In this document: piece after piece, positions 1 to 64,000 of the stretch
Layout: each line of letters opens with the position of its first letter
Position numbering within the stretch: position 1 is the stretch's first letter
DNA from: Rhynchonema sp. JSB1_4
Lineage: Eukaryota; Nematoda; Chromadorea; Monhysterida; Xyalidae
Assembly (NCBI GenBank): GCA_030248065.1
Contig: JASAMV010002757.1
Span: 1-64,000, forward strand
Reading direction: 5' to 3'
Length of the DNA stretch: 64,000 nucleotides
Made by a program: the position numbers and the translations under genes
The notes under the pieces: generated by a model
What the model was told of the DNA's origin: nothing
Databases searched by the model: none
What the model saw: only the letters and a program-made list of their open reading frames with translations

Positions 1-534
1 GTCAGTGGAAAAGTTCTCTTTAGTGTCCCTCAAAACATACCTTATTAATATGATTTCTGAAATTTGATTCTTCAAGAAACCAATTTTTTGGGGTCCGGAA
101 TAAAAACAAGTGATTTTTTAAAAAAAAATTTCGAAAAGGTTTTTTTAAAAAAGTTCGATAATAAAAATTTTTTTTTAATCCAACCCTGGTCACGACCCCT
201 TTAATGAATACTTCGGAAAAACTCTCGTTGAGCCAGTTCAGTGATGTTTCGTCGGATATGATGAAATCCAAAAAAATGTACCCTACGATTATTTGTCAAT
301 TGACACAAACTGTGTTTTTTGGCAATAACGAGGGGTACCAGCGGCGCATAGGATTCAAATCACAAGCATTCCATTTTTCCAAATTCACATTGCTAGAGAC
401 CTCTCGGCCTGATTTCCACCGACGGTGTTACCTATGTATAATTCGAAATTTGGTATGCAAGACCAATAATATTTTTTAGTCACACAAGTTTCTTTCTGGC
501 CAGGTCCAGAGAATGCCAGTCACACTCACATAAA

Positions 535-748
535 GGGTGGAATTTTCGAAACGGTGTAAAGGTCAGTTGGGCGTAAAGGTCGGTGTAAAGTTCGGTCGGC
601 GTAGTTCGGTGTAAACGTGAAACATTTCCTGTTATTAACGTGGAATGTTTCAAGTTTACACCGAGGTCTATTACACTGAGCTGTCGACCGAGCTTTCCAC
701 CGACCTTTACACCCAACTGACCTTTACACCGTTTCGAAAATATCACCC
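535..748. mobile_element. Foldback MITE, family N, copy 1
   Basis: This 214-bp palindrome has arms of about 45 bp that read ATTTTCGAAACGGTGTAAAG then GGTCAGTTGGGCGTAAAGG. It ends 47 bases before the kelch gene's first candidate exon. A second, interrupted copy is at 46141-46601. Confidence 0.8.
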
Positions 749-795
749 AATGAAACACAGTTGGTTGATTTGACCTTTCGCAACTTTTTTTTCAG

Positions 796-908
796 CATGA
801 CTGCGGTGTCGGTGTCCGCATCGGGGCCAATTTCGCCGGGGGTCGGGTACCCGCGGTCACACGCTGTGGACGAAATGTCGACAATTCGTTCATCGTGTTT
901 GCGTTCAG
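796..908 (+). CDS. Probable upstream exon of the kelch gene
   Basis: The stretch has a strong acceptor (a long T run ending in ttcag at 795) and a consensus donor (gtgagt at 909). Two frames are open. In the first, starting HDCGVGVRIGANFAGG, the exon leaves two bases and joins in frame to an acceptor at 2138, which extends the next exon to 2139-2374. In the second, an ATG at 797 opens MTAVSVSASG and would join an acceptor at 2158. The first reads more like a folded domain, with many Gly, Val and Asn and pyrimidine-rich third positions. The second would supply a start codon. The sequence alone does not decide. Confidence 0.4.
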
Positions 909-3900
909 GTGAGTATCCATGGACCGGTTCTTCAATCAAAGTCACCTCACACAATTGACTAATATCAAACTTGGTGATCGGATCATTTTGGATGCACAAG
1001 GCATTACAACTTGACAACATCGTGTGACAACATTTTCGTTTTGTCAACATCTTGTGTGAATGGATCGCAGGCACACCTTGCAAGGCATTACATGACTCAT
1101 GCATGTGTCCTTATTTCGCGTAAACTTTTCACAACCTTTATTCTACCGCATCAGGAACCCACTGTTCAAACCGCCTACAGTTCTTCACATCAGTGAAACG
1201 AGGCCGATAACACCCGATCATAAAAAAGGTAAAACAATCCAAACGTAAAACAAGTTGGCGGGAATGATTATTGTGCGACGGTTCGGCCCCGGGGCACAGG
1301 TTCAGCATTTAGTTCAGCCGGCCGATTCAGGCCCAGCATATGTGACCCATTTATAGGCTTAGGCTTAGGCTCCAGCCTGAAAAACTGGGCCTGAAAAGGT
1401 CGGGCCTGAACTTCCGGGCCTGAAAAGTCGCGGAAGAGAATAATGACCGCCGAAATGGTCAGACCCGCAGTTCAAATAATTAATGTGAGTCCGCGCTTCC
1501 TTTCTTCGGTTAATCGCACTTTTGCTTTAATCGCACTTTTGCTTACCGTATATATTTCCACATGGAACTCCCAAGTAGGGCGTTCGAGAGATTTAGGTGG
1601 AAAATTTTCCTTCAGAGTATGGTCGCGGAAAAATCGGTTCTTTATATTTTGTGGAAAAAAATTTCCAGAGGATCAATTTACAGTGCAGGGTGTCAGGTAA
1701 CAGCTACAGGGTATTTTGACCCCAAAAACTGGTGTCGCAAAAGCACAGTGCAAACGCACGATGTGCTGTCTAAGACTTAGAAACTGCTCAAAACCTCCAG
1801 TTTATATTGGTTTTCGGCACTTCGACTTTGACGAACTTCCATTACGTATATATGTATGTATGTATTCAAAAATGTATTTTTTTCCCAAAATTAGGAGAAC
1901 ATTTTATCCAATTTTTCTCTCGGAATTTAGTTTTCGATCCAAAAAATTGACCGGTTAATTTATTAAAATTTAATTTTGAATTTAATTAGATTTAATTTTT
2001 TTGTGTTCTACGAAAAAACCGTTTTTTTTCATCAACAGCTTTCCAAGGCCCCGTGGGCTCCAACAGCATCTTTCCTTCTTTATTGTCGGAGGGTCCATTT
2101 TCCAGCAACTTCCACTAAGCCCCTTGGACCTAATTCAGAAACTCAATCACTTGTTCAGCTCCAGTTCTCGTCCGAGTTCCCGTTCAGTCGTTGACTCCCG
2201 ACACAATCCTGTTGGTGCAGCATGATGCCCCCCAACTGCAACGTGTGACGATCGAATCCAATGGTGATCTGCGTGTGAGCACCGATGTTGGCATACGACC
2301 ACCAACGTACAGCAATATACCGAGACTCGTGTGGACGGGACGCACGTTGTGGTCGTTGGGGACATGGACTGGTGGTGAGTGACTGTGACAAGAGTGTTGA
2401 TGCGTTTGTCATTCGTTGTCAGCCACTTGTTTAATTCGTAGGTCTCAACAGTTACAGCGCCGGGTGCACTTTTAGGATGAAAGTCGAAGTCGGTAGCGCC
2501 CGCAACTTCGTGGTGTAAAACATGGGCAGCGCACAGCATCGCAAAACTTCTTCTGTTGCTTCGACTTTTTGCCAGTACTGTGCAAGACGAAGTTGCGTGC
2601 GTCACTGTAATAACGTGCTTGCTTGAATTGCGTGCTTGAATTGTAACCAATATTGTACACATATTGACTGACATCTTGTCAATGGAATTTGTAAACACAC
2701 TAAAACATGCGGGTTGCGCGAATCTGCGGATTTGTGGAGTGCCTCAAGGGAAAAGTTTCGTGAAGTTATATTGCAGCATGTGGGTACACTTTGGTAGCAT
2801 CATTCATGGCAGAAAAGAAAAACGACAATACAGGGCGCGCATTCGCGAGTTTGGAAAAATTGTCCCGTCCACAGGAAAAAAGTGTCAATTTTTTGGCCTC
2901 AAAAAAGGCCATTTTTGGACATTTCAGCCCTTTTTGGGCAACTTTTTTTATTAAAAAAAGCAAAATCTGAGTTTCAAAAAAAAATTTTTTTTTTAAAAAA
3001 TTTTTAATTAACCACTTTTTTGAAACAACCCTGATTCATGGCAGTGGCGGATCCAGCTTTCGGACCAAGCAGCGGGGCCAAATCTCAAAAGTCATTTTTA
3101 TCTGGTACATGTTTGATTTTTCAAATACCGTTTTTTCATCCGGTGCATGTTTATAAGTGGGAAATTTTAAGCCAAATACCGCACGAAATGTTATGAGCAT
3201 GCGCGCGTAGCGCGCGAAAATTTTGCGCTTTTTGCCCGCGTGACAGCCAAATTTTATGATGGGTGTATATGACGCGCTAACCGCGAGAATTTTTGATCTT
3301 TTAACTGTATTAGAGGGAAAATCCTGCGATATTGGGGCCTTTTTCTTCTTCTCTCCGAATTTCAGGGGCCACTTTGACCAAAGGGAGGCTTAGGCTGGGT
3401 GGATGGATCTTGTGCTTCCCTGGATCCGCCAGTGATTCATGGTTTGGTTTATCCATAATTTTGGCATCAAATGTTTTTTTGTGCAGCAAGGTGATCTCGC
3501 GCCATACCAAAGCAGATATTGGGCTTATATTACAGTGGTCAACTCAAGTGGTCGAATCAGTTCGTCAACTCACATTGTAGACTCGTCAACTCTCCCGAAT
3601 ACCGTGTATCATTCCTCGCGCTCATTTGGGGCAGCTGAGTTGACGAAGTGATTTGACCGCTTGCGTTGACTATTGTAATATTAGCCTGATGCCAACAAAG
3701 TGCAACATACTGAAACACAACAAGATCGTGAAGTGAACTGTTTTAGTGGTTGTTTTTGTATCTGCACTCCCGTTGTGTGTGAAATTGCCATTTCGCTGAC
3801 AAACAACACGCAACCGTCGACGTGTTTCCAATTGTTTGCAGATAAGCGCAAAGTCGAGCAGCTGGTCAATGGACAGTGGGTCAATCGGACGAACACAAAT

Positions 3901-6900
3901 GAAGATAGATACTACGGTGAGTGTTGAGCGACGGGTTTGAATTCCGAGACTCCGGGTCCGATATTGTGGGTCCAAGCCCAAGCCTAAACGCTCAAAATAC
4001 AGTTGACCTGGAACAGTTATGAATTCCCGGGCCCGAAAAGGTCGGGGCTGAAGATTCAGATCTGAATCCTTATGTCTGACAGCGGTCAGCAACACACATA
4101 CACACATGCAGAAAAGCTTTGTCCATCAATAGATGCTCATAAGTTCGCAGACAGTGCGAAAAGTGTGATTCTATGTGTTCTTAGGCAAAATAAACGGGTT
4201 TCAACCCTTTTCTAGCGAGTTGCTAAGATCCCATATCAGACCCGCATCGTGGGACCAACTTTGGCTGGGGTCATCACTGAAAGTCAAACTCCGTATATCG
4301 ACGTATCTCGATAAAGTAAAAATTGGTCGAAAATTTTTTGAAAAGAATGGGACCAAAAGTTGATTTTCCTTGATAATCAGGGTACTTTCCCTGAAAAATC
4401 AGGGAAAATCAAGGAAATTCAGGGTTTAAAAAAACGAAAAACGACCCAGGCGTTTTTTTTAAGAAAAAACGCCGTCGTTTTTTTTGCCCAACCCTGGTTC
4501 CGAGTGCAATTCTAGGCTGAAAGTTGAAGTCGCGTGCACGCGCGTGCACGCGACTTCCTAGTGCTAAAACATAGGGAGCGCACGGCAGCGCACGCGCAAA
4601 ACTTCGACTTTTGCCTATACTTTGCACGCGACTTCAACTTTCAGCCTAGAATTGCACCCGGTACTGTATTATTTCTCGCGCTCATTTGGGGCTCACGTAG
4701 ATATTATAGCTTGATTTGACGACTTGATTTGACGACAGTAGTATTAGTCGTTTTCACCAAGTTCAACTGAAGAAAAACGCCGCTGATCCTTTGGCGTGCT
4801 CTGTAGGCCTCCGCAGGTTACTCAGTTTATAGTAATGTAATCATGTCATGTCGTCACATTTCATCGTCAAACCACATGTATTATTTTCGCGCTCATTTGG
4901 GACTCATGTATTATTGCTTGTTATACGTAGTTTATAACTGCGAGTTTTGATTGAAGACGACGAAACAGTAAACTTTCCATATTGACCAAATTTGCGTCAT
5001 TGTATCGTCATGTCTCCTTGACAAAGCAAGGTTGTCTATTGCACCGTATAATATACCTGCGCAGTCATTTGTGACTAATTTGCAACATTGCGGTTCTCAT
5101 ATTTAAAAAAAAGGTTTTCCAAGCACAGTATCTACATATGTACATATGTACGTATGTACATGACACATTTTGTAAAACACTTGTAAATAAAGGCTTGATA
5201 GGTGTGAAGTAAGTGTTATCCCGGAGTTTTCCTTCCATACCCCATCCCCGAATATGCCCAGGGATTCCAGATAGAGCCATTCTACGTTATTTGGGATTTA
5301 TATTTCAAAGACCTGACTCAAAATAACATGAATTTAAACGTTTATCACAGATTGGCTTTAAGGAGTTTCCAAAAAAAGTGTCTCTGTTTGGGAAAAAAAT
5401 ATTCTTAATAAAACATTGGATTTTTGCACTTTTTCCGACCAGAGCCCCTGGGGCTCTATACGGAAAACAAGGTACTATGTGGCATTCTCATAAAATTGCA
5501 AAGTCCCAATCAAGCGAAATTGTGAATTTCACGTCTGTACAACTTTCGCATCCATATAAATTTCCATGTTCTGAATGCTCGCGGACATTAACAGCTGAAG
5601 TGTTGACCACGCAGTCAATCTTGAGTTCCAAAATCCTTTCGTTGTGTTCTGTGTGAAACATTACCCAGTATAAGTTACATTACCCATTATCACATCCAGA
5701 TGCATTCCCCCTGTGTTGCAGCTGGTGCCGGCTATCTGCCCAACGACGGCCTGTTGTTCGCATGTGGCTGTTGGCGGAGTGGTGACTGCAGTCGATCGTG
5801 CGAGTTCCGCAACGTGACCAACAACAACGACGGTGCTGCCTGGCAGACACGACCACTGCCCCAGGAATGGTGCTTCGAGGACATCGCATCCGTCGTGTAC
5901 AAGGTGGGTTTGCGATGTTGCTGATGTTTCACACATATGTAGACTGGTATGCTTCCTTTTGTTTTTTTGAATGTTAAAGTTTTGCTTGAAAAAGTGAAGT
6001 TTACTTTCGAGTGTGGAAAGACCACCGTCTGCGTGTAAGACAGCTAAGACTAAATACTGTACCGTATGTCCTCTAACAGAATCCCTGGTTTCTATTTTTT
6101 TCAGCCACCCTCTGACCATGGGGCTTCTATTAGAGGGGCTTCTACTGGAATGGGGCTTGTATTTTTCCCGGACATTGTTACTCGAGTGAGCTGTCTACCT
6201 TAATGATAAAGCAAACATTGAGCACTTGGGAAGCGAAATATGTAGACTTGAAGCTCGATATAACCGTTTCAACAGCGCAAAAGTCATTTGGTGCACATTC
6301 AATAGCTCAGAAGTGCTTGATAAAACACGTCACACTGTGAATATTGGCACAAAATGTTTGGGGGCTTCTATTGGGGGGGCTTCTACTAGAGGGGCGCTGC
6401 AATTGTAATTAAAGGAAATACGGTAGGCTGATAAAAGATTTAAAATTATGGGCTTTCTTGCACCACGACATTTGGTGCACCACTGTACCTGACAAAAAAT
6501 GTGGTCGATTTCAAACTTGGTGATCGGATGTGACACGCTTTGGTGGCGCGCGATTCCTGCACGTAACTAATGTTTCAATAACTGCGCGCAGGTCGCTGCA
6601 AATGCAATACAAATTTGTTCGTAGTGTTCGTTATGTTCGCGACGAACGAGTACAACTTCAACTTTAGGGATACCAGGAGACTTACTGAAGCCACTGATTT
6701 CACCCAGCTTAATAGTTACTCATTTTAGGTCCGTGAACGTCTTTAAGGGCGAACTTAGGTTAAATCAGGAATCCGGAACCCGGAAATAATTTGCACGCAA
6801 AAATATAAAACATTTCTGGGCTCCGGAATTATTTCCGGAAAACGCAAGAATTTGCATGTATAAATTGTGCGTTTTCCGGAAATATTTCCGGATTCCGATT

Positions 6901-9900
6901 TCCGGATTTAACCTAAGCCCGCCCTTACGCTGGACGAAATTAGTGGCATCACTAAATATCTTAATATCCGTAATTCAAAAAGGTCACGTGAGCAAACCAA
7001 TGCAAATCACATCATCCGACCCGATCCAATCACCAAGTTTGATTCCGCTCCATAAGTTTTCTGCGCTTTTTGCAAGGGTTAATCAACGTTGGGTTTCTAA
7101 ATGATAGCGGACAAAACAGCCTGTGAAAAAAGCGGTCCATGCTTTTTATCAGGCTTGCATCTGGACTTGGCTTGGGCCTGGGCTTTAACTTGGGACTAGT
7201 ATTCCGCGACTCTTCAGGCCCGACCTCTACAGGTCCAGTTTTTCACGCGCGGCCGATTCAGGCCCAGCTTATTTGACCCATTTATGGGCTTATCTAAATA
7301 ATGGCTGGGCCTGAACCTGTGCGCCGGGATTGAACCGTCGCACGATATGGGATTAGGCTCAGGCTTGAGCACACGCCTTTTCAATCACACATTTCTTTGA
7401 GCGGCCGCTGTTTTTTGCCCCGCTGCTTTTTCCACCGCTGTTTTGTCCGCCACACTCACTGCATGCTGCACGAAACGTTTATTTAGTAATCGTATACCAA
7501 ATAAGTCGCCCACCCGAATAGTTCCCCACTGGAGAAGTACATATTCGCAAGTTGTCGCATAAAACCTCTGGTGATTTATTTGGGAAATAAATTTTTTCAG
7601 TGTCTCATGAAGAGCAAAAATTTGATCAGGTAGTGCATCACTTTTGCATAAACCGTCGTCGTTACTTAACGTAAAACGTTGGCCTAGTGCTATGGAAACC
7701 ATAACTACAAAGCTTGTACATCGTGAAACTGACTCAGTACTTTAGTGAATAACTCATCGTACGTGACAGAGAAAATCTAGACCGTTGGTCACTATTGCCG
7801 CAAAATTCCGAATAACGCCGCCTCAGTGGCGGTTTTATTCGGCAGTTTGCGAATCGGGAAATTTTTTTTTCAAAATTTCAAGAACGAAACCCAAAAAAAT
7901 CCACGGGGGATTTAATTTTTCACTCCCCAGTAAGTGGAACTTTCTTGCGGCCAAGGTCGACAGTGTTCCGAGCAGTTACCCACCTACGTATCACGTCCGC
8001 AGATTTCGTAAAATGTTGTTTGGTCCCTCGCTACTGTTGTCAACCGTCACGTCCACATGCTGAGTTTTCCAAACAAAGAATGCCCGCGAGGGCTGCTCTG
8101 ATTGCAAACATTTTGTGAAGAGACCCATTTTTTACCACCATCCGAGTGGAGCCCTCTGGGTTTTTACATGGATGCCTGCGTTGGGAACATCTGTGCATGT
8201 GCATTCACATTCAGCACCAAATGGAGGACAGACACACAACCAAGCACCATCCAACAACACATGTGTGCATTGCAGGACAACATCTACGTGTCGGGTGGTG
8301 CGGACTGCAGTGGCACTCTCACCAATCGAATGGTGCGATACGATCAGGGCACGGACAAGTGGACGTCGTTGAGGGCGATGGCGACACGGATGTGGGGACA
8401 TGCAATGGTGGTGGACGGGGAGACGATCGTGGTGAGTGGACAATGAATGGGGGTTGGGGTGAGATGATTGTTGGTTTGTTTCATTGGATCAATGAAGGGA
8501 CCACGTCGGGCGATATTAAAGTACATTGGTGTGTACTTTATTATCATGCGGCACACCACACGGAACAAAACAAAAAACTGATTTGATTTGATTTTGATTT
8601 TTTACATTTGACTTGGGGATGAGGTCAACAAAGCTCAAACATGTTAAGATTCTGAATACATCCCCAAGCACATTTTACCGGGGTTTTCCTTATGGTTACA
8701 GTAGCTCGTCCTGGAACACATACGCTGTCGGGAACAATTTTTTTCCAAAATCCGGACAAAATCACAGGCGTTCAACAAACCGGAGTTTTCCAGTTACGCC
8801 CCCCCCCGAAAAATGTTTCAAATAGAGCCCCAAGGAGCTCTATTCGGGATTTTTTTGGTTCTGGTGCCCTATTTATGGTGTAAATGTACCTATCAAAAAC
8901 AAACAAACGATTTTACATGATAATTCGTACTTTTTTAGTCAAAATTTTTGCCCTTCATACATATGCAACCAAAATACAGTTTATACCAAGCATCTATAAG
9001 ACACTAAAACGTGTTGTAATCAGAATTGAAGCATATTCGAAAAGTACAAAAAATTTAAATCGTCTCTATTCTGAAGAGGGCTCTATGGGACTCCATGACG
9101 CTCTATTTGGGAATAAAAAAAATAAATTTCAAATTCCCTCCCATTGCCGAATAGAGCCCCAGCGACTGCAACCGGAAAACTCCGGTAAATTGAATTCAGT
9201 TGCTGATAAAACAGCGGTGGAAATAAGACGCTGGAAACACGCAACGAATAAAACAGCGACTGAGAAAACCACGGTGAAAAACAGCGTGTGCAATAACAAC
9301 GATGAAAAAAACAGCTGGGTCCGAAATGCGATTGCGTTCTTATCAAAATGGTCCCCCTACTCATTTACTGTGCTTGCTTGCTTGCGCGAAACCCGGTTCG
9401 GCCCAAGTTAAGCTTAGTCGTCCCGAGTTGTGCTGGCTCGGAATTTCGGAACCCACTGCCTTTTTCCTCCGCTGTTTTTTTCAATCTTCATTTTCCCCCG
9501 CTGTTTCATCCGCACATTTTGAATTAATTATCCCGGTTTGCTGAAATCCTTTCACCAGCCAAGTAGCAACTCTAATTTTAATCCTCCACCGATATCAACC
9601 CATTCCCTTCAATTTCAGGCATGTGGTGGATATGATGGTAGTGGTCGGCTGTCCACCTGCGAGCGCTACCACCCATCCAACAACAGCTGGTCGCCGATGG
9701 CCGACATGCCACTGCCATTGGTCATTCATCACATGTTTGCACTGCCGGACGGACGCTTGGTGGTGATCGGGGGTGTGACGAATGGGGGCAACAACAACCA
9801 GGTGTTTGTGTGGTCGAATGGCGGCTGGACGACCGCAGCCACAACCATCGACAATCGGGATGACCATGGACTGATCAGTGCGGTGTTGGTGCCGAGTGAT

Positions 9901-9912
9901 GTGCTGCTGTGA
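796..9912 (+). CDS. Kelch-repeat protein, multi-exon gene model
   Basis: This is a spliced gene for a kelch-type beta-propeller protein. The firm part is five exons (2188-2374, 3842-3916, 5722-5903, 8276-8431, 9619-9912). They join in one frame for 894 nt, giving 297 residues and a TGA stop. Intron phases are 1, 1, 0 and 0. Kelch signatures are GG pairs preceded by hydrophobic residues (YVSGGAD, VACGGYD, VVIGGVT) and spaced tyrosine and tryptophan (MVRYDQGTDKWTSLRAMA; CERYHPSNNSWSPMADMPL). Only about two to three blades are clear, mostly after residue 140. A propeller usually needs five to seven, so more blades may be divergent or lie to the left. An upstream exon at 796-908 probably belongs to the gene, which gives 352 codons. 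No BTB, BACK, F-box or membrane segment is visible. Kelch domains generally bind proteins; the partner cannot be told. Introns are 1.2-2.4 kb and full of MITEs. The gene start is not established. Confidence 0.8.
1274..1435. repeat. Dispersed repeat, family M, copy 1
   Basis: It is built from GGGCCTGAA and AGGCCCAGC blocks: GGCCGATTCAGGCCCAGC, then GGGCCTGAAAAGGTCGGGCC. The same order recurs at 7199-7350 (inverted) and 24783-24930, and loosely at 3940-4070. Confidence 0.75.
2188..2374 (+). CDS. Kelch gene exon A
   Basis: The exon follows a ttcag acceptor at 2187 and ends at gtgagt (2375). It encodes SLTPDTILLVQHD and continues through RLVWTGRTLWSLGTWTG. The pattern of strand-like segments with Trp suits a propeller blade. 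The frame is open back to 2134, so acceptors at 2138 or 2158 would lengthen it. It ends in phase 1. Confidence 0.7.
2462..2625. mobile_element. Foldback MITE, family D, diverged copy
   Basis: GGGTGCACTTTTAGGATGAA at the left and the inner TAAAACATGGGCAGCGCAC match the element at 4503. The right arm is eroded, so the right boundary is approximate. Confidence 0.6.
2860..3033. repeat. Degenerate A/T-homopolymer repeat ending CAACCCTG
   Basis: This AT-rich stretch has long A and T runs and ends in CAACCCTG, like the right end of family A. The core of family A is not recognisable, so it is probably a diverged relative. A similar stretch ending CCAACCCTG lies at about 95-187. Confidence 0.4.
3042..3434. 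mobile_element. hAT-type MITE, family B (CAGTGGCGGATCCAG ends), copy 1
   Basis: The 393-bp element starts CAGTGGCGGATCCAG and ends CTGGATCCGCCAGTG. It is flanked by a perfect 8-bp duplication ATTCATGG (3034-3041, 3435-3442). The interior has CpG-rich GCGCGC motifs and a GGCCACTTTGACCAAAGGG segment near the right end. It sits in an intron of the kelch gene. Confidence 0.92.
3522..3686. mobile_element. Foldback MITE, family L
   Basis: Inverted arms of about 45 bp start GGCTTATATTACAGTGGTC, with the inverse at the right (GACTATTGTAATATTAGCC). Fragments of the family, with TTGACGAC and CGCGCTCATTTGGG, lie at about 4670-4745, 4885-4905 and 18690-18720. Confidence 0.75.
3842..3916 (+). CDS. Kelch gene exon B
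   Basis: This 75-nt exon lies between an acceptor attgtttgcag and a donor gtgagt. Joined to exon A it reads DKRKVEQLVNGQWVNRTNT. It starts and ends in phase 1, so it could be skipped without a frameshift. Reading continues in frame into exon C. Confidence 0.7.
4165..4496. mobile_element. hAT-type MITE, family A, 5'-truncated copy
   Basis: This copy matches the right two-thirds of the full-length copies, from TTCTATGTG through the TTTCCCTGAAAAATCAGGG core to the GCCCAACCCTG end. The left end is missing. It lies in an intron of the kelch gene. Confidence 0.85.
4503..4658. mobile_element. Foldback MITE, family D, copy 1
   Basis: Inverted arms of about 33 bp read GTGCAATTCTAGGCTGAAAG then TTGAAGTCGCG. 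The centre holds alternating GCACGCG motifs. It directly follows the truncated hAT MITE ending at 4496. Confidence 0.8.
5722..5903 (+). CDS. Kelch gene exon C
   Basis: This 182-nt exon runs from a gtgttgcag acceptor to a gtgggt donor. It encodes a Cys-rich stretch (CGCWRSGDCSRSCEF) followed by AAWQTRPLPQEWCFED and IASVVYK. The last part is the start of a kelch blade completed by exon D. The five Cys residues close together are unusual for an intracellular kelch domain and may point to disulfides. Confidence 0.8.
6059..6426. repeat. Repeat pair with TACCGTAT ends
   Basis: TACCGTATGTCC at the left faces GGAAATACGGTA at the right. Inside, GGGGCTTCTATTAGAGGGGC at 6120 recurs in direct orientation as GGGGCTTCTATTGGGGGGGC near 6360. 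It may be a MITE with a duplicated subterminal block. Confidence 0.45.
6746..6925. mobile_element. Foldback MITE, family J (TA target)
   Basis: This 180-bp element has inverted ends AGGGCGAACTTAGGTTAAAT and the inverse, with further TTTCCGGA motifs inside. It is flanked by TA on both sides (6744-6745, 6926-6927), as for Tc1/mariner-type insertion. Confidence 0.8.
7104..7452. mobile_element. Element with AGCGGACAAAACAGC ends, copy 1
   Basis: ATAGCGGACAAAACAGC at the left faces the inverse CCGCTGTTTTGTCCGCC at the right. A family M repeat (7199-7350) lies inside. Single motifs of the same kind are at about 30784 and 46050. Confidence 0.55.
7199..7350. repeat. Dispersed repeat, family M, copy 2 (inverted)
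   Basis: Read on the minus strand it gives GCGACGGTTC, GCACAGGTTCAGGCCCAGCC and AGGTCGGGCCTGAAGAGTCG in the same order as the copy at 1274. Confidence 0.75.
8276..8431 (+). CDS. Kelch gene exon D (kelch blade)
   Basis: This 156-nt, phase 0-0 exon runs from a cattgcag acceptor to a gtgagt donor. It encodes DNIYVSGGADCSG, then RMVRYDQGTDKWTSLRAMA, then WGHAMVVDGETIV. This is the classic kelch order: hydrophobic strand, GG, Tyr, Trp, then the next strand. It is one of the two clearest blades. Confidence 0.85.
8678..9185. mobile_element. MITE, family O (CCGGAGTTTTCC ends), copy 1
   Basis: The element starts CCGGGGTTTTCC after TTTA and ends GGAAAACTCCGG before TAAA, about 508 bp. It carries inner inverted blocks around AGAGCCCCAAGGAGCTCTAT. 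TA at both edges fits a TA target. It lies in an intron of the kelch gene. Confidence 0.7.
9201..9514. mobile_element. Element with AGCGGACAAAACAGC ends, copy 2
   Basis: TGCTGATAAAACAGCGGTGG at the left faces the inverse CCCGCTGTTTCATCCGCA at the right. It lies just before the terminal kelch exon and just after the family O element. Confidence 0.55.
9619..9912 (+). CDS. Kelch gene terminal exon E
   Basis: This last exon follows an aatttcag acceptor and ends at TGA (9910-9912). It encodes ACGGYDGSGRLS, then CERYHPSNNSWSPMADMPL, then HHMFALPDGRLVVIGGVTN. These form one full kelch blade and the start of the next. A 40-residue tail ends in VLVPSDVLL. I see no canonical AATAAA in the 300 bases after the stop; the site may be a variant or lie beyond the MITE cluster. 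Confidence 0.85.
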   Translation, partial: ACGGYDGSGRLSTCERYHPSNNSWSPMADMPLPLVIHHMFALPDGRLVVIGGVTNGGNNNQVFVWSNGGWTTAATTIDNRDDHGLISAVLVPSDVLL

Positions 9913-10240
9913 TTGGGATTGGTGGTGGTTGAAGTTTGGGTTTTATTTTATTTGTTAGTCTTTAGATCGTTTTCCTGTTGATTTCTTCTATAACGGCGGT
10001 CACAGACAAGGTAGCGCAATATTTCAAGACTTTGTGGAATCCACACCGTTGTTTGTCTGTGGCCGGCATCTCATCGATTTTCGACTCGCTTTTGTAAAAC
10101 GACAACTTTTTGTGATTTTTTGTGGGTGTGGGCTTGCGTAAAGCAAAACAAATAGCTTGTTTTCTCGAAAAATCTTGATGTTGAGCAGTTAGAAAGTAGC
10201 AAACATCTTTTGTGCTTGATATCCATATTAACATGGTATG

Positions 10241-10435
10241 TATAACTGCAAACTACACCAACACGAGCCCGATTTCGAAGGTGGTGTGTGTATCGAAACA
10301 AATAGAAAGAGAAAATCATCATGCTCCACTTTGTATTGGTCAACGTGCAACATTTCCCGAATCAGCAGTCACGTCAGAATGTTTCACTATCCTGCCAGCG
10401 CAAAATCGAGTTAATGTTGATGTAGTTTGATTATA
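10241..10435. mobile_element. Foldback MITE, family E, copy 1
   Basis: The arms begin AAACTACACCAACACGAGC on the left and end with the inverse on the right (TGATGTAGTTTG), each about 40 bp. Flanking TATA suggests a TA target. The interior matches the copy at 48441 in inverse orientation. Confidence 0.8.
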
Positions 10436-10456
10436 AATTGTATTTCGACATAGTGT

Positions 10457-10559
10457 ATAAACCCACTCAGTGATGTTTGGAGCGGGCTGGGTCGACGCCA
10501 TTCCAAACGAATGTTTCAGGCATTCCAGCCCGCTCCAAACAGCGCTGAATGGGGTTTAT
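10457..10559. mobile_element. Short palindromic MITE
   Basis: This 103-bp foldback starts ATAAACCCACTCAG with GTTTGGAGCGGGCTGG further in, and has the inverse on the right (CCAGCCCGCTCCAAAC then GGGGTTTAT). TA lies at both edges. Confidence 0.75.
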
Positions 10560-10688
10560 GCAATATGTCTCAGGATAATCAACAGACTATTATGACTATT
10601 ATGAGGTGCATATGAATAACCGTTTGCTGTTTCGCTCATAAATGCTTACATAGCAGATGACGGTGTTCTTCGCACTATGCCCCGAGAT

Positions 10689-11026
10689 TATAGTCCAGCC
10701 ACCAGCTCATGAGACGACTTTTTTCAAAGCTGCTAGGCCAGTTTCAAAAATGTACCGGATACACGTGTTTTCGCAAACAAAAGAAAGAGATTGGGCCGAG
10801 AGAGATGATCACAACTTCCAGCTAGCTGACCTCAATTTGTTGCGTGCTTACGCGAACAGCAACGTTGTTCAACACACAAATGTTTTGGGAGTCAGGAGAA
10901 CGTGTTTTAAAAAATACGTGCGTTTCTCTTTCTTTCATTTCCGAAATACGTGGAACCGGAACATTATTGGATCTGCACAAGTCAGCTTCAAAAAAAGTCG
11001 TCTCATGAGCTCTTGGTTGGACTATA
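10689..11026. mobile_element. Foldback MITE with TATA edges
   Basis: Inverted arms of about 44 bp run from TATAGTCCAGCC through CTCATGAGACGACTTTTTTC, with the inverse ending GGTTGGACTATA. TATA at both edges suggests a TA target, as for Tc1/mariner relatives. A core of about 57 bp (about 10806-10862) is shared with the element at 46231-46496. Confidence 0.8.
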
Positions 11027-11155
11027 CACAAGTGCACTCAAAGCATCAAGTTATGGCAAATGGCCAATCGAAACATCACCATTTTTCTTATTTTAAATAA
11101 AACCACATTATATTGGTCCAAACACCCACTCAACGTGCGATCCAGTTGTTCCTAG

Positions 11156-11381
11156 AGTGTGATGTTGTACATTGCCTTGATGCATGCGTGATATCGTGAA
11201 ACATTTATATTTGCTTATAATGCCACGCGTCGTGTGTTGTGTGTTCATTCATTCATTCGTTCAGTCAGTGTGTTTGGTGAGTTGGCAGTTGTGTGTTTTG
11301 GGCTTTGGGGTTGGTTCAGGAATAAAATATTATTACCCGAACATTGGACATCATCATAATCAAAAATTATAAACCCTAACT
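11156..11381 (+). repeat. 5' LTR
   Basis: This 226-bp copy matches the 3' LTR with one mismatch, A against C near its 3' end (ATCAAAAATT versus ATCAACAATT). It begins AGTGTGATG and ends CCCTAACT, so the outermost three bases are inverted (AGT...ACT). If TG is taken as the start, it runs 11158-11380. A TATA-like TTATAA is at 11215 and a polyadenylation signal AATAAA is at 11321. A short ATTC microrepeat lies in between. Confidence 0.92.
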
Positions 11382-11398
11382 GGTGGATCCCTGCGCGG
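11381..11398 (+). promoter_or_regulatory. Candidate tRNA primer-binding site
   Basis: TGGTGGATCCCTGCGCGG begins at the LTR edge. A TGG at this point is expected, because it pairs with the CCA end of the primer tRNA. The tRNA identity cannot be read here. The leader between the LTR and the ATG is only 33 bases. Confidence 0.6.
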
Positions 11399-11414
11399 TA
11401 CGACAAACCCCAAG

Positions 11415-14105
11415 ATGACCTCAAGTGAAAAGCATGCAGTTTTGGCGCGATCAGGTGCCTCTGGTGAACGAATCGATGTCGTGGCCATGTTACGGTTGTT
11501 GGACAAGATGGCGCAAAGGCCGAATTTGGTGTTTGCCAGTGAAATGCGTTCTGGTTGGTATCGGGTTCTGGTTTCGGATTCAAGTTTGCTTGATGCAGTT
11601 TTGGGTTTTATGCCAATTCTGACAGAGAGTTCGTTAGAAAATTGGGACGAGGTGATCAGTGATTTCGAAAATGTGACGTTATTGGTGTTCCGACAGTACA
11701 AGTGTGTACAATTTGAACAAAAAACTATGAAAAAACTGACCCAAATATTGGAGTATGACGAGTACGCACAGAAAGTTGACAGAGAAAATGGTGCTGAAAA
11801 GTGCAAAAGCGATGAGAGTCAGACCAAGAAAAAGTTGGCTTCGGTGGTGCCAAGTAACAGTGATGTTTCACAGAAAGGTTTTGGGGATGATTGTGATTTG
11901 GATGAGTTCTTTGATTCGTTTGAGGAATTGGAAACGGTGCTTCCATTGCAAATGAAACATATTGAAAAGGACCAGAAAAGAGGCCAAAAAGAATATGAAA
12001 AGGACCAAAAAAGAGGCCAGAAGAAAGACAAAAAGAATAAAAAGAGGCGAGAAGCCCATCCTTTTGACAACATTGAAATGGCCCATCAAAAGAGGCAACC
12101 TGCCCAAATCGCAACCTTCGAAAATGAAAACAAGGCCCAGCAAAAGAGGCAAAATGCCCAAAATGTGTTTGATAGTGAATTCAATGAAAACGGTCCAGAT
12201 GAAAAGATAACTGCAAACGGTCCATATGACGAGACAAATATTGAAAATTTGACCCCGGACACAAAGATTTTTGATTTGACGGACAGAACTAATGTGCGAA
12301 TTCCGGCTGGTGGGGTGCATAGGCCCCAAGTGCATTCTTTCAACACTGTACATGGTTTGTTTGAAGCGTTCAATGATTCGTCTGATGTTTCACTGTTAGG
12401 TGCTTTTGATCCGGTGACATCAAAGCGTCCCAATGACATGCATGTGACTGGGCTCAACACCCAGAACGTGTCAAATTCGTCGCCACGCACCATGCCAACA
12501 CAGCAGTACGTGAAACATTCAGATGATGTGGCAGTGCAGACAACGCCACGCAGCAACGGTGATGTATTGGATGAACTGCATCGAGTGGTTGGTATGAAAC
12601 GTGTGAATGTTGCATGTGACAACGCACCGGCCTTGTCGAATCAGGCTCCTGGCGAAACATTGCAAAGCACAGAGCAGGCAAAGTTGCTCGCGTCTTTGGT
12701 TGAGAGCAACCAGCAATTTGCTGAATCGGTGACTAAAATCATGCAGGAGATGGTGAAATGCGTGCAGTCTCAACTGAGTGCTAACAGTGTTAACCAGAAC
12801 ACCATGTCCGCAATGCATCTTTTGACTGGCAATTTCAATAAATTTGATGGGAAGTCAAACTTCAATTCATGGTACACGTTGGTCAAGGCTCGATTGGCCG
12901 AAAGCAAAGCCAACGAACAGACATCGCTGAATCATATTCGTCTATGCTTGAGTGGAGACGCTGAAACATTATTCGAGCGTCAGCCTGACTGCGTGAAAAA
13001 GAATTTAGCAGCCACGTTTGCGTTTCTGGAGGACAGATACGGTGATAAGCATCGTGAAAAGAAGGCGCAACAAGAATTGTTCTTGACCACGCAAAAGAAA
13101 GACCAGTGCGTGCGTGAATTCGCAAATCAATTGGAAGGTTTGGCGTTGACGGCGATACCACCTCGGTGTGCTGAATTTTATGGTTCAGACATTATGCAAA
13201 CACCACTGGTCGAAGCAGCGCTGACCAATCAACTGGCCAAAGGCGTGTATGATTCGAAAATACGCGAGCGATTGTTTGGCATGTTGGCTGATGGTGGTTC
13301 GTTCAATGAAATGAAGGACGTTGCCATTCGCATGGAAGAAGGACAAAGGCTGCAAGAGGAATACAAGAACTATGATGTTTCAAGGCCTGCGATTGAATGG
13401 CGCAGTAGTGGCAGAATGTTCAATCGTTCAAACAATGCGAACAACAGCCAGTGGCAGAATGAAGTGCTGAATTTCAATAGCACCAATTGTGACAATGGTC
13501 AGATTATGAATGGTCGGCAGCAAAATTGGCGTCAGGGAGGCTATAGAGACCGTCCGAACAACCACCAAGTGTTCAACAACCAGAACCAACAGTTTGATCA
13601 ATGTCAACAGCAGTTCAATGGCAATCAAACGTTCAATCGCACACCGGATCGCTTTTTGAGTGTGTTAGCTAAACTTCGTAACGAACCATCAAAGAATGTG
13701 AGTTGGTCGAAGCAAGTGTTGCCAGGAAAAAGCCACAATAAAGTTCGAGTTGTGAACCGTTCACCAGTGAATCCGAGTCTGCCACGGTTGGCTGGTAAGC
13801 CCATGAAATCATCAATGCTTGACTCAGGCGCAGATCAAAACATCATTCATCCCAATCTGGTGAAGCAATTGAAACTGAAAATGGAGCCAGAGGAAGAAGG
13901 ATATCTGTTGCTTGGTGCTGGTAATAAAGAGTTAGAGGTAAACGGTGTTGTGCACAGCAGTCTGGAACTGGACGGAGCAAAGTTGAACAACTGCAAGTTC
14001 ATTGTTACGCCGGATTCAGCCGGGTACGATCTGGTCATTGGTAGAAACACACTGAAAGACCTGGGAGTGAGATTTGTTGGCCCAAAAGGAACCATATTGA
14101 AGTAA
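11415..14105 (+). CDS. Retrotransposon Gag-aspartic protease polyprotein
   Basis: This single 896-residue frame makes the structural protein and protease of the LTR element. The N-terminal 180 residues are unassigned. Residues 184-216 are very Lys/Arg-rich with a repeated KDQKRGQK motif, and 217-450 look disordered. Residues 474-660 form a retroviral-type gag domain, with FNKFDGKSNFNSW at 474-486, a later CLSGDAETLFE and an FLEDRYG segment. Residues 669-742 are rich in Asn and Gln. The C-terminal part is a retropepsin, with catalytic DSGA at 803-806 and the hydrophobic-Gly motif DLVIGRNTL at 872-880. No CCHC zinc knuckle is present; the Arg/Asn/Gln-rich segment may bind RNA instead. The frame has no break and ends in TAA. 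The ATG at 11415 is the first in frame after the LTR. Confidence 0.9.
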   Translation: MTSSEKHAVLARSGASGERIDVVAMLRLLDKMAQRPNLVFASEMRSGWYRVLVSDSSLLDAVLGFMPILTESSLENWDEVISDFENVTLLVFRQYKCVQFEQKTMKKLTQILEYDEYAQKVDRENGAEKCKSDESQTKKKLASVVPSNSDVSQKGFGDDCDLDEFFDSFEELETVLPLQMKHIEKDQKRGQKEYEKDQKRGQKKDKKNKKRREAHPFDNIEMAHQKRQPAQIATFENENKAQQKRQNAQNVFDSEFNENGPDEKITANGPYDETNIENLTPDTKIFDLTDRTNVRIPAGGVHRPQVHSFNTVHGLFEAFNDSSDVSLLGAFDPVTSKRPNDMHVTGLNTQNVSNSSPRTMPTQQYVKHSDDVAVQTTPRSNGDVLDELHRVVGMKRVNVACDNAPALSNQAPGETLQSTEQAKLLASLVESNQQFAESVTKIMQEMVKCVQSQLSANSVNQNTMSAMHLLTGNFNKFDGKSNFNSWYTLVKARLAESKANEQTSLNHIRLCLSGDAETLFERQPDCVKKNLAATFAFLEDRYGDKHREKKAQQELFLTTQKKDQCVREFANQLEGLALTAIPPRCAEFYGSDIMQTPLVEAALTNQLAKGVYDSKIRERLFGMLADGGSFNEMKDVAIRMEEGQRLQEEYKNYDVSRPAIEWRSSGRMFNRSNNANNSQWQNEVLNFNSTNCDNGQIMNGRQQNWRQGGYRDRPNNHQVFNNQNQQFDQCQQQFNGNQTFNRTPDRFLSVLAKLRNEPSKNVSWSKQVLPGKSHNKVRVVNRSPVNPSLPRLAGKPMKSSMLDSGADQNIIHPNLVKQLKLKMEPEEEGYLLLGAGNKELEVNGVVHSSLELDGAKLNNCKFIVTPDSAGYDLVIGRNTLKDLGVRFVGPKGTILK

Positions 14106-14676
14106 AATGAATGGCAAAGCGGTTGTCCAACAAACCAGTAAAATACACATAAAGTACAATTTGTTGCTGTTATCGCAATGTGCGCCTCTTATTTGTGCTT
14201 GATAATCAGTCGAAAAAGTTAAAGTCTGCAACCAATCAAAGAAAAGCAGCAGCCAATTACGATGGTTTGAAATTGCTGGCTGGAAATGTATACACTCAGT
14301 TTGAAACAGATTATGCACTGAAACCTGTTCATCAAAAGATCGAAACTGGCAATCGTGTTGCTCATAATACATACAGAACTACCGTGGAAACAAAAGTAAC
14401 GCCAGACTGTTTTTGCCAGCGATATATATGCATTTTATGCCGTGATTATGATTTTTATCCGAAATCATTGCATTTATTCAGTGCTCTGTTTTCTTGATTC
14501 TTTTTTTCTTGTTGCGCGTTTTTTCTGCTGTTGTTTTTCGTGCTGTTTTGCCTTTCTGGTCATGTGCGTTCTGTTTTATCGCTTTTGTGTTTCGATTTGC
14601 AGTTTCTCCTTCTCTTGTTGTTTTTTTTCTTTTGCTGTTTTGCCCTGGGAAGGAGTTGGTGTTTCTTTGCTTTGTG
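14106..14676 (+). other. 3' non-coding part of the retroelement, possible pol relic
   Basis: This stretch follows the Gag-protease stop. A 105-codon open stretch without ATG (14180-14497) lies in the -1 frame relative to gag. It has no motif I recognise. It could be the remnant of a deleted pol or envelope frame, or chance. The last part (14490-14640) is T-rich. Confidence 0.35.
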
Positions 14677-14688
14677 AAAAAGGGGAGG
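14677..14688 (+). promoter_or_regulatory. Polypurine tract
   Basis: AAAAAGGGGAGG lies directly before the 3' LTR. This is the expected site and composition for the plus-strand primer of reverse transcription, and it supports placing the LTR start at 14689. Confidence 0.85.
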
Positions 14689-14914
14689 AGTGTGATGTTG
14701 TACATTGCCTTGATGCATGCGTGATATCGTGAAACATTTATATTTGCTTATAATGCCACGCGTCGTGTGTTGTGTGTTCATTCATTCATTCGTTCAGTCA
14801 GTGTGTTTGGTGAGTTGGCAGTTGTGTGTTTTGGGCTTTGGGGTTGGTTCAGGAATAAAATATTATTACCCGAACATTGGACATCATCATAATCAACAAT
14901 TATAAACCCTAACT
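14689..14914 (+). repeat. 3' LTR
   Basis: This copy has the same length and content as the 5' LTR except for one base. AATAAA at 14854-14859 would serve as the polyadenylation signal of the transcript. It abuts CTAG at 14915-14918, the likely target duplication. Confidence 0.92.
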
Positions 14915-15109
14915 CTAGCTAAGGTCGAAATTATGCGATTCACCTTGAAAATGCAAAGAAAGAGAAATCAGACGTCATACGCCACGTAAGATTCCGGCGC
15001 ACGAAACAATGTTTCAAGCTTCTGGTGACGTTGGCGGCGTGCATGTCACGTGTGATTTCTCTTTCTTTGCATTTTCAGGGAGAGTCGTGGATTTCGACCT
15101 CAGCTAGGA

Positions 15110-16601
15110 GTTGGCTTACAACGTTGACACGGCTTCCTTTGACGCGCATATAAGGGAAACACTATACCTTGTTGGGACATGTAAGTAAACCCAGATAGGG
15201 TGGCAAATCCGGAAGCAGATGCCAAGACAATCGCTGAAAAAAACAACAGACATCTGTAACAAACACAGCAGAAGAATAAAAGCGCGTGCCCAGGAAACTC
15301 AAAGTAATAGAAGCCCACAATGACAAGTTTTCAGGTGAACCAATTATTAACAGAGAGCACAACGGTAATTAGGTACTGCAGCTGATGAACGTGTCAGAAG
15401 AGTTGATTATTGCACCTGATTCACACAATGCGCAGCCACAAATGCAATACCCAACTGCCGCAGGTGATTTACGAAAGAAGCTACATATTTTGCACACAAC
15501 AAGCTTTCCGGAGCTTTCCACTTGAACCCTCGGGTGCTCTGATAGGAAATGGTTGAAAAATGGGTCCTTAAGCAGAAAAAACTTCGGCAGATAAATTTCG
15601 GACACGAAACTAACGAGAAGATCATCATGATGTACACACGGTCATTGAACACGGCCACTGCAACTTGATTCAACATTCAGGTCGGTTCCCGAAATATACC
15701 AAACAGGGAAATTGAGAGAGTTTATGTGAACCGAACAAATTTGTGACTGAATCGTCGTACAATAGAAAGATTTGGCCGTTTTCCAAGACAATTTTCTCTT
15801 TTCCGTTGTATTCCACTTGCTGTTCTCTGGGAAGATCGGTGCACCCGGTCATCGTCAGGGACGACAAACCACATTTTGGTCCGACCGAAAAAAGCTGGAT
15901 AGAAAAATTACGTTTCCGAGGGATCATGTCAAAAATGTGCCCCGATGATATCATAGCTCTTCATGAGTAGCATACGGAGACAACCCGACATGACTCCATA
16001 TTGTGTGTGTATACGCAAACAACAGGCCTGAGTGTCATGTATGTGGACCAATTCCTGCCAAAATCCATGCGTGAACCCGGATCAAAAATTTGATGTTCGG
16101 TCAATATCCCCATTCCTGTCACGCGTTGTGTTTCCAGCATTATTCCATTTTGAGTGCCTGCTGGTGTTCACAGGAAAAACCTGCAAATTCGGGTCATTTT
16201 CCGACCTTCTTTCCGGAATACTTTAGGTGTGATTTACCTTCACATTAGGTCTTTTCCACCCTTCTGAAATAAATATGCACACTCGCGCCAAAATTCTACA
16301 AAAATCGTGGGAGAAACGCGTGAAAATCAGGTTTACGGCTTTTTGATTGTCATCGCACCGGCCCCGTTTAGGTTGGGGGAGGGGCAAAATATCAATGACA
16401 CAAGTTTGATGCGAAAAGATCCGTTGTCAAAACTTCGGCCAATCACATTTAGACACTGCATTCACATTATACAGTCTCCCCGCTTTATACTGACATGATC
16501 GGAATAACGGCCAATTTCTGTCACTAAAGAGAATATCGGTGTACATATATTGCTGTACTATGTGCCTTGCCCGAGTGGCAATCACGAGATTAACGTATGT
16601 A
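15110..16601. other. Intergenic stretch without a supported gene
   Basis: Both strands have only short open frames without recognisable motifs or splice chains. A single family O-like end (CCGGAGCTTTCCACTTGAA) lies at about 15508. Confidence 0.6.
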
Positions 16602-17588
16602 CCGGAGTTTTCCACTTAAAGCCCCGGGGGCTCTATGCGGAAATTGGTGGAAAATGGACCCTCCGACCAGGGTTGGGCAAAAAACGTTTTTTTTCAAAAA
16701 ATCGTTTTTTTAAAAAAAAACGTTTTTAAAAAAAAAACGTTTTTTTTAAAACGCCCAGATGACCAAAATATGCCCCCAAAAAAATTGGAAAACGCTCATG
16801 TTGGGAACAAAACGTGGTTAAATGAAGTAATTCTATGTGTTTTGAGGCAAAATAAACGGGTTTCAACCCTTTTATAGCGAGTTGTTAAGATCCCATATCA
16901 GACCCACATCATGGGACCAACTTTGGCCGGGGTCATCACTGAAAGTCAAACTCCGTATATCGACGTATCTCAACAAAGTAAAAATTGGTCGAAAATTTTT
17001 TGAAAAAAATGGGACAAAAAATTGATTTTCCTTGATAATCAGGGTACTTTCCCTGAAAAATCAGGGAAAATCAAGGAAATTCAGGGTTTAAAAAAACGAA
17101 AAACGACCTAGGCGTTTTTTTTGAAAAAAAAACGTCGTTTTTTTAAGAAAAAACGCCGTCGTTTTTTTTGCCCAACCCTGCTTCCGACCAGAAAGAAAAA
17201 ATCCAATTAGAGCCCCCGGGGGCTTTAAGTGGAAACGTTTCCACTTACAGCCCTCGGGGGCTTTAAGGTAAAAACTGGGTGTTTTCATCGTTCTCAGTAG
17301 GGACACTTTAGGCCAGCATTTTGACATTCTGATACCATATTTCAACCTGATTGTGAGGATCTTCATCTAAACGTGGCAAAACGTTGGTAAAACAACAGAA
17401 AAGTGCTGTATTTTGGTGATTCATACACTAGTTTGAACTATTTTGGCAAGTTTACTGTTCGATGTAAAATCAATGGTCCGTAAAAAAATAAATCCAATTA
17501 GAGCCCCGGGGGCTTTAAGTGGAAAATTTTCCACTTAGAGCCCCCGAGGTCTCTATTCGGGGGGGGGGCTTTAAGTGGAAAACTCCGG
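16602..17588. mobile_element. MITE, family O, copy 2, split by a hAT MITE
   Basis: The left end is CCGGAGTTTTCCACTTAAAG and the right end is CTTTAAGTGGAAAACTCCGG. Inner blocks carry AGAGCCCCCGGGGGCTTTAA. The family A element at 16668-17180 interrupts it. Without that insertion and its duplication it would be about 466 bp. Confidence 0.75.
16668..17180. mobile_element. hAT-type MITE, family A (CAGGGTTGGGC ends), copy 1
   Basis: The 513-bp element starts CAGGGTTGGGCAAAAAACG and ends GCCCAACCCTG. Flanks CCTCCGAC and CTTCCGAC form an 8-bp target duplication with one mismatch. The CAGGG ends and 8-bp duplication point to the hAT superfamily. T- and A-rich stretches flank a core with paired motifs such as TTTCCCTGAAAAATCAGGG. 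It is inserted inside another element (16602-17588). Confidence 0.9.
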
Positions 17589-18439
17589 CAGGATCGAGAA
17601 CCGAAATTCGGCTGCACAATGTTCACTACATTTAGGGTAGACTGTAGATGATGCGTATACACAAATCAGACACCCATATCAAAACGTCACCAGTTATAGC
17701 ACAAGTGTGGTTGTTCTGTAACTGTAACGACAGAAATATGATGAAAACCACAAACGTGGAACTTTGATAGATATTTATGGTTATTTGTGTGTGCGTGCTC
17801 GGCGGGTGGGAGCAAAACTTCGGAATCAAACAAATGAAATAACCCACCCTTCATGCACATGCATGCTGCTTTCCTTTTTTATTGCATAATCTGACCATCT
17901 GCCCCGTCTTGGGCACTTTTTTACGATTCCTTCGTTTGGTAAAATGTTCAACAACAAAATATACTGGGTTCGTGGCACCGACATATTGTATGTTTGGCAT
18001 TGTAGGTTGTAACTGTTTTCAAACGAACTATTGTACTCTACTTGGCCTTTCGTATAATGTCTATCCGTAATTTCGTGTTTTATTGTGCTTTTGTATCATG
18101 TTGAAACTTTTCTCATTTTTCTAGAAGAGCATTTCTGTTTACCACGAGCTTTTGTTGGAAATACATATACTTCCCGTATCCGTAGAACTTTCTCAAAGAT
18201 CTATACAAATTGTAAGCAAAAAACGTAATTGTTGTGACCAGAGTTTTCCACTAACAGCCCTGGGGGCTTTTGACGGAAAATTGAGTGGTTTTAACATTGT
18301 TTGTATATTGGAATTTTCTCAGAACAAACACTTTGACATTCTGCAACCACATTCTTGGGCTTATTTCCATGTTCTCAATGGCCATCGACAACTTTCGCTG
18401 TTAATTCAGCCTTAATCTATACAAGTAAAACAGGAAGAC

Positions 18440-18521
18440 GTATGTATGTATGTATGTATGTATGTATGTATGTATGTATGTATGTATGTATGTATGTATG
18501 TATGTATGTATGTATGTATGT
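18440..18521 (+). repeat. (TATG)n microsatellite
   Basis: About 20 uninterrupted TATG units lie here. A G-rich tract follows (18580-18600). Such perfect tetranucleotide tracts are usually length-polymorphic. Confidence 0.98.
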
Positions 18522-18798
18522 GGCCCCCTCCCTCGGAAGGGCGGACGGGTCAATTTTCACGGGTAGCTTTGGGTATGCTAACGGGTCTTCGGGGGGGGGG
18601 ATTAGGCACGGCACGGGCGCGGCGCTGTAGCCGGGCCGTAGGCACGGGTCCCGTCTTGTGCCATGTAAATACTGAACCTCATTCAGGCTACTTGAGTTGA
18701 CGACTAAAATATTAGCCCACATTTGACGTTATTGACACCATCTTCCTACAAATTTGGTGAACCAACCGAAAAACAACGCTTACACTGGGGGTTGGGAC

Positions 18799-19186
18799 CA
18801 AGGGCGGATCCAGGGGGCCACAGGGGCCATACCCCCTTTGGTCCATTTGGCCCCTGTGGGGTGGGGCACGGTTTCGGAAGGAAGATGGAAAAAGGATCCC
18901 TAAATCGCAGTATCTTCACTCTGATACACTTCAAAAGTCGAAAAATCGCGCGCTTCGCTCAGATACACCCATTTTCCATGAAATTTGGCACGCGCGCGCG
19001 TAAAAGGTGCCAAAATTTCGCGCGCTTCGCTCGCATTGTTACATTTTGTTCATATTTGGTGCAGAAAGCGCGGCGCTCTAAACAAGCACTAGATACAAAT
19101 GACTTCCAAAAATGGAACAATTACTGGATAAAAATGAATGTTTGGATTTTCCCCTCTCTTTTGGCCAAAAGCTGGATCCGCCATTG
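18799..19186. mobile_element. hAT-type MITE, family B, copy 2 (inverted)
   Basis: The 388-bp element starts CAAGGGCGGATCCAG and ends CTGGATCCGCCATTG. Flanks GTTGGGAC and GTTGGGGC match at 7 of 8 bases. The GCGCGC-rich middle is shared with the other copies. It lies inside a family O element. Confidence 0.88.
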
Positions 19187-19657
19187 GTTGGGGCTTTAAG
19201 TGGAAAACTCCGGTCAAAACAATTACCGTTTTTCTTACAATTTTCCGTGGTAGATGCTCTGAAATCAACATTATATAGTTTGTTTCACATTGGCAAATAA
19301 ACTTCAGAACAATTTTAGAAAGGGCGGGAGGTTTCTTTCTTGTCGTATGGCTCATTTTACACCAGTGGCTTCATGTGGAAAACTCCGGTAAATTCCTGGA
19401 GAGACATTAATGGATGGGTACAACGGCAACTTATTCACCAAGATCACTTTATTTTGGGTGATACAGTCATTCATCAATGTAATATACAGTCTTGGTTTGA
19501 CACTGTTGCAGTTCTTCGGTACCAATATCATTTATTTATAGCCTTTTAATTCAATGTCATATACTCAGTAAGTCAATGATCCCCTCAAGCTGCATAACTT
19601 TATTGCCCAAAGTGTGGCAAGGTCAAGACCACGTTTAACATGCAGTTAGATGCACTG

Positions 19658-20046
19658 TAGTGGCGGATCCAGCTTTTGGCCAAGGGGGGGGCCAAATCCC
19701 AAAAATCATTTTTATCCACTACGCGTTTGATTTTTTAAACTTTATTTTTATTCAGTGCTTGTTTATAAGTGGGCGATTTTAAGCCACATACGGTTCAAAA
19801 TATGACCGTGCGCGGCGCGCGAAGATTTTGCATTTTTTGCACGCACGACAGCCAAATTTCATGGGTGTTGGTGTATCTGACACGCCAAGCACGCGCGCGA
19901 TTTTCGGACCTTTGCAGTGCTCCAGAGTGACATCCTGCGATTTAGGGCTCCGTTTTCCTTCTTCCCTCCGAAATGGCGCCCCCTTCAGGGGTCGCTTTGA
20001 CCAAAGGGGGTCTATAGGCCCCTGTGGCCTCCTGGATCCGCTGGTG
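19658..20046. mobile_element. hAT-type MITE, family B, copy 3
   Basis: The 389-bp copy starts TAGTGGCGGATCCAG and ends CTGGATCCGCTGGTG. Its interior closely follows copy 1. The flanks no longer show a clear 8-bp duplication, so it is probably older. Confidence 0.85.
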
Positions 20047-22868
20047 GTGTAATGACAGACCAATGCATCTTGATCACATTGCATAAAGATGTCTCATGCG
20101 TCTCCATGCACTAATTACGCGTAATTTGACATCCCGCGGGGAAAGTGACACTTTTATGCACAATTGATGTGCATTTCTGCTGGGCAACATTCCGTTTTGA
20201 TTTATGAACTGTGCGTCCAACCCTCTGGCACCTTAACTTGTTTACCTGTTGGATTTTATCTCGCTTTTGCCTGCAAGTCATGACTTGGGGTGTCAAAACT
20301 TTGACCTAAACTTTTTGTTTGTCTCATCTGATTTTGTCTTTACCGAAACTGTATCACACCTTTTCAATTTCGGCTTTATTCATGCGTGTAATCAAACCAC
20401 GCGCTGTGTCAAAGAGGCGCAATTTCTCACTTACTAGTTTGTTATGAATTTACTATTGTTTCAAATGTTTCATAAAATTACAATGTTACCCAACAAGTTA
20501 CACATATTGCATTTTACACTTGGGTTGGAACCTACACACTCATCTCTCTGGAATGTGTATCAATTTCGAGATTTAACCATGAATGAAATCGTAATAAAAT
20601 TCCATCTGCTTTTGACGAAATGATAGAATGCCAGCTTGAAAGATGTGAAAAATTGCGCCATAAATTTTCGTAACCCTAATTTGAGGTTTCCGGAGTTCTC
20701 ATGAAAAATATGGTGGTTTATGGCGATGGTTTATTGCGGCATTAACCTGATCAAAATCGATAAGCATAAAAGGAACGCTATAAAAATTTATGGTCATTCC
20801 TTGCATGGTTTCGAACATCCGCCCTTCTAAATGTAAAATGTCTAATGTTTTTTTTTATTTTGAAGCTGTTGTTCATTGCGCAGTGTTTTCATGCTCCTTG
20901 GAATTTTCCTGAGATTATTCGTCATTTAGGTATTATAGACGTTGTGTCTTTATTGTTTTTGTTTTGTGTTTCTTTTTCGTCAAAGCAGCATTAATTTGCC
21001 TTTGGTCGGCAGCTCAGTTGCATGTCAGTCACTTTGGCAGAGTGAAAACTGTGTCCTTGTTAGCTCATGCACAGGGTTTGAATCAAATTGACTCACGTTT
21101 ATATTGACTGATTTTTTTATTTTATATCGTACCCTTTACAAGTGAACACAAACCACATGGACATACATAATATTATTTCGCAATGTCAAGGGTACACCTT
21201 TCATCAATAATGTATTGGAAGATCACTTCATAGCGTTTTATTTCGCCAGGTGTCTGACATATGATTTTGTCGCTTTTTGCGTCTGCTTAATTTCTAACAG
21301 ATGGTCACTTTTTGATGGGTACATTTTATTTTTCTACTAACTGTGTTTTATTTAAAGCCAGAGGAACCCCCTTCTCATGGAGTCTCGTGTCAGTTTTTGT
21401 CACAGCAGAGACTTCCCGATACCCCGCAGATGATGCAGGTAACAGTGTACATAGGTATTTCATATGGCATTCGATCCCCCATTTGCCAAATAGGCTTTTT
21501 TAAATATTATAACCCACAAACGTCGCAGTTACCTAAAAATCTAAACCCTTCAAGTGCATTATGTTTTCAACCACGTGTTGTGAAAAAATTTGGGCGCGCA
21601 ATTTGAAAATACGTCGAACAGTCACCGCCTTGGGCGTCTTTTCTCATGTCACATTGCGCTTGAATGTGTGTGTGAGTCGGAAAATTTCTCAAAACACATT
21701 TGCCTATCTCACGTCCATCTTAAGTGCGGCACCACAAGAAGCATTGTATTTCAAATAGTGTATATAATCGTTTGTTTAATTTTAATTTAATGCTCACAAA
21801 TACAGTACGTGGGTTTGTACAAAGTGGAAATCTGTGAATAAATACATAAGGTTCTGTTTGAGCTCATAAGGAATTTACGCACCGAGGTGGAGAGCGTTTT
21901 TTAAAAAAAAATCTTTTCTCTTTTTTTTTTTTCCACGTGGACCGGCATTATTGGATGCGCATCAACTTCAATTACCCACACCTAAAAAAAAACCCTCAAA
22001 CGCGTGTATTGCAATGTTTCCACCCATCTTTCAGTTTATTTGACTTTTTTTGTCTTTTACTCTACTTTTTCCATGTTGTTCAATACATGGTTTTTGTTGT
22101 TGTTATCAGCTCTTTGGCGCTACTTGTTTTGCGCTTACCCACGCCCTCTTCTATATAAGTATATGTTTATTCGTCACGCTTTTCTGTTCCTCCTACACAT
22201 TCATATTTTCTGTGCAAACATCAGTAAATGTCATAAGATTACATTCGTGGGTACCGTTAATGTATCCTGGGTGCCAATGGTGCAGTGCTTTGTACTGCAT
22301 TCACGCCTCACAGTGACTGCTGCACCGGAAGGCAGATTTTGAAAAGAGGCTCAAACGCAATAATGCAGTGATCATCAAATTAAAGTGTGCCCAACAACAA
22401 TTTTCGGAATCGTACTCAGATCAAGTACACATATCGATTTGTCTTTGGAACAGATCCCAAGATCGTAACGTTGTTTTTTGTTGTCTTTTGGTGTAAAACA
22501 TGAGCATTTGGTTTTGCCGCATTTAACGACGAACCGTTTTTCTGAATTTAACGATTTTTCTGTTCTCTCAAATGGATGTGTTAATAAGTTGTAATACCAC
22601 GCTTTAACGGGAGGCCATATGTTTCGGGATGTTTTCAAAACGGGTGCTAAATATTAAAATGGCGCCATATTGATGACTGCGGCGGCAAAAAACGTAAAAA
22701 CTTTTCCAACATTTGTGTTTTCTTAATCTGCCTTTCTTTCTTCTCGCGATCTTTAAAGTTTAAACCAATGCCAGCTTTTTGGGTAGTGTTCCTTCTCATT
22801 TAATGGCATCTAAATTCCGCATGGAGTCACATCTGACAAACTTTGCGTTTGTTGTTGCAGTTTACTCT
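20047..22868. other. Intergenic stretch without a supported gene
   Basis: This is AT-rich sequence with stops in all frames and no repeat family shared with the rest of the window that I could see. Open frames are at most 112 codons and show no known motif. Confidence 0.6.
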
Positions 22869-23770
22869 CCCCCCCCCCCCCCCCCGGTAGGCTCATCCAC
22901 CAGGCCGGGCCTGGTAGGACCGGCCCGGGGCTTCCAACTCGGCTCGCCGGCCAAGGGGGGCTTCGCTAACTCTCGGGCCCGGATTCTCTGATCGGGCTGG
23001 GCCAGGGCGGGGGTTCCATGACTCGGGCCGGGCCGGGGGGGGGGCTTTTCCTAACTCGGGCCAGGCCACGGGGGTGCTCTCCCTAACTTGGGCCGGGCCA
23101 AGGGGGGAGGGGCCTTTCGCTAACTCGGGCCGGGACGGGCCCCCCGGGGGGGGCTTTACCCAACTTGGGCCGGGCCCAGGGGGCTTTCCCTAACTTGGGC
23201 CGGGCCAAGGGGGAGGGGGGCTTTCGCTAACTTGGGCTGGGCCGGTCCCGGGGGGGGGGGCTTTTGCCAACTCGGGCCGGGCCCGGGGGAGGGGCTTTCC
23301 CTAACTCGGGCCAGGCAACGGGGGTGCTCTCCCTAACTTGGGCCGGGCCAAGGGGGGAGGGGGCTTTCGCTAACTTGGGCTGGGCCGGGCCCCGGGGGCG
23401 GGGGTTGCCCACCCTCGGGCTGGGGCGGGCCCGGGGGGGGGGGCTTTCCCTAACTCTGGCCGGGCCAAGGGGGGCTCTAACTTGGGCCGGGCCCAGGGGG
23501 AGGGGGCTTTCGCGAACTGGGGCTGGGCCGGGACCGAGGGGGCGTTTGCTAACTCGGGCCGGGCCCGGGGGGGCTTTCGCTGACTCGGGCTGGGCCGGGC
23601 CCGGGGGGGGGGGGGGTTTGCTAACTCGGGCCGGGCCCGGGGCTTTCGCTAACTCGGGCCGGGCCCCGGGGGGCCTTCGCTGACTCGGGTCGGGCCCGGG
23701 GGGCTTTCGCTAACTCGGGCCGGGCCCGAGGGAGGCTTTCGCTAACTCAGGCCGGGCCGGGGAGGCTGAA
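22869..23770 (+). repeat. G-rich minisatellite preceded by a C run
   Basis: A run of about 17 C (22869-22886) is followed from about 22930 by some 24 imperfect units of 28-45 bp, built on CTAACTCGGGCCGGGCC, a run of 5-12 G and CTTTCG. Unit variants swap CTCGGG and CTTGGG. Open frames through this array, with Gly/Pro/Arg-rich translation, are a by-product of the repeat. This GC-rich island stands out in AT-rich surroundings. Confidence 0.95.
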
Positions 23771-24260
23771 GCTTTGGTTTAATGATGGCCTTGGCTTTTT
23801 GCTGAGCTCGTTTAGGGAAACGGCCTTCCTTTTTGGTTAGTTATTTTCGCACAGGGATCATTCAGGGGTATTGGTTTTCTGTTTGTTTTGTATTGTATTA
23901 TATTCTGTATCATGTGTTATGTATCATATCAAGCCCATCACTTGTTCGTTTTTATTGTTGTCGTGCGTCATTTCATTCTCCTAATTTATGTCATTTATTT
24001 CGTATTTCCATGACCGTTGCAATGAAAATGAAATCGAAAAAGAAACTACTCAATTTGCGTACCGCACCTGAAACATTTTTTGAAATGCAAATCACTCTTT
24101 TGCGAGTGCCGCAGATCCCACTCAATTGAGTGAAAAGTTCACTCAAATTTTCGTTGGTGCGATACCACTCGCCGTTTGAGTAATTTTTTTTACTCAATTG
24201 AGTGGAGAAGGGCCGAGAGAGTAGTTCTTATTCCCTGATCCTGCGATACCTACATTCGCA

Positions 24261-24773
24261 CTGACGATGACCTGGTGCGCCTCTGGCTGTAGACGGATGC
24301 AGCGAGAAACGGGGAATCCGATAGAAGCGTGCCCTCTTTTATTGTGAAACTTTCAGTTTAGACTTGAGAGAATGGTTTTATGCGCGATATTTTAGTCCCA
24401 AATAAGCCATTAATCCCAATATTATTATTATGCAACAGTTCTGTGCCAATTCATTGGTCCAGGTTACGTCATCGGACGGGTTGACTTTGTTGCACAATAT
24501 CATAACAGAATTATGCACAAAAGAAAACTCGCGCCGTATTTGAAAGCGAATGACGCTTGAATTTCGCTCACCTTTTGAAGTCCCAACTCCGCATACATAC
24601 GTACATGCATATGTGTAATTCATCTTCCTGTTTGACCTGTCAGCCGTCACTCATTTTCACGACCCTTGGTGGTTTCAGAACTTTGGTTCATTTTTTAAAT
24701 CTCACGCCACGCTTTTGATTCACCGTGTTAGTTGTTTGCTGTTAGTGCGGACGGTGCTCCAGGTCATCGTCAG
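24261..24773. mobile_element. Element bounded by TGACGATGACCTGGTGC, copy 1
   Basis: CTGACGATGACCTGGTGCGC at the left faces GGTGCTCCAGGTCATCGTCA at the right, 513 bp apart. The interior is AT-rich without a gene. See the finding on the dispersed motif. Confidence 0.6.
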
Positions 24774-24782
24774 AACGTAACT

Positions 24783-24930
24783 CTCGGCACAGGTTCAGGC
24801 CCGGCCGATTCAGGCCCTGCTGGAACTGAGCCTGGGTCTGGGTCGCATAGGCTGGGCCTGAATCGGTCGGGCCTGAAAAACTGGCCTGAAAAGGTTGCGC
24901 CTGAACTTCCGGGCCTGAAAAGTCGCTTAA
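24783..24930. repeat. Dispersed repeat, family M, copy 3
   Basis: CTCGGCACAGGTTCAGGCCC starts a copy in the same orientation as 1274. It ends with CTTCCGGGCCTGAAAAGTCG. Confidence 0.75.
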
Positions 24931-25905
24931 TTTCTTGCGTGGAGCGGGATTTAAACCAAACCAAACTCTCAAACTGCGGCCACGTGAGTGAATGACTCTC
25001 AAAGACTTCCATTCCGCTCTTCTTTTTGTCTGCGCGAAGAATTTTCTTTGTTTTATTTTGTATTTATGTTTTAGAGTTGTTTTCAGTGTTCCCAAAATTA
25101 TTACGAAATATTTCCTCAAGCTCGTAGTCGCAGCTGCTAAAATATGAACTTTCGAGTGTTCCCTTGTACTATGTCCACCAAAACCACCAAATCCAGAGAC
25201 TGCTCTACAATTCTCGCGGTTTCTGGCTGGCTTTGATGTTAGCAGATGATGATGCAGCATAACTCACCACCAGCTGTCGATGAATTTATAAATCTTCAAA
25301 AGTTATTGGGTACCAGTTGTTCAGCTGCTTGTACTGTGTATGCATCTTTATTATCCTATGGTTCAATGCTTGTTAAAACTGGTACTGACAAAATTTTAAA
25401 AGGCGGACTTCTGAAAACTTTCCTCACCAGCACAATATTTAGTTCCACATGTTGAGCCGCAGATTGTACCGCGTTCCATTTGAAGAACAGAAAGCACACA
25501 ATCGCAGTCTGCCAAGGAATTGGCTACACAACCGTATAAATAATCTTACGCACATAATCGCACAGTCTTACACGCGCGGTACTAATATTATAAGATTGTT
25601 ATAATGTGCGAACTTGTGACAGATTAGTGCATTCGTTCAGTGCGTGGATGTCCATAAGTTTTAAGATTGACTGTCGAAGTTTAAAATTGCGTTCGCTTTT
25701 AGTGTATTATTTAACAACGCATTGGAACATAATCATTTTAGGTTTGATATAATGTTTGTCCATAAGAGTGATTTTTTTGACGGACCCCCAGCCTGGCACG
25801 ATAGACAAGCTACCGCAAATGCGAAACCTTTTGAAGTTGTCAAAGATTGACATCTATGTTATGATCTCTCAGCAAGTTTGTGTTTGTCAGTTGACTAGCC
25901 CTGCA

Positions 25906-26410
25906 CAGGGTTGGGCAAAAACGTTTTTATTTTTCAAAAAATCGTTTTTTTTTTAAAAAACGTTTTTTTTAAAAAAACGTTTTTTTAAAACGCCCAGATG
26001 ACCAAAATATGCCCGCAAAAAAATGGAAAACGCTCATGTCGGGAAGAAAACGTGGTTAAATGAAGTAATTCTATGTCTTCTGAGGCAAAATAAACGGGTT
26101 TCAACCCTTTTCTAGCGAGTTGCTAAGATCCCATATCAGACCCGCATCATGGCACCAACTTTGGCCGGGGTCATCATTGAAAGTCAAACTCCGTATATCG
26201 ACGTATCGAAGTAAAAATTGGTCGAAAATTTTTTGAAAAAAAATGGGACCAAAAATTGATTTTCCTTGATAATCAGGGTACTTTCCCTGAAAAATCGGGG
26301 AAAATCAAGGAAATTCAGGATTTAAAAAAACGAAAAACTACCCAGGCGTTTTTTTTAAAAAAACGTCGTTTTTTTTAAGAAAAAACGCCGTCGTTTTTTG
26401 CCCAACCCTG
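25906..26410. mobile_element. hAT-type MITE, family A, copy 2
   Basis: The 505-bp element has the same ends and core as the copy at 16668. It is flanked by a perfect 8-bp duplication GCCCTGCA (25898-25905 and 26411-26418). This is the best evidence for hAT membership of the family. Confidence 0.93.
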
Positions 26411-27354
26411 GCCCTGCATTTGCACTGATGATGACCTGGTGCACCACTGTCAGTGGGAAATGTGACAGTTGAACAAAGGAAGACTGTTTCAGGGTATTCT
26501 CTGATCTGATTAATTGAATTATCTGATCTCTATCTTCATATCTCGATTGAAGGTGTGCATTGGCTGAAATCTCTGTTGAATAAGGACCGGTATCAAACTA
26601 GGTAATAGGTCTTGTCCGATTTTGCATCAAGATTTTCCTGGTATGCCAACGAATTTGGCTAGATTTACTGAATTTCCCTAATTTCGACCCATGTGAAGGA
26701 TCCACGTAACTACAGTATCCTAAAACAATTTTTACGCTGGTCAAAATTCCACAGTGGCAGCAGTAAATGTCGATAATACGAAAAGTCACGTGACCGTGTG
26801 CGTACCCGACCAACCAGCAAGTTTTATGAAACCAAACTGTTTCTGAACGGTTATTCCTGTCACTTTTACTTCACGTCAATTAGGCCGCAATTGTAAGGGT
26901 ATAATTTCTAGCATTACAACCAGGATGACCCCAAGTTGTATAATTGTGGTGATATCGATACTTTGTCCTACAGTTTTACAGCCCCAACACGGCAATTGCT
27001 ATACTATTGCAAACGTACATACATCGCATTGTTTCTGGCTGCTTTATCAACGGAGTATGCGTTTTATTCTTGTCGAATAATAAATATACGTAGCTGCATA
27101 TTTCGATAACGGTCCCCAAAATAAATAAAGTTTCATATTTTCATTTTATTTCTGATAACGTTAAGCCGCCTAAAAACATTCGAATGCAATAAGTTGCAAT
27201 GTTCAAACTCAGTGGGACCAAAGCTGCGCCCACTTAATTTTGTTCGCGTTATTTGTCAGCAGAAAACTTTTTCTGATAACGGTTCTGAATTAAGCATTTT
27301 GTTGTACATATATCGTTTTATATTTACTACCACTTTAAGCGTGGTGATATGTTA

Positions 27355-27661
27355 GGGCTCCACCAGATAGACCCGAAACCCGAAACACGAAATATAAATT
27401 TTTTCTATGTCCATGTTTCGGGTTTCGGGTTTTGAAAAAAAAAACCCGAAACCCGAAACAAGAAGCATGATAATCGAAAATGTTTCGACTGACCGAATAA
27501 ATTGGGCACGTCAGCTACAAGTGGCAAGACCGAAACATTTTCGATGATCATGCTTTGTGTTTCGGGTTTCGGGTTTTTTTTTCAAAACCCGAAACCCGAA
27601 ACATGGACATAGAAAAAATTATGTTTCGGATTTCGGGTTTCGGGTCTATCTGGTGGAGCCC
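27355..27661. mobile_element. PIF/Harbinger-like palindromic MITE
   Basis: This 307-bp near-perfect foldback has arms of about 120 bp. It starts GGGCTCCACCAGATAGACCC and ends with the inverted form. TTA flanks both sides (27352-27354, 27662-27664). A 3-bp TTA duplication with GG/GGG ends is typical of PIF/Harbinger. The arms contain repeated CCCGAAACCCGAAAC blocks. Confidence 0.85.
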
Positions 27662-27999
27662 TTACAGTTTTCAAACGACACGTTTCTGGCCTGAACAGAC
27701 TTGTGTTAACTCGTACTGGCCTAACCATAAATAGTGGTGGATCAACTTGAATTAAACACAGCGAAAAAACCGTTGTTTACGTCTGTTTACGCTTGTGTAT
27801 TAAGATAGGAAGCCATTTTTGCGTAAACAGACGGGATTATTTCATAATGCTGTGTTTACATATTGTAAGTGCTCAACAGAAGTCAAATATCAAATTTTCG
27901 AATATCAAAATTTGAACGTTGATTACAAAGCACAGGCACTGTACAGAAATCGAACGAGCCCCACCCAGCTTAACAGCAAATAAAGCTGCCCCTCCACAG

Positions 28000-30199
28000 C
28001 TGTTCTACAAAGTTTGTCAAAATTTATTTACTTTTGGTTTCTTGTACACACTCCTTGACCACTCTGCTCATATCTTTCACCGTGCTATGAATATTGCAAA
28101 ACACTTGTAAAATTACAAACTCTGCTCTCGAAAACTTTTCACATAGTATAAGTATGTATGCAGGTTAGCGCAAATCGCTGGTTCAAGATTTTCTTTGAGA
28201 CAGTCAATACAAGCAATATTTCATCAATCTGAGCTCTAAATTAGGCCCAAATGGAGCCGCGCTTCCGTTTGAAATTTTCGTTTTTCAATTTTCGACAACT
28301 GCCAATTACAACTTTAATGGCGACCATTGTAGATCAAATCAGCGTGTTTTACCAGACGGGTTAAAATTTTTCATCGCTCAAAATTGCGCACCGCTCTATT
28401 TTTATTGCCCCGTGCAAAGACAAAGAATTGCAGAAAAAGTTTTGGAATTTGTCGCGCGTGGCGCGAAAATGATTAATTACCCCCCCCCCCAACTACTGTA
28501 CTGTAATGTCCCTTTCTGGGCTGGATGCGCTTTGTTTATATTTTATTTTTATTGGTTTTCTACTTTGACCTCACGCAGATGAAAACTCGTTCATGTTTTG
28601 CTGTAAACAGTTATGGGGATGACACGCTTGAAAAAAATTGTGGTTGCAAAATTCGGTTTGCTTTTTCAGAAGCCTACTAAAAGCCTTTCTGTTTGGAGCT
28701 TTGTTGCAATTCAATATGCGAAGTGCTGACTTCTCCCCAACCTGGCAAAAAAATAGTTTCCAGATAGGGATTATTACATTACGATTATGTAAAAAGGTTA
28801 CAATTGGTGCTCTGTACTTATCACCTGTTCATTGCCAGCGTGAATTACTGATGTTTCAGGATTCAAAGTTAGAACCCAACTTTTCCACGACAAACAGCAG
28901 TAACTCTGAGCAGCATTGGCTCTGAGACCCGCAAGGTGAAAAAACGGTGCAGGCAGACATGCACTTGTGGTTTCGGCGCGATATTTTTTACGTCGTACTG
29001 TACAGTGCACCAAATTTTCATATCTCTACTAAAGTTGTAATGTGTTTTTTATTGCGGGCTATGGACTGTTTTCTAAACTTTACCATATTTCGTGCGTTTT
29101 AAAAATGATTATTGTAGTTGCCGTCACAACAACCAAGATTTAGTGGTTAGATACCACATGAAAAGTTTCAAGTTTACAGTTTAAGGCCATTGAAATGTAC
29201 ATGCAAGTCTGATCAGATATTGATATGTTTCATTTAGACCATTTTTATCAGATCAATTACAAATTAGTTGCGGTCAGTTATATCTTGGTTTAAAATATGG
29301 TCATTCCACTGATGACAGAAAATTGGTCCATCTAAAATCGTTGCATTTTACAGCGCTTTTTTCGAACTTTTGTACTTTACCGGCATGGCGACTCAAAATT
29401 CGTGTCTTTTGGACTTGGTATTTTTATCTGGCATTAGTAACTCCAGCTCATATGCCAGAGTGGTCAACCGTAAGTAATACAGTGATCAAGTCAAACTTTC
29501 ACTGACACTTTAAGTTGCGTTTTCAAAACATCGAATTTTTCGTCAAATTACTAAAGCACGGTGATATGGTCCCTCTCAAAATTACATCATTACCAAAAAA
29601 CAGGAAAAACTGCCGAAATCCCATAAAAGTGCTTTTACAACCTGCTAAAAGCTTTCTAACCTGCCTGCGCGCCTTTAAGCCATTTTCAGATGTTTTTACT
29701 CTCTTTTTCCGTTGTTAAAGATGTTTGGGATCACCTATCTTTTTCATATTTTTATTACTGGACCTGGCTGAAAGCTCTTCAGCCTTTGGAAAACTGCAGT
29801 CCCCCTGCTATCAGGCTTGCCTTCCCTTAACGCGAGCTTGCCAAAAAATGCTGCTCGCTTACTGCTTTGTGGACAAATGTATCTTAAAGCGACACATTAG
29901 CCGGCCAGTTCTCATCGACGCCTGTGCATTAAGCAAGTAACCGTCTTTTTATTTATCTCATCTCTTGCGTATCCATTCAGACCCCGGTGGACCGGAAAAT
30001 CCCGCCACAGATAAATTTTAACGATCTGATCTACCGTCCTATGGGACCTGGGATAGTTGGTCTGTTTTGTGCGCTGTAATCAATACATATGTACTGTATG
30101 TATACATACATACATGTATAACTATTAACGTTATTCTGCATATTTTGTGGTATCATTGTGACAGTTTAAAGGTTACTTATCCCACGTTTAATTATACTA
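28000..30199. other. Intergenic stretch without a supported gene
   Basis: I see no repeated family, splice chain or domain here. A C run lies at about 28482-28491. Confidence 0.6.
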
Positions 30200-30353
30200 C
30201 CCGAGTTTTCAACCCCTCCCCCAAATAGGGCCCGCTTACAGACGGAAATCCGAGTCGGCACCATGTATTTGGATAAACCGAACCATAGAACAAAAAAACC
30301 GATTTCCCCACTTTTTTCAGTTACACCCCGGGGCTCTATTTAAAAAATTCCGG
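30200..30353. mobile_element. MITE, family O, short diverged copy
   Basis: CCGAGTTTTCAACCCCTCCC at the left and GGGGCTCTATTTAAAAAATT then CCGG at the right resemble family O ends. The boundaries are approximate. Single ends without partners occur at about 15510 and 19372-19388. Confidence 0.45.
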
Positions 30354-30629
30354 TATATCTGTACTTTGCACATAGCGACGCGTTTTTTGCTTCGGGTCAT
30401 CTTTTTCGGCACCGCGGTTCCAAACGAGACGTGTTAGTTTATGCGTCATGTTTTTTTCGGCAATAATTTTTCTCCTGTCACAGAAACAAATTGATTTTCT
30501 GTTCGCATAAACAGTTGGTTTCGTTTCTGTTTGCGCAATAGTTGCATATTTTTTCGCTGATTAATTCTGTCACGTCTGTTATACTGTACAAGGCAATATC
30601 AACATGAGATAATCCTGGTTTAGCCTACA

Positions 30630-31333
30630 CTGATGATGCTCTGGTGCACCTTGCATACTTCTGTGAAAAGTCGCTTGAAAATAGGCTTCATAAAAAAGTC
30701 GCTTCATAAAAATATAGTGTTCAATTCACACTATCATCAAAGTGAACCTGCAGTTGGTCGGTGCTTAACATCCGAGGTGTGATGGCGGACAAAACAGCGG
30801 GTGCAAAAATACCGGTATCTGGCCTCTCGGAACTGTTTTATTCAGAAGTTCCATGCCTTAACAAAACTTAACCCAATGCCCAAACCATGCCTCAATGTCC
30901 AAGATGGCGGTCTAAACAAAAACAGCGCCAACTGTTTTGTGCGAACCAGAAAGGTGTCAGAAATCGCGCCAAAGTGTCCCTCATCTACATATATAGTTCC
31001 GTCCGGTGTTTGAAATTCCCACCAAAATGAGCGCCAAGAGACGCACCAGTTTTGTGACAGCTTCTTGACAGCTAAGAAAGAACCATGCATCTTCTTATAT
31101 TCTTTCTGACACCCAAATTAATGCTAATTCCGGTCTGCCCTTATCGGTTGTAAACAAAATTGCTTTGGGGACCATCATATTCACAAGGAGACCTGTTCTT
31201 GGGTACCGTTTTTTTGTAGTCGTGCAATTATGTACTATATGTTATTATTTTCATGCATACATGAATGTTCATGCATATTTCGATTGCTCCAGCTTTCTTT
31301 CCTGGCCACAGCGGGGCATCAGGTCATCGTCAG
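30630..31333. mobile_element. Element bounded by TGACGATGACCTGGTGC, copy 2
   Basis: CTGATGATGCTCTGGTGCACC at the left reads TGATGATGCTCTGGTGCACC in its last 20 bases. It faces AGGTCATCGTCAG at the right, about 700 bp away. Pairing of these ends is inferred. Confidence 0.45.
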
Positions 31334-31339
31334 AGCATA

Positions 31340-32342
31340 ACTGCACCACACACACTCAAGGGACCCGTCCATTTTTGAGCTGTACCCAAAAAATATTAAT
31401 CCAGATTCATGCATGGATCATCCTCTTTTGGCATCCCCTGGCTGTCAATCAAGCGAAACCGTATGCTAGAAATGGTCGTCTTTATCAATAATCCTGGGTA
31501 CCGTTTTGTCACTAACTGATGTTTCATTCATAGGGTACTCAATATGGCATACGTACCTTATTCGTCCGTTTGTTTGTATTATTATTATTGGCGCGCGAGC
31601 TAAGATTTTCATAAAATAAGCAAATAAACCAGAACCCCCCGTGCTTATGCCAAAGCGCGCGCGCAATCAAAATATGCAATAAAATCACTGCACTGGAGTG
31701 TAAAGTGAGCTTATACTACAATACATATAAATAGCTTGATGCAGGGCCGCATTTGCTGGAAGTCGATTAAAGCTTCTGCTTCACATGTACGTACGTGTGG
31801 ACCAAAAAGGCCACACACATGTATCTAAATATAGGTCCACTTCTTGCGTTGTCCAATACCCGAAATAATGCTAGTATGTACTACGCTTGCCATGCCGCCC
31901 CCAGGTCCCCTTATATTGCTTTAGTGGCACTTTGTGCATAATCTTGTGCCGACCATCTTACGGAGTGTCCAACCTTCGCGTTATTACGTTTGGCGGAGGG
32001 ATTCACCATGAAAGTACCCATGCTCAGATGTAATTCACTACGAAATGACCATTTTGCTTCACCCTTGCTTGGCACTTGCGTACTTAAGTGCGTAATGGAA
32101 AGCGGAATCACGAATTCGAATTCGGAACATTCATTTGGGCGGAATAGATTTGTTCTTATCAGGGCTGCTGAAATTAAGAAGGGTCGAGCTCTCTCGGCAT
32201 GAAATTTTAGCGCTGGTACACTCGTATAGTGAGTCATTCGTATATAAAACGTGCTTTGTGAAATTTTCTGCCATTTGGAAGCATTTGCATCACCATTTTC
32301 CAATGCACATTTTTACACACGGCTTGCATTTCACGGCGGACG
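31340..32342. other. Intergenic stretch with one unassigned 130-codon frame
   Basis: A minus-strand open frame of 130 codons spans 31911-32303. It has no motif I recognise, and an opposite-strand frame of 70 codons overlaps it. I do not call it a gene. Confidence 0.4.
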
Positions 32343-32613
32343 GGCAATTGAGCAAAGCATATTTGAGCAAGACCACTTTGAACAAGTGAAAAAGAGCAGA
32401 GTCCAAAAGAGCAGAACGTAAAAACAAATAGGCCTAAGCCTAAGTCCAAACACAAAACTAAGCCTAAGTGTAGGTATAAGCCTGAGCCTAGGCCTGATAC
32501 CTAAATCAGCCCAAGCCTAAGCCATTGGAACAAAACAAGTGCTCTGCTCTTTTGGCTCTGCCCTTTTTTCTTGCTCAAAGTGGTCTTGCTCAAATGTGCT
32601 TTGCTCAATTGCC
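32343..32613. mobile_element. Foldback MITE with GCCTAA-rich loop
   Basis: Arms of about 70 bp start GGCAATTGAGCAAAGCA and continue TTTGAGCAAGACCACTTTGA. The inverse arm ends TTTGCTCAATTGCC. The loop, about 32430-32525, is made largely of degenerate GCCTAA units. Confidence 0.82.
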
Positions 32614-35315
32614 ACCCATTTCACACCGGATCTTGTGTGTGTTGTATTGTAAATTCACACCGTTGTGCTGTAATAAACACGCATTCAGCTTTTTACACCC
32701 GCATTTCTGGTTATTTTTGGCACACTGTGCTTAGGTATTTTTGAGCAGTATGTTAGGCATTGCTGCTGGTGAGATGAGAGCCCATTAGTTTGTACAAGCT
32801 TATGTCTTGTTCTTTTCTGGTTCACACCGGTGATTTATAATGCGAGTTCCATTTTTTGGGAACAATGAATGTGTTAATGAAGCCATACATCAGTGCCAAA
32901 CGCTCGCCTTGCTGGTACCCAAGAGGAAATTCCAAACTCTCGGTCTAGAAAAAGGTTGTATTTCTCTATTGAGAAGAATTCTGGCTCTTTGTTCTTTTCT
33001 GATTGCTGATTTATGGCATCGAAGCGCTTGTCAGCCGCTTTTTGTGGGCCAGCCGCTGTTTTTCGGGTCAAAAAAGAGCATCCAAATACACGTTAATGCA
33101 CTTTACCTCGCCATAAAAACCCAAAACCGACGCTAAGGTGGTGCATAAACGAATACTCCACTTTTTATTGTGATTCACCTTCAGGCGGACCGGCCAGCCG
33201 GGAAGCTGGGCTTCATTTTACACACAACTGTTGTCCGTGTTTTTTCAGCTCCCGCGCCTGCTCCTGTTACACCCGCGCATGTTTTGTGTGGTTGTTGGGT
33301 GCGGGAGTGTAAAATTGTGACAGTACTGGTCCGAGAGACAGCGAGTACCTAAGAAATGCGCAGGCAGAGGCTTTCTCGTGCTTGCCACTTGGGCTTGGAA
33401 AAGGGATCTCTTGGTCTGTGCGTTAAAAGTGTGGCCGGTGATTTTTCTGGTTCGATAAAGATTCGGTCCTTTTGTTTTCCCACAGCTTGGGAACCACTTT
33501 TTTCTCTATCTTGAGTTCCGGGGAGCTAAATTTGGAACAAAAGTGTTCGTTAAAGCATGAATGTTAGTTTTCTTTTGTTCCGTTCTTTTCTATTTTTAAA
33601 CCTTCCTATTTTCTATTCTTACTTATTGGACCTGCTTTCAATTCGCTGAAAGTCATTTACATAACATCCTTATTTGAGCCCTGGGCTCTGGATTCTCCCA
33701 GAAACCCCCTGTTTTCCGTTTTATACTCGCACGAAACAAGACCATGTGCAATTCGGCTTCTGAAAAAAAACATCAAGACCCGATTTTATCGACGTTTTTG
33801 TTGGTTTATGATTTACGCCGCTCAACGTGCAAGCTTAAATGGGTGTCACTTTGGTGACAGCACTTTGAGAGGTGGCGTATGTACCTCTTTAGATGCATTT
33901 TGCCTTTTTAGTGTACCCAGACAATTTTTTTTAAAGCAAAAACCTCAATTTTTCTCTATATGGCCAGTCATTTATCTGTGTTCGTTTTAATGTGGCAATG
34001 TGTTTGTCAAAGCGCCCCACCGTGCCGGCCTGCCTAAGTGCACGTCATAATTACACTACGTTTGACGAGGTTTTTTAACCGAAAATTGTTTTTTTTATTG
34101 AAAAAGTGTTGGTTTTTGCTTGTTGTGCATATTTGCCTGGTGTAACTGTTGAAATGCAAAAATCTTCCGCCGCAACGCTTTGAATCAGAGTTATCTAATC
34201 GCTGGAAAAGTATTTCGAGCCAAGCATCGCTTTTCATTCTGATAATCTGCCTGTTTGTTTTGTCTACTGGAGGACAGACCTTTATCGCATTTTAAAACAA
34301 TCATGCTTTTTTGGATTATTGTGTGTTTCCAAACTTTCAGTGGAAAAGTTCATTCAGTTGTGGTTCCGTGGAGTTATTCAATTTCAACACCATTCAAATA
34401 TGTTTATTTATGCCAGCTCACGCCGTTTGGCGGTCCCCAATTTTATACGTTATAATTTTCATCTTATACGGACAGGCTACAAGTTCTGTTTTGCACGTCG
34501 AAAACTTCAGATGTTTTATCTGCCCGTTGATCTTGTTCAACGGTAAAGTTAAGCATCTCCAATTCTCAGAAATCTAGAACCAAATAAATTGATCGTTTGC
34601 AAAACATTTTGATCCTTACCATTCCTGAAAATATCGAAACCTGACTTTTTATAAAAATATTCCGAACGGTATAACGCTGCACGATATCTCGTTTGGTCTC
34701 CGCAGGAGGGCTTGTGCTAAGTTTTCCGTCAAATAAAAATGCACACTTTTCCCTGATTTCAAGGCTGTTGTTTTGCTACACACGCGCGCGCGTAAAAAGT
34801 TCTGAACACCATAATTGTATAGCGTGACCAAAAAATATCAGCGCATCTTCTGTACATTGATCAGACACCTGTCCATAATAAACTTATGGACCACCCTGTG
34901 AGAATATGGTCAGGGAGGCGGTTAAGCTTCTTTATATTGCCAACATTTCATGTTTTGATTGATTGCAAGGAATGTTTTCTTTGATCATCATTGGCGTTTA
35001 CGTACCTACAGTGGTGTAGAGAAGGTGGTTGAAACGGTTTCAGGAGTGAGTTTCTAGCGAAAAACGTGACAGCTCAAATATGTAGTCCGGCAAAAAAAGA
35101 TGTGGTTAACCGCAGATTTTTGGGCTTACTGAACGTCCAAACTTAGGTAATTTTTGGTGCTGTGGTGTTGTTCTTTTACTCGTCTGTGAAAACAAAAACT
35201 TATAATTCACGGTCTTCGGAACAAATCCCGACATCCGTTCGCACAGAACACTCTACGCCAAAAACTGTCGGCGACATAAAAACGTGCGTTTCACCGTAAA
35301 TCTTACCTTGTATTG
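32614..35315. other. Intergenic stretch without a supported gene
   Basis: Only short frames are present. AGCCGCTTTTTGTGGGCC and CCGCTGTTTTTCGGGTC near 33030-33070 resemble the AGCGGACAAAACAGC motif in inverse orientation. Confidence 0.55.
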
Positions 35316-35563
35316 TAAATTTCTAATTTCGCTGCCTTATGCATTTTTACAGATGCAGGGAAACTCCTGGTCGAAGTCGAGGCAGGCAACAAGCTCAACA
35401 CACATACAGTCAACAAGCCACACAGCTGGCTCGTGTGCGTTTCGAAATGTTTCAGTCACACAAGCTGTGTGTGTCAGCTGTGTGGCTGGTTGCCTGCCTC
35501 GACTTCGAACGGGAGTTTCTCTGCGTCTGTAAAAATGTATGAGGCAACGAAATTAGAAACTTA
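35316..35563. mobile_element. Foldback MITE, family H, copy 1
   Basis: This 248-bp palindrome has arms of about 110 bp. TTTCTAATTTCGCTGCC lies at the left, with its inverse GGCAACGAAATTAGAAA at the right. Inner arms share CGAAGTCGAGGCAGGCAAC. TAA/TTA edges suggest a TA or TAA target. Confidence 0.85.
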
Positions 35564-35831
35564 CCATATCCTTATGATATGGATTATAATGTCCTTCAAA
35601 ATATTCTCGATTTTAGCAAACGGTCCCGTGCAGGTCTAATGATTAATTGTCAGCATTTGGTGAGGGGAATGCAAAAATGCAAGTTGCTGTGTTTTTATGC
35701 CCGCTACAACTTTACGGCGCGCGTGTGGTGTGATTTTATGGATTTGTTACCTTTTTCTCGCTGGGGCTCAATGGTTTTATAGCACAGAAGCTCTGATGGT
35801 GCGCATACCTGTTTCGCAGACTTTTATGGAA

Positions 35832-36122
35832 GGGCTCAGCAGGGCGAAAAACAGACCAACACTACTGCTCTCAGTACATTGTGTCTTCACTATGTGCACT
35901 GCTTGTAGTGGCTCTCTGCCCTCGCTATGCACAGATGTGACGAAACTCTGCTTATGAGTTTGCACGCAGTGTTGTTACAGCCCAGCAATGAGATCTGCTG
36001 GTGGGGCTTTTGGAAGCAAATTTGCCAGAGACGTTCGCACTGACGAGCCCTGGCGCCTCGGTCTGTCTGCGAAAGCAGGGGCGAAACAGACCGACATGAC
36101 TGCACTGAACACATTATGTGTG
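35832..36122. repeat. Dispersed repeat, family P, locus 1 (overlapping direct repeat)
   Basis: CAGGGCGAAAAACAGACCAAC near the left is followed about 235 bp later by a near copy, CAGGGGCGAAACAGACCGAC. Between them lie TGGCTCTCTGCCCTCGCTAT and AAGATCTGCTGG-type blocks shared with 43868 and 48862. It looks like about 1.3 units of a tandem repeat. Confidence 0.7.
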
Positions 36123-36168
36123 TGTGATGACTATCTAGAGTGCATTTTAGTTGCGTGTGACTTATAAC

Positions 36169-36681
36169 CAGGGTTGGGCAAAAAAAGGACGGCGTTTTTT
36201 CTTAAAAAAACGACGGTTTTTTTAAAAAAAACGCCTGGGTCGTTTTTCGTTTTTTTTAAGTCCTGAATTTCCTTGATTTTCCCTGATTTTTCAGGGAAAG
36301 TACCCTGATTATCAAGGAAAATCAATTTTTTGTCCCATTTTTTTCAAAAATTTTTCGACCAATGTTTACTTTGTCGAGATACGTTGATATACGTAGTTTG
36401 ACTTTCAGTGATGACCCCGGCCAAAGTTGGTCCCACGATGCGGGTCTGATATTGGATCTGTAGCAACTCGCTAGCAAAGGGTTGAAACCTGTTTATTTTG
36501 CCTCAGAACACATAGAATGACTTCATTTAACCACGTTTTCTTCCCAACATGAGCGTTTTCCATTTTTTTTGGGGGCATATTTTGGTCATCTGGGCGTTTT
36601 AAAAAAAGTTTTTTTTAAAAAAAACGTTTTAAAAAAACAACGATTTATTTATAGAAAAAAAACGTTTTTTGCCCAACCCTG
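36169..36681. mobile_element. hAT-type MITE, family A, copy 3 (inverted)
   Basis: This 513-bp copy lies in the opposite orientation to copies 1 and 2. It has both CAGGGTTGGGC ends. Instead of an 8-bp duplication it is flanked by a 33-bp direct repeat (36136-36168 and 36685-36717) with two mismatches. Confidence 0.9.
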
Positions 36682-36733
36682 ATGTAGAGTGCTTTTTAGT
36701 TGTGTGTGACTTATAACATGGGACGCTTGTTTA

Positions 36734-36873
36734 CTGACGATGATCTGGTAGACCAGGCGGCTGCTGAGAAAGAAGGTCCCCGCACAATGGGCACCTAAAA
36801 ACGCACGCTGATCCCAAAATGCCTATTTGGCCTTTTTATCCCACTTTAGGACGGTGCACCAGGTCATCGTCAG
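36734..36873. mobile_element. Element bounded by TGACGATGACCTGGTGC, copy 3
   Basis: CTGACGATGATCTGGTAGAC at the left faces GGTGCACCAGGTCATCGTCA at the right. At about 140 bp it is the shortest clean example of this family. It lies just after the 33-bp repeat that flanks the hAT MITE at 36169. Confidence 0.65.
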
Positions 36874-36879
36874 CGCTAA

Positions 36880-39800
36880 TGCGTCACATGGCCAAAGTTG
36901 CTGCGATTCATTAGCGCGTACCATCAGAAAACCCCCGAAGTGTGCCACAAAACCGAAAAGTAATTTGTATTGCAACGTGCCTGCGGGACAGATAACAAAT
37001 TTGTTGTTGCTGTCGAGGAAAGTTTGCGCATAACTTCGGTAATAATCGTTCATTATGTGCCGATAATGTTTTCAAAAATTTCTATTGCTCTTCTTACAGC
37101 TTACACCTTCATGGGGTATGCATTGTCCCTGAACCCATCCTGCGTACTGTGTGGTCATTTTGTCTTTCTCGTTGCTGTTTTCACAGGAACACCAGAGCCA
37201 ATGCCAACCCACTTGCAAAGCCACCATTTTGAAATTTCTAAATTCAAATAGCAAATACAAAATAAAGCACACATCGCGCTATAAAGCAAGTATTCATTTT
37301 TCAAAGCGCTTAAAGCCATAAATATTCAGATGTTGAGTATAACTTTCGCCAAATGTTTCTGAAATCCTTCATTTACTCAAAACTAACGCTTTTCATTGGC
37401 TCTAGATTCCATAACAGGCCCGTTTAGATGATTTACACATTGTTGTGGTATTAGCAGCTCAATGGGATTGCATTTATCAATTAGTGTGAGGCAGCTGTTT
37501 TACATCTTTTACGGTTTAGAATCTGTATAATTTGAGTTTTTGAGTACCCGAAATGCACTTTATAAAGTCGTTATACGCAGAAAAGATTATCCTTATTATC
37601 GGTTTTATTTTAGTGAAGTTTTCTGTTTGTGTACGGAAGAAGTTTCAGCACTTATTGGTTTTCGGTACCCTAAGTTGCATTCGGTTGTTTATGGCGCTCC
37701 GAGCTTTGGTGTGATTTTTACGACTAAATTATCGGAGTACCAAGTACCATAGAAAAAACTTTCGACCGCAAAAACTATGCAGTTTTCGATGAGAAAAGCC
37801 ACTAAAATTGCTCGGTTCACCAATTAGTCACTTTTGGTGGCTGTGAAAAAAATATAATAAACTTTGGCTTTTTCTGGCGACAAACTGCCCGCTCGCAACA
37901 GAGAAGTTACTTTGTGGCCGGTATTCGCTAATGCATTGTGTCATTTAATGTTTCATTATTGAGAAACGACATTGTGGTTTTCCACACCGCTGCTCCTGCT
38001 TTTTAATATCAGCTTGCCCGCTAATATAACACCAGATATCCAGGCACAATGATGCTTGGAAGTTGTGTGTTCACAAACTATGTATACTTTTACCACAACA
38101 ATTTTGAAAATACCAGCGACGTTTTTCCCAAACATTCCCAAACAGTAGTCACCTTCAAACTTAGTTCTTTGATCGATCGTTTAGAATTAATTCATTGGGC
38201 CGAGCTCTGTTTTCTGTTCAGAGAATGTTCCAGCCACTAAAAGTATAATAGCACGTTTTTGCACTATAAACGTTAGTGTGGGAGTGATTTTTGACTAATG
38301 ATAACCAACTGTGCTTTTATCTGTAAGCATCAGCGATCGGTCTATACGTTTTGTTTGTCGTTTTTGTTTAATTTATTACATTTTGGTTTCGTGGGGACCA
38401 AATTATTTTTTCCCACAGTCAATCGTTTGGTTTGGCACCCAAAAAAATGAATACATTTCCTCAAAGGAGAGAGCCTAAAAAGTTCGGACGAGAATTTATG
38501 TTAATCAGCTCCTTACCAGCTACCAGCTGCAACTCGACTACTTTTTACTATTTTCATTCTTTTTTGCGTCTGTCTGTGTCTAGTGGTGTTACTATTTTCT
38601 TTTTACGATAACCCCTAAAAGCGGCCATTAACAAAGACAAAGGGAGATGCGTAATTTGCACCATTACTCAACCGCTGGCGTTGGTTCCATTGAGGGGTTG
38701 TATTTTCCTAAATCTTGTCTGTTGTGGTTAGGTCAAGGATTTATTACAGTATTACTTCATAGAATGAGGCTGCATTTTTTCGGCATCTGACGATCAGGTG
38801 AATTCTAGGTCAACGATGAATTTAGGCTCATATTCAGATATTAGTTGTCCTTCAGCGTTATAGAAATATCTTTCGAAAATACGTGTCCCTTCTCCAAGCC
38901 TTGCAAGGCATATGTATTTGGCCAAAGGAACGCTAATGCGCCAGCAGTTGACTTTATTGAACGGTTAGCAGCTAAACTGCGGCTGCGCTTTGTAGGTGTC
39001 AGGTTACTGTTCAACATTTCGCATCTTCGGCCGGATTGTAGGTATAAACTTGCTACAGTATGTGTCGAGCTTTGTGTACCTCATTGTTTCGGTGACCAGG
39101 CCCAAGATATTCTCGTTTCCAGACAAATTTGAAGCTTCCTGAGTGGCCTAAAATTGCATAATGGGTGCTGCAGAAAGAAACAATCGGATTTATGATGGGA
39201 TTAAATAAAGAATGCTTATTTCTGAGAAGCCCCCATTTTCTGATCCTGTGTGTGTTTTGTCATAATTACCCAAAATGCATTCACAAATCTTCTTGTTTTG
39301 GGGCGCTAGGCTGTAAAATGCGTTTGCTTGAATGTTGGTCTTATGCATTTCTGCCGTGAAATGACTTGTGTGCACTTGACAAAGCCAACCATATATTTAT
39401 TGGGTACTCTGTCTTAAAAAAACCCTTGGCTGAGTTGCTGTCTTATGTGAAACATCGCAGCCAGTTAGGCAGCTTGTCACACTGGCTGTCTGGTGCTCCA
39501 CATTCAAACCACAAATATTTTCTATACCTTGTATGCACATTTGCGGTACCCAACATCATGCAGTTAAGCTCCATCGGATTTTCAAGAGCCCTTTAGCCTT
39601 TGCCATATTTGGTAAATAGATAAGCCGGTGGTCAAAGGCGCAAATATTTGCGAATATCTTACGTGTGGCCCAGCAAAACAATCTCTATTTCTTGCCTTTT
39701 GCCTTGTCTGGCATTATTCGACCACCAGAAATGTTGCGAACTGGGCACTGACAGGATCAAACAAATAGGAATAACATGATGAATTTTTATCTGAATAAGC

Positions 39801-40578
39801 GCCCCTGATATTTATATGACCATGTGGATATTGGTCGCACAATGACTATAAAAAGCATAAACCACCCAAAAATTTCCCTCAATTATAAAGCACGTCTCGT
39901 TACGATTTTTATGTTTTTCTAAAATATTTTTGCCGGTATCGCACTCACCGTGTTCAAGCAACTCAACCGAGATATCGGAAGAAATAATGTTTTGCAAAAA
40001 TATAAATGCGCACTGGTGACCTGCACCTAGACGTGCCTTGACATTCAGGAAAAATCTTGGATGGATTCATAGAAAGTCATTGTGCGACCAATATCACATA
40101 AACACAGAAGTGGGAATCCAAGCGATTAGCCGTGTTGTTCCATGAACCGCACATCAAAATTTTTGTCCCCACAATTATTATCGCAATTTGAATGGTGTGT
40201 ACCTATGAGAGTACCCACCTATTCCATGGTCACAAGACTAAATCATTAGATATTGTTCGTTTGGTCATTTGTGCCTTTTCATGCTGCGACCAATGCGCCT
40301 CTTCCTGTTTATTTATTCGGTCGTGTTTTTGTTTTTTTATTGTTCTACAACATCCTTGTTTCCATCTAATATGACCAGCTTTTACCAATTTTTTTATATC
40401 TGGTAATAATGGACCTTTTTTCGCATATATGACCCCTTTTGTGGGCATGTGCGCGCTTTGTAAATATGCACCTGCACGGTTTTTAAGATTTTAGAGCATA
40501 CGCGTTTTTCTGACGGAATGGTTTGTTGTTTGGAATACCGTTGTCATTTTGTTTTTCTCTTTACAAATAATGCCAAAT
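36880..40578. other. Intergenic stretch without a supported gene
   Basis: Stops are frequent in all frames and no convincing exon pair was found. I saw no repeat family shared with the rest of the window. Confidence 0.55.
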
Positions 40579-40775
40579 GTGTACCCTGGGGGCTTATGTA
40601 TTTGGGCCCCACGTCGGATCTGTGTTTTCAGAGAAAAATAATTTCCCAAATAATCCCCCACTAAGTAAGCATATCAAACGTCGCTGAAAATTACCATGGA
40701 TGGGGCTTTATTTGGAAAATTTTCCGAATAAGCCCCCTGGGGAGGTAGTCGGGGGAGGGGGGCATATTTGGCATT
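40579..40775. repeat. Repeat with GGGGCTTATTCGG-type palindromes
   Basis: It contains CTGGGGGCTTATGTATTTGG and a palindrome around TTTGGAAAATTTTCCGAATA. Related blocks are at 59915-60050 and about 60295-60330. It is probably a relative of family O with different ends. Confidence 0.5.
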
Positions 40776-42021
40776 CTCGAATAGTGGCATGAGTTTTGTG
40801 CACGTTTCCCTGCTGCCTGAGGTTTTTTAAAGACTGGCTGTCACTTTTTCCTCGCCTCAGACCGGTTCACCTTGATCTTAACCGCCTTTTGGCGCCAACC
40901 AGGCTCAGACAAGGGTGTCGCGCTCTTATTGGGTTTGTCATACAGTATGTATACTTGCTTGCTTATCATTTACACCAGGGGACGCCTGTACACCTATAGA
41001 CACTGAGAGAATTCGCACGTTATGTACATACACTGTATGTTCGCCAGGTTTGGGTTAATTCAAAATCTTATCACTGAAGCCTATACCTCGTGCACCACCG
41101 GTCACAAAAACCAGTTTGAAATGCGACGAGTAACAAGCACGATAAATATCTCTGTTCGGAAAGCCGCCTTGAAAGCTTCAGAAAATGTTAATGCATAATG
41201 TTAAGCGGCCGCCTTCTTTTAAGGTGACATTCCAAATTTGTTTGCAAATCAATTGTGAGGAGAGTTTCTATAGCCCACTTGATGTACATTACAATCGTTA
41301 TAATTCTTCGCTCTGCTTAAACTATTCGGTTTGATTGTTTTGGGCATTCATGTGTTTGCTTTTGTTTCCATTGCGTATTTATATCTATCACTTTAAAAAC
41401 CCAGCAGCTTTCGTGCGTGATATAGAGAATTTCAAGTTTGGCTCCCTGATTTTGCAAGACACGATTACATTGACATTATTGAAATCCATTGCGTCTGAAG
41501 TTTCTTGTTTCATATCCATTTAGATCAATTACCGCTTATGTACAATATGTACAATACTTTGAAGCAATAGCGCTGATGACAGAGACTGTTACCCAGGGGT
41601 GCACACCACAAACAAGCTTAGTTGAAAAATTCCCACCCTCTCAAAAGTCAGGTTCTAGAATTCTGCCCCCATAACGTTGCTCTGAAATAAGCTGTGCGTG
41701 ATAACACGCACGTTTTGGTGTTTAGTCACGCTTTTGGTTACAGTCTGATTACAGTTGGGAATGTTTTGGGGGCTGCACTGCTTTCAACATATGTACATAT
41801 GTATATGTAGAAGCTTGTTTGTTTTCGAGGAATAAGCAGCCCTATTTATTTTGACAAAGGTGTTCTGTCAGGCACATTTTGAGAATTTTTGTTTCCCCAA
41901 GTTGTTGACATTATTCACTGGTATTGTTCTTATTTTTATTTTTCCTGAAAATGCGCAACTAGAAGCCAAGAATCATGCTCTCACAAATGTTCCCAAGTTG
42001 CACAACGTTCCCTATGTATAC

Positions 42022-42284
42022 TAAGTTTCTAATTTCGTTGCCTCATGCACTGTTACAGACGCAGGAAAACTCCCGTTCGAAGTCGAAGCAGGCAACAAGC
42101 TCAACGTATAGTGAAGAAGCCACGCAGCTGACACACACAGCTTGTGTGGCTGAAACATTCGAAACGCACACGAGCCAGCTGCGTGGCTTGTTGACTGTGT
42201 GTTGAGCTTGTTGCCTGCCACGACTTCGAACGGGAGTTTCCCTGCGTCTGTAAAAATGCATGAGGCAGCGAAGTTAGAAATTTA
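42022..42284. mobile_element. Foldback MITE, family H, copy 2 (inverted)
   Basis: This copy is a palindrome of 263 bp with the same arms as the element at 35316. The centre, with GAAACATTCGAAACGCACAC, is in inverse orientation to copy 1. Confidence 0.85.
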
Positions 42285-43780
42285 CTATATCTCAAAACAA
42301 TTCTACGTTAGCAAGCAAAAAAAAATTCGTCACCGAACTCCAAAAAGATTGTTTTCAAATCTGATAAAGTGAAAAAATAACACTTGTGTTCAATGATGGT
42401 GGGTTGATTGATTTTTTATAAGATCCTGTCCGTTTTTATAAGTTTGCTAAGTTTTTTAAATTCCGTACAGATCAAAAGTTTCAGATCTATAATTCTTGAG
42501 GCTGCATTCTTGCATCAAGTTGTCTCGGAACGATCAGAACATAATTGACGCCCTAAATTACTTATTTCCAGTTTTCTGCACGTTCATGATTCATGAATCA
42601 GCTCAGTTTTGGCACTGTACATTGTATGTGGGATTCATACAAGAACATGACCGTTCCAAAAAGCACCATAGTTTTTCTTTTGTACAGTGGATGTTTGTTT
42701 AGGGTTGCTTTCACCTCAGGGGTGTGCGTAGGTGATGCGTCATGCTTTCACCTTACATGATAGCACAGCGGCACCCAAGAACTTTGTATAATTGTGGGCA
42801 GAATCATAGCGCATGTACTATTTTATTTCACATGCGTGACTTTTCATTCTGGGTGTTCGGGTTTGGTGTTTTTTACTGCATGCCCGCTGCCTAACCTTTA
42901 CAGAATGCGCATGTTTTGAGCGCACGCGTTTCTGAGTATTTCTTTTTTCCTTTTTATTTACCGAATTTATTCTATCAGTGTTTTCCGTTGCACACATTAG
43001 GTTCACTCATTTAGACCCTGAAACATTTTCTCATTTGGTTGAAGTGGGTTCCCCAAAAAATTATAACATGGCCTAAGTTTATACATTTCAGGCGTTTTGG
43101 GTTGTTCATCACGTAACCAAAACCGACTAGCATTTTCCAGTAGCCCAATGGTATCCCACTGTGTTTTGTTTCGCGTAACAAACAGCAGCCTCCGGTATAA
43201 ATAGTAATCTCCCATGTCAGAACATTACTAGCCTTGCATGCATGTTCAATTACTAATGTTTTTATTATGGAGCATGATTACTAATTGCATAAAAGGCAAC
43301 TGCGCTGGCCAAACATGTACCCGTTGCAAAAGGCCTGCTGCATGTCATCAACATAAATATTCGACTATTAGCTTGTCATTTTGAGCCATAACTTAGGTAA
43401 TGTGTACCTACGCCTCTGAGCACTCATATTACCCGATAATTCAAATGCTAGTGGAATAGCAACGGTTACAAGTCATAAATTTGAGCGCGTTTATCCATTT
43501 TTATAATATCGCGCGCAGATATAGGATGCCCCAACCAACAACGCATGCGCCGCAACAAAAACAGCGTCACCTTAACATTGTAAAATTGTTTTTATGGTCG
43601 TTTTACGGGCCCAGGTACCTATAGCTCCTTGTGCGCCCATGTATCTGTGTACTGGTTGGGATAGGTCTTCATGCTGAAACATTGTCATGGCCATTTCAGT
43701 TTCGGATTTTGGGTACCACGTCTTGGTTTTGTGTGAGTAGTTGGGGCTATGCTTTATTTGTTAGGTGAATTTGTCCTGCC
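42285..43780. other. Intergenic stretch without a supported gene
   Basis: I see nothing here until the GGTGCACCAGGTCATCTTCA motif at 43781, an unpaired end of the TGACGATGACC family. Confidence 0.55.
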
Positions 43781-43867
43781 GGTGCACCAGGTCATCTTCA
43801 GTAACCATGTCCCAATCATAAGTATGTAGTATAATAAGAACTGTGTTACTTCATTCATAAAACTCTG

Positions 43868-44032
43868 TTCTTGAGCGCAGTGATGTTACAGCCCGGCAAT
43901 AAGATCTGCTGGTGGGGCTTATTTTTGGAGGCAAATTTGCCAGAGGGGTGTGCACTGACGAGCCCTGGCGCCTCGGTCTGTCTGCGAAAGCAGGGCGAAA
44001 CAGGCCAACATTACTGCACTCAGTACACTATA
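43868..44032. repeat. Dispersed repeat, family P, locus 2
   Basis: This is a partial unit running from GCAGTGATGTTACAGCCCGG through GCAAATTTGCCAGAGG and CCTGGCGCCTCGGTCTGTCT to ACTGCACTCAGTACAC. Confidence 0.75.
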
Positions 44033-44039
44033 CAGTAAC

Positions 44040-45005
44040 TGAACTGTGCAGAATTTTTGCTCTCAAATAGCGATACTGTACCCAAAATTTGTTAATGTTA
44101 TCACTTTTACCCGTTCTGACACCTTAACCGCACTTAAAAGTGCAATGATTTACAACAATGTCACAGATATTTTACCGTTTAACCGGGCGGGACAGATATT
44201 TCGCACGCTGCGCTTGCGCTGATTTTATCCGAAAATTTATTCTTTGGCAGTTTCTGTGATACCGCCACTAGCCTATCGCCCGCAAAGATATTTTCGTATT
44301 CTTTTTTATTAAAAAAATTTTCTTGGGTGCCTGAAGTAATTTCTATCATAAATAAACAGAACTGTTTTGTGGACCCAACAATCAACAATCAGTTGATTGG
44401 ATTAGATTTCGCTGAAAGCGATATTTCGCAAATCGACCAGCAAAAACTGCTAGATTGATTTTTCGTAGCCGAAGGTTAGGAAAGCGAATTTAGTTTTTTC
44501 TGCAAATGTAACCTTTATTTATTGACCTGTACCTATAGCAGCCAGCATCAGCAAACCTCTTTGAAAAAACCAAATGTAAAAGATCAGCTTGTACAAATAT
44601 CAGGTTTTGGCAAAAAGTCGTATCTGGAAAAATTTGGATCCTTTGACCTTGCTGCAGCTTTTGTCCAAACTATGTTTTTTCAATCTTAGTTATCTGTTTC
44701 TGACGCATTTCCAGCATTTTATGCAATAAGCCTTTTCAGGCATTTCATGAACATTTTGTAAATTTATTTGGCAGAAGCAACAATCGAAGTTTTTCAATAT
44801 TTCAGTTCCATAGCGGACTTCAAAACGTCATTTTCGCGCGCGAAAGTGAAACTTCGACCCCAAGTCGGCCCAACTGGCCCACAAACACAAAGGCCTGTTA
44901 TTCTCAAGCATGAATAACGACAACAAGCAAGCAATTTGATTGAATCGGATCACTCAATCAGTCAATTATCGGCAGAAATCGATAAATCAAAATAAAATCG
45001 ATCAA
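44040..45005. promoter_or_regulatory. Upstream region of the spectrin-like gene
   Basis: No repeat family from elsewhere in the window is seen. No TATA box or other core promoter element can be assigned with confidence. If 45006 is the true start, the promoter should be here. Confidence 0.25.
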
Positions 45006-45068
45006 ATGGATCAATCAACCGCACAAAACGAGGAGACCGGAGATGGAACGTTATTGTTGGAGAATGGG
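45006..45068 (+). CDS. Spectrin-like gene, first recognised exon
   Basis: ATG at 45006 opens MDQSTAQNEETGDGTLLLEN and the exon ends at a gttagt donor (45069). The frame is open upstream to 44941 without another ATG. The codon is followed by G (+4) but has C at -3, so the start context is only fair. The encoded stretch is acidic and low in complexity. It could also be an internal exon. Confidence 0.55.
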
Positions 45069-48000
45069 GTTAGTTTGGTTTTTGATTTTTTTGCTATTTT
45101 ATTTGTTCACAAGTTTTTGTTGAAAGAAAGATCGCTGCCCTTTACAAGCGACACGTGTAACGCATTTCTTGGTCTATTTCCCGATCGGTCGCATTATAAT
45201 TTTTCACCCTGGTCAGAACGCAATCATATTTTACACTGGTCAAAATGCCTTGCAGCATGCCGGCAGCACCCTGCACTCAGATGGCCCCCATCAGTTGGAC
45301 ATGCGTCTGCTGTTATTGGACAAACTACACACAAGTGAAACATCAGCCGACCAGGTGCTATTTGATGGAGACGAGGATTGTGGATCTGCCATTACCGCTA
45401 GTGACATTGTGTGTCAAATGCTGGGCTGCTCGGATGATGATAATCAGGTGCGTGCGTGGCGCAGTGGTTTCGGTAATACGTCTAGCCAAAGGGTGGGGTT
45501 CGAGTCCGACCTAGGTATGACAAAACGGGATTGGGCCAGAAACTTCAAATTTTTGGCATGCCCCCGCATGAATATTTCATGGGGTTAATTCGTCCGTCGG
45601 CAAAATTTTGTCAGTCATGCATGTATTATTACGAACACTAACACGAAACACGAACATGTTTTTCGTCAAAGTTTGCCCCGTACAAGTTTAATAGAACCAC
45701 ATTTTAGCTATTTTTAGTCTGGTGATAAAAAAAACAGTGAGCCAACACAAATAAAGTGCTTGGGCGCGTTTTCGAACGGTAACTTGTGTGGAAATGCGTT
45801 ATCGAACAAGTTTTCCGTGTGACAGGGCAAAGCCTGAGTAGACAGCTTTGTCGGTCGTAAAATGTTCATAAAAAATTGTGCTGAGTTGTTTTTAACTTTG
45901 TCACTCTCGTTTTTTCAATTTTGTTCGTTTGTTTGTCAGGTGTCAGTTTCAGATTAAAAAAATTATTAGCCCCTTTTTTCTTAGGCCTGGCTTCTCAACA
46001 CAAACCTCTTGATTGGCAGCTATTCTTGAAAGATAACTGCTTTTTTCCTCGCTGTTTTATCAGCCGCTAAAATTGGCACCCACAATATCGTTTTGACAAA
46101 ACGTTCATCAGATGGTTCCTCCATCCAAAAAAGAGTCACTGGCTGGCAGTTTCTAAACGGGGTAAACAAGATTTGGATAAGATCGGTGGTTTGGTCGAAA
46201 GCTCGGTGTGAAAAGCGCTCGGTGTAATCTGTGAGCAGATAAACGCGGAATGGCAAATTTCTGCATTCCGCATTCCGCGTTTATCTGCTTACCTTTGCGG
46301 AATGGTGCGTGCTTGGGTGACGATGACAACTTCCAGCGTGCTGACCTCAAAATGTAGCGTGTTAACGCAAACAGCAACTGAAATGCTTGACCAAAAGCAT
46401 AAATATACCTGCAGAAATTCAAAATTCCGCAAAGGTGAGCAGATAAACGCGGAATGCGGAATGCAGAAATTTGCCATTCCGCGTTCGTCTGCTCACAGCC
46501 TAAACACGAACTATTCGCACGTTCATAGAGGGCCAACGTGTTTCATGTTTACACCGACCTTCACACCAACTCTTATTTACACCGTTTCTGTAATTCCACC
46601 CACTATAACGAGGGTTGACTGTCTTCCATTTTTCAGGACGCATCGCAGCCCGAGGAGCCCGACAACCCGACGGCCGCGAGAATGAGCCTGTTGAGCGAAC
46701 TATTCCACGAACGTTGCAGTCTGTTGTATCACGATATTCTTGACTTTCTGCAAGAAGACGCGCACAGCACCACCACGGCCTACGAGACACAGACCGACAG
46801 TGATACGGTGGGTTACGGTATTGCGGGTTACGGTGGTGGATGGGTAACTGTATCGGTGGTTCTGTACATGGAAATCAGAAAGTCAAATATTACGTACACT
46901 TGTAAAGCTCGTCCGCAATGGTGGTTTAGGTTTGGGGTAGCTCTAATGACCTTAGGCACATCCTTAGGTTAAGCCCAAGTGGCAGCCTAACCCTCACTGG
47001 TAAGTCCAAGCCTAAGCCGACCCGTGCAGCGCACCTATAAAGCGTGTGGGGATGCCTGTTTCGATCCGAAGCCTATAATACAGCGACCTCCTGGGCCTCA
47101 TCCGCAATAAACGAACAGCCACAGGCTAGCCACAAAAGGGGAAGCACCTCAAAAATATGTACTGCATAACATTTCCAATAGTCAGATTGTTTGGAGTTGC
47201 ATTCCTGAATCAGGGAAACCAGTTTTTCATATTTTTTATGCTGCCTTCCTTGACCAAGTCAAGATATCAATCAGTTGTGCACCCGAGTAGCCGTTGCTGA
47301 GCTTTTTAGCAAACATCTCACTGCTAAAAACCGGACACGGTATAATTTCAATCCCGTAATGGGCGAAAAATGTGTTCTCAACGCGGGATTTTAAAGTCGC
47401 AGCCTTGCCGTTGCATCCAAATCTTGAAAGCAAACAGTTTGAGCTGCACGAAATTTGTTTTATGTAGTTTTGTGCTCTCAGTTAAATAGTCCCCGTTATG
47501 GTATATTGTCTGAGTCTGGAGAGGCATTAGTTAGTTTGAAGGCAATATTTGTTAGAAACCATAACCCCCTAACATGCCTGCCCCGGGCGACCTCCATTCC
47601 AAGCCACCTGGTCCTAAGAAAATTTTTCTATTTTCTGTTTTTTTTTTTTTTATATCATCCGAAACCCACCCATGCGAAATTTTTCTCTTCGTCCGTTTCC
47701 ATGCGGGGCGGTACATGATGTAACCGCTTTGTGCTCCACGACACGGGATTTTAATTGCCGAGCCAAACCATAATTCCTGAACAGAACCCTAAGATTTAGC
47801 CTGAAACTAAATAAACAATGCCTAAAGTTACGCCTGAGACCCAGCCGGAAGCCTAAGTATGGAGCCTAAACCTAAAATGTCTTCAACTGCAGGCCTCCTC
47901 TTCCTTCACCCCGCGTCACCACATCATGTCCGCATTGTCCGCGCGTCACGAGCGTCTATTGGGTCAGGCGCACACTCTGCAAACACTCGCACCCGAACTG

Positions 48001-51000
48001 TATTCTGACATCGACTATCGATTGCAATTGCTCAACACAATCATACAACAGGTGAAACATCACCAGGATGGACAGGACTCCGCTGTGGAGGGAGAGAATA
48101 CGGCGGCTGGAGCAAGTGCACAAGAGGATAATGGTTGGTGGAATGGGCTCGTTGATTTGGACAAGGTTGAGTGGCGTAATTCTAGCTTGGGGAGCCTAGC
48201 TCTAATTTGAAAGCCTGAGCGGGTCCTTGGAATATGCTTACCTTCCTAGCCAGCACTGGAACAGACTCGGTCAAGCGACAAGCTTGAAGAAATTTGACAT
48301 TTCGATCCCCCAGGGCCATAAATGGTCGGTCGTATTGGCTGACTGTATAGTCATCAACGAAAATCGTCAACTCTTTGGCAAGGCAGCCAGACCAACTGCA
48401 TAGCAGCCCACAATTAGCAGAAATGTATATAATAAATTCAAACTACACCAACATGAGCTCGATTTCGCAGCTGGCAGAAGAACAGTGAAACATTCTGACG
48501 TGGCTGCTGATCTGGGAAATGTTACACGTTGAAGAATGCAAAATGGATCATGAGGATTTTCTCTTTCTATTCGTTTTGAATACACACCACGTTCGAAATC
48601 GGGCACGTGTTGGTGTAGTTTGCCTTTGCTTGACATTCGGCTGCATTGACAAGCAGCGTTGACAATGTCCGTTGACCACATGAATATAAGCCGGCATCTT
48701 CCAACAAACCAGCACACACGCCCCCAAGTGATCGTCAGTGCGATGATGCTTCCCATGTTTATGCGTGCTGGTGCATGACACAATTACAGCGCTGTTCAAA
48801 TGCCAAAATCAAAATTGTTTCCCAATAACCACACCCTAATGCCAATGAAGAGCAAAACGACGACCCTGGCGCCTCGGTCTGTCTGCGAAAGCAGGGCGAA
48901 ACAGACCAACATCACTGCTCTCAGCACATTGTGACTTCACGATGTGCGCTGCTTGTAGTGGCTCTCTGCCCTCGCTATGCACAGATGTGAAACTCTGTTT
49001 ATGAGTTTGCACGCAGTGATGTTACAGCACCAGCAATAAGATCTGCTGGTGGGGCTTCTTGGAGGCAAATTTGCCAGAGGCGTTCGCACCGACGAGCCCT
49101 GGCGCTTCGGTCTGTCTGCGAAAGCACGGCGAAACAGACCAACATTACTGCACTCAATCGCTGTCAAATATCAACATTCCAATCTGATGTTTCACGCTCA
49201 CAATAAATGCAGGTGCCAACGGTTCGACGATCAACGACTTGCGCTACTGGCTGTCGTGCATAGATGTCCAGCTGGCTGATGTGGAAGGACACGATATGCA
49301 ATGCGTGGAGGATGACTTGTTGATGCAGTTGAAGGACACACAACAGGTATGGGATTGACTGCATTGTTTGGCTTAGGCTAATGCTGTCAACGCACCTGGT
49401 TTGCCATGCAACATGCATTCATTCTTATGCACTCATTCACACAACAGCCGCATTAGAGTAACCCATTAGGGTCACCAAGTCACAGCTGTGGAGCCTCAAT
49501 TCTGCGGAATGCCTTTACTCCTTTGGACGATTTGCTCTTCCCGTGAACGGGAAAATGTTCATATCATGCGAATTGTCAATGTTCGTGCGGTACTTTCTAA
49601 AAGTTTTCGTCACTTTTTTTTTGTTTTCACTGTTCTGTCCCAGCACCCAAACTCTTGACGCGCGTATAACAAACTACACAAGTCGTTTTTCCTTCCCGAA
49701 AAATCGGCGAAAACAAAGTTGTGAAAGAGAGACTTCTACTGAATCTGCTAAGTTTCACACTGTGTCACGTCACCAAGCCTTCCTTGATAGCAAAATGCCC
49801 TTCACCCCTACCCAATGGGCTGGGGTAGTCCACGAGAGTCCATGAAATTAATTTCGCGTTTTTCATGAAAATGTGGTTAACGTCAAGGCCACTTTCAATA
49901 TTTCATTGAACACATTTCGCGTTTGGGCACTCACCTCTCTCTATTGTCGTGATGTCATCCTTGGTGATCTGACAAAGACCACATTGAGTAGCATGAGACA
50001 AGTTAATCTGTTCCGGTTCCAATGGATCCATCAGACAGAACCGGAACCGAGACCGAGAACTTGGATATCCTGGAGGAGAAAACGTCGGTGATAATTCTGC
50101 CAAGCCCCGGCGTCCGAAAATGACCTTCAGTAACTCAATTCAACCGGTCTATCTACGTGACCGCGCGCAATGCGCGAAAATTTCTCTATTTTGCGACCTC
50201 GAGAGCAAATTTCCACAGTATTCATTCTGATATGCATTATTTATTCACTTTTCACTTTGTGTTTGTGCAAGCCATCAAAACCACACCCTTCTTTGACTTG
50301 TTCAAGAGTGACCAAACCAAACTCTTGCACTGTATTCTTATTTTGAGTTTGTTTGCTCTGCTGGGCCAGGAAAGTTGATGTGCATAAGTTTCAATGTTGA
50401 GATGGTCTGCGATAAATTTTACTTTGTGAATGAAGGTAAAACTGATTATTATGGCGGATAACGCTTCATTTTACCTTAGTCTAATATTTTATGCAATTTG
50501 CGACCCAACAACTGAATTTCCATTTCAAACTGACCGGTGTCACAACTGGAGTTTGGCTTTACCTTTGTAACCAATTTGTCTTTTTGTTGACAAAACCATC
50601 CTGTTATGCTTGCATGTTTATGATTTCATCCACATGGAACAAAAAAATTTAATATAATGTTGACTTTATATATTTCTTTCTTGTCGCATATTTATGCGAA
50701 AATCGCGTGGCTTTGGATGCGAAACTATTTCAAACGTTCTTGGAGTTGAAAGGTTTCAGGCCTTCGGCTGTGTTTAGATGAACTTTTTAGACGGGCAGAT
50801 AAACTGGGCTAGGGCTTTGGCATCTACAGGCTGAATTTTCTGATATAAAATCCTGATAGTTTTTTGCAAGCTTTGCCCCTTGCGCGAAGACCAATTGAAT
50901 CGCAATATCTCGGGTGAAAATTGGAAAATCGTGGTTTTCTGTATTTTTGTTCACCAGAAGATTTTTTGATCATTTATTTACAATTGGTTCCACGCATTCC

Positions 51001-54000
51001 TGGGTTTTTCCGAAAGAGTTTCCACCATGCAGCGCCAAAAAATTAATTTACCAATATGTGTAGCGGTCAGAAACGAAAAAATAGTCTCATGTTTGTTATT
51101 CGAAGAAAGTGAAATTAATTTCCTCGTTCCCCCAAACTCGAATAATTTGCCCAACCTGTCGCTTCTAATTCAATTACCGCAGTAAATTTAGATCTAGCTC
51201 TTATTATCAGTGGGTACAGTAGATGTATTACGATGCAAACTTCAGATTTTGAACCCATCAAATTGAACACCATCTTTGATTTCTTCTCATTTCAACATTA
51301 TGTCTCCATGTCAGTTTTGATTTGTGTCTTTCACGTCTGCATTTGTGGTTCTGTTACGGTTTGCGCTGCTTTTTGTTTAATTTCTCTCCACATGAATCAA
51401 AATTGAGATTTTTTCCGATTTTTTTTACTTATTCGTCTGAAAATATGTTTGTTTTGCGAATTTTCCACACTTTCAGTCTTGTAGACCAAAACTAAGTCCA
51501 AATGAAAGTTGAAACGCACAGTTCTGATGAGTCCAGCAAAGCGCGACCTTTTATTGCACATTTCGGCCCTTTTGAACTGTGAAAACTTTTATCAAAATTA
51601 TGAAATTTCCCTCTGTTGACCTAATTTTATTGGAATCTCCGTTTCGTGGGGGCAGTCCGACCTTATAAAGCAAATAAACGAATTGTTGGGAATTATTGGG
51701 TGTTCTTCAAATTTATCCACTTTCGACGCATGGAGACACCTGTGTAGACACAGGTGTCTCCATGTACCCAACTATTGAAACATCGCTTTGTAAATGGATT
51801 ACATATGTGTTTACACGTTTTACGCGCATCTGAAAATCGATTTGTCTGCGATAATATATAATACGGGCGTAAAATCTGTCCATTGTCAGATTTTGATAAT
51901 GAGTCTCGCTACAATTTGTGGGTGCCGCTAGTTTGTACGGCTGCCCTCAAAGCCATTAGAACATGACAATTACCCAATTTACAGTCGTTGTGTACTTTTC
52001 AGTCTGCTGGCCCGTGTTGCAACTGCAACAACATGCAATGTTTGTGTTACCAGCAATGTCCATTTGGTCACTTTGCGAGCGTAGACACCTTTCTCTTCTT
52101 GGGCGCATTTTATACGTGTCCACACGTGTACCCCCTTGACACACACATGATACCGAAAAATATCTAATGTTGTCACAACTTTCCTTTTCCCATGAAAATA
52201 CAGACATGACACAACATCTTTTGTTGCAACACTTATTTAGGCCCGTTTTGAATACAAGGTTCCCTAATACGGTTTTTGCAACATGTCAACTTACACATTT
52301 TTTGGTCACCTTGTCCGTCCAAACCTTGTGAAAATGCTGGCGTTATTACACTTTTGTGGTGAGCGGGTTGTAAAGAAAAACTAATGTTATTAAGATTTTG
52401 ACTTTTTCCACAATTCAATTACCGCTGCGCAGCTATTTTATAACCTTGGTCTGTTACATCTAGTTTCGCAAATTTCCCTCACATTTTCTTTGCCGCTTGA
52501 ATAAGTTAGCCATCGCAAAATATTTTTAGGCATTTCATTTTCCAGCTCTGAGACCATTTTTATTTTTGTTTTTTTTCTCTGAAACTTGTGGAGGAACGCA
52601 TTGCCAAAAAGACGGCCAATTTAATTTCGCAATCGTCTTTCGAGGCAATTTTGTGCTTCCTCTGCTCCGCGCTTTCTTTGTTTGTCATTTTATCTGGCAC
52701 CTTTCTATTATTATTCATTGAGTTTTGTGCTGTAATTTCATAGGTGCCCCATGTCTGCTCAGTAGACAGTGGGTAGACGTGTGGAGACACTAGTGTAGAC
52801 ACATACACACTCACGGTACCCACCAAACGAAACACCAGCCAGCACACACGACTTCTGTTCAAATCTGTCACTCTTCATTATTATTTACGTCAACTTGACG
52901 TATAGCACAAAGATACGCTCGTTTCGCGTAAGAAAGTTCCCCCAAATGAATAGCCTAATGCTTCCCCATGCCTGAAAATGTATCAGATAACACCTTCCTC
53001 TGTGAGTGCTGCTAAAGCTTTTGTTCAGTTTTTGAGTCGGTTTATGCCCGCTTGTTTAGTTCTTAAGTACCTTGTTTCGGTTCAAGTAAGCATAGCGTGA
53101 CATCTAGAACCCCGGACCGGACGCAAAAGCAAAAAAGGTGGACACTTTTGAGAATTCTTGCCTAACTTTCAATCTGCTACTTTTTAGCATAAATTTTGAT
53201 GGAAAACGTACAAACAAGAGCACTAAGCTAAAAATTCGGAACTTTATAAAACCTGAACTTCATTTGTAAACCCGAGGTACATAATATTTCAAGTCTTACC
53301 CAACCAAAACGACAATAAACGGAGCAATTGTTACCGCGAGTTTATTACACGCGGCTACCGCACCGTATGTAGCAACACCAAAACTTTTGGCGCCACATGT
53401 CTGTCGTTGTGGGCAATTGCACTCGAAGAATTTATGTGCCAGAGTTCATATCTGGATAGGTGCATCCTGAGACCATTATAGATGTCCAAATTCATGCGTA
53501 CCATGCTTGTCTTCCACTTTCTGTCTCAGACCAACCTACTAAATACTATTTTGTTCAGTACCCATCATCTGGAACTGTTACCTCTTGGGTAACTTTTCTT
53601 CTCGCACTAAACGACATTTATTAGATAAGTTCTCGCGTTTGTACATATGTCCGAAGAGGCGGCACGTCAAGCCAGCCACGGGAGACTTGCGATGCGCCCC
53701 CAGGTTTGAGGTGCGCACCTTTGTCTACCTTGCCGAGACCCTTTTTGTAACAAAGCGATATGTTACCCGTCGGCCTGCAACTTGCAACGTTACATCATTG
53801 TAAAGCTGCAAGGTACTTTACTTTTGTTCGGCTGTTTGATGGTCGTAAATAATCGTGCGCCAAACAACCTTTGCTGGCCCGAGGGTCAGGGGTTAGAGCA
53901 AAGATTCTAGTTAGTTGGGTACACCCAGCTCTGTGTCTGCTCGGGAGACACGAAACCCCACTCACCACACCGAAAGAATCTAAAATAGAACCTTGTGTAA

Positions 54001-57000
54001 CTAACTTTTTGTGTAAAAAGCCTAAGCTTTACGAATGAAGCGACATTACCGACAGAAGCTCGAGTCCTGTTATCATGTTTCATTTCAATGTTTTTGAGCT
54101 TTACGTCTGGCGCTGATGTTTTTTTTCGCGTTTTGATAAATTAGTACTGCGGTTCTTTGTCCGTCATTTCTCTCAGATGGTTTGCGTTGATTTTTCTTGG
54201 CACTTGTCATAAATTTCCCGCGTGCTTCCGTAAGATGCACTGCCTCTACATTTTTGTTCAAATATTTTACACTTTTGGTGTAAAATATCAAAACTGGACC
54301 GCCATCTCAAGCCGGCAAGCAAATTGTCAGAAGCTTACGAACATACGTATCTTTCTAATTCACGCCAAAATATTATTTACACTCAGCCTGCAGCGCGGAA
54401 ACATTAAAAGATTCACCGTATCACCATGGACTGTTCATTTAGTGTTATCAAAGGGCGCATTGATCCCAAAAGTGTGATTTATGGCAAATCATCCTAATAA
54501 GCGGTTAGATCGAATCATTATTTCACCATACGTGTCTAATTTGTTGGGTTTCAAGTGTTCAAATAATCAGGCATTGTCGCTCATGGTGCCCGTAAACTGG
54601 CCATGTATGCCGACAAACGTGTTTCAGGGGGTACGCCAGACGCTGCACTATGATCTTGCAGGGTCATTTATGATAGATGGTACTGTTTTACCAGTGCACA
54701 TGCATGATAACCCCACGCTTGTTGGTATTATAGATTGCATTTGCACTCCCAGTTTAGTGTCCAAGATGATACAGTTTTTGTCAGCCTTACATCGGACCAC
54801 AAACCAGCAAGAGCCATGTTGGGGTCATTGCTTTTGGGCATGTAGTACTGGACTGAATTAGTTGCACTTCTTGGATTACCGCAAATAATGCATATGTATA
54901 TGTGTATAAGTACGCAGTGGTTGGAATATTTCTTGGGCCCATCTGTCTGCCCGGCAGGCAAGTCTACACACGCACCCCGTAGACTGCCCCAACAAATGAC
55001 CATGTATGGCTTGTTGCCTAATCCAACCTCAAGGTCATGGTTATGATACGTAACGGTGTTACCAATCTTGTTCGTTTACTTTGTGTATGACATTCGTATA
55101 ATAAATAACTTGCACATAGCCTGTCCCTGGGAGATAATTGATTGAAAACAAAACTTACCTACATAACGTGTCGTTTGTTTATGTTTACACGTTCCGCTTG
55201 TTTGGAATATCTATGTACAATCAGGTTCACCGACACCTTGCAACCGGCAGCGGGTCACGTTTGGTCTTAGGCTTAGGCTCACACTAAAGCACAGGAGTAC
55301 AGGTTTGGTCAGCTTGCACCTTAGAGGGCTGTCTCGCAGTGGCTGATCCAGCCTTTGGCCAAGGGAGAGGCCAAATCCAAAAAGTCATTTTTATCTAGTG
55401 CAGGTCTACTTTTGAAAAAGTCATTTTTATCTAGTGCTTGTTTAGAATTTCGCGCTTTTTACACCAAAATCACACATTCTTGGCACTTTTTGGCTCCTTT
55501 TTCCTTCTTCCTTCCAAAACGGTGCCCCTTCAGGGGCCACATGGACCAAAGGGGGCCATGGCCCCTGTGGCCCTCTGGATCCGCCCTTGCAGCCTCGACC
55601 TGTTTTTAATGCATGTACATAGGATACCTGGTGCACCAGGTTATCACGAGGCTTTAAAAAGCACCGCTCTGGCTGTGGCCAGATGTGTATAAATTAACTC
55701 GGAAGAGCAGCAACGTAAATGCGGACACATTTCAATTAATAATCAATAATTGTTCGCTGTGTTTTATTTCCAATCAATCAATATTAAGCAATCGATAGCC
55801 ACTCAAATTTGATCAGCTTGCTGCGAATAATGAGCGGTGCCCGTCTTTCATTCATGGTATTTGTCCAAGCATCTGTCACTAACCAGTTCCCTGTTTGGGC
55901 CGAGGTTCCGGTAATTGTCCCAGTACCAGTTCGGGACCTGAACCGTAATTTTCAATGGATAGAGCATATTGCGTGTTGCGGCAAAGTCAATAAAGACATC
56001 AGTATATACCTAATGTATGTAATGTGGATGCTTGGTGTTTGCTCATACGCTCTCAAATTACCAGAATGACCGCAGTCTTGTTCTAAATTTGGCCAGATCC
56101 CAATAGTATAAATGTTCGTGTTTATGTACATATATTTTGTGTGCATGCAAGCGCTCTTCCCAGCTTGCTCAGTTGTTCAAATATTCGATACAGTAATTTC
56201 ATGCCAGTATTTCTGTTACGTTTTCACGTTATTTGGAAAATCGACAGTTTTCTTTCTGGTTTGGTGACTTAATCTAGTGTACATCTGTTTTAGCAGATCT
56301 GCATCAAATGTTAACCCATTAAGCGACAACACCACACAGCCTCTCTCTGATTTGTGACCGTGAGGTCAATGCACCAATGCCCTAAATACCATAAATGTCT
56401 AGTCCTTCAAATTATGTGCAATTCCAATTTTCGCCCTCAATTTAGCCCCATATCTAGAGACAGCTTTGATTTAGAGTCGACCATAATTCCTAATAGCGCG
56501 CAGGTAATGGCAGTGCAACAGCTGCATGGGCGTCGCGTCGCGTCCATGTTCCGGTAATTAGGCGTGGGCAAAATTTGAATTTTGAATTTGTTGGGCACGG
56601 TTATTGGGCTGGGGCTGGAACCAGAAACACACCCACCAGACCTTAAAACGTGCTGCAGTATCGAATTTTGTTGTTTTTTATATTGCTGACTACATTATAA
56701 GGCGGGGCGGGCTTGAATAAATGGTCAAATTGATATCAATCGTAAATTACCGCTATATGTTGGTGTGTAATACGTACATCCAGGCGTCACGTCGATTTAT
56801 TACAAGGTCCAGTTTTTTTTTTATTTCAGTCCTTGATTGATTTATTATCTGAAATTCACTGATTTCGTTGTTGAATGCCGTAGTTTTTTAGAAGCTGTGA
56901 TTTTTTTTTATTTTGCTTCACGCAGCAAAAATCCATTGTACAGTTATTTGTTATTTTTCGCTTTTATTTTTTCTAGAGTTTCGATTCATGGTAAAAAACC

Positions 57001-60000
57001 AATTTTTTTGGTATTTTTGTCCATTTTTGCGTTTAAAAAATTGTCTGAAACTGCATAGCAGAATGCTCTGCGGTTTGTCCTTTACTTACGCTCAATTTTA
57101 CCTTAAGATTTCTGACTGATTCCCAAATGGCTAAATAACGCATAAGAGTGATGGATGTTTTTCTCAGCACACCAGAGCCATTATAAATTGCGGATAATGG
57201 GCCTCATACTTTTCGCACTTATAGTTTTTCGCCCCCAAGGTTATACCTTACCGCGCCACGCACGAAAAATTACTCGATGCCAAATATGGATAAAAATGTG
57301 GTAAACACTTGCGCGAAATATTGTTTTCTCGACCTCTTGAAGCATTTTCTGCACTTCATCATATCTTTTCTTAAGGCTCTTTTTCACGCACGGGATATCT
57401 AATCTCATAAATTATAAATCTTTTCTAAAATGACCATTAGGTTTACATCGATAAGTTGGTTGTATTTTCGAAATATTTTCGAGTATACTGCACTAAGCAG
57501 CGCGATTTTCAATATAGAAACTTGCGCAATTCTTTTGAGACTACCGCCAATTTCCCTTGCGTAATAAAAAGGTGGTTTGATAAAGTGCGCATCGTTTTGA
57601 ATTTACGATTAGGCAAATGCAGTCAGGCACCTTGTTCAGGGTATATGTATGTACCTTAAAATGCGGTATTATCTATGCCTTAAAGTGCGGCATTATCAAA
57701 AATGTGGCGGGGTCAAAATCAGAGAGCTGTCAAATCGAATGAAATGTATCACGTTTCAACCTCAATTTTCCAACAATGCCACCTTTGTATCCGCGTATTG
57801 TCAACTGGCTTGTTTAGAAATCAAATACGCGTTTATAGCCGCGTACTCAAACCAGATTTAAATGCTGCCCGTTTTTAAATTCAGGGACGTTTTGTCGGTT
57901 TCAGGGGTTTGATTGTCTCACCTTGTACATTTTCCGTACCCAATAATCAGAAAGGTCTCATTTCACCATAAAACTCGTTGTAGTAATACTATTTTACTAT
58001 ATCAATTATTCTATTTGTGGCCAGCATGGTTTCGGTCTGTAAAAATCAGCAAATTGGAGGTTCTGAAAAAAATCTCGAAATTATTACGCGCCCCATCAAA
58101 AATTAGGTGCTCGTGTTTGTTTGCGCAAGGCAGGGCCGGTCATCTGGAACTAACACGGTGATGTTAGACTCACACGCTGTTTTTTTGGAAACAAACCACA
58201 TGCTTTTTGTTGAACCGCTCGTTCCACAAAAATGTGAAATTCACTCTTATTTGTGAGACCAAGACAATGTTTGGTGACAAAATTGGTGGTACATACGTAT
58301 AAGACGATAATGCCTAGCTCACCTACAAACCAATGCGTGCGCCATGCAGCCATATATTCCCTGAGAAGTTTTCTGTGATTTTGAATCACACACATTCGCA
58401 GAAAGTGTGAAATTCGAAACCAAACACTTTCTTATTGTTTTGAACTTATAATGGTGTATTATTTGTGCCCAAGACAACGGTGTTATTCTGGCAGAGGCTG
58501 GTTTGTGCCAGCATGCCCGTAAAAAATGTCATTCGTATGCGTACCCATTGCATCGTGCGCACAGAAAACTGTAAAAAACATGCCTTTGGTGCAAACCACG
58601 CGGACAATCCATCGATCAAATTCGATGTCCGAAGAAGCGTGATACAAACCAAAAACAGATTTTTTCAATCTGTTGTTCCTCCAGCCATTCAGACACACGA
58701 ACAAAGCTGCATTCAATCAAAAATTGCCGGTTTTCCTCTGTTGGTTATGTTCCTTTTTTCGCATGACCGTTTCGTATTCCCGCATATATCTCGTCTGATT
58801 TTTCGAGGCCCGTTTTTTTAATCATGTTTGCATATCATATCAGCAAGTGCCATAAAATGCAAAATACACCTTTTTATCGTAAAATTTGCATGAAATATTT
58901 TTTCCTTAGCTGCTCCATCATGTGAAAAACCGGTATACTTATGATCCCACAAAGCTTATCATATCTGTACAATCACAATGCATTATTGGCCCATTGGGAA
59001 CTTTTTGTTAGCAAACATTCATAAGATCTGATCGTAAAATATGAATGAGCAAATAACAATAAAATTGTCAGTTTAGCCAATTTTTTGCATATGTTTTGGT
59101 CAAAAAGTCCTGGCTCCACTCTGACGTTTCAATATTGTGTAGATTAGATCTTGTCCATTGCAGTAGTTCTTTTATTTCTACTCCGTGTCAGTAAAAAAGT
59201 TGAATATAAATTATGGATCCGTCTAGACCGTTTTGTTCATTTCAAATCCCACGCTGCTATCGTATAAGGAACTAAATGTGCTTCATGCGTTGCCAACCCT
59301 AATTTTGCGAAATTAGCGCGACGCGACTATGTATTTGAACTTGCCAATTTGAAACTAATGAACCAGCAAGATGACGAGATAAGGTGCCTAAAAGTCCAAG
59401 CCTAACTTTGCAGTTGTGATAAATAGTTTGATGCTGTGAGACCCGATTCAGACTCAGAAAGTTTAGCTGCTTCACCATGATTGCGTTCCCACATTACTGT
59501 ACCTTGTATTTTACAACCAATTGTTTACTTAATTCCAGACAATCCAACGTCAAATTGAACGCGACGGAAAACGTCTGGTGTCCAAATCACAACCAAACAG
59601 TCGTGCCTGCAAACACAACAGACAACACACGCGTGCCCAACGTTGTCACGCTACACTGGTCAATCGGTAAGTGATGACCTTATTATGTCATAACTTTTTT
59701 TTGTTGTGAGCTTGTTTTTATTTTTTACCTTGGACCAGCGCAGTGTGTTTCAAATTTGGAGATGGATTGGATCTGCCGCGCAAAACTACATTTATAGTTT
59801 CGGAGTTTGTGGGGATCTTAGCAGAGGCCTTCTATTTTGACCAGCGTAAAAATGGATCACTGTCGAAATCGAAATGACTGATATCGGTAACATATACTAC
59901 CGGGGAATGCCAAAGGTCTCCTGGGGGCTTATTTGGGACACGCATTGGATTTGAGATCTTAAAATAAAAAAATCCGAAATAAGCCCCCAGGGGGTTCATT

Positions 60001-60450
60001 CGGAAAACTTCCGAGTAAATTCCCCAACTGGGGGCTTATTCGGAATATTGCTGCAGCACGAAACTGTATCCAATACCTTTCAAATAGTCAAATATCTGGC
60101 TTTCTTTCTTCTATAGTTTATAAACGGTGCAATTGTCTGCGTTCGGGCTACAATTTAGCTACAAAATTTCGGACCACTCAAACAGGCTTGTTAATGGGAA
60201 AATTACACTGTTGAAGTTCTGGTTTTTTGTGTTTTGTGTGTAATGAAGTGCATTATACTAAACGTTCACTAGGTATCAAGAAAAAATATCTTTTTTCCAA
60301 AATATGCCTCCTCGGGGGACTTATTTGGCATTCTAAGCCAAATTCACAATACTAAAGTCACACCCACTTTCCCACAGATGGCACGCGCTCTGGCTTCGTT
60401 CGCTCGAGTTGGCCTATCGCATTGACGAACAATATCAATTATTGAAAGCG
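45006..60450 (+). CDS. Spectrin-repeat-like protein, multi-exon gene model (3' end not found)
   Basis: Seven exons on the plus strand join in frame: 45006-45068, 45256-45447, 46637-46807, 47893-48133 (or to 48165), 49213-49346, 59539-59666 and 60378-60450. With the shorter fourth exon they give 334 codons. The first half is acidic and probably disordered, with Asp/Glu/Ser/Thr-rich parts. The second half is helical. LRYWLSCIDVQLADVEG (near residues 230-247), then helices around IQRQIERDGKRLVSK, then RWHALWLRSLELAYRIDEQ (near 310-328) have the Trp spacing of spectrin repeats. Such repeats occur in the dystrophin, nesprin/KASH and Klarsicht families. I cannot choose among these or rule out another helical bundle. 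No stop or terminal exon is visible after 60450, so the gene probably continues. One intron is 10.2 kb. Confidence 0.65.
45256..45447 (+). CDS. Spectrin-like gene exon 2
   Basis: This 192-nt, phase 0-0 exon lies between a ccttgcag acceptor and a gtgcgt donor. It encodes LDMRLLLLDKLHTSETSAD, then an acidic segment and ITASDIVCQMLGCSDDDN. A leucine-rich helix is followed by a probable loop. It has no shared domain that I recognise. Confidence 0.7.
45448..45522 (+). repeat. tRNA-derived SINE head or tRNA pseudogene
   Basis: TGGCGCAGTGGTT resembles a polymerase III A box. GGGTTCGAGTCCG, about 38 bases later, matches the B box GGTTCGANTCC. The acceptor and T stems do not pair well and no intact anticodon arm is evident, so it is not a working tRNA. 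It lies at the start of intron 2 of the spectrin-like gene. Confidence 0.45.
46141..46601. mobile_element. Foldback MITE, family N, copy 2, carrying a nested element
   Basis: The left end (GGCAGTTTCTAAACGGGG) and right end (TTTACACCGTTTCTGTAATT) match the outer arms of the copy at 535. The middle is interrupted by the element at 46231-46496. It lies in an intron of the spectrin-like gene, just before exon 3. Confidence 0.65.
46231..46496. mobile_element. Element with a complete hairpin at each end
   Basis: Each end is a module of about 62 bp that is itself palindromic: GTGAGCAGATAAACGCGGAA, then a spacer, then the inverse. The module at 46231-46292 is the inverse of that at 46435-46496. Between them is about 140 bp that includes the core shared with the MITE at 10689-11026. 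Confidence 0.8.
46637..46807 (+). CDS. Spectrin-like gene exon 3
   Basis: This 171-nt, phase 0-0 exon runs from a ccatttttcag acceptor to a gtgggt donor. It encodes a proline- and acid-rich start (DASQPEEPDNPTAAR) and a helix MSLLSELFHERCSLLYHDI, ending in Thr-rich sequence. A composite MITE ends about 35 bases before it. Confidence 0.7.
47893..48133 (+). CDS. Spectrin-like gene exon 4 (3' boundary uncertain)
   Basis: The acceptor is caactgcag. The exon encodes two helices (SARHERLLGQAHTLQTLAPE; YRLQLLNTIIQQVKHHQD) and an acidic linker. Two donors are possible. A gttggt at 48134 leaves one base and joins exon 5 in frame. A gttgag at 48166 leaves phase 0 and would need an extra exon before 49213. 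I prefer 48134 because the donor after 60450 is also gttggt. The frame stays open to 48207. Confidence 0.65.
48441..48622. mobile_element. Foldback MITE, family E, copy 2 (inverted)
   Basis: Arms CAAACTACACCAACATGAGC and the inverse (GTGTTGGTGTAGTTTG) match the element at 10241. The shared interior includes GTGAAACATTCTGACGTGGC. It lies in an intron of the spectrin-like gene. Confidence 0.8.
48862..49160. repeat. Dispersed repeat, family P, locus 3 (overlapping direct repeat)
   Basis: CCTGGCGCCTCGGTCTGTCT at the left recurs as CCTGGCGCTTCGGTCTGTCT about 230 bp later. The content matches locus 1. It lies in the intron just before exon 5 of the spectrin-like gene. Confidence 0.75.
49213..49346 (+). 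CDS. Spectrin-like gene exon 5
   Basis: The acceptor is ataaatgcag and the donor is gtatgg. Read with one carried-over base it gives 45 codons, including LRYWLSCIDVQLADVEG and DDLLMQLKDTQQ. The W-L-x(4)-Q-L pattern is that of the first helix of a spectrin repeat. The other two frames contain stops. The next exon is more than 10 kb away. Confidence 0.7.
51726..51761. repeat. Perfect short hairpin
   Basis: CATGGAGACACCTGTGT, the two bases AG, then the exact inverse form a 17-bp stem. It lies in the 10.2-kb intron of the spectrin-like gene. A related GTGGAGACACTAGTGTAGAC occurs near 52780. Confidence 0.8.
55337..55589. mobile_element. hAT-type MITE, family B, copy 4 (internally deleted)
   Basis: This 253-bp copy starts CAGTGGCTGATCCAG and ends CTGGATCCGCCCTTG. 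It lacks part of the interior. Flanks CTGTCTCG and CAGCCTCG match at 6 of 8 bases. It lies in the 10.2-kb intron of the spectrin-like gene. Confidence 0.85.
59539..59666 (+). CDS. Spectrin-like gene exon 6
   Basis: The acceptor is aattccag and the donor is gtaagt. It encodes TIQRQIERDGKRLVSKSQPN and then a basic stretch to CHATLVN. It joins exon 5 in phase 0, giving a continuous helix (LKDTQQ then TIQRQIERDG). This continuity is the main reason to link exons across the 10.2-kb intron. Confidence 0.65.
59915..60330. repeat. Repeat with GGGGCTTATTCGG-type palindromes, second locus
   Basis: The blocks CTGGGGGCTTATTTGGG, AAATAAGCCCCCAGGGGG and ACTGGGGGCTTATTCGG alternate in orientation. This resembles the palindromic sub-blocks at 40579-40775. 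It lies in the last recognised intron of the spectrin-like gene. Confidence 0.5.
60378..60450 (+). CDS. Spectrin-like gene exon 7
   Basis: The acceptor is ttcccacag and the donor is gttggt. It enters in phase 2 and encodes RWHALWLRSLELAYRIDEQ followed by YQLLKA. The R-W-x(2)-L core with heptad-like leucines matches the third helix of a spectrin repeat. It leaves in phase 0. I found no convincing next exon in the window. Confidence 0.65.
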
Positions 60451-60488
60451 GTTGGTGAAAATTTTTGAGTGTATTTTTTGGCTTAAAT

Positions 60489-60503
60489 TATATATATATA
60501 TAT
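60489..60503. repeat. Short (TA)n tract
   Basis: Alternating TA of about 15 bases lies after the last recognised spectrin-like exon. Confidence 0.8.
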
Positions 60504-63500
60504 GTTTCCGTTATATTCTATTTCCATTCTCAAGAGTGACCACCCGTTAGGCGTCGGTTTTGGTCAAACAATCACAACGGGTAACAGCTGTTCTTGTGAC
60601 ATTTTGCATATATGGTCCTATTTTCGATCCTCTCACAGATTTACACAGCACCCAAGTACGGTGTCTGGTACAGACGCCGCGAAAAAATATTTTATCTCCC
60701 GCGGCTTAAAAACGCGCGACTTTGCGACAAAAACCATAACTTTTTGTCCCTCTCGTTTTGCGTTCCGACATGAAAGACAACAATAAAATTTTCCGCACGC
60801 CTGAGCACACGTTTTTTTCTTATGTATGTATGTACACTTTTAGTGTTCCTTTCCGGGGGTGAAGGTTCATTGTTGGGAAAAGCTCTCGTCTGAAATGTCG
60901 GGCTCCGAACCATGTAAGTTATCGAAATTTCTTCTCTGTACTATTTTTGTCTGACAAAGTAAAATCCCAAGATTTGGCTTTGTTGTGTCAAGTCAAGCTC
61001 ATACAGCGTCTTTCAGAAAACTGTGCGCGCATTTGATTTTTTGCAAATCTATCCGTGCCAACTTTGCGTGAGCCACAGCACACCATGTTGTTATGCGTTT
61101 ATTGGCTTCCTTGTTCAGAAAAGTGGCGTGGTTTGGGGACAACACAGAAAATGGAGACCCCTGCTGTTTTCAAAATAATGTACCTACAATAACCACTAGC
61201 AAGGATGTAATTCATCAGAAGCACCAGTTTCGAATGATTTTCACACCTGCATTCAAACCAAAAAATATTTACACCTTCAGCGCCAGCCAGCCAGGAATGC
61301 AGTCTCCCGCATTGTTTACCATGTTTTCACACATTATGGTGTGCTTTTTGCACACTGGGGCTAATCTTGCACATGAATAAACTGACCGCAGGCCATGCGC
61401 TGGTGTATTTTATGTCATGCGATTGTAGTTTTGGAACTGAGTAGTAAATTACAGGGATTAGATTGTTACTACGCTCGCAGGTGTGTGTCGATAAATAAAA
61501 CCACACAATTTTGTGTGATTATTGGGTACCACACCTGACAATATCGTTAGAATTGTGCACTTTATGCTCGAAAACTGAAACCTTTACTTTGTGGTGGTCA
61601 TTTTACTGCCGAAAATTTACTGCGCCCGTAGTATACGTGCTAATCCCAGCGTTTTGGAGCAAAAATACTAAATTCTGCGAAATTACACTTGTAACTTCTA
61701 ACCCGCTGTTTTATGGACTTGTTTTCATGTACATATACATACATAAGGTACGTATTTTATTTCATACTGCTGTTTCTGGATTGTTATCTATATCAACCCA
61801 CTTCACGTTTAGATCAACCTCAAGAATGTTGTGAATGGTCTCACTTTTAGGTGTCGGAAAACTTCTGAAAGTCACCATTAGTGTGATTATGAATGAAAAG
61901 TAAACAAAACATCAAGGATAGGGATTATAAATCACTCTTTGACTCAACCCACCGTAATGATGTTCAGTGGAGTGTTTCTACAGAGTGCATTTTGATTTGA
62001 GAACATTCATCTGATGAACCTAAACCTCTTTTACTGACGGTATCCAAAATTATCCAAACTTCCTTCAAATGTTTCAGCTACATCTAATCTTTTTGATAAT
62101 GTCAGTCTCTTGTAAACTTGTTGTAGTGTTTAACAATGTGCCTATCGTCTCGATTATTTTGGTGTCGTGGCGGGCACCATATTGCTTTGCAGTGGGTTAT
62201 TACAACATTTATGATCTTGTGCAGCAGATGTTCCAGCAATTTGTGGGAATCGCTAAAATTCTTACGCTCTGATGCCAAAAATTGCACCCAGTACCCAAAA
62301 ATCGATGTTGCCTACTATAATTTCCGTGGCGGAAACATCAAAGCCGAAACCGAAATGTTCCAGCAACAGCCAGCTTCTGGATATTTGGTATTGCATTATC
62401 GCAAAGCGAAACCGACAATTTCTAGCCAAAAAAATCACTTTTTGGGTGTGGTTTATCGAATTTTTTTATTGCCTTTGTAGATGCGATGACCAAAAATTAG
62501 CTGGTCATCTATAAAGCCGGCAAGTAATTTTTTAGTCTGTATCCTGGCGCCTAAATGACCGATTTCTTTTTTACATCTTTTCTCCCCTTGCTAAATTTTC
62601 TTGCGTCTTATATCCGCTTTGTTTATGCCGATTATATGTAATGCATGCATAATTTGACAACATGTTGCTTCAAGCAGTCCCTTTTATGTGCCAAAGCTGT
62701 CCCAAATAAATTAATTGCGTGAATTTTTTATGATGAGAATTTCAAATCTCATAATAGCTTTGATTTTTGGGTCCAAATGCACAACCATGGGTTTTTTCAT
62801 TCATGATTCCAAAAACCACACTCCAAGTGTAGATTTTTACTAATTTCCAGCGATTTATGATTTCGAGCTTTGTGCAATTTTTACATTTTCTCTGGGAGCT
62901 ATGATCGCAGACTGTCATGTTGCTTCACGTAAGCCATTAGCTGCGGATTTTATGCAAGCAATTCATGGGCGCGATTTTCTCTCGGAAATAATTGTCAAAA
63001 TGTACTCTCGGTACCCTCGATTTTGTAATCGGATGCTTTAGCTGTTAGAAGCTCCGAAATAATCCAAATTTCCTAGCTGGAACCAAATTTTATGTTTTCA
63101 CATGATGTAATAAACGCAAAAAACGGTAAATAAGATCGTTATGTGCGTATATAGACATGCTCTTTGTGTGTCACACCACACAGCCATACGGCTGGTTGTG
63201 AAAATTTTGCGGCTTGAAATAGAAAATCACCGATTTTCACAATTTTAGACGCTTCGGTGTGTGTGGCACGCAGCTGGCCTCACATGAGTAACAAATTGGG
63301 TACCATTTCTCAATAATCACGCCACAAAACTGTCGATACCCAAAATCAGATTTGCTTTCATGCAGATATAAAAGCATCTGCCAATAATTTTCAGATAATG
63401 GTGTGTGGTTTGGCGCCTGTTTTATGTCAATGTTCAGAGAATTTCAAACTGTGTACTGTACTGGGTATTTGAGCCCATCTGTTTCGCCGTTTTCACTGCT

Positions 63501-63607
63501 CCACGCGAGTTTGGCTTGTCTCAAAATCAAATTGAAGTGCCACGTTTTTTCTGATGCGTTGGTTTGTGAGCTGTGAGCATAGAGTCAGATTTTTCGCTGA
63601 TATCAGG
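60504..63607. other. Stretch right of the last recognised exon
   Basis: An exon continuing the spectrin-like gene in phase 0 was sought. Acceptors at about 60639 and 62071 open frames, but their translations do not extend the repeat pattern. A 67-codon hydrophobic frame at 62069-62272 is unassigned. Confidence 0.4.
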
Positions 63608-63764
63608 AGGCAGAATTAAAATCTGGCTAATACTAATATCATCAACGCAAGTCGTAGACGATATGCAGCCCCGAACGAGCGCAGGAAATAATGCATTGCG
63701 TCTTCTATTTTCATGTATGACTTCCTTCGACGATATTAGTACGAGCCAGATTTTAATTCTGCCT
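63608..63764. mobile_element. Foldback element near the right edge
   Basis: Inverted arms of about 33 bp read AGGCAGAATTAAAATCTGGC then the inverse, around a 90-bp centre. No second copy was seen in the window. Confidence 0.7.
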
Positions 63765-63931
63765 TCAGAGTTTACAGCAAGCACTCAAACAACACATGAA
63801 TAATTCACCAAAATTTCGCACCTGACTTGACCTATAATAATTGCTCCGTATTTTCTTTGTTCTCTTCCCGATATGTCACTCCTTGTGTGTGTAAATTTTA
63901 CACTCATTGTGTACTATAGCGTGACTTCCGG

Positions 63932-63952
63932 CGTGTGTGTGTGTGTGTGTGT
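63932..63952. repeat. (GT)n microsatellite
   Basis: About 10 GT units lie close to the right edge of the window. Confidence 0.95.
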
Positions 63953-64000
63953 ATCCTACAACATCTCACTTCTTCCATAAAAGGTGCGGCTTTATTTCTT

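What the first reader, a model, noticed from the sequence alone, without database searches (positions are those of the whole stretch)
11156..14914. Young LTR retrotransposon that carries only Gag and protease
The element is structurally complete (LTRs, primer site, one intact 896-codon frame, polypurine tract, target duplication). Its LTRs differ at 1 of 226 bases, so it moved recently. It has no reverse transcriptase, RNase H or integrase. Most non-autonomous LTR elements have lost coding capacity altogether; one that keeps a long intact Gag-protease frame suggests selection on that frame. It may package its own RNA and borrow enzymes from a partner element.
Basis: partly seen in the sequence, partly recalled or inferred. 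Interest (0 to 1): 0.75.

Follow-up and report, generated by a model that had tools for sequence, protein, structure and literature searches.

The report
Pol-less LTR element with Gag and protease
This is a recently moved jumping element that makes only its own shell protein and protease, belongs to an old line of such elements, and probably borrows copying enzymes from related complete elements; relatives on this line seem to have swapped shell genes with those complete elements.

Summary
The element (11156-14914) has 226-bp LTRs differing at one base, a CTAG target duplication, primer site, polypurine tract and one intact 896-codon Gag-protease frame. It is not a one-off deletion. Seven copies (plus one 5' fragment) carry internal sequence; six of the seven reach the place where pol would stand, and none of the six has it. 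No stop lies in the aligned frame of the seven; dN/dS is 0.19 (capsid core) and 0.11 (protease). More diverged pol-less families exist in the same 204-Mb genome. In a protease tree the pol-less rows form one clade. In a capsid tree they are scattered, and four families carry the Gag of four different pol-bearing elements. Tails of two pol-less relatives still hold the pre-RT linker and integrase C-terminus. So an ancient in-frame deletion of RT-RNase H-integrase probably founded the lineage, which then exchanged LTR-leader-gag halves with pol-bearing elements. No pol-bearing partner of the window family was found in this assembly. Most likely it makes its own particle and protease and borrows the enzymes. 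Comparable plant systems are published (Athila; wheat WHAM/Sabrina; Quinta). Protease retention with recurrent Gag exchange makes this a new variant of a known kind.

The parts
11152..11155 (+). target-site duplication, left copy (CTAG)
   Evidence: read directly; matches 14915-14918
11156..11381 (+). 5' LTR, 226 bp, AGTGTG...AACT
   Evidence: 225 of 226 bases equal the 3' LTR
11381..11398 (+). primer-binding site, TGG-TGGATCCCTGCGCGG (first T shared with LTR end); tRNA not identified
   Evidence: position and TGG start; a pattern scan finds the frame TGGTGGANNNCTGCG at 12 places in other copies and related elements
11415..14105 (+). Gag-protease ORF, 896 codons, ATG to TAA
12735..13394 (+). 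capsid-like core of Gag (residues 441-660)
   Evidence: AlphaFold model and VIA alignment to Arc, PNMA2, Ty1, Copia, HIV capsids; dN/dS 0.19
13395..13760 (+). Q/N-rich region (about residues 661-782); the zone in or near which mosaic relatives change partner
   Evidence: (dN/dS 0.73)
13761..14102 (+). retropepsin-like protease (residues 783-896, LDSGAD motif)
14106..14676 (+). 3' untranslated region; its last part is similar to the 3' regions of other pol-less elements and of pol-bearing C5333
14677..14688 (+). polypurine tract AAAAAGGGGAGG
   Evidence: directly abuts the 3' LTR
14689..14914 (+). 3' LTR, 226 bp
14915..14918 (+). target-site duplication, right copy (CTAG)

Best explanation
A semi-autonomous LTR retrotransposon of Ty3/gypsy kinship. 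Steps inferred: the LTR drives an RNA; its single frame makes a Gag-protease polyprotein that assembles into particles and is cut by its own protease; RT, RNase H and integrase come from a pol-bearing relative in the same particle; the partner's integrase inserts the copy at CTAG-like sites. History (supported by sequence): an ancestor lost RT-RNase H-integrase by one in-frame deletion. The protease-bearing 3' module then persisted under selection. Four sister families bear LTR-leader-gag halves, or gag alone where the 5' end was not held, matching different pol-bearing elements, with the switch between the capsid core and the protease, most simply by template switching between co-packaged RNAs.
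For: Copies: of 7 with internal sequence, 6 are informative and all 6 lack pol. Selection: dN/dS 0.20-0.52 over 21 pairs; by region, protease 0.11, capsid core 0.19, Q/N 0.73; WIN-C1107 32 synonymous to 35 non-synonymous, binomial p 9e-7. No stop in the aligned frame of 7 of 7 copies (a separate 3' piece of C2391 has one TGA). Protease tree: 12 pol-less rows one clade against 8 pol-bearing, 96/99, 88/92 with 25 more residues and 100/98 without outgroup. Capsid tree: the label needs 6 changes, one clade rejected, p-AU 2e-125. Breaks: C2740 99.4% to C4102 over 2516 nt, then 73.5%; C5218 98.3% to C1475, then 74%; C1857 92.6% to C849, then 69%; C1291 95.5% to C2123, then 72%. Deletion scar: C1291 tail against C5333 integrase end 58 bits, C1857 tail 33.5 bits, 0 of 1000 shuffles each. 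Shared primer-site frame and CTAG-like targets.
Against: No pol-bearing element with the window family's own LTR or Gag was found. The genome search with RT did not complete, so partners are uncounted. Raw protease identity does not separate the groups (window to C2740 62%, to C5333 63%), and the window branch is long; a tree that makes the seven other pol-less rows a clade without the window family is not rejected (p-AU 0.30). The window element keeps no trace of the integrase tail. The C2740 tail taken alone does not beat shuffles (2 of 1000 reach it). The assembly is a draft and several copies sit at contig ends. The capsid model is of middling confidence. No expression or protein data.
Confidence: 0.72

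Rival explanations
1. Recent one-off pol deletion from a full-length element (dead on arrival).
For: One copy in the window; pol loss by deletion is common in principle (established knowledge).
Against: Two complete copies with the same structure at two loci with their own CTAG duplications (WIN, C1107) and further partial copies; no pol-bearing copy with this LTR found; dN/dS below 1 among copies that share the pol-less structure.
Confidence: 0.03
2. Repeated independent pol deletions, one in each pol-bearing family, so that each pol-less family comes from its own Gag partner and no Gag exchange took place.
For: Each of four pol-less families pairs in Gag with a different pol-bearing element; C2740 and C1857 also pair in the LTR, with C4102 and C849.
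Against: Their proteases are 69-74% identical in DNA to the Gag partner's but form one clade among themselves, share the KVR(V/I)VN(R/Q)S...PRLAGK-like lead-in (C260 and C1291 vary at one place each), and the tails of C1291 and C1857 both join linker to integrase end.
Confidence: 0.08
3. Pure parasite: the frame is kept only because translation or a cis-acting RNA element in it is needed, not because the protein is used.
For: Nothing here shows protein function directly; packaging signals often reach into gag (established knowledge).
Against: Constraint is on amino acids, strongest in the protease and capsid core and weak in the Q/N-rich part.
Confidence: 0.1
4. Domesticated host gag-protease gene.
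For: Intact frame under purifying selection.
Against: LTRs, target duplication, primer site and several insertion sites with near-identical LTRs.
Confidence: 0.01

Closest known systems
RLG_WHAM and RLG_Sabrina_SA of wheat, partner RLG_Wilma (PMC9744471; passages and section 3.2 read)
   Same: Gypsy elements that encode only Gag and protease, called semi-autonomous; long-lived; thought to supply Gag while the autonomous partner encodes RT and integrase.
   Different: Plant, high copy. The passages read do not describe repeated capture of different partners' gag halves by one protease module, nor a deletion scar with the integrase end.
Pol-less Athila families of Arabidopsis (PMC2410132; abstract, passages and Discussion read)
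   Same: Whole families without pol, intact gag under purifying selection (omega 0.19-0.38 for the gag rows seen), four recombinations between families, including hybrid Gag.
   Different: Gag or Gag+Env; the word protease does not occur in the text held; plant.
RLG_Quinta with RLG_Cereba of wheat (PMC11302176; abstract and passages read)
   Same: Non-autonomous partner with intact Gag, shared primer site and LTR ends, Gag recombination between Quinta sublineages ascribed to template switching.
   Different: Gag plus a domain of unknown function, no protease; centromere targeting.
TR-GAG elements (seen only as a term in a search listing; definition recalled)
   Same: LTR elements with a gag domain and no pol.
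   Different: Protease content and recombination not compared here.

Membership tests
LTR retrotransposon | two LTRs, primer site, polypurine tract, target duplication | tested here: met
Ty3/gypsy (Metaviridae) | RT of Ty3/gypsy type | tested here: inconclusive
   the element has no RT; the RT of relative C5333 matches Ty3 RT best (4ol8, 2e-69) and RVT_1 and RNase H models
Ty3/gypsy (Metaviridae) | order protease, RT, RNase H, integrase | tested here: inconclusive
   not applicable to the pol-less element; in relative C5333 protease, RT and RNase H are in that order by Pfam and integrase follows by reading of its motifs (motifs recalled, no Pfam run on that part)
Semi-autonomous Gag-protease element (WHAM/Sabrina_SA type) | intact Gag-protease frame, no RT or integrase | tested here: met
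   capsid and protease folds
Semi-autonomous Gag-protease element (WHAM/Sabrina_SA type) | several copies, family without pol | tested here: met
   of 7 copies 6 informative, all 6 pol-less
Semi-autonomous Gag-protease element (WHAM/Sabrina_SA type) | pol-bearing partner with shared primer site and LTR ends | tested here: inconclusive
   primer-site frame shared with C4102 and C849, the LTR is not; sister pol-less families C2740 and C1857 do share LTRs with C4102 and C849
Semi-autonomous Gag-protease element (WHAM/Sabrina_SA type) | mobilised by partner enzymes | not testable with these tools
TRIM / LARD | no coding capacity (recalled) | tested here: not met
   896-codon frame under selection

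The most novel reading that the evidence does not exclude
A standing division of labour: the pol-bearing relatives encode Gag, protease and pol in one open frame without a visible frameshift, so they would make Gag and Pol in equal amounts; Gag-protease-only satellites, each matched to one partner's Gag by recombination, supply the excess Gag. The old protease module is then a stable 'satellite cassette' that repeatedly re-dresses itself in the Gag of whichever partner is active.
Probability: 0.25. Interest if true: 0.78.

Novelty: new variant of a known kind. Interest (0 to 1): 0.6.

Why it matters
It bears on how non-autonomous elements outlive their partners. 'Host switching' through transfer of LTR sequences by gene conversion or template switching has been suggested for wheat Angela (PMC9744471, section 3.2). 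Here one protease module is joined to four different partners' gag halves in one genome, with breaks in the stretch between capsid core and protease, and with strong selection on a protease that has no pol of its own to process. That makes the question whether pol-less elements are parasites or Gag suppliers open to direct test.

Tried and rejected
Single deletion, host gene, and independent deletions: see rivals. Protein relatives of the Gag-protease in 5.8 billion proteins: none at E<=0.001 among the 7995 candidates scored. RT relatives of C5333: 2128 hits among 7983 candidates scored, 27-48% identical in the 120 listed; the named ones are mostly animals, with four from Tanacetum; host not identified. 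tRNA genes (ARAGORN) and Rfam families (gathering threshold) in the window: none. Pfam gag model: no hit (none either). A test for integrase remains in the window's 3' region gave nothing (blastx best E 0.34). The tRNA of the primer site could not be searched. The genome search with RT was asked 18 times and never answered, so numbers of pol-bearing elements are unknown. Trees hold 20 chosen rows (18 in the tree without outgroup), not all 67 matches; matches without fetched sequence (most of those under about 40% identity), and fetched pieces C2346, C3793, C148 and C2078, were left out.

Full report

The family. The LTR search gave 12 places, the internal search 8 matches at 94-100% on six contigs. 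These are seven copies with internal sequence and one fragment: the window; C1107 (complete, LTRs 2 differences in 214, own CTAG duplication, intact 896-codon frame); C904a and C904b; C131 (one copy, plus an inverted 5' fragment not used below); C3911; C2391. Two further LTRs stand alone or next to short remains (C5694, C1293). Window, C1107, C904a, C131 and C3911 run from the protease through the same 3' region (583 bp in the window) into the 3' LTR, and C2391 runs past the end of the frame; C904b is cut by a contig end before that point. So of 7 copies 6 are informative, and all 6 lack pol at the same place. No stop occurs in the aligned frame of the seven, though C904a, C904b, C131, C3911 and C2391 cover only part of it; the further 3' piece of C2391 (residues 796-883) has one TGA.

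Selection. Over the 21 pairs of copies dN/dS is 0.20-0.52. Pooled over pairs, which are not independent, it is 0.30 for the Gag N-terminus, 0.46 for the middle, 0.19 for the capsid core, 0.73 for the Q/N-rich part and 0.11 for the protease. Because the informative copies share the pol-less structure, these changes most likely arose after pol was lost. Changes after insertion are included and push the ratio up.

Relatives with and without pol. The protein search gave 67 matches. Those I could read fall in two kinds. Pol-bearing: C5333 has an open frame of 1790 codons from within Gag to the integrase end (the match to the window's Gag starts at residue 187, so its 5' part is not established); C4102, C1475, C849, C5115, C1154, C2346 and C458 have open frames of 1445-1842 codons (stops occur in the Gag part of C849), and C2123 one of 1994 with one TAG. 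Pfam finds RT in the three tested (C4102, C5333, C1154) and RNase H in the last two; for C1475, C849, C5115, C2123 and C458 RT was read from the translations, and for C2346 only the frame length and the shared LTR and leader were seen. The integrase of C4102 is broken and interrupted. Pol-less: C2740 (LTRs 283 of 283 identical, CTAG on both sides, frame 1048), C2448 (LTRs 3 substitutions and 1 gap position, CTAG on one side only), C1857 (LTRs about 86% identical in the aligned part), and partial or rearranged C5218, C260, C1846 and C1291.

Mosaic structure. In the protease tree the 12 pol-less rows are one clade against 8 pol-bearing rows, 96/99. In the capsid tree the same labels are scattered: C2740 and C2448 with C4102, C5218 and C260 with C1475, C1291 with C2123, C1857 with C849 and C5115; holding them together is rejected (p-AU 2e-125; the group was named after seeing the data). 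Only the window family has no pol-bearing partner. DNA comparison shows sharp breaks: C2740 and C4102 are 99.4% identical over 2516 nt from the LTR into the Q/N-rich region and 73.5% in the protease. The pol-bearing C4102 and C1475 themselves share the pol half at 99.2% and differ in Gag. Within the window family C904a is 0-0.8% from C1107 in columns 1000-2500 and 0.0% from the window element in columns 2500-3250. The breaks lie in or near the Q/N-rich region. Assembly error could make some of these joins, as about 160 nt there are nearly identical in four elements, but pairs at 5-7% divergence (C1291/C2123, C1857/C849) and C2740 with its matching LTRs and target duplication are hard to explain that way.

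The scar. After the protease the seven pol-less relatives of the other families continue for 119-175 codons. In C1291 this tail matches first the linker before RT (C849, E 4e-5) and then the integrase C-terminus almost to its end (C5333, 58 bits, E 4e-14 in a five-sequence set; 0 of 1000 shuffles reach it). C1857 shows the same order more weakly (33.5 bits, 0 of 1000). The C2740 tail alone is not significant (25.0 bits, 2 of 1000). I infer one in-frame deletion of the RT-RNase H-integrase core in a common ancestor. The window family stops right after the protease and keeps no tail, so its descent from that event rests on the protease tree and the shared lead-in before the protease, not on the scar; and a tree with the other seven pol-less rows held apart from the window family is not rejected (p-AU 0.30).

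Shared machinery. A pattern scan finds the primer-site frame TGGTGGANNNCTGCG at 12 places besides the window, in pol-less copies and in pol-bearing C4102 and C849; the more distant C1154 group has another one. Insertion sites are alike: of 10 window-family insertions 7 have CTAG and 3 CTAA. Of 11 others with a readable outer flank 7 have CTAG (C2740, C4102, C1857, C1846, C2078, the LTR on C1475, and C2448 on one side with ATTT on the other), 2 CTAT (C849, C5218), 1 ATAG (C260) and 1 CAAC (C1291, a rearranged place). The C1154 group has CTAT, CTAA, ATAG, and C2867 and C4991 ATAT and TTAG. CTAG makes up 70 of about 64,000 positions in the window. A shared target in both kinds fits insertion by the same type of integrase.

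A second pol-less group. C2867 and C4991 (36-37% identical to the window's Gag; frames 831 and 821) are 96% alike from the protease to a common 3' end 1.1 kb on, and no pol-like stretch was found in 3 kb. The last 39-42 nt equal the LTR end of the pol-bearing C1154, C458 and C2346 at 92-95%. I could not fetch their 5' parts. Pol loss with retention of Gag-protease may therefore have happened more than once.

Comparison with print. Searches (12-20 papers listed of 40-166 each; titles and abstract starts seen) led to close precedents in plants: pol-less Athila families with selected gag and recombination (PMC2410132), Gag-protease-only WHAM and Sabrina_SA (PMC9744471), Quinta (PMC11302176). I saw no Gag-protease-only case outside plants in those listings; that is not proof that none is published. 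The Athila authors and the wheat authors already raise cooperation; the wheat authors also raise partner switching. What is added here is the combination: protease kept under the strongest constraint, a deletion scar, and one protease module joined to four Gag partners in one genome.

Noticed in passing
C2867:13600-14705 (L075) and C4991 (L076, minus strand): A second group of Gag-protease-only frames (831 and 821 codons) whose 3' LTR end equals that of pol-bearing C1154/C458/C2346; no pol-like stretch in 3 kb downstream.
   Followed up: partly
window 11150-11155 joined to 14919-15109: With the element taken out, the site is one end of an imperfect foldback repeat of about 197 bp (CTAGCTAAGGTCGAAAT...ATTTCGACCTCAGCTAG), so the element sits at the CTAG end of a MITE-like sequence.
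   Followed up: partly
C904:12830-19629, C131:1-5487, C1291:73120-79322, C1475:12355-12607: Element pieces in inverted order on the same contig; nested insertions, rearrangement or assembly joins.
   Followed up: no
window 22984-23767: G-rich repeats of the type GGGCCGGGCCCGGGGG-CTTTCGCTAACTC in several partly ordered copies.
   Followed up: no
window 4112-4489, 16670-17177, 25906-26411, 36168-36681(-): A dispersed repeat family with ACGTTTTTT runs in four copies.
   Followed up: no
C4102:7494-8638 (L073): The integrase frame of this pol-bearing element is shifted and interrupted by about 1 kb of other sequence.
   Followed up: no
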